In this document: piece after piece, positions 1-36,019 of the stretch
Position numbering within the stretch: position 1 is the first letter of the stretch
How the letters are laid out: the number at the start of each line of letters is the position of its first letter
Source: a virus
Reading direction: 5' to 3' (one strand)
DNA length: 36,019 nucleotides
IMG/VR virus record: IMGVR_UViG_3300030389_003158
Span: 3,643 to 39,661 of that record
Translations under genes and position numbers: made by a program
Notes under the pieces: model-generated
Told to the model about the DNA's origin: nothing
Databases searched by the model: none
What the model saw: the letters and a program-made list of their open reading frames with translations, nothing else

Positions 1-786
1 GCTTCAATAGCACCTAGAATATTTCCAGGGGTGGTAGCTACACAATTAGTAGAAGATGTATGGTCTACATTTGATCCTGAAGAGGCTAAAGCAAGAGAAA
101 CATCTATTTCAAGATTTTCAAATACAATAGCTAACAGAATACCTGGGTATAGAAAATATTTACTAGAAAAACAAGATAGTTTTCAAGAACAAACAAGAAC
201 GAGACCTGCAGGATTACTAACACAATTTACAGGTGTACGTTTTGCTGAAGAAACTCCTTGGGTAGAGGGTGAGTTACAAAGACTAGGAATAGAGCCTTGG
301 AAACTAGTAAATATTAGAGATGGTGAAATACCTTATTATACTATAGCAATGAGAAGATCCTTAGGTAGAAAAATGCAATCAGTTGAAAAGGTAGGTATAC
401 CTATGTATTTAGTTAGTAAAGGATATATAGACTTACCAGATGCTGATAAAAAAATAGAGTTAAAAAAATTCGTAGCTAATATGAAAGCAGAAGCTATGTT
501 GGAAGTTCAAAATGATTTTTATTATCTTGATCAGGCAAGAGATTTAGCAATAGCAAATGATAAAAAAATTCGTGAATTATTATTAGAAGATCCTTATAGA
601 AACTTTGATCAAGAAAGAGAAGATCTTATTAGTGAAGAAGTTGATAGTGGTGATTTTGATAGAATAATGCGTGACAATAGAGACAAAAGTGATGTAAGGT
701 TTCAAGAAGGTGTTGGTAGAGAACCTGAATCTGGTATCGTAGTAACGGATGAAAAAAGAACAGGTTTAATGACACCTTACAATTAA
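1..786 (+). CDS. Large virion-type protein, C-terminal part (5' end outside window)
   Basis: The reading frame is open from base 1, so the visible 261 residues are only the C-terminal part; the GTG at 31 is probably internal. The sequence is soluble, charged and helical, with an early PRIFPG motif followed by segments such as SRFSNTIANRIPGYR and RPAGLLTQFTGVRF. This resembles the C-terminal ends of very large internal-virion or polyvalent proteins of marine phages; that is recollection of family appearance, not a search. No catalytic motif is visible. The gene lies upstream of two micro-genes on the same strand and is probably the last gene of a structural operon that starts outside the window. 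Confidence 0.75.
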   Translation, partial: ASIAPRIFPGVVATQLVEDVWSTFDPEEAKARETSISRFSNTIANRIPGYRKYLLEKQDSFQEQTRTRPAGLLTQFTGVRFAEETPWVEGELQRLGIEPWKLVNIRDGEIPYYTIAMRRSLGRKMQSVEKVGIPMYLVSKGYIDLPDADKKIELKKFVANMKAEAMLEVQNDFYYLDQARDLAIANDKKIRELLLEDPYRNFDQEREDLISEEVDSGDFDRIMRDNRDKSDVRFQEGVGREPESGIVVTDEKRTGLMTPYN

Positions 787-820
787 TATAGAGGCGTGTT
801 TCAACTAAAGGAGAAGTAAT

Positions 821-988
821 ATGGCAGAAGCACAAAAAACTAAAAAGACTAAGAAAGTAGCACCTAAGAAAGCTGCACCAAAACTTGCTGAAACTGTAAC
901 AGTATCACCATATAAGAAAAGTGGTATTATACTTGGTGCAACATTAGTAGGTTTATTAATACTAGTTAATATTTTAAGTAGCACATAA
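821..988 (+). CDS. Small single-pass membrane protein
   Basis: A 55-residue ORF with a strong ribosome site (AAAGGAG, 7 bases before the ATG). The first 33 residues are rich in Lys, Ala and Thr; one hydrophobic segment (about residues 36-54, starting IILGATLVGLLI) reaches almost to the end. This predicts a tail-anchored membrane protein with a basic cytoplasmic N-terminus. It begins 34 bases after the virion-type gene and ends just before the next micro-gene, so it is probably co-transcribed. Function unknown. Confidence 0.8.
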   Translation: MAEAQKTKKTKKVAPKKAAPKLAETVTVSPYKKSGIILGATLVGLLILVNILSST

Positions 989-989
989 A

Positions 990-1166
990 ATGAAAGAACA
1001 TAAACATGAGAGACGATTTACAAGTAAAATGCAAGCAGATTCATTTTATTCTGTTGCTAAATACGATTTAAGCATGGACTGTAGTTTACCTTACCATTTT
1101 AGAAATAGATGGATTGTAGAGTACAGTGGATGTCCTTCATGTAAATGTGATATGAAAGAAAAGTAA
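990..1166 (+). CDS. Small hypothetical protein with C-terminal cysteines
   Basis: A 58-residue ORF starting one base after the previous stop (TAAAATG), a spacing typical of translational coupling. It is rich in His, Lys and Arg at the start and ends with GCPSCKCDMKEK; this CxxCxC cluster and an earlier Cys (residue 31) could bind a metal. No family recognised. It is followed 12 bases later by the exported Asn/Thr-rich protein. Confidence 0.65.
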   Translation: MKEHKHERRFTSKMQADSFYSVAKYDLSMDCSLPYHFRNRWIVEYSGCPSCKCDMKEK

Positions 1167-1178
1167 AAGGGGATACTA

Positions 1179-2144
1179 ATGGGGATAAAAAATAGGGTAA
1201 AAGAAGCGACTGTACTAGTTGTTTCATTTAGCATGGTATTAAGTCTAGCCTTATCTACCACTCTTAAAGGTGAAGACTCAAACATAACAAATACAACGAC
1301 TAGTACGGTAACTTCAACAAATACAAATACCAATAACAATACAAATAACAATACAATTAATAGCACATCTGTTGCAACAAATAATAATAACAATATAAAT
1401 ACTAGCACTATAACTGCAACAAACAACAATACTAATATAAATACTAGCACATCTAATGTAACATCTAATATAACGCAAACTCAAGATGTAACTAATACTA
1501 GTACTATAACGTCTATAGGAACGAATACAAATACTAGCACATCTACTAGTACAAATAACAATACAAATTTAAATACAAATAATTCTACAAGCATTTCTTC
1601 TGTATCTACAGAAAGTATAAATCAAAACACAAATCAAAACACAAATATAAATACTAATAGTAATACTAGCACTAGTGTATCTGAAAATAGTTCTACACAA
1701 AAAGTAACACAAAGAATTAAAACTGCTCCTCCCTCCGCCATAGCTCCTTCGATAATGTCCTATTCTCAGGACCTGTGCACCACAGGAGCTAGTTCAGCCG
1801 TTCAAACTCAATTCTTTGGTGTATCATCTGGTAGAAGTGTAAGAGACGAAAACTGCGAAAGATTAAAAAACTCTAAAGCTCTTTATGATATGGGAATGAA
1901 GGTTGCAGCAGTTGCTCTACTCTGTGAAAATCCTGGCGTGTGGAGATCGATGATGCAAGCAGGAACTCCTTGTCCGTATAAAGGTAAAATAGGGCAAGAA
2001 GCTAAGTTAGCTTGGGAAGAAAACCCACAAGATAGGCCTGATTGGGAAGAAGTAAAGAAAGAAATCTCTACCCATGAGTTTAAAGCATATAAGAAAAAGG
2101 ATTTCTGTAAGCGTTATTCTACACACAAACTATGCTCAGACTAA
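1179..2144 (+). CDS. Exported Asn/Thr-rich protein with conserved Cys-rich C-terminal domain
   Basis: 321 residues, started by AAGGGG a few bases before the ATG. Residues 1-30 form a signal peptide or membrane anchor (basic start, then VLVVSFSMVLSLAL). About residues 33-178 are low-complexity Asn/Thr/Ser sequence encoded by degenerate direct repeats. Residues about 183-321 form a compact domain with six cysteines (DLCTTG, ENCERL, ALLCEN, TPCPYKG, DFCKRY, KLCSD) and a GMKVAAVALLCE segment; I recall similar domains in other marine phage proteins of unknown role. Paired cysteines after a signal sequence suggest folding in the periplasm or on the virion. The stop overlaps the next gene by 13 bases. 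Function unknown; a surface adhesin or envelope factor is inference. Confidence 0.8.
   Translation: MGIKNRVKEATVLVVSFSMVLSLALSTTLKGEDSNITNTTTSTVTSTNTNTNNNTNNNTINSTSVATNNNNNINTSTITATNNNTNINTSTSNVTSNITQTQDVTNTSTITSIGTNTNTSTSTSTNNNTNLNTNNSTSISSVSTESINQNTNQNTNINTNSNTSTSVSENSSTQKVTQRIKTAPPSAIAPSIMSYSQDLCTTGASSAVQTQFFGVSSGRSVRDENCERLKNSKALYDMGMKVAAVALLCENPGVWRSMMQAGTPCPYKGKIGQEAKLAWEENPQDRPDWEEVKKEISTHEFKAYKKKDFCKRYSTHKLCSD
1285..1690 (+). repeat. Degenerate Asn/Thr/Ser-coding direct repeats
   Basis: Within the exported protein gene, short units such as AATACAAAT, AATACTAGCAC and AACAATACAAAT recur many times with variation (copies of AATACTAGCAC lie near 1397, 1439 and 1529). They encode a flexible Asn/Thr/Ser stalk. 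The reverse strand of this block gives a false hydrophobic ORF. Confidence 0.8.
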
Positions 2145-4162
2145 TATTCATCTTATTGTTTAGCACTTCAGTGCAAGCAACAGATCCTACGTTCACTGTA
2201 GGCACTGATCCTATTATTGATATAACAAGTACAGGCACAGGTCTTAGCTTAGGCGATGATCAAATGTCTGGGATGAAAAATATTGGTTTTGATTTTACCT
2301 TCTATGATCAGACTTTCTCTCAAGTAAATATATCTATGAACGGTTTCTTTACCTTTCAGTCAAACTTTTCTGTACCTAGATCGAGAAACTACTTATCCGA
2401 AACACTACCTGCTACTTCATTCAATTACTCTGTCTTTCCTGCATGGTCGGATTATATTAGAAGATCTAGTGGCAACCAATCTCCCTATATAAAAACATTT
2501 GGACAAACGTCAGATACAGATCAATATTTTGTCATTATGTGGGACAATGTTTCTGAATATAGTAACGGATTAAAAAGCACTTTCCAGGCTATATTATATG
2601 AAACAACTAATGAAATATCTTTTCGCTATGATGAGCTTCGTATTCAGAATCACGATTTGACAATAGGATTGCAAGGCAACAATGAAGCTGTAACGTATTT
2701 AAGGTATGAAGACACCAATAGCACAACCTACATTGAAACTGACAATTTTAGTTTAACTACAGCAGAAGTTGTAGATGAATCATTTAGTAACTTATCTTCT
2801 GAGTGTTTAGTTGATTCTGATTACTCAGAACTTTGTGATGTATATGATTTAACATTTAATACAGAAGAAGATGACGATTTTTATTTACAAGGCTCAGGAG
2901 TTTCTGATGCCATGTTGTTAGGCTATGATGATGAGGAGGATTTTTATGGGTTCAACACTGAAGAAGTTTATACAGGAACATCTGTTTTTTCTGCGGTTAC
3001 TGATAGCAGGGATGGTGGCGGTACTTACTATGATGACATTGGTAGCATTAGCTATTTTGACTATGATACAGGGGATGTAATAGAAAATGAAGACACTTTT
3101 GATAATTTTGATATACTTGATTTTGGGGATTATACTTTGGATAATAGTGAGGAAGGAACACTAGCTTTTATAGAAATAGATTTAGATGTGTTACCACTAC
3201 CAGATACACTACCTGACATAAGACTAACTGAAGACGAGTTTGTAGAGTTTGCTCAACATATGGATGAACATTTTGATTTTGAAGATGAAATGGATAGAGA
3301 AACATGGGATGAGCAGTTTGAAGACTTTGAAGAACCTATCGAAGAAGAAATAGAACAAAGAGAAGAACTAGAGGAGCAGTATGAAGAAGAAATATTAGAA
3401 GAAGAGGAAGAAGCATTAGATGAATCTATTGATGAGATAAGCCCAGAAGAAGTGGAAGAAGGTAATCCGGAAAGGTCTGAAAGAAGAAGACAACTAGTAA
3501 GAAACAACATTAATGCTACAAATAGAACAACTTCAAATATAGTGAACTCTAGTATATCTGCAGGACAATCTTCACAAAATGTGAACTCAGGTGGTAGCTC
3601 TTCTAGTGCTGTTGTATCATCAAGTGGTGGAGGTGTTTCTACATCTAACTCCCCTAGTATATCTGCTCAAATATCTGCAGCACAAGTACAAACTAATACA
3701 GTACTACAATCTATAGAAGTTATACCTATGCCTTCAATGGACAATACACCTTCTGTTGCTATGGCAGAGGTCCAGGTAACCACTATGGAAAATCAAATAC
3801 AAAGTGTTACATCATCTGTAATGACATCGTCAGAAGCAGATCAAATAGCAGAAGAAGTAGTTGCTAGTAACATAAGACAGCAACAAGAAAATTCCCAGGC
3901 TCAACAAGAAGAGTCTGGTGAATATGATTCTCAAGGCCAAACTAATTTAATTGCCTTTATGAATTATGTACCAAACTTTAATAGTTATTCGGCTGTTACT
4001 ATACCAGATCAAACAAACTGGTATCAGCCTACTCAGATATATGCAGAAGCTATGTTGAGGGACAATGGTAATGCATATGGAGAACTAGTTAATACTAGTA
4101 TGAGTACTTTGTATGATGTGATACAATCACAGCCTGTACAATTATTTATAGATAGGAGATAA
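2132..4162 (+). CDS. Large exported protein: beta-sandwich N-terminus, acidic and Ser-rich linkers
   Basis: 676 residues. Residues 1-16 are a clear signal peptide (LRLIFILLFSTSVQA, then TDPTF). About residues 44-225 have the rhythm of nidogen-like or related bacterial extracellular beta domains: FDFTFYDQTFSQVNISMNGF, then FPAWSDYI, FVIMWDNV, and FQAILYETTNEISFRYDEL followed by IGLQGN. About 370-445 is a Glu-dense, probably coiled-coil segment; about 450-530 is Ser/Asn/Gly-rich; the last 60 residues (from about TNLIAFMNYVPNF) look like a separate conserved module. The start overlaps the previous gene by 13 bases and has no clear ribosome site, so coupling is likely. It could be a receptor-binding or envelope-exposed protein, but the Sec signal is unusual for a virion component. 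Function not known. Confidence 0.8.
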   Translation: MLRLIFILLFSTSVQATDPTFTVGTDPIIDITSTGTGLSLGDDQMSGMKNIGFDFTFYDQTFSQVNISMNGFFTFQSNFSVPRSRNYLSETLPATSFNYSVFPAWSDYIRRSSGNQSPYIKTFGQTSDTDQYFVIMWDNVSEYSNGLKSTFQAILYETTNEISFRYDELRIQNHDLTIGLQGNNEAVTYLRYEDTNSTTYIETDNFSLTTAEVVDESFSNLSSECLVDSDYSELCDVYDLTFNTEEDDDFYLQGSGVSDAMLLGYDDEEDFYGFNTEEVYTGTSVFSAVTDSRDGGGTYYDDIGSISYFDYDTGDVIENEDTFDNFDILDFGDYTLDNSEEGTLAFIEIDLDVLPLPDTLPDIRLTEDEFVEFAQHMDEHFDFEDEMDRETWDEQFEDFEEPIEEEIEQREELEEQYEEEILEEEEEALDESIDEISPEEVEEGNPERSERRRQLVRNNINATNRTTSNIVNSSISAGQSSQNVNSGGSSSSAVVSSSGGGVSTSNSPSISAQISAAQVQTNTVLQSIEVIPMPSMDNTPSVAMAEVQVTTMENQIQSVTSSVMTSSEADQIAEEVVASNIRQQQENSQAQQEESGEYDSQGQTNLIAFMNYVPNFNSYSAVTIPDQTNWYQPTQIYAEAMLRDNGNAYGELVNTSMSTLYDVIQSQPVQLFIDRR

Positions 4163-4164
4163 GC

Positions 4165-4431
4165 ATGAAAAACATATTACCAAAACTACAGCAGTACATC
4201 ACCATTGTAGGGGTCATTACAGCCATAGGCGGGGGCTTCTACACCTGGGGACAATTTAACTTACGACTTGATAACATTGAAAAGAAAAAAATTAAGACTG
4301 TAAACATTGCACCATTGAATGAATCCATAGCTGAATTATCAACACAAGTAGAAGGCCTTGAAAAAAGATTAGATAGGCTTGAAGGAAGGTTTGATAAAAT
4401 AGGTAACAACGATAATCCTCTAGCTAATTAG
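4165..4431 (+). CDS. Small membrane-anchored coiled-coil protein
   Basis: 88 residues, with GGAG upstream of the ATG and two bases after the previous stop. About residues 10-32 form one membrane segment (ITIVGVITAIGGGFYTWGQF), followed by a coiled coil with heptad leucines (residues about 50-78, e.g. VEGLEKRLDRLEGRFDKI). The layout (short N-terminus, one membrane helix, coiled coil) resembles inner-membrane spanin-like or scaffold proteins, but no family can be claimed. Last gene of the left-end + operon, directly before a terminator, so probably linked in function to the two exported proteins before it. Confidence 0.75.
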   Translation: MKNILPKLQQYITIVGVITAIGGGFYTWGQFNLRLDNIEKKKIKTVNIAPLNESIAELSTQVEGLEKRLDRLEGRFDKIGNNDNPLAN

Positions 4432-4522
4432 TATTTATATTGTAAATAGTATCTATAAATACAATTAATTTGATTAATAGTATAAAATGAGTATAACTGT
4501 CCTCAACACATAGGAGGCAGTA

Positions 4523-4588
4523 GTGGAGTATTTTATAGGGTTAAGTTCAATATTTATTCTTATAACATGCATATTAAGAGTAATATAA
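4523..4588 (+). CDS. Possible 21-residue hydrophobic micro-protein
   Basis: A perfect AGGAGG lies five bases before a GTG that opens a 21-codon frame reading VEYFIGLSSIFILITCILRVI, a plausible single membrane helix. The strong ribosome site is the main evidence; the short length makes chance possible. The 3' end overlaps the first arm of the + strand terminator. Confidence 0.35.
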   Translation: MEYFIGLSSIFILITCILRVI

Positions 4589-4607
4589 AAATTTTAGCAT
4601 GTTTTTT
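4564..4607 (+). terminator. Terminator-like hairpin, + strand
   Basis: Arms AACATGC (4564-4570) and GCATGTT (4597-4603) are followed directly by T residues up to 4607. The stem is 7 bp with a long 26-base loop, so it is moderate only. The position fits the end of the + operon that stops at 4431. Confidence 0.45.
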
Positions 4608-4634
4608 AAAAAAAAGATCTCATAAGTGAGTTCT
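4608..4634 (-). terminator. Rho-independent terminator, - strand
   Basis: Read on the - strand, a stem formed by 4616-4622 and 4627-4633 (GATCTCA / TGAGTTC, one mismatch, loop TAAG) is followed by eight T (A8 at 4608-4615 on the + strand). It lies about 100 bases past the last leftward gene and would end the leftward arm. Confidence 0.7.
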
Positions 4635-4737
4635 AAGAGGGTTTTGATACCTTCCTAATAGTAAAGCTCCCAAAAGAACTAATTTGTCTCAGGGAGCTTC
4701 TATGAGGCTTACAGAGGATTTAGGGGTTTTTTAAGGT

Positions 4738-4983
4738 TTATTTCTTGTTTCCAACGTATAAACCAAACCAAGCAGCTCCTGCACCTACAATTACTGATAC
4801 AAAAGCTGATTGAGCATTAGTTGGGTCAGGTAAAGTCATAAACCAAGCACTAGTTTTATAAAACATTATTCCATACAATGTTATAAGTATGCGTGGAAAC
4901 ACTCTCCACTTATCGAATCCTTCAGCATTATTGTACCAGGATACTTTTTTTTCTACTTCTACTATTTTTATTTCTTCAGCCAT
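4738..4983 (-). CDS. Small two-helix membrane protein
   Basis: 81 residues, with GGAG seven bases before the ATG. There are two hydrophobic segments (about 30-50 around RILITLYGIMFYKTSAW and 58-77 around AFVSVIVGAGAAWFGLYVG) separated by a PDPTNAQ turn, and a short basic tail. Similar small proteins are frequent in the lysis region of phages of marine bacteria. Its position next to the holin-type gene suggests a role in lysis (accessory holin or antiholin), by context only. Last gene of the leftward arm. Confidence 0.75.
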   Translation of the reverse strand: MAEEIKIVEVEKKVSWYNNAEGFDKWRVFPRILITLYGIMFYKTSAWFMTLPDPTNAQSAFVSVIVGAGAAWFGLYVGNKK

Positions 4984-4994
4984 ATTATTTCTCC

Positions 4995-5213
4995 TTATAT
5001 ACCATACCCTGCCATATCACGTATTTTTTTTAATGATTCTTCTTCTCTTTTTATTTCTAATTTAGCACGATCATCTCTTTCTTTTTTAGTGCTATGTGCA
5101 TATACTTGTTCAAAAAATGAAGTGTCATGGCTATTAAAAGCATCATAAAATTCTTCTACAGTAAGCTCATACGATGTTAAAGTTTTTAAATTAAATAGAT
5201 ATACTAAATTCAT
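4995..5213 (-). CDS. Small hypothetical protein
   Basis: 72 residues. The start codon overlaps the stop of the holin-type gene (TAATG), so it is coupled. Hydrophilic, with a basic, helical C-terminal half (KKERDDRAKLEIKREEESL). No family recognised. It lies between two membrane proteins in the presumed lysis group. Confidence 0.65.
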   Translation of the reverse strand: MNLVYLFNLKTLTSYELTVEEFYDAFNSHDTSFFEQVYAHSTKKERDDRAKLEIKREEESLKKIRDMAGYGI

Positions 5214-5674
5214 TATTTGCTCCTTGCTTTAAAAACTCGCTGGCCAAACCAGAAACTTATGATGGCAGCAAAAACGGTTTTTGATTCCTCATCCCATGCA
5301 GCTAGTATAGCAGGCAGTAAGTCTTCTCCACCTTGTGTAGCTAAAAGTACATAAGTAATTTTAACAAATGCAAATATACTAAAAAAAGCATACGTTATAA
5401 CTGGTCGCACCGATGCTTGTAAAGCAGATATAAATGTAGATTTGTTTGCTTGTGCTAATGACTCAGCATGTTTGTACAAACCTTTTACTTCTTCTATATC
5501 TGCTTCTGCATCTAATTCTTTTAATTTTAGTTTACTTAATTCTGAAGCGTATTTAGCTTTCGCTTCAAGCATAAGTAGTTCTTGTTTATTAGCTTGTTTC
5601 TTTTCAAAGAATCCTAATACAGAAGGAAGAAAAGAAGTGCCAAAGCCGAGAACTGAGCCTAATAACGACAGCAT
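5213..5674 (-). CDS. Holin of the 3-TM type
   Basis: 153 residues. Resembles the GTA-type three-transmembrane holin family: a hydrophobic N-terminus (LSLLGSVLGFGTSFLPSVLG), a charged helical linker (about residues 25-80), then SVRPVITYAFFSIFAFVK and a terminal ISFWFGQRVF motif. The RPV..Y and FWFGxRxF signatures are what I recognise from that family. The role would be to open the inner membrane at the end of infection; no dedicated endolysin gene lies beside it, but a lysozyme-like domain is present in the virion protein at the right end. The start overlaps the stop of the upstream gene. Confidence 0.75.
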   Translation of the reverse strand: MLSLLGSVLGFGTSFLPSVLGFFEKKQANKQELLMLEAKAKYASELSKLKLKELDAEADIEEVKGLYKHAESLAQANKSTFISALQASVRPVITYAFFSIFAFVKITYVLLATQGGEDLLPAILAAWDEESKTVFAAIISFWFGQRVFKARSK

Positions 5675-5919
5675 TATTTATCCTCTTTTGTAATAGTTAC
5701 TGCTTGTAGACTTCTAAGTTCTTCCATTAGTTGAAATACACTTTTATAATCTAGCTGTCCTAAAACATTAACAACTCTGTTTAAAGTTTCTAAAGTTATT
5801 ACATATGTTTGAGGCACTTCAGGTTTTGTTTCTTGTTCGTATGCTTCATTTACATTTGGTGTACTTGGATCATCTGCAACAAATTTTCCATCTTCTGTAC
5901 GTGCACGTTTTTTTGTCAT
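5674..5919 (-). CDS. Small hypothetical protein
   Basis: The start at 5919 (MTKKRARTEDGKF, 81 residues) is preferred over an upstream ATG at 5952 because GGAG lies six bases before it and the upstream gene stops immediately before (TAACATG). It has a basic N-terminus, an acidic proline-containing middle and a C-terminal helix pair (LETLNRVVNVLGQLDYKSVF). No family recognised. Confidence 0.65.
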   Translation of the reverse strand: MTKKRARTEDGKFVADDPSTPNVNEAYEQETKPEVPQTYVITLETLNRVVNVLGQLDYKSVFQLMEELRSLQAVTITKEDK

Positions 5920-5920
5920 G

Positions 5921-6148
5921 TTATTCTCCATCAAAATTAATATCAAAATCAAGATGAGGTAAATCCTCTTCTCTATGAATACTTTTCTTTTTTATATCTA
6001 TACTGTCAAAAACAAATCCTGCAGTTCTTAGTATAGTATCTAGATGAAATACTACATCTTCTAGATTAGAGCACGCAAAAGTATAACGTGCATTAAAGTC
6101 ATAAGATGTGCCTGTGTCATCTTTTATTTTTATTTCAAAGTGTGTCAT
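5921..6148 (-). CDS. Small hypothetical acidic protein
   Basis: 75 residues, starting on the last base of the ribonucleotide reductase stop (TAATG). Mixed alpha/beta sequence with alternating strands (FEIKIKDDTGTSYDF) and an acidic C-terminus. No cysteine pair typical of a glutaredoxin or thioredoxin is present, so it is unlikely to be the reductase's electron donor. Function unknown. Confidence 0.65.
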   Translation of the reverse strand: MTHFEIKIKDDTGTSYDFNARYTFACSNLEDVVFHLDTILRTAGFVFDSIDIKKKSIHREEDLPHLDFDINFDGE

Positions 6149-8100
6149 TATGTTATATCCACTATTTCACAAGAATCAGCAGTACAAGCCAACTCTTGGC
6201 CTCCTCGTGTGCTATCTTCTTTTTCTAACTCAGAAAGATCTTGCCAATTAATATTTATAGGCATTTTCTTTTTAAGGTCAAAGTACTCTTCTTTAGTGCA
6301 TTCCTGGTAAGGAGCTTGTTTGTAAGTATGATCTGAATGCGGCAAGAAAGATATTCCTGCAACATCATTAAAGTTTTCATAAACCCATGCACCTACATCT
6401 AACCACTCATCTTCTTTAACTGTTATTGTAACAGAGGGTTTATGCTCACACCAATTTTTTTGGTATTTAAGCCACAAGTTTAGTTGTTCTAAAGCACTAG
6501 TATCGTTACGAGTAACTGCTTTTTTAGGAGACTTTACAGGAAAACTAAAAACTACAGTGCTATCTGGTTGCATTATGTCATCTTCTACAGGTACACCTGC
6601 TGCTTGCATAAATTGTGTTAAAGGATCTTTTTTATCTCCTCTAACAGTTCTAATATAATATTCAGAGTGTCTAGCATGAATACCAGAAGCAGAGTCTACT
6701 AATTGAGATACTGTTCCAGAAGGTTTTACACAAGTTATGGCAGTTGATTGAGGTATATCTAATTTTTTTGATAGCCCTAAATTTGTATCAATAGCTACTT
6801 GTTTTAATTGTAAAAGCAAATCAGATAAGTATCCTGCAGATGCAGTATTTAATAGTTCATTGTCCATAATACCGGTAAGAGAAACACCTAGTAACCTTTC
6901 TTCTTCTGTATTATCTCTCCATACTTTTCTAAGATATTTTAAATCAGTTAAGGTAGATTGTAGAGTACCAAGTATAGTAGCTAGTTCTATTTTTCTTTCT
7001 AAATTTTTTATAGTATCATCTGCTCTTACAACTACTTCTGTAAGGTTACAAAACTGATAAGGTCTTAATATAATCTCAGAACATGGGTTAGTACCAAAAT
7101 CATAGTCTGGATTTCTTCTGCCGTTTTCTAATGATTTTTCAACAGCAGATTGTCTATTATATATACCACGTTCACCTGATTTAGAATTGTATAGTGTAAG
7201 CCATTCTTTCATAAAGATACCTATAGGTGGTTTTTCTTTATAGCATACAGAGTTATTAGCTAATGCTCTTTGACCTTCATTATTCCACCACTCACCAGAT
7301 TTAGCTAAAGCCATTTCCTGATCTTGTAAATCAGATAAACTAATAAGTGCAGAACGTCTTACACCACCTACTACTACAACAGAACCTATTTTACACATAA
7401 TGTCATGGCATTCTATAGATTTTAATTTTCTTCCTGCTGCACCTTTAAATATATTTACAGTAAACCTAAACAGATCATCTAAAGGATCAGGACCACTTGA
7501 TCTACCACCAAATGTTTTTAGTCTTGCACCTGCAGGTCTTAGTTTAGATAAATCCCAGGTAGGTATCTGACCAGAATATAATAAATGAATTAATTCTTTA
7601 TAGCCTTTAGCCCACCCTGTTTTGCTATCACCAACTACAATAGTTGTTTCACTATCTTCAAAAGATTCATTAACTGTTGGTAATTGTTTAGTATACTTTC
7701 TTTCTACAGAAAAACCTACGCCTGTACCACACATAAGTATATACAGGCATTCATCAAAAGATCTAACACTGTCTACAGGTAGATAAGAACAGTTGTATGC
7801 AGCTACGTGACATCTTTCTAAAGCAATACCTGCTGTCATTAATGCTCTCATAGAAGGCATAATTTCTAAGTTAAGAACAGCATCTTGTAATTCTTTTCTT
7901 TTTCCTACAGATAGACTAAAATCATGTTTATCTTTTACATGTTTTTCTAAGTAGTTAAAATATCTATTAACTGTTTCTTCCCAAGTTTCTCTTCTACTTT
8001 CTTCTTCTATCCATCTAGCATATCTAGAAACATGAATAAAGCTTTGATAATCTGTAGGTAAATTTATAGTATTGCTTTGTCTTAAATCATATACTCCCAT
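6148..8100 (-). CDS. nrdJ: Class II (adenosylcobalamin-dependent) ribonucleoside-triphosphate reductase
   Basis: 650 residues; makes deoxynucleotides from ribonucleotides for phage DNA synthesis. It matches the monomeric class II family (Lactobacillus leichmannii type, about 740 residues). Cys104 (AAYNCSYL) fits the first reducing cysteine. Asn-Pro-Cys340-Ser-Glu provides the thiyl-radical Cys with its catalytic Asn and Glu, and Cys351 (FCNLTEVV), eleven residues later, fits the second reducing cysteine with the spacing of C408/C419 in the model enzyme. Cys639 and Cys644 at the C-terminus match the shuttle pair spacing. MPSMRALMTAG and the CGTGVGFSVER segment are also typical. No radical-generating partner gene is present, as expected for this class. 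B12 must come from the host or its surroundings. The ATG overlaps the preceding gene by 14 bases. Confidence 0.92.
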   Translation of the reverse strand: MGVYDLRQSNTINLPTDYQSFIHVSRYARWIEEESRRETWEETVNRYFNYLEKHVKDKHDFSLSVGKRKELQDAVLNLEIMPSMRALMTAGIALERCHVAAYNCSYLPVDSVRSFDECLYILMCGTGVGFSVERKYTKQLPTVNESFEDSETTIVVGDSKTGWAKGYKELIHLLYSGQIPTWDLSKLRPAGARLKTFGGRSSGPDPLDDLFRFTVNIFKGAAGRKLKSIECHDIMCKIGSVVVVGGVRRSALISLSDLQDQEMALAKSGEWWNNEGQRALANNSVCYKEKPPIGIFMKEWLTLYNSKSGERGIYNRQSAVEKSLENGRRNPDYDFGTNPCSEIILRPYQFCNLTEVVVRADDTIKNLERKIELATILGTLQSTLTDLKYLRKVWRDNTEEERLLGVSLTGIMDNELLNTASAGYLSDLLLQLKQVAIDTNLGLSKKLDIPQSTAITCVKPSGTVSQLVDSASGIHARHSEYYIRTVRGDKKDPLTQFMQAAGVPVEDDIMQPDSTVVFSFPVKSPKKAVTRNDTSALEQLNLWLKYQKNWCEHKPSVTITVKEDEWLDVGAWVYENFNDVAGISFLPHSDHTYKQAPYQECTKEEYFDLKKKMPININWQDLSELEKEDSTRGGQELACTADSCEIVDIT

Positions 8101-8344
8101 TATTTTTTCCTTTTAATTTTTTTTTGTTAATAAAATAAGCTGTATTCCAACCTCGTAGCCATTCTTTATGGCGTACATTATTTTCTCCATAAGGATTTTT
8201 TAATATTCCTCTAGAAAAAGCTCTAAAACCCTCATCGAACTGAATACGAAGGGGAGGCCATTGACCCTTTCGAGGCTTTGATCTTTTCGATTTCAATCCC
8301 CTCGATGTCATAGAACGAGTCTCGTATGATTTGTTCGATTTCAT
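8087..8344 (-). CDS. Small protein with ribosome-modulation-factor-like C-terminus
   Basis: 85 residues. The C-terminal half (EGFRAFSRG, NPYG, then EWLRGWNTAYF) has the spacing of the RMF-type small domain (G-x-A-x-x-G, NPY, W-x-x-GW), often seen in short phage proteins. GGAG lies nine bases before the ATG at 8344. The first 37 codons overlap the 62-residue gene in another frame, so a shorter product cannot be excluded, although no other start codon with a ribosome site is visible. If the resemblance is real, it could bind ribosomes; that is inference. Confidence 0.6.
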   Translation of the reverse strand: MKSNKSYETRSMTSRGLKSKRSKPRKGQWPPLRIQFDEGFRAFSRGILKNPYGENNVRHKEWLRGWNTAYFINKKKLKGKNNGSI

Positions 8345-8420
8345 TTCTTACATCTCCATCTATAGGTAGTGGGTATTCTTCTGGGTTAATTTCTAAACTA
8401 ATCGTTAAATTTAATCTCAT
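8232..8420 (-). CDS. Small hypothetical protein, overlapping both neighbours
   Basis: 62 residues. The N-terminal part alternates as a beta strand (MRLNLTISLEINPEEYPLP), followed by an acidic helix (NEIEQIIRDSFYDIEGIEI); this pattern is known from small phage proteins and argues for real coding. It starts inside the DUF3310 gene (23-base overlap) and its last 113 bases are shared with the RMF-like gene in another frame. No separate ribosome site, so coupling is likely. Confidence 0.6.
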   Translation of the reverse strand: MRLNLTISLEINPEEYPLPIDGDVRNEIEQIIRDSFYDIEGIEIEKIKASKGSMASPSYSVR

Positions 8421-8664
8421 CTTTTAAGTCTGCATCCAAACGGACAATACTTATTAGTTTGTCCAAATACCAACGTGCTTTTTGTAAATCTTCTAAAGCA
8501 CGGTCCTTATAGGTATATCTCCAAATGTATTTTAAAATTGCTCCTTTTAAATATCCTTTAAATTCTTTTTTTCCCATAGATGCTTCTATAGCTTCTATAG
8601 CTTCTACCTTTCCATTGTTATAATGATATGGAGAGTTTACTGGGTCATTTTTTTTAGTCATCAT
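8398..8664 (-). CDS. DUF3310-family protein
   Basis: 88 residues with the family signature in order: DPVNSPYHYNNGKVEAIEAIEA, then FKGYLKGAILKYIWRY and EDLQKARWYLDKLI (motifs at about residues 7-25, 35-51 and 57-71). DUF3310 proteins are common in phage early and replication regions; their function is not established, with nucleotide or nucleic-acid metabolism suggested by context. Here the gene lies between the PDDEXK nuclease and ribonucleotide reductase, which fits. The start overlaps the upstream gene by 11 bases. Confidence 0.85.
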   Translation of the reverse strand: MMTKKNDPVNSPYHYNNGKVEAIEAIEASMGKKEFKGYLKGAILKYIWRYTYKDRALEDLQKARWYLDKLISIVRLDADLKDEIKFND

Positions 8665-8962
8665 TATTCCATTTATTTAAATAAATTACATTATCTTTTT
8701 TTACTACTTTTTCTTCTTCAGGTTCTTTAATAAGATTATAAAAATGTGTGGCATACTCAACAATTTCTTCATGGTTTCCACAATAACTAAAGCCAACCAT
8801 AGCACGAGCAATGTCACTAATTGCGTCAACCATGCCATAAGAGTCATCGTGTTTTTTAGGAAAATGTATATTGGTTGAATGATTCCAACCTCCTTCTGAA
8901 TTTTTACGAGGTTTTAATAATATTACTACTTCTTCATCATCAACTTCAAGTATTCTTTTCAT
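8654..8962 (-). CDS. Hypothetical protein
   Basis: 102 residues, mixed alpha/beta (ILEVDDEEVVILLKPR at the start; IVEYATHFYNLI later). No recognised family. The ATG is preceded only by A/T sequence without a ribosome site, which is unusual in this arm. It follows the PDDEXK nuclease by 15 bases and overlaps the DUF3310 start, so it is part of the same operon. Confidence 0.7.
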   Translation of the reverse strand: MKRILEVDDEEVVILLKPRKNSEGGWNHSTNIHFPKKHDDSYGMVDAISDIARAMVGFSYCGNHEEIVEYATHFYNLIKEPEEEKVVKKDNVIYLNKWNNDD

Positions 8963-8977
8963 TATTTTTAATTTTAT

Positions 8978-9826
8978 TTAAAACTTATTAGGACGTGTTA
9001 ACTTTATAAAGTACGATGGTATATCAATTTGCTGTACTTGAGTGCTGTAACCAGGAAAGTAACCACTTATTTGACATTCGTTATAAGTATTTAATGCTAA
9101 ATCAACAACAGCATTTCCCTCTGAAACAGATTTTTCTCCCAACTCAAAAATACTAAAAGCATAAGGCGGCTCTTTTTCTATAGCTAAGAAAAAAAATCTA
9201 GAAACTTTTCTTCCTGTCGCTTGTTCCCAACATCTTCTATAAAAACTTTCTTGAATATGATAACCAAATTTACCACAAGCTCGTTGAAATCCCTCTTTAG
9301 AAGCATCAACAGTTGTTTTTAAATCTATAATTACATCCATTGAAGGATCTTTTCTAGATGGTCTAACTTTATCTGGCCTGCATTTTAATTTAATACCTGT
9401 TCCTTCATCTATACAGAATGCAGATACTTCTGATTTAGCATCTTGATGATATAATAATTTATTAACTTGTGAACTATTAGAAACTGCATCTTTAATTCGT
9501 AATACATCCTCGTAATCTCCATCAAGTAAAACTACCTGCTCTGCAGTTTTATTTGCCACAGCTTCCTTATATTCTTTTTGCCTTCTATCTTTACCACCTC
9601 GTATAACTAAGTTTTTAAATTTTTCAGGCTCAAGTATAGCTATGTGAGAAGCTGTTCCTTTATCAAAGTAAGGTTTACTTTCTTGTATTGGTCTGTTTTT
9701 AAAATGATTAGGAGTTTTATTTGCTAGTGTTTTTAAACTAGATGAGCCTAAAGCTTCATCTCCAACTCCAGTATGATACTCCTCATTAGACATATCATCT
9801 ATTACACTTGGGTATTTTATTTTCAT
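8978..9826 (-). CDS. PDDEXK-type exonuclease (RecE/RecB-like)
   Basis: 282 residues. Matches phage and prophage proteins of the PDDEXK superfamily related to the RecE (exonuclease VIII) C-terminal nuclease. N-terminal LGSSSLKTLANKTPNHF and FDKGTASHIAILEPE contain the GxxxH element that precedes the core; SEVSAFCIDEGTGIKLKCRP and DVIIDLKTT carry the Glu, Asp and D-x-K nuclease residues; FGYHIQESFYR supplies the QxxxY element. The likely role is 5' to 3' resection of double-stranded DNA for recombination-linked replication or concatemer processing. It sits between a probable accessory replication protein and small early genes. No single-strand annealing protein is recognised by sequence; the 296-residue neighbour is a candidate. 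Confidence 0.85.
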   Translation of the reverse strand: MKIKYPSVIDDMSNEEYHTGVGDEALGSSSLKTLANKTPNHFKNRPIQESKPYFDKGTASHIAILEPEKFKNLVIRGGKDRRQKEYKEAVANKTAEQVVLLDGDYEDVLRIKDAVSNSSQVNKLLYHQDAKSEVSAFCIDEGTGIKLKCRPDKVRPSRKDPSMDVIIDLKTTVDASKEGFQRACGKFGYHIQESFYRRCWEQATGRKVSRFFFLAIEKEPPYAFSIFELGEKSVSEGNAVVDLALNTYNECQISGYFPGYSTQVQQIDIPSYFIKLTRPNKF

Positions 9827-9832
9827 TTTTTA

Positions 9833-10723
9833 TTATGCCTGGTCAGTAACTTCAATAAAATCGTTATCAATAACTGTAGCATCTACATCGCTAGTATATC
9901 GTTTTGCTTCATAGGATCTAGCACGTATATTATCATTATGTCCTGTAATATATGTTAAAAAAGCTCTATTAGTTTCCATATCAGCATCTGTAAAAGGTAC
10001 AGCTTTATCCATAATACTAGGTGTTACTACATACCAAGATATAGCACCAGATTGTTCTAATTTAAAATTAAGTTTTACTTCATGTTTAAAAGGCATTTTC
10101 TTAGTGCTATAAAATTCAGACATAACATCTCCAAAGTTTTTATATGTTCCTCTATTAGATATTTGAAACATGATAGGAAGGTTATCAAAACTCACAGGAT
10201 CTTTACCTTCACCTACAAAACCTTTTTTTACTCGAAGTAAACCAAATACTACACGATATCTTTTAGCACCTCTCCACCAATTCTTACGATCTTCTGAAAG
10301 GTTATCCCAATCATCTACTTTAAATTTACCACAGTTTACACCACCCTCTTCATCAAGAGCTTCTTCACTGGGATGCTTAACAAATACAGACTTATTAACA
10401 TAACGGCCTTTTAAATCATTGCCATTTTTGTCTTGCCAAGTAGCATTTTCATCGTATCTTTGATAAAAAAATCTTTGTTGAAATATTCTTATATATGCAT
10501 CTTCAGCGTACACATTACCATGCTCTGGATGATATACTTTTATAGTGCCATCAGGTATCTTATTACCCTCTGCATCTCTTGCTTTATTATTTACAGTCAC
10601 ACGAGGAAATCCTGGTGCATTTGCAGCAGACTGTTCTGTTTCGTTTACAAAACCAAACTCTCCTGCTATTTGATCATAAGGTAATTTATCAATATCTTTA
10701 ATTGTTAATGCATTTTCTGTCAT
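9833..10723 (-). CDS. Conserved replication-module protein, possible ssDNA-binding or annealing protein
   Basis: 296 residues with AGGAG six bases before the ATG; the ATG overlaps the polymerase stop (ATGA). Soluble and rich in aromatic and charged residues (e.g. IFQQRFFYQRYDENATW, FVKHPSEEALDEEGGVNCGKF), with an acidic C-terminal end (DVDATVIDNDFIEVTDQA). The location between DNA polymerase and a PDDEXK nuclease is where marine phages often carry a single-strand DNA-binding protein, and the aromatic content and acidic tail suit that, but no SSB fold signature is certain. Alternative: a recombination mediator. The functional call is inference from position. Confidence 0.6.
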   Translation of the reverse strand: MTENALTIKDIDKLPYDQIAGEFGFVNETEQSAANAPGFPRVTVNNKARDAEGNKIPDGTIKVYHPEHGNVYAEDAYIRIFQQRFFYQRYDENATWQDKNGNDLKGRYVNKSVFVKHPSEEALDEEGGVNCGKFKVDDWDNLSEDRKNWWRGAKRYRVVFGLLRVKKGFVGEGKDPVSFDNLPIMFQISNRGTYKNFGDVMSEFYSTKKMPFKHEVKLNFKLEQSGAISWYVVTPSIMDKAVPFTDADMETNRAFLTYITGHNDNIRARSYEAKRYTSDVDATVIDNDFIEVTDQA

Positions 10724-12849
10724 GCTCTTCTCCTATATATATTGTTATCTGTTATATCTAAATTCATTAGTTTGTCAATGTCTATTTCAGTCATTTCAAA
10801 CCAATCATCACCTATTTTTAATTCTACTTCCATAGGCACATCTAAAGTTAAATTAAATATTTTATCCATAGCAGGTCTAACACCCATCATAGCTTTATAA
10901 ATTAGCTTAGGCACTATCTCTATCTCATCTGGATGTACATCAATTACTATAGAATCATGTACTGTATTTATAAATTTACTCTTTAAATTCATAGACTTAG
11001 TAATATTATTATACAGCACACAAGATAGAGGTACAAGGTCAGCAGTTGCTCCACTTTGTACAGGATAATTTTTTATTTTAGTTGCATCCGTAACACCATT
11101 ACGCAATCTTTTAACTTCTGGAAAAGCAAATTGCCTGCCTGTTACTGTAGTAATTTTTTTATGAAGCATAACTTCTTCTTGTAAAGCAGTATGCCATTTA
11201 GCTATACCACTATACTTTTTCATAAAAGATTTATTGTATTCCATTTCAGCAGCAGATCCTTTTACACCACCATATAAAGGTCTAAATGTTCTAGCCTTAG
11301 CATCTTGCCTACTAGTTTTTTGTCCTGCATTGGTAAGGACCTGAGCAGTATACGAATGTACATCAAACCCTTCATCTATTTCTTTACGGCCTGTAGCATC
11401 ATCACTCATCCATACAGCTATTCTAAATTCTAATTGACCAAAGTCAGCTTCTAATATTTTACCACCAGGAAAACGAGATACTACTGCTTTTCTTACTGTA
11501 GCTGTACCCCCACGAGGTAAGTTTTGAAAGTTAGGATTAGAAGAAGATAGTCTACCTGTGCCTGTTCTTACTTGAGATACTTGGGGATGAAGTATACCAT
11601 TAATTACATTCTTACGAATACCTTTGCAAAACGAATTGATGTAGGTATCTAGTGCATTAATACGTTGCATATTAGTTAAAAACTGATGAGCAACTTCTAA
11701 ATTATTTTGTTTAGCAATAACCGCTAAACCTGCTAACGTAGTTTTATCTGTTGCAAAACCATGTGACATAACCTGCTGCACATGTGTTGGTGAAAATTTA
11801 AAACCTGCTATATGCGAGGTGGCATCATAAACATAGCCAGTACCAATGCAATGCTTACACATAGGCTGAATTTTGTATGGAGATCCATCTTTTTTTACCT
11901 TATACTGTTTTCCTGTACCTTTACAGTCAGGACATTTTCTTACAACTGTTTTACTTACAATCTTAGTTTGTTTTTTTATTTGTTTTTTAAATTCTTGTTT
12001 AGGCATTCTAGGACGATACTTTTTTTTGCCACTAGCAGTAGTACCTAAGTTAAAAGTTTTAGACCAAAGCTCTTTATTTATAACACTTCTAGACCATATA
12101 ATTTCAGAAAGTTGTTCAGGTGATGATAGATTGTAAGGCCTATCTCCCATAACACATTTAATTATTTTTGTATTCTGTATAGCTTTTTCTTTTCTTTCTT
12201 GTTCATAATCAGACTGTACTTTATTAAGTATATCCATATCAATACGTATACCATTACGTTCTATGTCAATAAGTACATCAGTCATATCATTAGTTAGCTC
12301 AACAATATTTTTCATGCTACAATGATCATCGTCTTGAAGCATTTTATATTGAGTAGTAAATAAATCACCACAAGAAAGTAAATCATATAGATTATACTCT
12401 TCTACAATATCTTTAGGTATTGCTTCAAAACCTGTGCCACTTTTAAATAATTCTTCTACTAACTCTGATTTCTTTTCAGTAACTCCCCATCTTTTACAAG
12501 ATTCAGATAAAGACAAAGCAATTTTTTGACCACGAGCATACAAGTATTCAACAATCATTGTATCCCAAAGTTTACCATCGTATTTTAACCCACACTCTCT
12601 AAGCCAGGACAAATCAAATTTTATATTGTGTGCAATAAGTAATGTAGTTTTATCTAAAATATCTTGTAACTCTTTATAAGATTTTTTTATATCTATGTTT
12701 GGTAATTCATCATGGTTAAACCAAATAACTTTTTTCTTATCAGGCTCATCTATGGGCATAACACCAACGCATACTATGTAGTTATCTGGTTTATAAGGGG
12801 AAGGACTTTTGTTTGTTACTGTTGTTTCTATATCTAATACTAATTTCAT
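10720..12849 (-). CDS. polA: Family A DNA polymerase with 3'-5' exonuclease and half DnaJ zinc finger
   Basis: 709 residues from the ATG at 12849, chosen because MKLVLDIETT begins exonuclease motif I; an upstream TTG at 12882 adds only unconserved sequence. N-terminal exonuclease: DIETT, AHNIKFDLSWL, YNLYDLLSC. Between exonuclease and polymerase, Cys306, 309, 331 and 334 form two CxxCxGTG repeats, half of the DnaJ zinc finger. Polymerase motif A is EADFGQLEFRIAVW, motif B RQDAKARTFRPLYGG with Phe522 at the E. coli Phe762 position, and motif C NTVHDSIVID. This domain order is the trait reported for SAR116 phage HMO-2011 and relatives. It copies the phage genome with the helicase and primase encoded just upstream. 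A strong inverted repeat lies in its leader. Confidence 0.94.
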   Translation of the reverse strand: MKLVLDIETTVTNKSPSPYKPDNYIVCVGVMPIDEPDKKKVIWFNHDELPNIDIKKSYKELQDILDKTTLLIAHNIKFDLSWLRECGLKYDGKLWDTMIVEYLYARGQKIALSLSESCKRWGVTEKKSELVEELFKSGTGFEAIPKDIVEEYNLYDLLSCGDLFTTQYKMLQDDDHCSMKNIVELTNDMTDVLIDIERNGIRIDMDILNKVQSDYEQERKEKAIQNTKIIKCVMGDRPYNLSSPEQLSEIIWSRSVINKELWSKTFNLGTTASGKKKYRPRMPKQEFKKQIKKQTKIVSKTVVRKCPDCKGTGKQYKVKKDGSPYKIQPMCKHCIGTGYVYDATSHIAGFKFSPTHVQQVMSHGFATDKTTLAGLAVIAKQNNLEVAHQFLTNMQRINALDTYINSFCKGIRKNVINGILHPQVSQVRTGTGRLSSSNPNFQNLPRGGTATVRKAVVSRFPGGKILEADFGQLEFRIAVWMSDDATGRKEIDEGFDVHSYTAQVLTNAGQKTSRQDAKARTFRPLYGGVKGSAAEMEYNKSFMKKYSGIAKWHTALQEEVMLHKKITTVTGRQFAFPEVKRLRNGVTDATKIKNYPVQSGATADLVPLSCVLYNNITKSMNLKSKFINTVHDSIVIDVHPDEIEIVPKLIYKAMMGVRPAMDKIFNLTLDVPMEVELKIGDDWFEMTEIDIDKLMNLDITDNNIYRRRA

Positions 12850-12865
12850 TTTTTTATCTTGTGTG

Positions 12866-12907
12866 TGGAAGGTAGACAGCAAATAGGGGAAAACTATCTA
12901 CCTTCCA
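12866..12907 (-). promoter_or_regulatory. Strong inverted repeat in the DNA polymerase leader
   Basis: Arms at 12866-12876 and 12897-12907 (TGGAAGGTAGA / TCTACCTTCCA) form an 11-bp perfect stem with a 20-base loop, 17 bases before the polymerase ATG on the - strand. No T-run follows, so it is not an ordinary terminator. It could be a translational control hairpin, an RNA-processing site or an operator. Confidence 0.6.
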
Positions 12908-12924
12908 AGTCATCGGATAGAGGA

Positions 12925-13692
12925 CTAAAGCTTGACCTGAGCCTGTTTTAAAGCATGTTCAAGTTTCTTAACTGTATGTAAACAAGACTCTATGTATAGA
13001 TTTTTTTCCTTGGCATTAAGAGGCGAAACTACCTTGAAAATTTCATCTATAATATCAACGACTTCTTCACCAGAAAAGTTGCTTAAACCACTCACAACAT
13101 CACTCCATATAGCAACGCTGCTTAAAGGCTTAGACTCAGCTTCTATTGTAATATCAGCCTGTTCTCCGATAATGTCAACTTTTTGCTCAGGTATTTCTGG
13201 TGAAGAGGACGGCAGGATAAGACCATCATCAGTATCTTCAAACGCAGAAAACTCTGCCAGAGCATCATCGTTGACGTTTAAGTCTTCAATACAAGGTAAG
13301 TTATTGGGGGGGACAGTACCTTCATCTAGACTTAAATCATTTTGTGATTCTTTAATAACCACTTTTGTTTTACGCAATCTTTTTAAAGCTTCTGAAATAG
13401 ATTTTACATTATCAGTTTCAACCCATTGTAATACTTGTTCTTTTGCGACTGCGATCTTTCTATAATTATGTGCCATCTGCCTACTAAATGGTAAGTTTTC
13501 TGTAACCCAAAACTTCCATCTAACACCATTTAAACTGCAATGGTCTTGGGCCTCAATAAGTAAGTCACCTATTTCAATAGCAGTTATTAATGTATTTCTA
13601 ACTAGCACTTTCATAGTCATAGCTTTTTCTTCTATTTGTTTTCCATATGCATTTAGCACAGGATCTACTTTTATAGGTAATGGTTGATTCAT
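12925..13692 (-). CDS. DUF3102-like protein
   Basis: 255 residues, AGGAG before the ATG. The N-terminal 110 residues resemble DUF3102: IEIGDLLIEAQDHC, then VRWKFWVTENLPFSRQMAHNY with a helix-turn-helix-like rhythm; this family is typical of phages and plasmids and may bind DNA. The middle (about 118-195) is acidic and low in structure, and the C-terminal 60 residues are helical (VVDIIDEIFKVVSPL). It lies between helicase and polymerase, so it may act in replication initiation or loading; that is inference from position. Confidence 0.7.
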   Translation of the reverse strand: MNQPLPIKVDPVLNAYGKQIEEKAMTMKVLVRNTLITAIEIGDLLIEAQDHCSLNGVRWKFWVTENLPFSRQMAHNYRKIAVAKEQVLQWVETDNVKSISEALKRLRKTKVVIKESQNDLSLDEGTVPPNNLPCIEDLNVNDDALAEFSAFEDTDDGLILPSSSPEIPEQKVDIIGEQADITIEAESKPLSSVAIWSDVVSGLSNFSGEEVVDIIDEIFKVVSPLNAKEKNLYIESCLHTVKKLEHALKQAQVKL

Positions 13693-13701
13693 AATTTTCT
13701 C

Positions 13702-14934
13702 CTAATCTCTAAATCTTGCAGTATCTGAATCGACAATGCATACCCAACGATCTTGAACACCATTAATTTTATTCTTAACAACATTTACCCATCGTTGGTT
13801 AGTGTCACCCTCTTCAATGTTTTCTTTACCAAAGAGGACTATTAAATCAGCTTCACCTGCTTTACCTGTTTTAGAACCAGACATCATGCCATAGTGTAAC
13901 ATTGTTTTACCTTCAGCATCAGCAGATAACTGATTAAATCCTAAGAATACACAATCATATCTTTTAGCAATAGATCTTGCTTGTCCATATAATTCAGTTA
14001 GTCTTATATCTTCTCGTGCAAATGAACCAGACAAAGGTACTTTATCAAGTATATCAACACATACAATATCAGGTCTTTCTTGCTCTATCTTCATTTCAAT
14101 TTGACCAAGTGTCATCTGGTCACCATCAAGCACAATAAGATTGTCACCAACTTTCTTCCATACTTCTTTTAATTTTTCATTCTGACCTTTTAACTCACGA
14201 GTTACAATACCAGATGCGGCAGATAGCATTCTATGTGTATGTCGCTTTGGTAATTCTTCATTCGTAATGCATAATACTTTAGCACCCTGATCTAGGAATC
14301 CTCCAGGACCTGCAACAGAGTAATGCCAAAACATGGATTTACCTACATTAGGCCTAGCACCACATATAGCTAGCATTCCTCTTTCAATACCAGGTACTCT
14401 TGCATCTAGGGAGGGCAAGTTAAACGCAAAAGAGTACCCTTCATCCATGCCACTTAGTAATGAATCGACATCTAAATTTAGTTGTCTTTTATCACTAGTG
14501 TCTGTTGAAGCATGGATAATTTTTAATTCTTCTAATCTTCTTATTACAGGATAAGGATCATAATGTTCACCCTGTACAATTTTAATTGCTTCTTGAGCTA
14601 CTTCTCTAGCTGATTGTTGTATAGATAATTTACGAACCATGTCTCTAGCTACATCTACACCAATGTCTTCTACTTTTGATAAAGCTTTAAAGGTAGCTTG
14701 AACCTGTGCAGACTTAGCTGAAGAAAGATCTGGATGAGATGTAAGATAATGTTTTTCTACTTCTGTTATTGTTAAATCTCTTTCGTACTCATCATAAGCT
14801 GAGTAGATAGCATCTTTAATTGATTTAGTTCCATTTAAAAATACACTATCTGATACATCTTTTACTTCTCTAGCAAAAGTTCTATCGGTTACAATTTTCT
14901 TTAAAAGTTCTCTATATACATCTGCTGTACTCAT
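13702..14934 (-). CDS. DnaB-type replicative DNA helicase
   Basis: 410 residues. The RecA-like motor shows Walker A GARPNVGKS (Lys199), then ITNEEL after it, Walker B RPDIVCVDIL, and FLGFNQLSADAEG and SGSKTGKAGEADLIVLFGK near the end, matching DnaB helicase motifs H3 and H4. The N-terminal 150 residues are helical and stand in for the DnaB N-domain. The helicase should act with the separate primase encoded just upstream, unlike the fused T7 gp4 arrangement. An AGG is close to the ATG (three bases), a short spacing. Seven bases separate it from the primase gene. Confidence 0.9.
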   Translation of the reverse strand: MSTADVYRELLKKIVTDRTFAREVKDVSDSVFLNGTKSIKDAIYSAYDEYERDLTITEVEKHYLTSHPDLSSAKSAQVQATFKALSKVEDIGVDVARDMVRKLSIQQSAREVAQEAIKIVQGEHYDPYPVIRRLEELKIIHASTDTSDKRQLNLDVDSLLSGMDEGYSFAFNLPSLDARVPGIERGMLAICGARPNVGKSMFWHYSVAGPGGFLDQGAKVLCITNEELPKRHTHRMLSAASGIVTRELKGQNEKLKEVWKKVGDNLIVLDGDQMTLGQIEMKIEQERPDIVCVDILDKVPLSGSFAREDIRLTELYGQARSIAKRYDCVFLGFNQLSADAEGKTMLHYGMMSGSKTGKAGEADLIVLFGKENIEEGDTNQRWVNVVKNKINGVQDRWVCIVDSDTARFRD

Positions 14935-14940
14935 ATCCTA

Positions 14941-15732
14941 TTATCCTATTTTTAATTCATTCATTGCTTGTTCTTTATTAAAATATTTTAAATCATTTTT
15001 AATTAATGCGATCCTACAATTTGTATATACACTTAAAGTCTTTTGTATGTCAAATGATTTTGCATAAGCATCTGGATCAAGTGCAACAATTAATGTTTCA
15101 TATTGTTTTAAAATATCCATATAGTTATCTAACAATGATGTTCCTAATAAAGCAATGCCTGTACAAAAAGATGCAACTGTAGTTGCTGATGTAGCATCCT
15201 CTACAATTACTCCTGTTGTGCCATTGCCGATTATAAAAGGGTGTGCAGCATTGTCATATCTATACCACTTAGGTTGTTGTTTAGAGTTCAATGCTCTACC
15301 CACTGCTCCTACTACTTCGCCTTCATGCACAATAGTAAATACTGCTCTATGCATTTTAACATCGTAGTAAAATCTATCCTTGTCTAATAAGTAACCTTCT
15401 AAACAATTAAATTTTTCCAGGTAATTCATAGTCTTTTTAGAACGATTAGCTTTAATAAAATATTCTGGTAATACAAAAGATGTCTTTTCATCATTTATGT
15501 CAAATGTATTTGACACAATCTTTGATAAATCTTCTGCAGTAAGATCTTCTTCAGTGTTACCTTTAGCTTTACATGAAGCACTAAAACAATTCCACAATAA
15601 AAAACCCCTCCGTTTAGTTATCGAAAGGGTTTTAGTATGGCCGCAGAAGATACAATCTATTCTTTTGTTTGTACCTTCATCTAAATCAAGTTCTTTAATT
15701 CTTTGTAATTGATTATATAATCCACTTTGCAT
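14941..15732 (-). CDS. DNA primase (zinc-binding plus TOPRIM domains)
   Basis: 263 residues. The N-terminus has CIFCGHTKTLSI and LLWNCFSASCKAKG, a four-cysteine zinc site as in phage primases. The C-terminal half has a TOPRIM core: GVIVEDATSATTVASF with the catalytic Glu, and TLIVALDPDAYAKSF with the DxD pair. It makes RNA primers for lagging-strand synthesis beside the DnaB-type helicase. Shorter than T7 gp4 because the helicase is a separate gene. No clear ribosome site precedes the ATG; an AT-rich stretch with GGGG/CCCC repeats lies upstream. Confidence 0.87.
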   Translation of the reverse strand: MQSGLYNQLQRIKELDLDEGTNKRIDCIFCGHTKTLSITKRRGFLLWNCFSASCKAKGNTEEDLTAEDLSKIVSNTFDINDEKTSFVLPEYFIKANRSKKTMNYLEKFNCLEGYLLDKDRFYYDVKMHRAVFTIVHEGEVVGAVGRALNSKQQPKWYRYDNAAHPFIIGNGTTGVIVEDATSATTVASFCTGIALLGTSLLDNYMDILKQYETLIVALDPDAYAKSFDIQKTLSVYTNCRIALIKNDLKYFNKEQAMNELKIG

Positions 15733-15806
15733 ATCTATATGGGGCAGTTTATATATATACCCCCTCTACCACGTTGTTAGCAGTTATATATACGAATTTA
15801 AATCTG

Positions 15807-15983
15807 TCAACTAAATTTTGAAAGTTTATTATTTGCAAGACTAACATTTCGCATTGAAGTATTTAAATGTTCTAAACACTCTAATTCAATTCTATCTTCT
15901 AATTCTTCTGAACGCACAATTCTATTTTGTATATCTTCTATATCTTGAAATACTTTTCTAAGATCATTTAATATTTTTTCCAT
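15807..15983 (-). CDS. Small acidic coiled-coil protein
   Basis: 58 residues with GGGAG six bases before the ATG. Helical and highly charged (MEKILNDLRKVFQDIEDIQN, then RSEELEDRIELECLEHL), likely a short coiled coil. No family recognised. It is the first intact gene after the internal terminator at 16165-16203 and starts one base after the stop of the probable frameshifted secreted gene. Confidence 0.75.
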   Translation of the reverse strand: MEKILNDLRKVFQDIEDIQNRIVRSEELEDRIELECLEHLNTSMRNVSLANNKLSKFS

Positions 15984-15984
15984 T

Positions 15985-16141
15985 TTAATCTCCCTCTATA
16001 TTTATTTCGCTAGTATAATGTTTTTGTACACCTCTTCTTGTAGTTTTACCATGGACAAGCTGTATTGTAATGTCCTCTCCTACTAGAGACAACCCTGAAC
16101 AATATACTACAAATACTAAATTAGTTATAATAGCTTTTCAT
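15985..16141 (-). pseudogene. Secreted micro-gene broken (or recoded) by a one-base shift
   Basis: From 16137 to 15985 on the - strand there is an open frame of 50 codons with normal codon use: a hydrophobic stretch (IITNLVFVVYCSGLSLVG), then EDITIQLVHGKTTRRGVQKH and a short tail. It has no start codon of its own. The only ATG, at 16141, is one base out of frame: it reads ATG AAA AGC and stops after six codons. Removing one A from the A4 run directly after the ATG would give MKAIITNL..., a textbook signal peptide. Possible explanations are a real frameshift, a homopolymer sequencing error, or slippage on A4. The stop lies just before the 58-residue gene. Confidence 0.45.
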
Positions 16142-16164
16142 ATATTCGACACAACAAACCCCAT

Positions 16165-16203
16165 AAAAAAACATGGCAACTAAGTTTTATTTTAATTGCC
16201 ATG
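16165..16203 (-). terminator. Rho-independent terminator, - strand
   Basis: Arms CATGGCAA (16172-16179) and TTGCCATG (16196-16203) form an 8-bp perfect stem with a 16-base loop; read on the - strand it is followed by seven T. It separates the methyltransferase/nuclease/micro-gene cluster from the replication genes, so these need their own promoter or read-through. Confidence 0.75.
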
Positions 16204-16279
16204 CCTACACATATAAGGATGTTCTTACATATATACGTAAACTTTTTGTAAAAACAATCTTGACATTACGATTTTTATT

Positions 16280-16387
16280 CTAGCAAACACTAGTAACTGT
16301 ATTCGTTAAATTAGATTTATAAGCCATAATATATAGTACGAACATTATTAAAAACAATATTATACCTATAATTTTAACTGTCTCCAT
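16280..16387 (-). CDS. Single-pass membrane micro-protein
   Basis: 35 residues; GGGAG seven bases before the ATG. The sequence METVKIIGIILFLIMFVLYI is one membrane helix, followed by a short polar tail ending in Cys. The start overlaps the previous gene by 14 bases. Last gene before the terminator at 16165-16203. Confidence 0.65.
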   Translation of the reverse strand: METVKIIGIILFLIMFVLYIMAYKSNLTNTVTSVC

Positions 16388-16502
16388 TATCAATCTCCCT
16401 TTTCTCTTTTTTTCTGTTATACTTCTTTTTATTAGAAACTACCCTAGTATATGTATTTTGTTTCTCTCTTATAACTCTGGGTTTACTAATTTCTTTTTTC
16501 AT
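16374..16502 (-). CDS. Small very basic protein
   Basis: 42 residues, dominated by Lys and Arg (MKKEISKPRVIREKQ, later NKKKYNRKKEKRE). It begins one base after the upstream stop (TAAAATG), consistent with coupling; no separate ribosome site. No family recognised. Confidence 0.5.
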   Translation of the reverse strand: MKKEISKPRVIREKQNTYTRVVSNKKKYNRKKEKREIDNGDS

Positions 16503-16503
16503 T

Positions 16504-16698
16504 TTACCAATGCCTAAGCACTCCTGCTACTATAAAAAAACAAGTTGCCCAGGCTACAAACTTTTCAATTAACTTTATATACAATCCTACCTTAGCTTGT
16601 TTCTGCCGCAAGATCGCAGTCTTAGGTGTATCATCATCTGTTTCACCTATAGGATAATCAATAGCTCTTGCAATTATTTTTTCTAACGAAGTGTACAT
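16504..16698 (-). CDS. Small C-terminal membrane-anchored protein
   Basis: 64 residues: polar N-terminus (TSLEKIIARAIDYPIGETDD) and a single hydrophobic helix near the end (FVAWATCFFIVAGVL). The ATG overlaps the previous stop (TAATG). No family recognised. Confidence 0.7.
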   Translation of the reverse strand: MYTSLEKIIARAIDYPIGETDDDTPKTAILRQKQAKVGLYIKLIEKFVAWATCFFIVAGVLRHW

Positions 16699-17021
16699 TA
16701 ATTTAAATCCCTTGGATCTAGAGGCCCATCATTTTCTAACTGTACTTTCTCTAGATCTTTTAACACTTCTTGTACTTCCGGAAACATCACTTGCATAGTA
16801 GGAAAGTTGTTCCAGTCTTGCTGTTCAAATTGTTCTACAAGTTTTATAAAGTCTTTATGATTAGTGTGTGTTCTCCATACAGTAAGCCCTAAGAATATAA
16901 ATAGACTAGCTACATCCATAGGATGAATATCTTTTCGGTTTAAATCTAAAACTGCATTAATAAATTGTAGACTTATATCTTTTATATCTTTATCTGATAA
17001 GTCCTCACTTTTTGTAAACAT
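16698..17021 (-). CDS. Hypothetical helical protein
   Basis: 107 residues, all-helical and soluble (DVASLFIFLGLTVW in the middle; EVQEVLKDLEKVQLENDG near the end). No family recognised. Start/stop overlap (TAATG) with the upstream membrane micro-gene indicates the same operon. Confidence 0.7.
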   Translation of the reverse strand: MFTKSEDLSDKDIKDISLQFINAVLDLNRKDIHPMDVASLFIFLGLTVWRTHTNHKDFIKLVEQFEQQDWNNFPTMQVMFPEVQEVLKDLEKVQLENDGPLDPRDLN

Positions 17022-17131
17022 TATTCAACTCCCTCTGTTTTTAAAAATATGTATATTACTATACAGGATGTAGTTAAAAGTATAAACGAACAACTCCACC
17101 CAAATATTAAAGATGCTGTTACTAAATTCAT
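17021..17131 (-). CDS. Single-pass membrane micro-protein
   Basis: 36 residues; GGGAG eight bases before the ATG. Almost entirely one hydrophobic segment (SLIFGWSCSFILLTTSCIVI) with a short charged C-terminus. The ATG overlaps the upstream stop (ATGA) and its own stop overlaps the next start (TAATG). Confidence 0.7.
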   Translation of the reverse strand: MNLVTASLIFGWSCSFILLTTSCIVIYIFLKTEGVE

Positions 17132-17253
17132 TTTCTTTTCTCCCTTCTTAATATTTCTTCTTTAAACTTTTTCCACTGTGGGGTTGTCGTGTCTACACGA
17201 TCTACCTTTTTTTGTACAGTAATAAAATTAAATTCATGTTGTGGGTTGGTCAT
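17128..17253 (-). CDS. Small hypothetical protein
   Basis: 41 residues with a perfect GGAGG five bases before the ATG. Hydrophilic, ending in a basic helix (WKKFKEEILRREKRK). Four-base ATGA overlaps with the nuclease upstream and the membrane micro-gene downstream. No family recognised. Confidence 0.75.
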   Translation of the reverse strand: MTNPQHEFNFITVQKKVDRVDTTTPQWKKFKEEILRREKRK

Positions 17254-17723
17254 TTATACCTCCATTTAGTTTTTTTATTTTGTTTTCGCCACAACCAAGG
17301 CGATATAAACTTTGTTTGCCATATACCATTATTATTCTTTTTTGCATGGTTTTCATCATCAGTATACTTATTTGAATACTTTTTGTAAGCCATAGCCATA
17401 CCATCTTGGACCATTAAAGATCCTACATCTTTATAATTAGCATAGCAGGTAACAATGTGTCTTTTATATATATCTTTACCTTTCTTTACACATAATAAAT
17501 GGTATGTATCATTTAATTTTTTTAAATATTGTTGAGATATGCGACCACATTGAATGATTAAATTATTTTGTAAACATGTTTGATCTAGTTCAGGGGCATC
17601 AATACCATGCAGCCGATATATTTTTCCATTCCTTTTTAGCGAATCTCCATCAATAACTTGATAAGCTTGTAGGTAGCCAGGCATTAAAATAAAAATTAAT
17701 ATTAAAACTAATTTTTTAACCAT
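17250..17723 (-). CDS. Exported staphylococcal-nuclease-type (SNase) nuclease
   Basis: 157 residues. Residues 1-20 are a signal peptide (MVKKLVLILIFILMPGYLQA). The mature part has the SNase core: VIDGDSLKRNG, then YRLHGIDAPELD carrying the catalytic Arg, Asp and Glu, YKRHIVTCYA with the second Arg, and MVQDGMAMAYKKYS plus NNNGIWQ at the end, as in the family. It would cut DNA or RNA in the periplasm or outside the cell. Cysteine pairs in the mature part (TCLQN, IQCGR, LLCVK, TCYAN) suit an oxidising compartment. The start overlaps the methyltransferase stop by 8 bases. An exported nuclease could destroy incoming DNA or release nucleotides; both are inference. Confidence 0.9.
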   Translation of the reverse strand: MVKKLVLILIFILMPGYLQAYQVIDGDSLKRNGKIYRLHGIDAPELDQTCLQNNLIIQCGRISQQYLKKLNDTYHLLCVKKGKDIYKRHIVTCYANYKDVGSLMVQDGMAMAYKKYSNKYTDDENHAKKNNNGIWQTKFISPWLWRKQNKKTKWRYK

Positions 17724-18954
17724 TACATTTCTCCATGTTCTTTAATATATGTTCAATAACTTTTACAGTAAACCCATTGCCAAGCATTTTGTATCGTTGG
17801 GTATTTGATACTCCCTCAGTATAGTTATCTGGTACAGTCTGTAATCTTTCGCATTCTAAAGGCGTTAGTTTACGCCAATGTAATTCATCAACACTATCCC
17901 ACTCATGCCTGTCATAAGATAGTCTGCCACCAGATCTAACTGTTTTAGATTTATCTCTAATCTTACTTACAGCTATGCTATCTTTTTGCACTGTAGTAAT
18001 AGCGTTGCTTTTAGCATCTTTGCGTATCTCTAAATGCTGATTAGTTTTACCCTCATCATTATATCTACCTCTGATAGCACCACCTTTAACAGCAACTTTA
18101 GGTTCTCTATGGCCACCACCCATTGTTGTAAGTGTTGGTGACTTACCATTCTCTGAGTACACTCTCTTGATAATATCGTAACCTTTTATATCTGTAGCAG
18201 TGCCAACTTGTTTAGGTGTGTCATATGTTTCTACCTTTGCACTATCAGAACGAGCCAAGACTGTTGGGCTTTTACCATTTTTAGAATAAACCCTTCTTTG
18301 TCTTTCATTGTCTTTAAGTATTTCTCTAGGTATGTCATACAATTTTTTAGGTGTGTTATAAGTAAGTTTACATTCTGTTGACTTAGTTTCCAACACATCT
18401 CTCAATACAATACCAAGATCTTCTGGTTGTTCAATTCCTGGTATGTTAGTCCAATACAATCTGTTTCTATTTTGTGCTGAAAGTAATGCAGAGTTGATCA
18501 GAATAGGTTCGATACCAAATAGACCACCACTTGTACACTCAGGGTATATGTTAGATACTTGTTCTGATATTACAGCTTGAAACTCTTTTTTCATTCTTAC
18601 ATTCTCAAGTAAAAAGTATTTAGGTTTAACTTCTTTTAACACTCTAATAAACTCAAAAAATAATGCAGAACGTGGATCGTCAAATGCTAATTGCTTTCCT
18701 GCAAAACTAAATCCTTGGCAAGGGCTACCTGCAACAATCAAATCAATCTCAGGTAAATCTTTACCTTTTATATTTTTAATGTCGCCTAGTTGTATTGTAT
18801 TTGGAAAATTCTTTTGTGTAATCTGGATAGCGTATTTATCTATCTCACTAGCAAAATACTTATCTACTTTTATTCCAAGATTTTTAAGAGCTATTTGAGT
18901 TCCACTACATCCATCAAATAAACTACATACAACTATACCTTTTTCTTCAACCAT
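17716..18954 (-). CDS. DNA (cytosine-5) methyltransferase
   Basis: 412 residues from the ATG at 18954, chosen for GGAG seven bases upstream; an ATG at 18975 adds seven basic residues. C5 motifs in order: SLFDGCSGTQIALKNLG (AdoMet site), AGSPCQGFSFAG with catalytic Cys79, LLENVRMKK (motif VI), QNRNRLYW (motif VIII), and ERLQTVPDNYT then YKMLGNGFTVKV (IX-X). The target-recognition region has three related segments (near residues 220, 262 and 308) with the pattern GKSPTVLARSD / GKSPTLTTMGGG / AKSNAITTVQKD. It would methylate phage DNA against host restriction; no cognate restriction enzyme is nearby, so it is an orphan enzyme. Confidence 0.93.
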   Translation of the reverse strand: MVEEKGIVVCSLFDGCSGTQIALKNLGIKVDKYFASEIDKYAIQITQKNFPNTIQLGDIKNIKGKDLPEIDLIVAGSPCQGFSFAGKQLAFDDPRSALFFEFIRVLKEVKPKYFLLENVRMKKEFQAVISEQVSNIYPECTSGGLFGIEPILINSALLSAQNRNRLYWTNIPGIEQPEDLGIVLRDVLETKSTECKLTYNTPKKLYDIPREILKDNERQRRVYSKNGKSPTVLARSDSAKVETYDTPKQVGTATDIKGYDIIKRVYSENGKSPTLTTMGGGHREPKVAVKGGAIRGRYNDEGKTNQHLEIRKDAKSNAITTVQKDSIAVSKIRDKSKTVRSGGRLSYDRHEWDSVDELHWRKLTPLECERLQTVPDNYTEGVSNTQRYKMLGNGFTVKVIEHILKNMEKCNG

Positions 18955-19144
18955 TATTCTTCTCCTTATATTCATTGTATGATCCCCACCAATATGAAGT
19001 ATTGCTGTTTAACTCATTAACTATTAACTCATCTATTTTTCTATAAAGATCAACAGAGTCATCACAACTTTTACCCTTAGTAGGCTCTGCTCTATCTCTT
19101 AAACTAAGTAGTTCATCTAGTATTTTATTATATGACATTACCAT
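18947..19144 (-). CDS. Small hypothetical protein
   Basis: 65 residues; GGAGG nine bases before the ATG at 19144, which overlaps the previous stop. Helical start (YNKILDELLSLRDRAEP) and an aromatic patch (SYWWGSYNEYKEK) at the end. The stop overlaps the methyltransferase start by 8 bases. No family recognised. Confidence 0.7.
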   Translation of the reverse strand: MVMSYNKILDELLSLRDRAEPTKGKSCDDSVDLYRKIDELIVNELNSNTSYWWGSYNEYKEKNNG

Positions 19145-19440
19145 TAATTTAATCCTCCTAATTCTGTTACATTTTCAAAATCTTCTATATCTTCTCTTAA
19201 TAAATAATCAGGAACAGCATCTATAATTTTTCTTTCTTTATCTTCAGCAAATTCGTGATTGATATATAATCTTATACCTATTCTTACAGTATGTTTAAAT
19301 TTCTCTATACAAAACTCTTTACGATCATATTTCTCTAACATTAAACTTAAATCTTTAATAAGTTCTCTTTCATCATAATCACCAGTAACTTCATCTATTG
19401 CATTATAGATAATTTTTTTTGCTTCTTTTTCTTTAGTCAT
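19144..19440 (-). CDS. Hypothetical helical protein
   Basis: 98 residues, charged and mostly helical (EKEAKKIIYNAIDEVTGDYD at the start). No family recognised. Ribosome site GGAG upstream; coupled to the next gene by TAATG. Confidence 0.7.
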   Translation of the reverse strand: MTKEKEAKKIIYNAIDEVTGDYDERELIKDLSLMLEKYDRKEFCIEKFKHTVRIGIRLYINHEFAEDKERKIIDAVPDYLLREDIEDFENVTELGGLN

Positions 19441-19449
19441 TACTTTCTC

Positions 19450-19683
19450 CTATTTTAATTCTACTGTAACACCATTGTTATCAGTATATAAATATTTGGT
19501 TTTACTATCTGTAAATAAAATTATACTACGCAGATCTTCAGCAGATATTGAAGTTAGAACTCTTTCAGCACCTGCTCTAAGTTCATCATCTGTTTGGCAT
19601 TGATCAAAATCTAATTTATTGTTTCTAATAACAATGCTTGTTTCTATTTTTACCTCTATTGTTTCTTCTAATATCGCACTCAT
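19450..19683 (-). CDS. Small hypothetical protein
   Basis: 77 residues. N-terminal beta strands (EETIEVKIETSIVIRNNK), then a helix (DDELRAGAERVLTSISAEDL) and C-terminal strands. No family recognised. GGAGG lies upstream inside the preceding gene, and the start overlaps its stop (TAATG). Confidence 0.7.
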   Translation of the reverse strand: MSAILEETIEVKIETSIVIRNNKLDFDQCQTDDELRAGAERVLTSISAEDLRSIILFTDSKTKYLYTDNNGVTVELK

Positions 19684-19823
19684 TAGTTACCTCCATTTGT
19701 ATATAACAATATTTCTACTACACCGAATGCTATTATAAGTAAACTACCTATAAAAGGTATCAATAAGATCTTCAATGTAGTTATATTTATTTTATAGTTC
19801 TGTTCTTTAGTTAGTTTCTTCAT
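19683..19823 (-). CDS. Single-pass membrane micro-protein
   Basis: 46 residues; GGAGGGAG just before the ATG. A basic N-terminus is followed by one hydrophobic helix (LKILLIPFIGSLLIIAFGVV). Start/stop overlaps on both sides (TAATG). Confidence 0.75.
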   Translation of the reverse strand: MKKLTKEQNYKINITTLKILLIPFIGSLLIIAFGVVEILLYTNGGN

Positions 19824-19975
19824 TATTCTCCCTCCAGAATTTCAGGTTTCGTGTACCACTTATGAGTTACCTCATCAAAGTATACATTTTCTAAAGGCCT
19901 ACTGTTGCCACCTGTATGCGACATCTTCTTGCCTTTACTTTTTCTAGTCTTACCTTTAATTAATTTCTTAGCCAT
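19823..19975 (-). CDS. Small basic protein with C-terminal aromatic motif
   Basis: 50 residues; GGAG seven bases before the ATG. The N-terminal half is very basic (AKKLIKGKTRKSKGKK); the C-terminal half reads NVYFDEVTHKWYTKPEILEG, a compact strand pair. Possibly nucleic-acid binding. No family recognised. A 61-base gap with no recognised signal separates it from the upstream gene. Confidence 0.7.
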   Translation of the reverse strand: MAKKLIKGKTRKSKGKKMSHTGGNSRPLENVYFDEVTHKWYTKPEILEGE

Positions 19976-20036
19976 TATTTTCTCCATTTAAATCTAAAGC
20001 ATAAAGAATTTCTTACATAGTATATAAATTTTCTCA

Positions 20037-20288
20037 TTACTTTATCCTCCATATTCGCCATTGATTATCACCTACTTTTCTACTCATATATTTGTGACCA
20101 GAATTACTTCTTTTGGCACTAGTATGTGCATGAGATAAAAAAGCTTTCACCAATCTGTGGTCCTCTAATAATACAGAATCGCCAACTTCAAATTTTAATT
20201 TGTGAAAACCATACTTACTCAGCTGTGGTCTACCCCATCCATGATCTTCAGGCATGGGTATATTTTTTTCTATTTTTATTTCAGTCAT
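20037..20288 (-). CDS. Small conserved phage protein of the RxWR type
   Basis: 83 residues from ATG 20288 (MTEIKIEKNIPMPED), chosen for AGGA eight bases before it; an upstream ATG at 20312 lacks this. The sequence YGFHKLKFEVGDSVLLEDH, a helix with AHTSAKRSNSGHKYMSRKVG, and a final QWRIWRIK match a pattern I know from many phage early proteins (short strand pair, helix, then R-x-W-R end), function unknown, perhaps nucleic-acid binding. It overlaps the 44-residue gene upstream by 8 bases. Confidence 0.75.
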   Translation of the reverse strand: MTEIKIEKNIPMPEDHGWGRPQLSKYGFHKLKFEVGDSVLLEDHRLVKAFLSHAHTSAKRSNSGHKYMSRKVGDNQWRIWRIK

Positions 20289-20415
20289 TTTTAATTTCCT
20301 TTTTAGTATCATGGTTTAATAAATATAATGCTGTGTGATACCAATTCAACAGCTTATATGTTCTCTTATATTCTCTGCAATACTCCAGGAATTTTGGATT
20401 GTGAGTTACGCTCAT
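20281..20415 (-). CDS. Small hypothetical protein
   Basis: 44 residues; GGGAG lies upstream of the ATG within the end of the preceding gene. Helical, aromatic-rich (FLEYCREYKRTYKLLNWYH). No family recognised. The reading frame and 8-base overlap with the next gene support it. Confidence 0.65.
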   Translation of the reverse strand: MSVTHNPKFLEYCREYKRTYKLLNWYHTALYLLNHDTKKEIKND

Positions 20416-20418
20416 TAT

Positions 20419-20583
20419 CTATTCTTCTCCCTTATCATCAAAACCTAAAAAATGCACAAACATTTGTGCTTCTTCATCATGTGCGAATATACTACAGCTA
20501 TCACACTTTTGGATTTCATCATTCCAATCTTCATCATTGGATAAAACCCAACCTTTATTATTACAATCTTCACAACTAGCCAT
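20419..20583 (-). CDS. Small zinc-ribbon protein
   Basis: 54 residues with two CxxC pairs: CEDCNNKGWVLSNDEDW near the start and KCDSCSIFAHDEEA in the middle, giving a four-cysteine zinc site; acidic tail. Such tiny zinc ribbons are common among phage early proteins and may bind nucleic acid or protein partners. Start overlaps the upstream stop (TAATG). Confidence 0.75.
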   Translation of the reverse strand: MASCEDCNNKGWVLSNDEDWNDEIQKCDSCSIFAHDEEAQMFVHFLGFDDKGEE

Positions 20584-20765
20584 TATTCTTTTACCTCTAA
20601 TAATTCTAAATCTGATTTATGATAAACTAAAGAAGGTTCACAACCCTCTTCTTGCCAACTATCGTCATCATCTAATATAACAACTTTATTACCAACATCA
20701 TGCCTAATAATTGTTCCTGTAATTTCTTGGTCAATTACTTTTACTCTATCTCCTATATCCATCAT
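20583..20765 (-). CDS. Small SH3-like beta-barrel protein
   Basis: 60 residues; GGAG six bases before the ATG. The pattern DIGDRVKVIDQEITGTIIRH, then KVVILDDDD and DLELLEV is that of a small SH3-like/KOW-type barrel. Role unknown. Start/stop overlaps on both sides. Confidence 0.7.
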   Translation of the reverse strand: MMDIGDRVKVIDQEITGTIIRHDVGNKVVILDDDDSWQEEGCEPSLVYHKSDLELLEVKE

Positions 20766-20914
20766 TATATATTCTCCATAAATAATTCAAATAAAGTATC
20801 TTCACTTAGGCCTTCTGCATTAATACCTTTTGTCTTTAGGTATTCAATTTGTTTTGACCTGGTATCACCACTTTCAGTCATGTCGTGAAACCAAGTATCA
20901 AATAGTTTACTCAT
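20765..20914 (-). CDS. Small hypothetical helical protein
   Basis: 49 residues; GGAGG five bases before the ATG. Short helices (MSKLFDTWFHDMTESGDTR, KQIEYLKTKGI, EDTLFELFMENI). No family recognised. The strong ribosome site and TAATG overlap with the next gene support it. Confidence 0.75.
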   Translation of the reverse strand: MSKLFDTWFHDMTESGDTRSKQIEYLKTKGINAEGLSEDTLFELFMENI

Positions 20915-20923
20915 CTAATCCTC

Positions 20924-21298
20924 CTATAACTCTGCTTCAAAAGAACAGTAACCTTGCTTATCTAGGCACTCTTTAATTTGATTGCCTAATCTCCAACGAG
21001 CATACCATTCTAATTGATATTCATTTATACCCTCTTTTGCTAAAGATTTATCGCTATAACTTTGATAAAGAGGACCTCCTTCAGAAAACGCTTTGTGAAT
21101 TTTATCAAACTGATTTTTTCCTAAATGTTTAACGCACCTATCAATTCCCTTAACAACATTTTTATAATCGTCTTCTTTTTCAAAATAATAATTTAAATAA
21201 TTCGCAGTACCTTCAACTCCAAAATAATCTGCGTCATTACTTGATTGAACAGCAAACCAAAACTTGCCTTCAATATCACCATTATAATATCTTCCCAT
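20924..21298 (-). CDS. Conserved phage hypothetical protein (GRYYxGDIEGKFWF type)
   Basis: 124 residues. Begins MGRYYNGDIEGKFWFAVQSS and continues YFGVEGTANYLNYYF; I recall this opening from a widespread but uncharacterised group of phage proteins. The rest is helical with several aromatic residues (NEYQLEWYARWRLG). GGAGG-type ribosome site; the start overlaps the upstream stop. No function can be assigned. Confidence 0.78.
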   Translation of the reverse strand: MGRYYNGDIEGKFWFAVQSSNDADYFGVEGTANYLNYYFEKEDDYKNVVKGIDRCVKHLGKNQFDKIHKAFSEGGPLYQSYSDKSLAKEGINEYQLEWYARWRLGNQIKECLDKQGYCSFEAEL

Positions 21299-21552
21299 TA
21301 TGCCCTCCTTTTAATTTCGTTACCAATATAATTAAACGTAGCGTCATCTATTATATCTGCTATATCGTCAATATAAATGCTACCACACTCATCAAATAAA
21401 CCAACATCAGATCCTTTGACATCAACAAGTAAAGTCTTTTTAAACCCTTTACCTTGTCTAATACTTTCTAAAGCTATTGCTCTTGTAGGTCTACCTAGTT
21501 GAGTAGTAATAAGCTTAGTACCTTTCTTTATATTTTTAAAATTTTCAGTCAT
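21298..21552 (-). CDS. Small hypothetical protein
   Basis: 84 residues, mixed strands and helices (KGTKLITTQLGRPTRAIAL, later IYIDDIADIIDDATF). No family recognised. GGAGG lies upstream; its start overlaps the upstream gene by four bases. Confidence 0.7.
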   Translation of the reverse strand: MTENFKNIKKGTKLITTQLGRPTRAIALESIRQGKGFKKTLLVDVKGSDVGLFDECGSIYIDDIADIIDDATFNYIGNEIKRRA

Positions 21553-21752
21553 TTAGTCCTCCAATCTGTTGTACCCTCAGGGTATTTTAATTCTACTGTA
21601 TGTCCTGCTCCTTTAAAGTGACTTTCAATTAATCTTAATATTGATATGTCCTTAAAAGTTGCATGATATTCTCCATCAATAAACATTTCCAAAGGTAAAT
21701 CTTTATCGTTGGGAAATTGTTTTTGAAACCATTTTAATCGTTCTTTACTCAT
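21549..21752 (-). CDS. Small hypothetical protein
   Basis: 67 residues (KERLKWFQKQFPNDKDLPLE at the start; HTVELKYPEGTTDWR at the end). No family recognised. GGAGG precedes the ATG by five bases, and the four-base overlap with the next gene indicates coupling. Confidence 0.7.
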   Translation of the reverse strand: MSKERLKWFQKQFPNDKDLPLEMFIDGEYHATFKDISILRLIESHFKGAGHTVELKYPEGTTDWRTK

Positions 21753-21763
21753 TTAGTCCTCCA

Positions 21764-22075
21764 TTATATTACACATTCAGGAACATTCAAATCATTGTCT
21801 AAACAATAACTTTCCAATTCTTTTTTAATGTTATTAAAATGTTTAAGAGTTCTTCTCACATGTTGTTGAGAAGCTTCTCCATCCATATATAAATTTTCAG
21901 GTGATAATTCACTTGCAATATCTTTCATTAAGTAATCTACATCACCATTATCTAAAGGAAAAACAATAAGATTTAAATCCCAATCTTTACCAGTTTTTTT
22001 ACCATGATTAATAAAGATACTATTCCATCTATTTTTTTGATCTACATATGCATTTAAGTTTTTATATTTTGTCAT
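21764..22075 (-). CDS. Hypothetical protein
   Basis: 103 residues from ATG 22075, chosen because GGAG lies eight bases before it and the upstream stop is at 22077 (TAACATG); a GTG at 22084 is less likely. Mixed alpha/beta (NLIVFPLDNGDVDYLMKD in the middle). No family recognised. Confidence 0.7.
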   Translation of the reverse strand: MTKYKNLNAYVDQKNRWNSIFINHGKKTGKDWDLNLIVFPLDNGDVDYLMKDIASELSPENLYMDGEASQQHVRRTLKHFNNIKKELESYCLDNDLNVPECVI

Positions 22076-22076
22076 G

Positions 22077-22412
22077 TTATGCACTCCTTATTTTAATATT
22101 TTCTAAATGTGGCCTATACTCAACATTCAAGATACAAGTATTTTGACTATCAAATATTGACTCAATACCACTAAGAATAAGTTGTCTTTTACCTTTAAGA
22201 CTAGGTGATTTACCTAGCTTTTCATAAACATCAAAAACAATATTATCTTTAGCAGTTTTATCTGCTTTGTTAGTAAAGTCTTTTTCTTTACCTTCAAATT
22301 TACCCCAATAGGTTTTTCTTTCACCATTTAAGGTGTGATATACTATTGAAACAAATCTACCACCGAAGGTTTTATGTATCTCGGTGCGAATACCTTTTGT
22401 ATTTATTTGCAT
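22077..22412 (-). CDS. Hypothetical protein
   Basis: 111 residues; AGGAG eight bases before the ATG. Beta-rich N-terminus (GGRFVSIVYHTLNGERKTYW), basic middle, and a C-terminus with one Cys. No family recognised. A hairpin lies just upstream at 22450-22483. Confidence 0.7.
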   Translation of the reverse strand: MQINTKGIRTEIHKTFGGRFVSIVYHTLNGERKTYWGKFEGKEKDFTNKADKTAKDNIVFDVYEKLGKSPSLKGKRQLILSGIESIFDSQNTCILNVEYRPHLENIKIRSA

Positions 22413-22449
22413 GTTATATGCTCCTATTTATTTTATCCGAATTAATGAA

Positions 22450-22483
22450 AAGGATATGCAACATCGGATATATTGCTATCCTT
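22450..22483 (-). terminator. Strong hairpin after the gp88-like gene (possible terminator)
   Basis: Arms 22450-22461 and 22473-22483 pair as AAGGATA-GCAA / TTGC-TATCCTT with one bulged base and an 11-base loop. It begins two bases after the stop of the gp88-like gene on the - strand. Only a short T-run follows, so it may be a weak terminator, an attenuator or an RNA-stabilising structure. Confidence 0.5.
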
Positions 22484-22485
22484 AT

Positions 22486-23355
22486 TTATACAAGCTCTAT
22501 TTCTTTAGGTAACTTGTTTAAATCTATTACAAAGTTACTTATACTTTCGTCACTTGCTCTAGTTTCTTTGTATCTCAATAAAACAATACTATTTTTAGGA
22601 TCTAAAAATCTTAAATCGTCATTATCACCATTAATAAGATTGTATGTTTTACCATATAGTTTTATTTTTTGTTTACTGCTCATCAGTTTATTAACTTGAT
22701 CTTCATTTTTAAAAACCATAGCGATGTTATGATCAGTTTTAGTAGCTTCTTTTATATACTCTTGTGCCTTTTGTGATAAAGAATAACTATAAGTTAAATG
22801 ATAATTTGGTAATTGATTACTCATTCTTTGTAACTTTTTTAGATACTTAGGTATCTTTGTATAGTCATAAAAATGTACATCAGGATATTTCATAATAACA
22901 TCTTTAAAATGTTTTATTACATCAATATCGCTAGTACCATTTATTCTAACACCTAATTTATGGCCATTCTTTTTAGCCTTTCTTATACCCCTTTCAATAT
23001 CTTTTATAAGTATCTTTTTAAATATTTCTGGGTGATCATTAAATAAAGCAATTTTTCTGAACCTGGATACTTTATTTACATTAAACTTACCCATTCCAGA
23101 ATCTTGAAGACAGCCTTCAAAACAATCAAATATATGTGCTAAGGCACACACATTTCCATATATGGTTTTATATGGTGTCATGTAATTGGTTAAAGTATCA
23201 AAACCCTTTTTAGTACCTTTAATAACTTTTACATTAGTATTAAACCCTAAAATTTGATTAGGGATTTTATCCATTAAATGTAAATATTTTTTAATTACAA
23301 TTTTAATTTTGTCTTCATACGATAGCTTGTTAAATGTTGGATATAATTCACTCAT
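22486..23355 (-). CDS. gp88-like phage protein with Cys cluster
   Basis: 289 residues. Recognised features: CALAHIFDCFEGCLQDSGMG (Cys cluster with a following G-x-G), KLGVRINGTSDIDVIKHF, VHFYDYTKIPKYLKKL, and YHLTYSYSLS. This order (three Cys, then VRxNGTSDI, then FYDYTK) matches an uncharacterised phage family related to proteins named gene product 88; the fold looks like an alpha/beta barrel, and the Cys cluster could hold a metal or an iron-sulphur centre. No enzymatic role is proven. Second gene of the leftward operon, coupled by ATGA to the 47-residue gene, so expected early in infection. Confidence 0.7.
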   Translation of the reverse strand: MSELYPTFNKLSYEDKIKIVIKKYLHLMDKIPNQILGFNTNVKVIKGTKKGFDTLTNYMTPYKTIYGNVCALAHIFDCFEGCLQDSGMGKFNVNKVSRFRKIALFNDHPEIFKKILIKDIERGIRKAKKNGHKLGVRINGTSDIDVIKHFKDVIMKYPDVHFYDYTKIPKYLKKLQRMSNQLPNYHLTYSYSLSQKAQEYIKEATKTDHNIAMVFKNEDQVNKLMSSKQKIKLYGKTYNLINGDNDDLRFLDPKNSIVLLRYKETRASDESISNFVIDLNKLPKEIELV

Positions 23356-23495
23356 TTTTTCACCTCTTTGTTAAATTCTTCAATAGCTAGTGAAATTTGT
23401 TCATTAAATTCCTGTTTTGTAATTTCGCCTTCGTCCCATTGTTTCCATAAATCATTAATAGTAAAAGCAAAGTCCTCTTCATTATTCATAATCAT
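23352..23495 (-). CDS. Small acidic helical protein
   Basis: 47 residues with AGGTGA before the ATG. Helical (FAFTINDLWKQWDEGEITKQ), then EFNEQISLAIEEFNKE. The ATG of the gp88-like gene overlaps its stop. First gene after the terminator at 23517-23547, only about 20 bases away. Confidence 0.75.
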   Translation of the reverse strand: MIMNNEEDFAFTINDLWKQWDEGEITKQEFNEQISLAIEEFNKEVKK

Positions 23496-23516
23496 TGTAT
23501 CACCTATTTTTAAGTT

Positions 23517-23547
23517 AAAAAAAAAGCTATGATAGTTTAATCATAGC
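23517..23547 (-). terminator. Strong rho-independent terminator or attenuator, - strand
   Basis: Perfect 8-bp stem GCTATGAT (23526-23533) / ATCATAGC (23540-23547), 6-base loop, followed on the - strand by nine T (A9 at 23517-23525). It ends transcription of the 146-codon region upstream, yet sits 21 bases before the first gene of the long leftward operon, leaving no space for a promoter between them. Confidence 0.85.
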
Positions 23548-23553
23548 CACCAA

Positions 23554-23597
23554 TTAAGAAAATATATCAATAGTATAGTATGAATATACTTTCTTAA
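23554..23597. repeat. Long AT-rich inverted repeat
   Basis: Arms 23554-23567 and 23584-23597 (TTAAGAAAATATAT / ATATACTTTCTTAA) are 14 bp with one mismatch and a 16-base spacer. It lies between the stop at 23636 and the terminator. It could be a second hairpin, an antiterminator partner or a repressor operator. Confidence 0.55.
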
Positions 23598-23635
23598 ATC
23601 TTGTTATATAGCGTACTGCTTAATTAAAAGCGTTT

Positions 23636-24037
23636 CTATATATTATTTAATATTCCAAGGTGAATTAAAGGTGCTGTAAAATTACAGTTTTTATTCACAG
23701 TAGAATAGTCGTCAATCTTTTTATCTTTGGTTACATCATAACCAACATTAATCCATCTTTCCAACTCATGAAATTTAAACCCTAACTTTTTACAATTCTC
23801 TAATTCTTTGTAAGCATGGTTTTTTAATCTGTTAGATACTTGTCTATTAATTCTAGAATGTTCGATGTTAGTATCTTTTGAATTATACCAATCGTACATA
23901 CTTTTAACATCATTATTAAAATTGTCTTTTAATAAATCTTTACCAGATACAAAAGAAATATAATCATTAAGCTTTAATACTTTATGCTTAATAGCTTTAT
24001 TCCTTCTTTGTCTTTTATTTCTTTTTTTATTTTTCAT
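23636..24037 (-). CDS. Basic hypothetical protein, first gene left of the control region
   Basis: 133 residues from ATG 24037 (MKNKKRNKRQRRNK). This start is preferred over 24076 because a -10/-35 pair lies at 24045-24072, inside the longer version. The N-terminus is extremely basic, and the rest is soluble and helical (ISFVSGKDLLKDNF; HELERWINVGYDV), so DNA or RNA binding is plausible. No ribosome site: the mRNA probably begins at the ATG. As the first leftward gene behind a good promoter and closed by a strong terminator, it could be an immediate-early regulator; that is inference. Confidence 0.65.
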   Translation of the reverse strand: MKNKKRNKRQRRNKAIKHKVLKLNDYISFVSGKDLLKDNFNNDVKSMYDWYNSKDTNIEHSRINRQVSNRLKNHAYKELENCKKLGFKFHELERWINVGYDVTKDKKIDDYSTVNKNCNFTAPLIHLGILNNI

Positions 24038-24072
24038 GCTTATATTTATAATACTTTTTAAAACATTGTAAA
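24038..24072 (-). promoter_or_regulatory. Leftward sigma70-like promoter, leaderless
   Basis: On the - strand TTTACA (24072-24067), a 16-base spacer and TATAAA (24050-24045) precede the ATG at 24037 by seven bases, placing the predicted start site on the ATG. Confidence 0.6.
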
Positions 24073-24424
24073 ACATTTATTTTATATTTGTTAATAAATA
24101 CCAGAAAACAGCCATTTTAAAAAACCATAAAAAACGAATCACTTTACAAAAATTTACATCATGGCTTAAAACCCTTATAAACCCTAGCTTTTAGAATGCA
24201 TTTTTTAAATAGGGTTAAATAGTATTAATTAGATATCTATGGGGTATATATTATAATGTATATATTAGTGGGTGTGGTTTTAAAACAACAGTTAAGGGAT
24301 AGGGTTTAAGTTGTTGCTAATTGGTAACAGTTGCTTAAAAACTACATAAAAAATAGATACATATTTACAACAGTTAGCACCAGACATTCAGATAGTGTTA
24401 TTTATGCAACAACGCTTGGCCAAG

Positions 24425-24451
24425 TTGTGTAAGGTGTGTAATTTGTGTAAC
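24425..24451 (+). repeat. Three 9-bp iterons (TTGTGTAAN)
   Basis: Contiguous units TTGTGTAAG, GTGTGTAAT and TTGTGTAAC, exactly 9 bp apart, sharing TGTGTAA; a fourth GTGTAA lies at 24468. They directly abut a 10-bp palindrome on the left. Typical of initiator or repressor binding arrays. Confidence 0.7.
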
Positions 24452-24458
24452 TAGGTTA

Positions 24459-24479
24459 GTAACAAGTGTGTAACAAGTG
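24459..24479 (+). repeat. Two 10-bp direct repeats GTAACAAGTG
   Basis: Exact copies at 24459-24468 and 24470-24479, 11 bp apart (about one helical turn), followed by a third partial ATAAC. Two proteins bound here would sit on the same DNA face. Confidence 0.7.
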
Positions 24480-24653
24480 CATAACGCTGTATATATGATA
24501 GTACAGTAACTTACACACGCAGGCAGGCGTATGAGCCACCGCCCCCCACTACGTACGTATATACCTATCTTACATAAAATTTGGTATTTCAGGTGTTAAG
24601 CAGTTTATACCTACGTATTTTTAATAATTTTAGGGAATATGTTGTTAACTAAG

Positions 24654-24690
24654 TTGACACTAGGTACAAATCAATTTAAAATACTTATTC
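24654..24690 (+). promoter_or_regulatory. Rightward sigma70-like promoter, leaderless
   Basis: Exact TTGACA at 24654-24659, a 17-base spacer, TAAAAT at 24677-24682; the ATG follows eight bases later at 24691 with no ribosome site between. Confidence 0.75.
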
Positions 24691-25227
24691 ATGGTGAATG
24701 GGAAAGCTGAATATTTAAAGAATTGGCATAAAAAAAGAATGAATGCTAATCCTATTGAATATAAATTAGATAAAATGCTAAGAAGTGCTAAGAATAGAGC
24801 ACGAATTAAAAAACTTAGATTTAATTTACATATAGATTATATAAGAACTATAGCTAAAAAACACTGTCCTTACTTTCCAGAGATTAAATTAGCTTATAAA
24901 ACTGATAAAAGAAAAGGTTGGAATCTAAGCTCACCATCTCTAGATAGAATAATACCTGAAAAAGGTTATATTGAAGGTAATGTAGAGATTATATCTATGA
25001 AAGCTAACTTAATTAAATCAAGTGCAGCATCATTAGATCTCTATAGAGTGGCTGATAGGTTATATGAGTTTGAAAGAGATAGTGAAGTGCTATCTATCTT
25101 ACCTAGTGAATCACTAGATGAATATAAACGGAGGGTTGGGTATTATAACCCCACCAACTTAGTTGGATACAGTTATACTCGGTTTCTCAGATTTGTCAAC
25201 AACAAAATTTTAAAGGGTCTAAAATGA
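24691..25227 (+). CDS. HNH/endonuclease-VII-like protein
   Basis: 178 residues. The N-terminal 90 residues are basic and helical (KMLRSAKNRARIKKLRFNLH), followed by KKHCPYFPEIKL and the signature SPSLDRIIPEKGYIEGNVEI, then SMKANLIKSSAA. That signature (LDRI, GYxxGN, AN-x-IK) is known from small phage proteins of the HNH or recombination-endonuclease type. Only one Cys of a zinc pair is visible and the classic His is not obvious, so activity is uncertain. It is the first rightward gene, apparently leaderless, and the next gene overlaps by ATGA. It may cut DNA for replication or recombination. Confidence 0.72.
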   Translation: MVNGKAEYLKNWHKKRMNANPIEYKLDKMLRSAKNRARIKKLRFNLHIDYIRTIAKKHCPYFPEIKLAYKTDKRKGWNLSSPSLDRIIPEKGYIEGNVEIISMKANLIKSSAASLDLYRVADRLYEFERDSEVLSILPSESLDEYKRRVGYYNPTNLVGYSYTRFLRFVNNKILKGLK

Positions 25228-25568
25228 CTGAAAAGTACCCAGTAAACCTGATAGGTAAAAGATATAGAAATAAACTTGACAAAACGCAAAAAAAAGATAT
25301 GTATGTTAACTTACTAGAGAAGTTTTACAGGCACTTAATAAAAGGTGGAAGGGGAACAGGCATTCATCTACCTCATTCTAGAGTTTTTTATATTAGGGCT
25401 GCAATGCGTGAGGACAAAGATTTTATTGCTAAGTTGGGTAGAGTGCCTACCCTCCAGGAAGTTGAAGAAGCATTAGATAAAGAAATCGGTAGTTATTGGA
25501 GTACTAGTGAAGTACCTGAGTGGTTTGCCCAGAAGTATGATTTTATCAAAGATAAAGAAAAACCATAG
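25224..25568 (+). CDS. Hypothetical protein
   Basis: 114 residues, basic first half (NLIGKRYRNKLDKTQKKD) and helical second half (PTLQEVEEALDKEIGSYW). The ATG overlaps the stop of the HNH-like gene, so both are translated together. No family recognised. Confidence 0.7.
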   Translation: MTEKYPVNLIGKRYRNKLDKTQKKDMYVNLLEKFYRHLIKGGRGTGIHLPHSRVFYIRAAMREDKDFIAKLGRVPTLQEVEEALDKEIGSYWSTSEVPEWFAQKYDFIKDKEKP

Positions 25569-25733
25569 TCCCTCTACTCATTGGCCTTATTCTTGCGAGG
25601 TTCGTGTCAATAGTAATTTGTTTGAGATCCAGTGATTCCACTAGGAAGATGACTGAATCAGATAAAAGGAAACTTTTGGGTAAGAGGGTGTGGATATATT
25701 CTGCACCCTCACACAGGATAAAGGAAAAATAAT
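25569..25733 (+). other. Intergenic leader with hairpin and possible micro-ORF
   Basis: 165 bases. A hairpin GAGGGTG (25684-25690) / CACCCTC (25704-25710) has a 13-base loop but no following T-run. A 27-codon ATG frame (25649-25732, MTESDKRKLLGKRVWIYSAP...) spans the hairpin and stops one base before the next ATG, but has no properly spaced ribosome site; its coding status is open. No tRNA fold was found on either strand. Confidence 0.45.
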
Positions 25734-25991
25734 ATGGCAAATTCTACATTTGAAAAAGACAGAAAGGCTTTTGAAAAACATATTTCAAAAACTACTCCGT
25801 ATGGAAAATTTGGATCTGGGGATCTTAGTGACGGTAAGTATACTTATGCTGATGATGCTAGTAAATCTAGAGATTATAATAAAAATAAAAGCCCAGATGT
25901 TTTTGAAGCTAAAAAAATAAAAGATAAAAAAAATAAAAAAACTCTTAGAAAAAAAACAAAAATTAGACAAGGAAGAGGAATAGGAATATAG
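25734..25991 (+). CDS. Small hydrophilic basic-tailed protein
   Basis: 85 residues; AGGA upstream of the ATG. Polar N-terminal half (FEKDRKAFEKHISKTTPYGK; DLSDGKYTYADDASK) and a Lys/Arg-dense end (KDKKNKKTLRKKTKIRQG). No family recognised. It opens the island of small basic proteins that runs to about 29116. Confidence 0.7.
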   Translation: MANSTFEKDRKAFEKHISKTTPYGKFGSGDLSDGKYTYADDASKSRDYNKNKSPDVFEAKKIKDKKNKKTLRKKTKIRQGRGIGI

Positions 25992-26000
25992 CTTAGAAGG

Positions 26001-26177
26001 ATGTATGAAGCATTTAAAATTACTACGTGCGTACTTGGTGTATTAAGTTTATATATTGGGTTAGTATCGTTAATAGAAAGTAAAGGGGATTTGTTTTTTT
26101 ATGTATTACCATTTAACATATTATTTATTTGGTGGTATACTAAAAGGCAGCTAAGATATGGCAAGAAAGAAAGCTAA
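26001..26177 (+). CDS. Small two-helix membrane protein
   Basis: 58 residues. Two hydrophobic helices (about 8-26, VLGVLSLYIGLVSLI; about 31-46, FYVLPFNILFIWWY) and a basic tail (TKRQLRYGKK). AGAAGG directly abuts the ATG, an unusually short spacing. Overlaps the next gene by 20 bases. Role unknown. Confidence 0.6.
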   Translation: MYEAFKITTCVLGVLSLYIGLVSLIESKGDLFFYVLPFNILFIWWYTKRQLRYGKKES

Positions 26178-26457
26178 GAATATACCTAGAACCACGAAGG
26201 GTAAAGGTGCTAATTTTAGACCTACTAAGTCTGGAGCAGGTATGACAAAAAAAGGAGTAGCTGCGTATCGTAAGGCTAATCCTGGTTCTAAATTAAAAAC
26301 AGCAGTTACTGGCAAAGTTAAAAAAGGCAGTAAAGCTGCAAAAAGAAGAAAGTCTTATTGTGCTAGATCACTAGGACAACTAAAGAGAAGTTCAGCTAAA
26401 ACAAGAAACAATCCGAACTCTCGTATTAGACAAGCTAGAAGAAGGTGGAAATGCTAA
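26158..26457 (+). CDS. DUF6321-like basic protein
   Basis: 99 residues, very basic. The central segment MTKKGVAAYRKANPGSKLKT, then AAKRRKSYCARSLGQL and a final RQARRRWKC match the DUF6321-type pattern (AYRxxNPGSKLKTAV, KRRKSFCAR, RRWNC) known from marine phages. The conserved Cys (in YCAR and at the terminus) suggest a zinc-binding or structural role, perhaps in DNA or RNA binding; function not established. The start overlaps the membrane micro-gene. Confidence 0.78.
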   Translation: MARKKAKNIPRTTKGKGANFRPTKSGAGMTKKGVAAYRKANPGSKLKTAVTGKVKKGSKAAKRRKSYCARSLGQLKRSSAKTRNNPNSRIRQARRRWKC

Positions 26458-26636
26458 TGGAAAGAATACATAAAACAAATTTAAAAACTATTAAGTATCC
26501 TCTAGTCGACATGAGAAAAGGTCTTCAAAAAAAATACAGAGGCACTGAATATAAAACCGACAGAACAAGAACAAAAGTTAGTTATAAGCGAGGTTCTTAC
26601 AGAGGTGTAGAACATTTACTACGTAGGTATAACTAA
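26451..26636 (+). CDS. Small basic protein
   Basis: 61 residues from ATG 26451, chosen for AGAAGG five bases upstream; ATG 26457 (TAATG with the previous stop) is an alternative and GTG 26445 is unlikely. Sequence rich in Lys, Arg and Tyr (MRKGLQKKYRGTEYKTDRTR; RGSYRGVEHLLRRYN). No family recognised. Confidence 0.65.
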   Translation: MLMERIHKTNLKTIKYPLVDMRKGLQKKYRGTEYKTDRTRTKVSYKRGSYRGVEHLLRRYN

Positions 26637-26815
26637 TGGCTGCAAAGAAAAAAAAGAAAACAACTAAAAAGAAAAAAGGTGCTACACCAACTAATCCTGC
26701 ATTATATGCAAGAGTAAAAGCAGAAGCTAAAAGAAAATTTAAAGTATATCCGTCAGCATATGCTAATGGGTGGTTAGTTCGTACATATAAAAAACGTGGT
26801 GGTGGTTATAGATAG
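26636..26815 (+). CDS. Small basic protein (KVYPSAYANGW type)
   Basis: 59 residues. A lysine run at the start, then LYARVKAEAKRKFKVYPSAY and NGWLVRTYKKRGGGYR. I recall this segment as the N-terminal part of longer marine-phage and algal-virus proteins (DUF5872-like), whose C-terminal part resembles the separate gene at 27267. Coupled by TAATG to the previous gene. Function unknown, probably nucleic-acid binding. Confidence 0.75.
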   Translation: MAAKKKKKTTKKKKGATPTNPALYARVKAEAKRKFKVYPSAYANGWLVRTYKKRGGGYR

Positions 26816-26970
26816 TGCCTCATTACACTAAAAAATTAAATAAGGTTATTAAGGCTCTAAAAAAAGCATCTAAAACACATGCTAAACAAGCCTCTATCTT
26901 ATCAGGTATAAATAAAGATCAAAAGAAAAGATATAAAAAACCAAAGAAACATTTAATACCTAAAAAATAA
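26815..26970 (+). CDS. Small basic protein, GTG start
   Basis: 51 residues starting at the GTG that overlaps the previous stop (TAGTG). Helical and basic (VIKALKKASKTHAKQASIL, then NKDQKKRYKKPKK). The KALKKASKxHxxQA segment recurs in small marine phage proteins. It ends exactly before the next ATG, so the whole stretch is used for coding. Confidence 0.65.
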   Translation: MPHYTKKLNKVIKALKKASKTHAKQASILSGINKDQKKRYKKPKKHLIPKK

Positions 26971-27267
26971 ATGGCTAGAAAAAAGAAAAAAAAAGATCCT
27001 AAAGTAGGTACAGGTAAAAAGCCAAAGGGTTCTGGAAGAAGATTATATACAGATGAAAACCCTAAAGATACTGTAAGAATAAAGTTTGCTACTCCTGCAG
27101 ATGCTAGAGCTACAGTTGCGAAAGTTAAAAGATCTAAAAAACCTTTTGCTAGAAAAATACAGATACTAACTGTAGGAGAACAACGAGCAAAAGTAATGGG
27201 TAAAAATGCTGTAGTTACTATATTTAAAAAAGGTAAAGATAGCATAAGAAAAACTAGGAAAAAGTAA
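26971..27267 (+). CDS. Conserved small basic protein (RRLYTDENPKDT type)
   Basis: 98 residues. Lysine-rich start, then GSGRRLYTDENPKDTVRIKF and ATPADARATVAKVKRSKKPF, a segment I know from other marine phage proteins of unknown role; basic helical end. Its start directly follows the previous stop. Likely binds nucleic acid because of its high charge; inference. Confidence 0.72.
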   Translation: MARKKKKKDPKVGTGKKPKGSGRRLYTDENPKDTVRIKFATPADARATVAKVKRSKKPFARKIQILTVGEQRAKVMGKNAVVTIFKKGKDSIRKTRKK

Positions 27268-27572
27268 TGGCTAAACCTACAGGGGGATTAACAGCATGGT
27301 TCGGTAAAGGACCTAAAGGAGATTGGGTAGACATAGGTGCACCTAAAAAGAAAGGTAAGTTTCAACCTTGTGGTAGAAAATCTGCTACTAAAAGTAAACG
27401 AAAGTATCCTAAGTGTGTGCCTAGATCAAAAGCTAGGAGCATGTCAAAAGGACAAATTAAAAGTGCTGTAAAAAGAAAAAGATCTAAAGCACAAGGTGTA
27501 GGTGGTAAACCTACTAACGTAAAAACTATAGTAAAAAAGAAAAAAACTACTAGAAGGAGAAAAAAGAAATGA
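27267..27572 (+). CDS. DUF5872-like basic protein
   Basis: 101 residues: GGLTAWFGKGPKGDWVDIGA, PKKKGKFQPCGRKSATKSKR, KYPKCVPRSKARSMSKGQ, then a basic tail ending TTRRRKKK. The GDWVDIxAPK, CGRK and KYPKCVP motifs match the DUF5872 pattern of marine phages and large algal viruses. Two conserved Cys may bind a metal. Start/stop overlaps on both sides. Confidence 0.78.
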   Translation: MAKPTGGLTAWFGKGPKGDWVDIGAPKKKGKFQPCGRKSATKSKRKYPKCVPRSKARSMSKGQIKSAVKRKRSKAQGVGGKPTNVKTIVKKKKTTRRRKKK

Positions 27573-27865
27573 AGAGAGTACCTACAGGAAGTAAAGGTAA
27601 AGGTCTTAGTAAACTACCTAAGGCTGTTAGAAATAAAATGGGATACTTAAAGAAAGGTGGAACTATGAAAAAAACTAAAGGCTATAAAAAAGGCGGAACA
27701 GCTAAAAAGAAAGCTAAAGGTATGGCAGTTGGCGGAATGCGTAAAAGATCTAAGGGTATGGCTAAAGGCGGAATGAGAAAAACTGCTAAGGGTATGGCTA
27801 AAGGTGGCATGAGAAAAACTGCTAAAGGAATGAAAAGGGGTGGGGTAAAGACTAGAAGGAAATAG
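27569..27865 (+). CDS. Lys/Gly/Met repeat protein
   Basis: 98 residues, coupled by ATGA. The second half consists of repeats of the 12-residue unit GGMRKTAKGMAK, preceded by related KKGG segments. Extremely basic and without hydrophobic core, so probably disordered and able to bind nucleic acid or other acidic polymers. KGG-rich proteins of this style occur in marine phages; function unknown. Confidence 0.7.
   Translation: MKRVPTGSKGKGLSKLPKAVRNKMGYLKKGGTMKKTKGYKKGGTAKKKAKGMAVGGMRKRSKGMAKGGMRKTAKGMAKGGMRKTAKGMKRGGVKTRRK
27734..27841 (+). repeat. 36-bp tandem repeats
   Basis: Three units starting at 27734, 27770 and 27806 (GGAATGCGT..., GGAATGAGA..., GGCATGAGA...), each 36 bp and in frame, with a fourth partial unit at 27842. 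Units two and three are nearly identical, pointing to recent duplication. Confidence 0.85.
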
Positions 27866-27868
27866 TCT

Positions 27869-28531
27869 ATGCCAAATCTTATATCGAATGTACCCTACTT
27901 TAAAGTATGGGTAAGAAAAGAATTTACAGCTAATCACCAAAATTATCATGGTGAATTTTTACATGGATTAGTAATAGCAGTAAATTGTATACCAGATAGA
28001 TCATTATCTTTTCAAATTGTATTTACTGGTTGTGAAGCTGAAGATGATGAGCCTAATGTACACGGTGGTGCTATGTGGGCTCGGATGCCAATACAAGGTC
28101 TAGTTGCTGACATACCATTAGATGAATGGCCTGATAGAATGGAAAACCATTTATGTCAACCATGGGATTGTATGTCAAGACAACACTCAGTTGTCGTAAT
28201 GGATAGGACATCATCATCCCCTTGGTATGCCAAGATAGATGGTGAGTTTTACTTAGCTAAGTATATCTTTACTGTAGACTATACAGAAGATGAAATAGCT
28301 GACAGTCCAGATCAACATAAACAAAGTCATGTACTATACTTGACTGAAGGCCAATGGAAAGGAAATATAGTAGCGTTACCTAACAATAGAGTTAGAGTTA
28401 CTAATCCTGCACTATGGGTTACCGGAGAGGGAGCTCCTGATTTTGCTCCTAGTCAATGGCTTCATAGTAGCGAAGAACATGAAAGTTATACTGATCCACA
28501 TATAACTTTTAATAATTTGTATAAGGACTAG
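27869..28531 (+). CDS. Conserved marine phage protein (NVPYFKVWVR type)
   Basis: 220 residues; AAGGA eight bases before the ATG. Opens LISNVPYFKVWVRKEFTANH and continues NYHGEFLHGLVIAVNCIPDR, SLSFQIVF, LCQPWDCMSRQHSVVVMDR, and NNRVRVTNPALW. I know this order from cyanophage and other marine phage proteins of unknown function. Mixed beta-rich globular protein; unlike its neighbours it is not basic. It sits inside the basic-protein island upstream of terminase, so it may be late or virion-associated. Confidence 0.78.
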   Translation: MPNLISNVPYFKVWVRKEFTANHQNYHGEFLHGLVIAVNCIPDRSLSFQIVFTGCEAEDDEPNVHGGAMWARMPIQGLVADIPLDEWPDRMENHLCQPWDCMSRQHSVVVMDRTSSSPWYAKIDGEFYLAKYIFTVDYTEDEIADSPDQHKQSHVLYLTEGQWKGNIVALPNNRVRVTNPALWVTGEGAPDFAPSQWLHSSEEHESYTDPHITFNNLYKD

Positions 28532-28532
28532 T

Positions 28533-28796
28533 ATGGCTAGAAACTATAAAAGGGAATACAAAAATTACCATAGTAAAGATGAGCAAAAAAAAAGAAGAGC
28601 ATCTAGAAACAAAGTAAGAAGAGCTGCTTTACGTAAAGGTAAGGTAACTAAAGGTGATAAGAAAGATATAGATCACAAAGATGGTAATCCTAAAAATAAT
28701 AATAAAAGTAATCTTAGAGTAGTATCAAGAAATAAAAATAGATCATTTCCTCGTAATAAAAAAGCAGGAAAAAAAATTGTAAGGAGAAAAAAATGA
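28533..28796 (+). CDS. Small HNH-like basic protein
   Basis: 87 residues; AAGGA five bases before the ATG. DIDHKDGNPKNNNKSNLRVV, followed by NKNRSFPRN, is the core of a small HNH nuclease (DH, N, NLR); the rest is Lys/Arg-rich. It could nick DNA, and small HNH proteins beside terminase genes often help packaging in other phages, but the short length leaves this open. Coupled to the lipoprotein gene by ATGA. Confidence 0.7.
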   Translation: MARNYKREYKNYHSKDEQKKRRASRNKVRRAALRKGKVTKGDKKDIDHKDGNPKNNNKSNLRVVSRNKNRSFPRNKKAGKKIVRRKK

Positions 28797-28930
28797 AAAA
28801 TTTAATAATTGTATTTGTATTAAGTTTAAGTTTAATAGGTTGTGCTGCGTCACAAATATCTTTAACAGCGTCTGCACCAAAAGGTAAAGACCTAGATATT
28901 ACTATTAAAACTAAAGAAAAAACTGAGTAA
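28793..28930 (+). CDS. Small lipoprotein
   Basis: 45 residues; AAGGAG before the ATG. Signal sequence MKNLIIVFVLSLSLIGC with lipobox LIGC (Cys17), then a 28-residue polar mature part (AASQISLTASAPKGKDLDIT). It should be anchored in the inner or outer membrane. Possible roles are superinfection exclusion or an outer-membrane spanin; neither is shown by sequence. Confidence 0.75.
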   Translation: MKNLIIVFVLSLSLIGCAASQISLTASAPKGKDLDITIKTKEKTE

Positions 28931-28942
28931 AGGATAAACATT

Positions 28943-29116
28943 ATGCCAATGGTTGGAGATAAAAAATTTTCTTACACTGACGATGGTAAAAGAAAAGCTA
29001 AACAATATGCTAATGAAACAAGTAAAATAATGCATGTTGGATATCGTAAAGGTGGTAAACCTCTTAAAGTAGATTCTCCTACTGGTAAAAAATGTGTATT
29101 TGGTCTTAAAAAATAA
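28943..29116 (+). CDS. Small basic protein (MPMVGDKKFSYT type)
   Basis: 57 residues with AAAGGA upstream. The opening MPMVGDKKFSYTDDGKRKAK resembles a frequent short phage motif (MPMVxGKKFPYTxxG); ends with KKCVFGLKK. Function unknown. It stops directly before the next ATG. Confidence 0.7.
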   Translation: MPMVGDKKFSYTDDGKRKAKQYANETSKIMHVGYRKGGKPLKVDSPTGKKCVFGLKK

Positions 29117-29458
29117 ATGGCTATACCTGTATTTAAATCACAATCAGTAGCTTTATCTACTACAAATAGAACTACTATTTATACAACTCCTAGTTTATCT
29201 AGAGCTGTAATTACTTCTATTATAATAGCAAATGTAGATGCATCTTCTGCTACTACAGTTAAATTAGAATTTTTTGATGCTTCAGCTTCTACTCACTTTG
29301 CATTAACAGGAGCTAAAAGCATAGCAACAAATGATTTTTTAGTTATATCTGATTCTCCTATCTATTTTGATACAGGAGATATTTTATCTGCAACAGCAGG
29401 TGCAGCGGATGATATAACAGTTACTGCTTTTGTAGAAGAGTATTCAACAGGATTCTAA
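29117..29458 (+). CDS. Probable small beta-rich virion protein
   Basis: 113 residues, strongly beta-rich and weakly charged (TTNRTTIYTTPSLSRAVITS; SATTVKLEFFDAS; FDTGDILSATAGAADDIT). The pattern of a single sandwich domain is typical of phage decoration or tail-associated proteins. It is the first gene with structural character, just before the terminase genes. No exact family named. Confidence 0.68.
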   Translation: MAIPVFKSQSVALSTTNRTTIYTTPSLSRAVITSIIIANVDASSATTVKLEFFDASASTHFALTGAKSIATNDFLVISDSPIYFDTGDILSATAGAADDITVTAFVEEYSTGF

Positions 29459-29839
29459 ATGTCAAAACAACTAACAGAAAAACAAAAAAAATTTATAGAT
29501 GCTTTGTTTGGTGAAGCAATGGGTAATCATAGATTAGCAATGGATATAGCAGGCTATAGTTCTAATACTACTTGGAGAGATGTTACAGCTAATCTTAATG
29601 AAGAAATATTGCAAGCTTCAAAAGAATATTTATCTATGCATGCACCTAAAGCAGCAGTTGCAATAACAGGTATTATTGATGATCCTACTGAATTAGGTAA
29701 TAGAGATAAACTTACTGCAGCAAAAGATGTATTAGATAGAGCAGGAGTAGTAAAACAAGAAAAGATAGAAGTAAACACTCCATCTGGTTTGTTTATACTA
29801 CCTTCTAAAAAAGAAGAAGAAGAAGTAGATGGAAATTGA
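29459..29839 (+). CDS. terS: Terminase small subunit
   Basis: 126 residues. LTEKQKKFIDALFGEAMGNH, then LAMDIAGYSSNTTWRDV (helix-turn-helix) and AITGIIDDPTELGNRDKL, TAAKDVLDRAGVVKQEKIEV match small terminase subunits of tailed phages (KQ..F...AGYS... and AAK.vLDRAG). It recognises the packaging site and feeds DNA to the large subunit encoded two genes on. The tail ends in an acidic KEEEEEVDGN. Overlaps the HTH gene by 11 bases. Confidence 0.85.
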   Translation: MSKQLTEKQKKFIDALFGEAMGNHRLAMDIAGYSSNTTWRDVTANLNEEILQASKEYLSMHAPKAAVAITGIIDDPTELGNRDKLTAAKDVLDRAGVVKQEKIEVNTPSGLFILPSKKEEEEVDGN

Positions 29840-30188
29840 ATATAAAAGAAAATTAGGTTCTACTGTTCCTTTTGGTTGGGAACTTGTAGAAAACTCAAAA
29901 GATTTACTAAGAAGCATACCAGAACAACAAGAACTATTAGATATAGCTAAACAACATGCTAAAACATCTAGCCTACGTGAAGTAGCTAAATGGTTATCAG
30001 CAAAAAGTGGTAGATATATATCTCATGTTGCTCTATTTAAAATGTTAAAAAAGGATGAAAGTGAACGAAATAAAAAAGCAGCAACTATTAGATGGGAACG
30101 AGTTAAAGCCAAGGCAAGGACAGAGACGCAAGAAGATCTCATCAAAGAAGCAGAAATTTATTCGAGCCAAAAGGAAGCCACTAGTTAG
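29829..30188 (+). CDS. HTH protein between the terminase genes (recombinase-like segment)
   Basis: 119 residues. TVPFGWELVENSKDLLRSIP and SSLREVAKWLSAKSGRYISH resemble the helical DNA-binding segment found in recombinase-like phage proteins that often lie next to terminase genes. C-terminal third is basic and helical. Likely a DNA-binding packaging helper. Its last 134 bases overlap the large terminase frame. Confidence 0.65.
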   Translation: MEIEYKRKLGSTVPFGWELVENSKDLLRSIPEQQELLDIAKQHAKTSSLREVAKWLSAKSGRYISHVALFKMLKKDESERNKKAATIRWERVKAKARTETQEDLIKEAEIYSSQKEATS

Positions 30189-31638
30189 AGCTAATATAGT
30201 CGAAACTAAGGATGATTTACAAGTTATCGAAGAAGAAAAAAATATTGTATTTCAACCTAACAGTGGTCCACAGACAGACTTCTTAGCGGCTAACGAAAAA
30301 GAAGTTTTATATGGTGGTGCGGCAGGTGGAGGTAAATCCTACGCTTTATTAGCAGATGTGTTGCGATATTGTAATCATCCTAATCATAGTGCTCTTTTAC
30401 TTAGAAGAACAAATGACGAGTTAAGAGAACTAGTACAGAAAAGTCAGGAGCTATATCCAAAAGTATTTCCTGGTGCTAAATGGAGTGAAAGAAAATCTTT
30501 ATGGACATTTCCCTCTGGTGCTAGAATATGGATGACATATCTTGAACAAGATAAAGACGTTTTAAGATACCAAGGACAAGCCTTTACTTGGATAGGTGTA
30601 GATGAGCTTACTCAGTATGGTACACCATATGCTTGGAACTATTTACGTTCTCGTTTACGTACTGTAGATAATGATTTACCTACGTATATGAGAGGCACTA
30701 CAAACCCAGGTGGTCCTGGTCATATGTGGGTTAAAAAGATGTTTATTGATCCTGCTTCTTATAACTCATCATTTTGGGCAACAGATATAGAAAATGGAAA
30801 AGTATTAACTTATCCTAAAGGACATGAAAAAGAAGGTAGCCCTTTATTTAAAAGAAGGTTTATACCTGCTAAACTTACAGACAATCCTTACCTTTCTAAG
30901 GCAGGAGAGTACGAAGCAAACCTGTTATCTTTACCTGAAGTACAAAGACAACAGTTATTAGAAGGGTCTTGGGATATAGCAGAGGGTGCTGCTTTTACAG
31001 AGTTTAATAGAGATATACATGTAGTAGAACCTTATAATGTTCCTACTTCATGGAAAAGATTTAGAACATGTGATTACGGATACTCAAGTTGGTCAGCATG
31101 TTTATGGGTAGCAGTAAGGCCAGATAATAAATTAATTGTATATAGAGAACTTTATGCACAGAAAAAAACAGCAGAAGAGTTAGCAGATTTAATACTAACT
31201 ACTGAAAGAGAAAACGATGATAAAATTTGGTATGGTGTTCTTGACTCATCTTGTTGGCACAACAGAGGACAAACAGGTCCTTCTATAGCAGAAACAATGA
31301 TATTAAGAGGATGTCGATGGAGACAGTCCGACAGAAGTAAAGGAAGTAGAATAGCAGGTAAGAATGAGCTACATAGATTGTTAAGAACAGATGAAGAAAC
31401 AGGAGAAGCAGGTATTGAATTTTTTTCAAATTGTGTTAAACTTATATCAGAATTACCACAAATACCTTTAGATAAAAATAATCCTGAAGATGTGAATACT
31501 AAAATAGACTATGACCACGGATATGATGCACTACGTTATGGTATTATGTCTAGACCAACTCCTAGAGGGTTGTATGACTTTTCCAACACCGATTGGAAAA
31601 AACCTTGGAAACCTGCTGATCAGGTATTTGGATATTAA
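30055..31638 (+). CDS. terL: Terminase large subunit
   Basis: 527 residues. ATPase: NSGPQTDFLAANEKEVLYGG, Walker A GGAAGGGKS (Lys94), Walker B WIGVDEL (Asp183, Glu184), NPGGPGHMWVKKMF. Nuclease: CDYGYS (Asp340), GVLDSSCWH, and DHGYDALRYG near the end supply the metal-binding acids. It packages DNA through the portal and cuts concatemers. A GTG at 30061 has AAGG six bases before it and may be the true start; the conserved part begins near residue 60, so the N-terminus is uncertain. Confidence 0.93.
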   Translation: MKVNEIKKQQLLDGNELKPRQGQRRKKISSKKQKFIRAKRKPLVRANIVETKDDLQVIEEEKNIVFQPNSGPQTDFLAANEKEVLYGGAAGGGKSYALLADVLRYCNHPNHSALLLRRTNDELRELVQKSQELYPKVFPGAKWSERKSLWTFPSGARIWMTYLEQDKDVLRYQGQAFTWIGVDELTQYGTPYAWNYLRSRLRTVDNDLPTYMRGTTNPGGPGHMWVKKMFIDPASYNSSFWATDIENGKVLTYPKGHEKEGSPLFKRRFIPAKLTDNPYLSKAGEYEANLLSLPEVQRQQLLEGSWDIAEGAAFTEFNRDIHVVEPYNVPTSWKRFRTCDYGYSSWSACLWVAVRPDNKLIVYRELYAQKKTAEELADLILTTERENDDKIWYGVLDSSCWHNRGQTGPSIAETMILRGCRWRQSDRSKGSRIAGKNELHRLLRTDEETGEAGIEFFSNCVKLISELPQIPLDKNNPEDVNTKIDYDHGYDALRYGIMSRPTPRGLYDFSNTDWKKPWKPADQVFGY

Positions 31639-31640
31639 AC

Positions 31641-33716
31641 ATGGATGAAGAACAAACTACAGAAACAGAACTAGAAATGGAATTAGAAGACAAACAAAAG
31701 ATGACATTGTCTTCTTACATTAGAGATAAATTTAATTACTCATATGACTCTCGTTATTCTCAAGAATCAAGATGGATGGAATCTTATAGAAATTATAGAG
31801 GAATATATGGTTCAGAAACACAGTTTACAGAAACAGAAAAAAGCCAAGTATTTTTAAAAGTTACAAAAACAAAAGTAACTGCTGCGTATGGTCAGATTAT
31901 TGACGTACTGTTTGCAGGACAAAAGTTTCCATTAGGAGTTGATGCAACAAGATTACCAGATGGTGTAGAAGAATCTGTACACTTTGATCCTAAAAATCCA
32001 ACACAACCAAAAGATGATCCTAACCAAGGTAGTTTATTTCCACCAGGTTCTAAAGAAGAAGAACTAGAGTTAGGAGCATTAAAAGAATTAGCAGATGATT
32101 TAGAACTAAAAGAAGGTGCAGGTGTTACTCCTACATCTATTACATATCATCCTGCAGAAGAAGCAGCTCGTGCTATGGAAAAAAAGATACTTGATCAACT
32201 AGAAGAATCTTCAGCTTCTAAACATTTAAGATCAGCAGCATTTGAAATGGCTTTATTTGGTACAGGAATATTAAAAGGACCATTTGCTCAAGACAAAGAA
32301 TATCCTAGATGGGAACAAAATGAAGAGGGTAATGTTTCATATACTCCTGAAATTAAAACAGTTCCTAGACTAGAGTTTGTTTCTTGTTGGGATTTCTATC
32401 CTGATCCTGCAGCTAATAATATGGATGAGGTAGAATATGTGATTCAGCGACATAAATTAAACCACGCTGATATGAGGGCATTAAAAAATCGCCCTCTGTT
32501 TGATGAAGATGCCCTAGATGAATGTATTGAAATGGGCACTAACTACACCAGACAATGGTGGGAGGATGATTTAGATGACTACGATTCGACAAATGTTAGC
32601 GTTGATCGCTACGAAGTCCTTGAGTTTTGGGGCAACATTGATAGAACATATGCAGAAGACGCAGGCTTGGATATACCTAAAGAATACGAAGACGTGGATT
32701 TGGTTCAAATCAACGCTTGGGTTTGTAACGACAAAATTTTACGATTGGCGTTTAATCCCTTTATGCCTATTCGTATTCCTTATTTTGCTGCTCCTTATGA
32801 GTTAAATCCTTACTCTTTCTTTGGAGTAGGGTTAGCAGAAAACATGGTAGATACACAACAGCTAATGAACGGCTTTATGCGAATGGCTGTTGATAATGCT
32901 GTTCTATCAGGTAACCTGATATTTGAGATTGATGAAACAAATCTTGTACCAGGTCAAGACCTAGAAGTATACCCTGGTAAGATATTTAGGAGACAAGGTG
33001 GAGCACCTGGTCAAGCACTATTTGCTACACAGTATCCTAATGTATCTTCTCAAAATTTGATGATGTTTGATAAAGCAAGAGCCTTGTCCGATGAATCTAC
33101 AGGCATTCCATCTTTCTCACATGGTCAGACTGGAATACAAGGAACTGGTAGAACAGCGGCAGGGATATCTATGCTAATGGGTGCAGCTCAGATATCTATT
33201 AAAACAGTGGTTAAAAATATAGATGACTATCTATTACAACCACTAGGAGAATCTTTCTATGCTTTTAATCAGCAATTTGATTTTGACCCTGATGTACAAG
33301 GCGATATAGAAATAAAAGCTAGAGGTACAGAAAGTCTTATGCGTAACGAAGTAAGAAGTCAAAGACTATTACAACTTATGCAAATTGGTTCTAATCCTGC
33401 ATTAGCACCTTTTGTAAAGTTCCCAGTAATACTAAGAGAGATTGCACACTCATTTGATCTTGATGCTGAAAAGTTTGTAAATGATGAAAGAGAAGCTTTA
33501 AGACAAGCTAAAGTTATGCAAGCATCTGGAATGATGCAAGGACCACCACAACAACCACCAGGGGCAGGAGCACCACCTCCACCAGAAGGAGGAGGAACAG
33601 TTCCACCAACTAGTCCTGCAGGTACAGGCAATAGTCAGATAGGTCCTGGCGGAGCACCTGAACCAGGAATGCCAGGTTTTTCAGGAAGGCCACCTAGTGA
33701 AGGAGAAATACAGTGA
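31641..33716 (+). CDS. Portal protein
   Basis: 691 residues, directly after the large terminase. RWMESYRNYRGIYGSETQF, FLKVTKTKVTAAYGQIID, and the VLFAGQKFPLGVDATRLPD segment near residue 100, then FGVGLAENMVDTQQLMNGFM and RTAAGISMLMGAAQISIKT (clip and wing helices), fit large portal proteins of podovirus-like marine phages. Residues about 630-691 are a Pro/Gly-rich tail. It forms the ring through which DNA enters the head. Its stop overlaps the next start (GTGA). Confidence 0.88.
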   Translation: MDEEQTTETELEMELEDKQKMTLSSYIRDKFNYSYDSRYSQESRWMESYRNYRGIYGSETQFTETEKSQVFLKVTKTKVTAAYGQIIDVLFAGQKFPLGVDATRLPDGVEESVHFDPKNPTQPKDDPNQGSLFPPGSKEEELELGALKELADDLELKEGAGVTPTSITYHPAEEAARAMEKKILDQLEESSASKHLRSAAFEMALFGTGILKGPFAQDKEYPRWEQNEEGNVSYTPEIKTVPRLEFVSCWDFYPDPAANNMDEVEYVIQRHKLNHADMRALKNRPLFDEDALDECIEMGTNYTRQWWEDDLDDYDSTNVSVDRYEVLEFWGNIDRTYAEDAGLDIPKEYEDVDLVQINAWVCNDKILRLAFNPFMPIRIPYFAAPYELNPYSFFGVGLAENMVDTQQLMNGFMRMAVDNAVLSGNLIFEIDETNLVPGQDLEVYPGKIFRRQGGAPGQALFATQYPNVSSQNLMMFDKARALSDESTGIPSFSHGQTGIQGTGRTAAGISMLMGAAQISIKTVVKNIDDYLLQPLGESFYAFNQQFDFDPDVQGDIEIKARGTESLMRNEVRSQRLLQLMQIGSNPALAPFVKFPVILREIAHSFDLDAEKFVNDEREALRQAKVMQASGMMQGPPQQPPGAGAPPPPEGGGTVPPTSPAGTGNSQIGPGGAPEPGMPGFSGRPPSEGEIQ

Positions 33717-33955
33717 GTCCAGAAGTAGCTAGAAAATTATTAGTAATAGCTAATAACAAAAAATCTATAGATGCTTTATTTGAATACGCAGAAGAAAGAA
33801 TTAAATCTCATGTAAAAAATCTTATAAGAGAAACGGACCATAACAAGATAATACAAATACAAGGTAGTATACATGAGTTACAAAGATTTGCTACGTTCAG
33901 GGATGAAGTAATACAAAAAGCTAAAGAGGGGAAAAATGGAACAAGCATTAAATAG
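33713..33955 (+). CDS. Small hypothetical protein, GTG start
   Basis: 80 residues. AAGGAG precedes a GTG that overlaps the portal stop. All-helical and charged (KSIDALFEYAEERIKSHVKN; NKIIQIQGSIHELQRF), probably a coiled coil. It could be a head-tail or scaffolding helper by position. Overlaps the next gene by 20 bases. Confidence 0.75.
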   Translation: MSPEVARKLLVIANNKKSIDALFEYAEERIKSHVKNLIRETDHNKIIQIQGSIHELQRFATFRDEVIQKAKEGKNGTSIK

Positions 33956-36019
33956 CACTAATGAACAAACTGATTCTATTTTATCAAGAGCAAAACAAAA
34001 TTTTGTACCTAGTAGTAAACAACTAGTAAAAGATACAGTAGAAATGATAACAAACCCAGTACAGACTGCTAAAAGTTTGTATGAGTTAGGATCAGGAATA
34101 GTACAGTTAGCAATACCAGGTGAGCAAGGAAATGAAGACATGGCAAGAGCTGTCGGTCAACATTTTGCAGATAGGTATGGCAGCATTGAAAAAGCTAAAG
34201 AAACATTTGCAACAGATCCTGCAGGATTTGCAGTAGATGCTTTAGGTGTAATTACAGGTGGTGCTTCTTTAGGTGTTGGTGCTGCTAAAGCAGGAGCTAA
34301 AGCAGTTAGTAAAGTAAGAAAAAAAGTAGACGTAGACGGTGGTCTACAACCAGGTTTAGGTTCTAGCACATCTTTAGAAATAGGAACAAACCCTGCTCTC
34401 GCAGGAGGTAGTAAATTAAAAAACTATACATATAAAGATGTGTTAAGTATTAGAGAAGCAGCAAAAAATTCTACAGCAGGAACTACACAAGCTAATAAAT
34501 TAATAAATAATGAAGTAGCAGAAGGAACTAAAATAGCTACACGCCTTAATCTAAACTCTAAAATAGAAAATTCTGTTGGGGGAGTAGATAAACTACAAAC
34601 ATTACATGATAAAACATTTAATGGCAAAGCATTATCTTATATGCCTGATGTTACTATGACGGATATAGTGTTTAGTGTTTCTCAAAAAGGAAGACAATCT
34701 ATAGCAGCAAAAGTAAAAGGAATAGATGTCCCTGAAGCAAAAGCTAAATATCCTGCTATGTCTGTAGATGGTAAATTTACTACTAAAAGAAATGTATTAG
34801 AAGAAATGGGGGATGATGTTATTGAAATAGGAATAGATCCAATCAACCAACATTTATTTATAGATATGAGTACAGGGCAAGCTGTAAAATCTGCTGATAT
34901 AGGTACAGTAATAGGAAACAGAGTATATGCAAAAGGTGTAAAATACCATAAAAAATCAGAAGCTCCTAAACCTAATAAAGCATCTGATGGAACAGAAATA
35001 CCTAGTGATGTTATGTATAAATTTAAAAAAGGAGGAACAATTATGGGATTAGCAATGGGGGGCACACCAGGAGTAGCAAAAGATGACGATTTAAAAGATC
35101 CGTCTATATTAGATCCAAAAACATCTAAAGAAAAAGCTAAGGATAAAGATATTAAGAAAAAAGTTAGTGATGTTGCAAAAAAACCACGGTCAAGTAATAC
35201 TAATATTCAAACAGCTATGTTATTAGATCCAGAAGGTTTTTTAAATAAATTTAAAGATAGACAAATACTTGCTGCAAACGAAGGTGCAATGCCTGTAACT
35301 GAAGAAGAAATTAAAGAACAAAGTACTAGACAACAAAGAAGATCTCAAATTATAAATCAGCTAGATGAGGCAGGTCTCTCTGTTCCTGCTATAAAAGCAA
35401 TAGTAGGTAATATAGATATAGAAACTGGTGGTACTTTTAGTCACACACAAAAACAAGAAGGCGGTAATGGTTACGGATTATTTCAATTTGATTTTCAAAA
35501 ACCTTATTATGATAAATATTTAGAATCTCAAAACTTAGAAGACAGTATTAGTTCTCAAGTATCTTACTTTTTAAATGAAATAAATACAGGAGATACAATA
35601 GGTGCAGGTAATGCTAAAAGTATAAGGGATGTATTTAATGATCCAAAAACTACACCAAAAGAAGCAACAATAATATTAGTTGATAAATTTTTTAAACCAG
35701 GTAAACCCCATTTAGAAAGAAGAATAGCATCTGCTATGCAAGGGTATGATGAAGAATTAGAAGGATTTAAAGAAGGTGGCCTAGCAGAAGATAATGACGA
35801 TACACCAGGTGCTACAAAAAGTGAGGTAGCTGATGATATACCTGCTATGATATCTGAAGGTGAACTAGTAGTCCCTGCTAATGTAGTTCGTTATCATGGT
35901 TTATCTAAATATGAAAACATGCGTAAAACAGCATTAAAAGCCTTAGATGAACTAGAAGACAACGGACAGATAAGACCTGTTGATGAAAATGGTACACCTA
36001 TTGATAAAGATATAAAAGA
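33936..36019 (+). CDS. Giant virion protein with tail-lysozyme-like domain (3' end outside window)
   Basis: GGGG before ATG 33936; 694 codons are visible and the frame is open at the end. Residues about 90-115 are Gly/Ala-rich and amphipathic. About 465-605 resemble the phage tail lysozyme domain: IINQLDEAGLSVPAIKAIVG, NIDIETGG with Glu496 in the catalytic position, and GYGLFQFDF. From residue 633, DDIPAMISEGELVVPANVVR and YHGLSKYENM match a motif typical of very long internal or tail proteins in marine phages. It would digest peptidoglycan during DNA entry and form part of the injection apparatus. No capsid gene lies between portal and this gene. Confidence 0.85.
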   Translation, partial: MEQALNSTNEQTDSILSRAKQNFVPSSKQLVKDTVEMITNPVQTAKSLYELGSGIVQLAIPGEQGNEDMARAVGQHFADRYGSIEKAKETFATDPAGFAVDALGVITGGASLGVGAAKAGAKAVSKVRKKVDVDGGLQPGLGSSTSLEIGTNPALAGGSKLKNYTYKDVLSIREAAKNSTAGTTQANKLINNEVAEGTKIATRLNLNSKIENSVGGVDKLQTLHDKTFNGKALSYMPDVTMTDIVFSVSQKGRQSIAAKVKGIDVPEAKAKYPAMSVDGKFTTKRNVLEEMGDDVIEIGIDPINQHLFIDMSTGQAVKSADIGTVIGNRVYAKGVKYHKKSEAPKPNKASDGTEIPSDVMYKFKKGGTIMGLAMGGTPGVAKDDDLKDPSILDPKTSKEKAKDKDIKKKVSDVAKKPRSSNTNIQTAMLLDPEGFLNKFKDRQILAANEGAMPVTEEEIKEQSTRQQRRSQIINQLDEAGLSVPAIKAIVGNIDIETGGTFSHTQKQEGGNGYGLFQFDFQKPYYDKYLESQNLEDSISSQVSYFLNEINTGDTIGAGNAKSIRDVFNDPKTTPKEATIILVDKFFKPGKPHLERRIASAMQGYDEELEGFKEGGLAEDNDDTPGATKSEVADDIPAMISEGELVVPANVVRYHGLSKYENMRKTALKALDELEDNGQIRPVDENGTPIDKDIK

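Follow-up and report, generated by a model that had tools for sequence, protein, structure and literature searches.

The window analysed here is a 36,019-nucleotide stretch of the IMG/VR virus record IMGVR_UViG_3300030389_003158 (positions 3,643 to 39,661), and the presence within it of genes for a portal/head-tail connector, TerL, TerS, a DnaB-like helicase, a PolA-like polymerase, and RNR supports its attribution to a phage. Close to its start lie three consecutive genes on one strand, here termed A, B, and C (Table 1), each of which encodes a protein with an export signal or a membrane anchor. The genes for A and B overlap by 13 nt and those for B and C are separated by 2 nt; the open reading frame coordinates thus bear out the three linked, exported or anchored products from which the preliminary description of this DNA had set out. 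Comparison of the window with its relatives revealed purifying selection in all parts of the trio (Ka/Ks 0.04-0.35). Apart from a weak similarity of C to Rz-like spanins (see below), none of the three proteins matched, in profile scans, a Pfam or NCBIfam family or a PHROG family of assigned function and, for B, no PHROG family of any kind was found.

Table 1. Positions of the trio, its neighbors, and related features (window coordinates unless a locus is named).
Feature	Position	Strand	Remarks
Protein A gene	1179..2144	+	321 aa (ORF list)
Protein B gene	2132..4162	+	676 aa (ORF list)
Exchangeable B head segment	2230..2710	+	Allele-swap tract vs L123/L125
Protein C gene	4165..4431	+	88 aa (ORF list)
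Companion small membrane protein	4738..4983	-	phrog_10198, unknown function; convergent with the trio in the window
Holin-like protein	5213..5674	-	Weak GTA_holin_3TM similarity, E=0.07
A-hairpin lipoproteins upstream of A	L009 1725-1940; L010 5600-5860; L012 886-1101		Roseophage-type phages

The small companion membrane protein has counterparts in 82 of 158 trio loci, where it is encoded mostly no more than two genes away from the trio or else between B and C, and the cluster to which the holin-like protein belongs recurs directly upstream of A in the myovirus Mosig. Upstream of A in the window (821-1166) are encoded a tail-anchored membrane protein of 55 aa and a protein of 58 aa with a CPSCKC motif. 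Further along the window, a lipobox protein of 45 aa is encoded near TerS (28793-28930), where an i-spanin-like neighbor is absent. It should be noted that a run of assembly Ns (L197, about 3600-3660) falls just before the start of the window, within a large gene upstream of the trio.

Protein A comprises a signal peptide, a stalk at about aa 30-180 that is rich in Asn, Thr, and Ser (these make up 112 of 146 residues), and a C-terminal Cys domain (about aa 185-321). The six cysteines ascribed to this domain from the outset are all present in the window member, and four of them are invariant across the family in the A alignments. The domain matches phrog_20531 (E=1e-14), a PHROG family of unknown function whose library entry records neither a function nor a linkage to B or C. 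In an AlphaFold model of the domain, helices were predicted at a pLDDT of about 80-92 (mean pLDDT 68.5), and a Foldseek search of the PDB with this model returned nothing at E<=0.001. Moreover, the Cys hairpin of A occurs a second time directly upstream of A in CRP-207, CRP-810, and MW202675, where it forms part of lipoproteins of 71-86 aa (E = 3e-4, 1e-5, and 0.02, respectively, for the match to A). Such lipobox-bearing paralogs of A were present in all three roseophage-type loci examined, and they provide the only direct hint, from three loci, that the A domain may be able to work near the outer membrane.

Protein B begins with a signal peptide that ends, as judged by eye, at VQA-TD, followed by a beta head (aa 25-205), an acidic coiled-coil linker, a Ser-rich linker, and a conserved C-terminal module (about aa 580-676); the protein has a net charge of -105. 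Its AlphaFold model has a mean pLDDT of 56.2, with the head alone modeled confidently: the model contains the beta domain at about aa 25-205 (pLDDT about 90), an acidic coiled coil at 389-475, and a helical C-terminus. The head had been described as nidogen-like. A beta domain is indeed present, but Pfam NIDO matched 0 of 58 B proteins at E<=0.01, so that any similarity to NIDO would be remote, and the B profile instead matches the N-terminal domain of RemA (PDB 8gl6_D, RemA residues 1-171; E = 8e-13). A Foldseek comparison of the B model with the PDB gave no match at E<=0.001, and the sole match in a BFVD structure search was one uncharacterized phage protein. Like B, RemA, a gliding adhesin of Flavobacterium johnsoniae (PMC10994853), is Sec-exported, and the two N-terminal domains are homologous at profile level; unlike RemA, B is far shorter, and the N-terminal domain alone is common to both. 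Type 9 secretion is a Bacteroidota system (PMC12618676), and Pfam scans of B listed no T9SS C-terminal sorting domain.

Comparison among closely related phages revealed that the head of B has been replaced as a unit. The head tract is 66-73% identical to that of locus L123, as against 88-100% in adjoining windows, and pS is 0.667 within the tract versus 0.098 beside it; among the compared loci this swap represents one event, with two phages on each side. At least four sequence types can be distinguished among the B heads; a few heads are unassigned, and the B of locus L092 is headless. Further, several unrelated head types occur on the A-domain tree, where at least 16 changes of type are needed; this quick tree is based on few columns, and only its general picture is safe. 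Together, the swap tract and the changes of head type on the A tree indicate that the head is exchanged on a constant chassis. In another locus (L181, 8468-10609), B contains an extended series of Cys repeats with the pattern C..NPL...CPGY.

Protein C consists of one N-terminal transmembrane segment and a coiled coil that terminates in a DNPLAN motif. The tripeptide NPL occurs within the last 10 residues of 112 of 113 C proteins of the family, compared with 2 of 1541 other ORFs. C is weakly similar to the Rz-like spanin family phrog_739 (E=6.5e-4). Two proteins that GenBank lists as 'lysozyme', CRP-207 gp73 (L009 3292-3873) and CRP-810 gp51 (L010 7204-7626), are really C-family coiled-coil membrane proteins and were therefore left out of the count of lysis linkage given below. 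The assignment of HTVC115P gp52 to C, as placed in alignment A2, was rejected; that protein belongs to a separate gene pair, and the true C of this phage is gp49.

Loci were gathered mostly via A and in some cases via B, and a total of 182 had at least 4.5 kb of sequence downstream of A. Among these 182 loci, some of which are near-copies and hence not independent cases, 178 encoded a C with an NPL ending and a match to the C profile, and a B of 180 aa or more was encoded in 169; in 155 of the latter, A and B overlapped or were separated by no more than 30 nt. The trio has thus proved to be a conserved block, the point on which the preliminary description had staked its proposal. N-terminal hydrophobic segments were detected in 94% of A, 71% of B, and 96% of C proteins, compared with about a tenth (10-13%) of the remaining ORFs in these loci. 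A tblastn search found A in 11 phage records, namely six isolated pelagiphages (HTVC202P, HTVC023P, HTVC115P, HTVC033P, Baldr, and the myovirus Mosig), two roseophages, an autographivirus fosmid genome, and two spring-water contigs, and in nearly all of them A is followed by a large exported gene and then by a small TM-coiled-coil gene. Additionally, at least 594 viral contigs were confirmed in a scan with an A alignment, and at least 334 were confirmed using the A of HTVC115P, a set that may overlap with the former. For the genome scan, alignment A4 was used, since A1 was too diverse. A total of 28 loci came from genome collections; nearly all are MAG contigs of mixed taxa, and they are probably binned phage contigs rather than sequences of cellular origin. 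Few cultured phages in the collection carry A, which implies that the function of the trio is dispensable.

Given this distribution, it is very improbable that A, B, and C are three independent exported genes that share a neighborhood by chance and have no joint function. The independent variation of the B head and the A stalk would agree with such a chance arrangement, as would the other genes that separate B from C in HTVC115P and the freshwater-type loci (L177 and kin), but an identical gene order in 169 to 178 of 182 loci across phage families, with A and B tightly spaced, is not expected without joint selection.

The surroundings of the trio link it to lysis genes in part of the loci. Among 47 loci whose flanks are long, 25 have a detected endolysin or holin cluster in the vicinity of the trio, a count that has no rigorous chance expectation. 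Some contigs carry cassettes of the type holin-A-B-C-Rz-Rz1-endolysin, and Rz-like (phrog_739) and lipoprotein genes stand beside the trio in some cassettes. The autographivirus S28-C10 has the trio between a holin-like gene and TerL, a slot that is occupied by lysis genes in T7. HTVC202P, HTVC115P, and Baldr have their annotated endolysin at a considerable distance from the trio, and the trio of Mosig is located near primase and RNR, outside the structural block. In most genomes seen, the trio is on the strand of the structural genes, which suggests late expression. Since the gene for an exported Cys protein has a holin-like neighbor in Mosig, S28-C10, and many contigs, a role in the timing of lysis might be envisaged, comparable to that of T4 RI, a periplasmic antiholin whose target is a holin with a domain in the periplasm. 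Such a role is improbable: known lysis regulators do not share the large size, acidity, and variability of B, and PHROG scans linked none of the proteins to known antiholins or T holins.

The trio also often adjoins structural genes, and the B head and the Asn/Thr-rich stalk of A resemble, in our inference, the designs of fibers. The proteins could accordingly be virion appendages, that is, fiber or decoration proteins with unusual N-termini. The preliminary description had itself named ordinary virion fibers as the alternative to its proposal, and they are poor candidates: export or anchor segments are almost always present in A and C and mostly in B, C is a membrane protein, and HTVC033P, Baldr, and CRP-207 have tail-fiber genes of their own, so that the trio has not replaced the fiber in these phages.

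Two-component spanins (Rz/Rz1; Kongari et al., 2018, PMC6139136) offer a closer comparison. Like the trio, they combine a small type II-like inner-membrane coiled-coil protein with a Cys-containing exported partner, and the trio shares with them a position among lysis genes in part of the loci. C resembles an i-spanin in its single transmembrane segment and coiled coil, with a membrane orientation that is predicted. Unlike spanins, the trio comprises three proteins rather than two and includes a large exchangeable beta head. Membership in the canonical two-component class was rejected, as A and B lack a lipobox in nearly all members (among 182 A and 169 B proteins, a lipobox-like pattern was found in only two of each).

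The trio-bearing pelagiphage isolates encoded no lipobox lipoprotein in the sequences scanned, whether complete or partial, an absence that is approximate because the scan used a simple pattern that recovered the expected lipoprotein in one of two control contigs. Judged by the criterion that Kongari et al. (PMC6139136) applied, these isolates therefore look spanin-less. Three pelagiphages without the trio likewise had no lipobox lipoprotein in the same scan, so the absence belongs to these phages rather than to the trio and does not discriminate. The idea that the trio replaces missing spanins is weakened by these controls and by several contigs in which the trio stands beside canonical Rz/Rz1-like genes, where it is therefore not simply a spanin replacement. 

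A separate pair of proteins, phrog_20984 and phrog_24646, is found in HTVC142P (gp47/gp48; L333 35770-36334) and HTVC115P (gp51/gp52; L331 26900-27467). The pair comprises a TM-coiled-coil protein and a small exported protein with two Cys residues, adjoins a holin-like gene before TerL in HTVC142P, and is possibly a spanin-like pair that dispenses with a lipoprotein. Its TM-coiled-coil member matches the C profile with an E of about 1e-7 to 1e-9, possibly owing to coiled-coil bias. The pair includes neither A nor B, and HTVC115P carries it in addition to the trio.

It is tentatively proposed here that the trio encodes a trans-envelope complex anchored by C that most likely acts on the outer envelope late in infection. 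The three proteins would be made together during infection and exported via the Sec machinery of the host. C would be held in the inner membrane by its N-terminal transmembrane segment, with the coiled coil ending in NPL located in the periplasm, while A and B would be released into the periplasm and assemble with C. The contacts would be made by the near-invariant parts, namely the Cys domain of A, the C-terminal module of B, and the NPL tail of C, and the stalk of A and the acidic coiled coil of B would extend toward the outer membrane. There, the exchangeable head of B may engage envelope material, as may, in roseophages, the lipoprotein copy of the A hairpin. At the end of infection, the complex would weaken or open the outer envelope and so perform the task of spanins with a different architecture.

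An exported, envelope-associated complex made during infection, as envisaged in the preliminary description, fits the data. With regard to the specific functions listed there (receptor masking, superinfection exclusion, cell aggregation, or a lysis aid), an envelope or lysis role is cautiously preferred here to aggregation and receptor masking, since domains of the A type also occur as lipoproteins and no outer-membrane export route is encoded. A device that serves lysis alone would not be expected to have a diversified, lectin-type head, which speaks against a lytic role. The head is central to the main rival explanation, rather unlikely in our estimation, in which the proteins form a surface or periplasmic shield during infection: the B head would bind host glycans, receptors, or parts of incoming virions, and the infected cell or its debris would stop capturing competing or progeny phages (superinfection exclusion, or masking of receptors or debris). 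A head that is related to adhesins, that exists in at least four types and a headless form, and that is swapped between near-identical phages is what recognition of variable ligands would produce, and the cassette is accessory in cultured phages, as a shield might be. However, the lack of an export route to the outer membrane within the trio, the suggested late expression, which would be late for excluding a second phage, and the B of L092 without a head all argue against a shield.

Pelagiphages are known to carry another multi-gene, export-related cassette, the curli/T8SS genes (CsgG, CsgF, CsgA/B, FecR, and adenylate cyclase; Wittmers et al., 2022, PMC9599517), which resembles the trio in being common to several pelagiphage families. 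A, B, and C match none of these genes, and no CsgG/CsgF outer-membrane pore family was detected in them or in the scanned neighbors. No description of the trio was found in the open-access literature searched. As a gene system the trio is apparently undescribed, given that no protein matches a characterized family and that the architecture fits no system tested. It is possible, if somewhat doubtful, that the C-anchored complex proposed above represents a new class of trans-envelope machine, in which a constant three-protein chassis bears an exchangeable adhesin-type head and which is common to podo-, myo-, and autographivirus families. Its hosts would then be, with the same reserve, dominant marine Alphaproteobacteria, and its role would be to open the outer membrane, or to control the envelope, in the absence of canonical spanins.

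SAR11 phages rank among the most abundant viruses of the ocean, and the means by which marine phages without spanins breach the outer membrane have yet to be established (PMC6139136). Found in hundreds of viral contigs as well as in pelagiphages in culture, and without an annotated function, these three genes, with their defined constant core, are a concrete candidate for this step. If the trio is an envelope-opening device, it would constitute a new kind of spanin-like machine; if it instead serves exclusion or adhesion, marine phages would have in it a widespread means of altering the envelope of the infected cell.

A variant of the cassette was observed in L177 (8404-11451) and also in L178, L179, L180, and L184, where three additional small exported proteins are encoded between a short B and C. 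These additional proteins had no Pfam match, and their reading as an usher pilus was rejected, there being no Pfam support for it. One of these loci, L180, also carries a gene for a transglutaminase-like peptidase (Peptidase_C93, below the cut-off).
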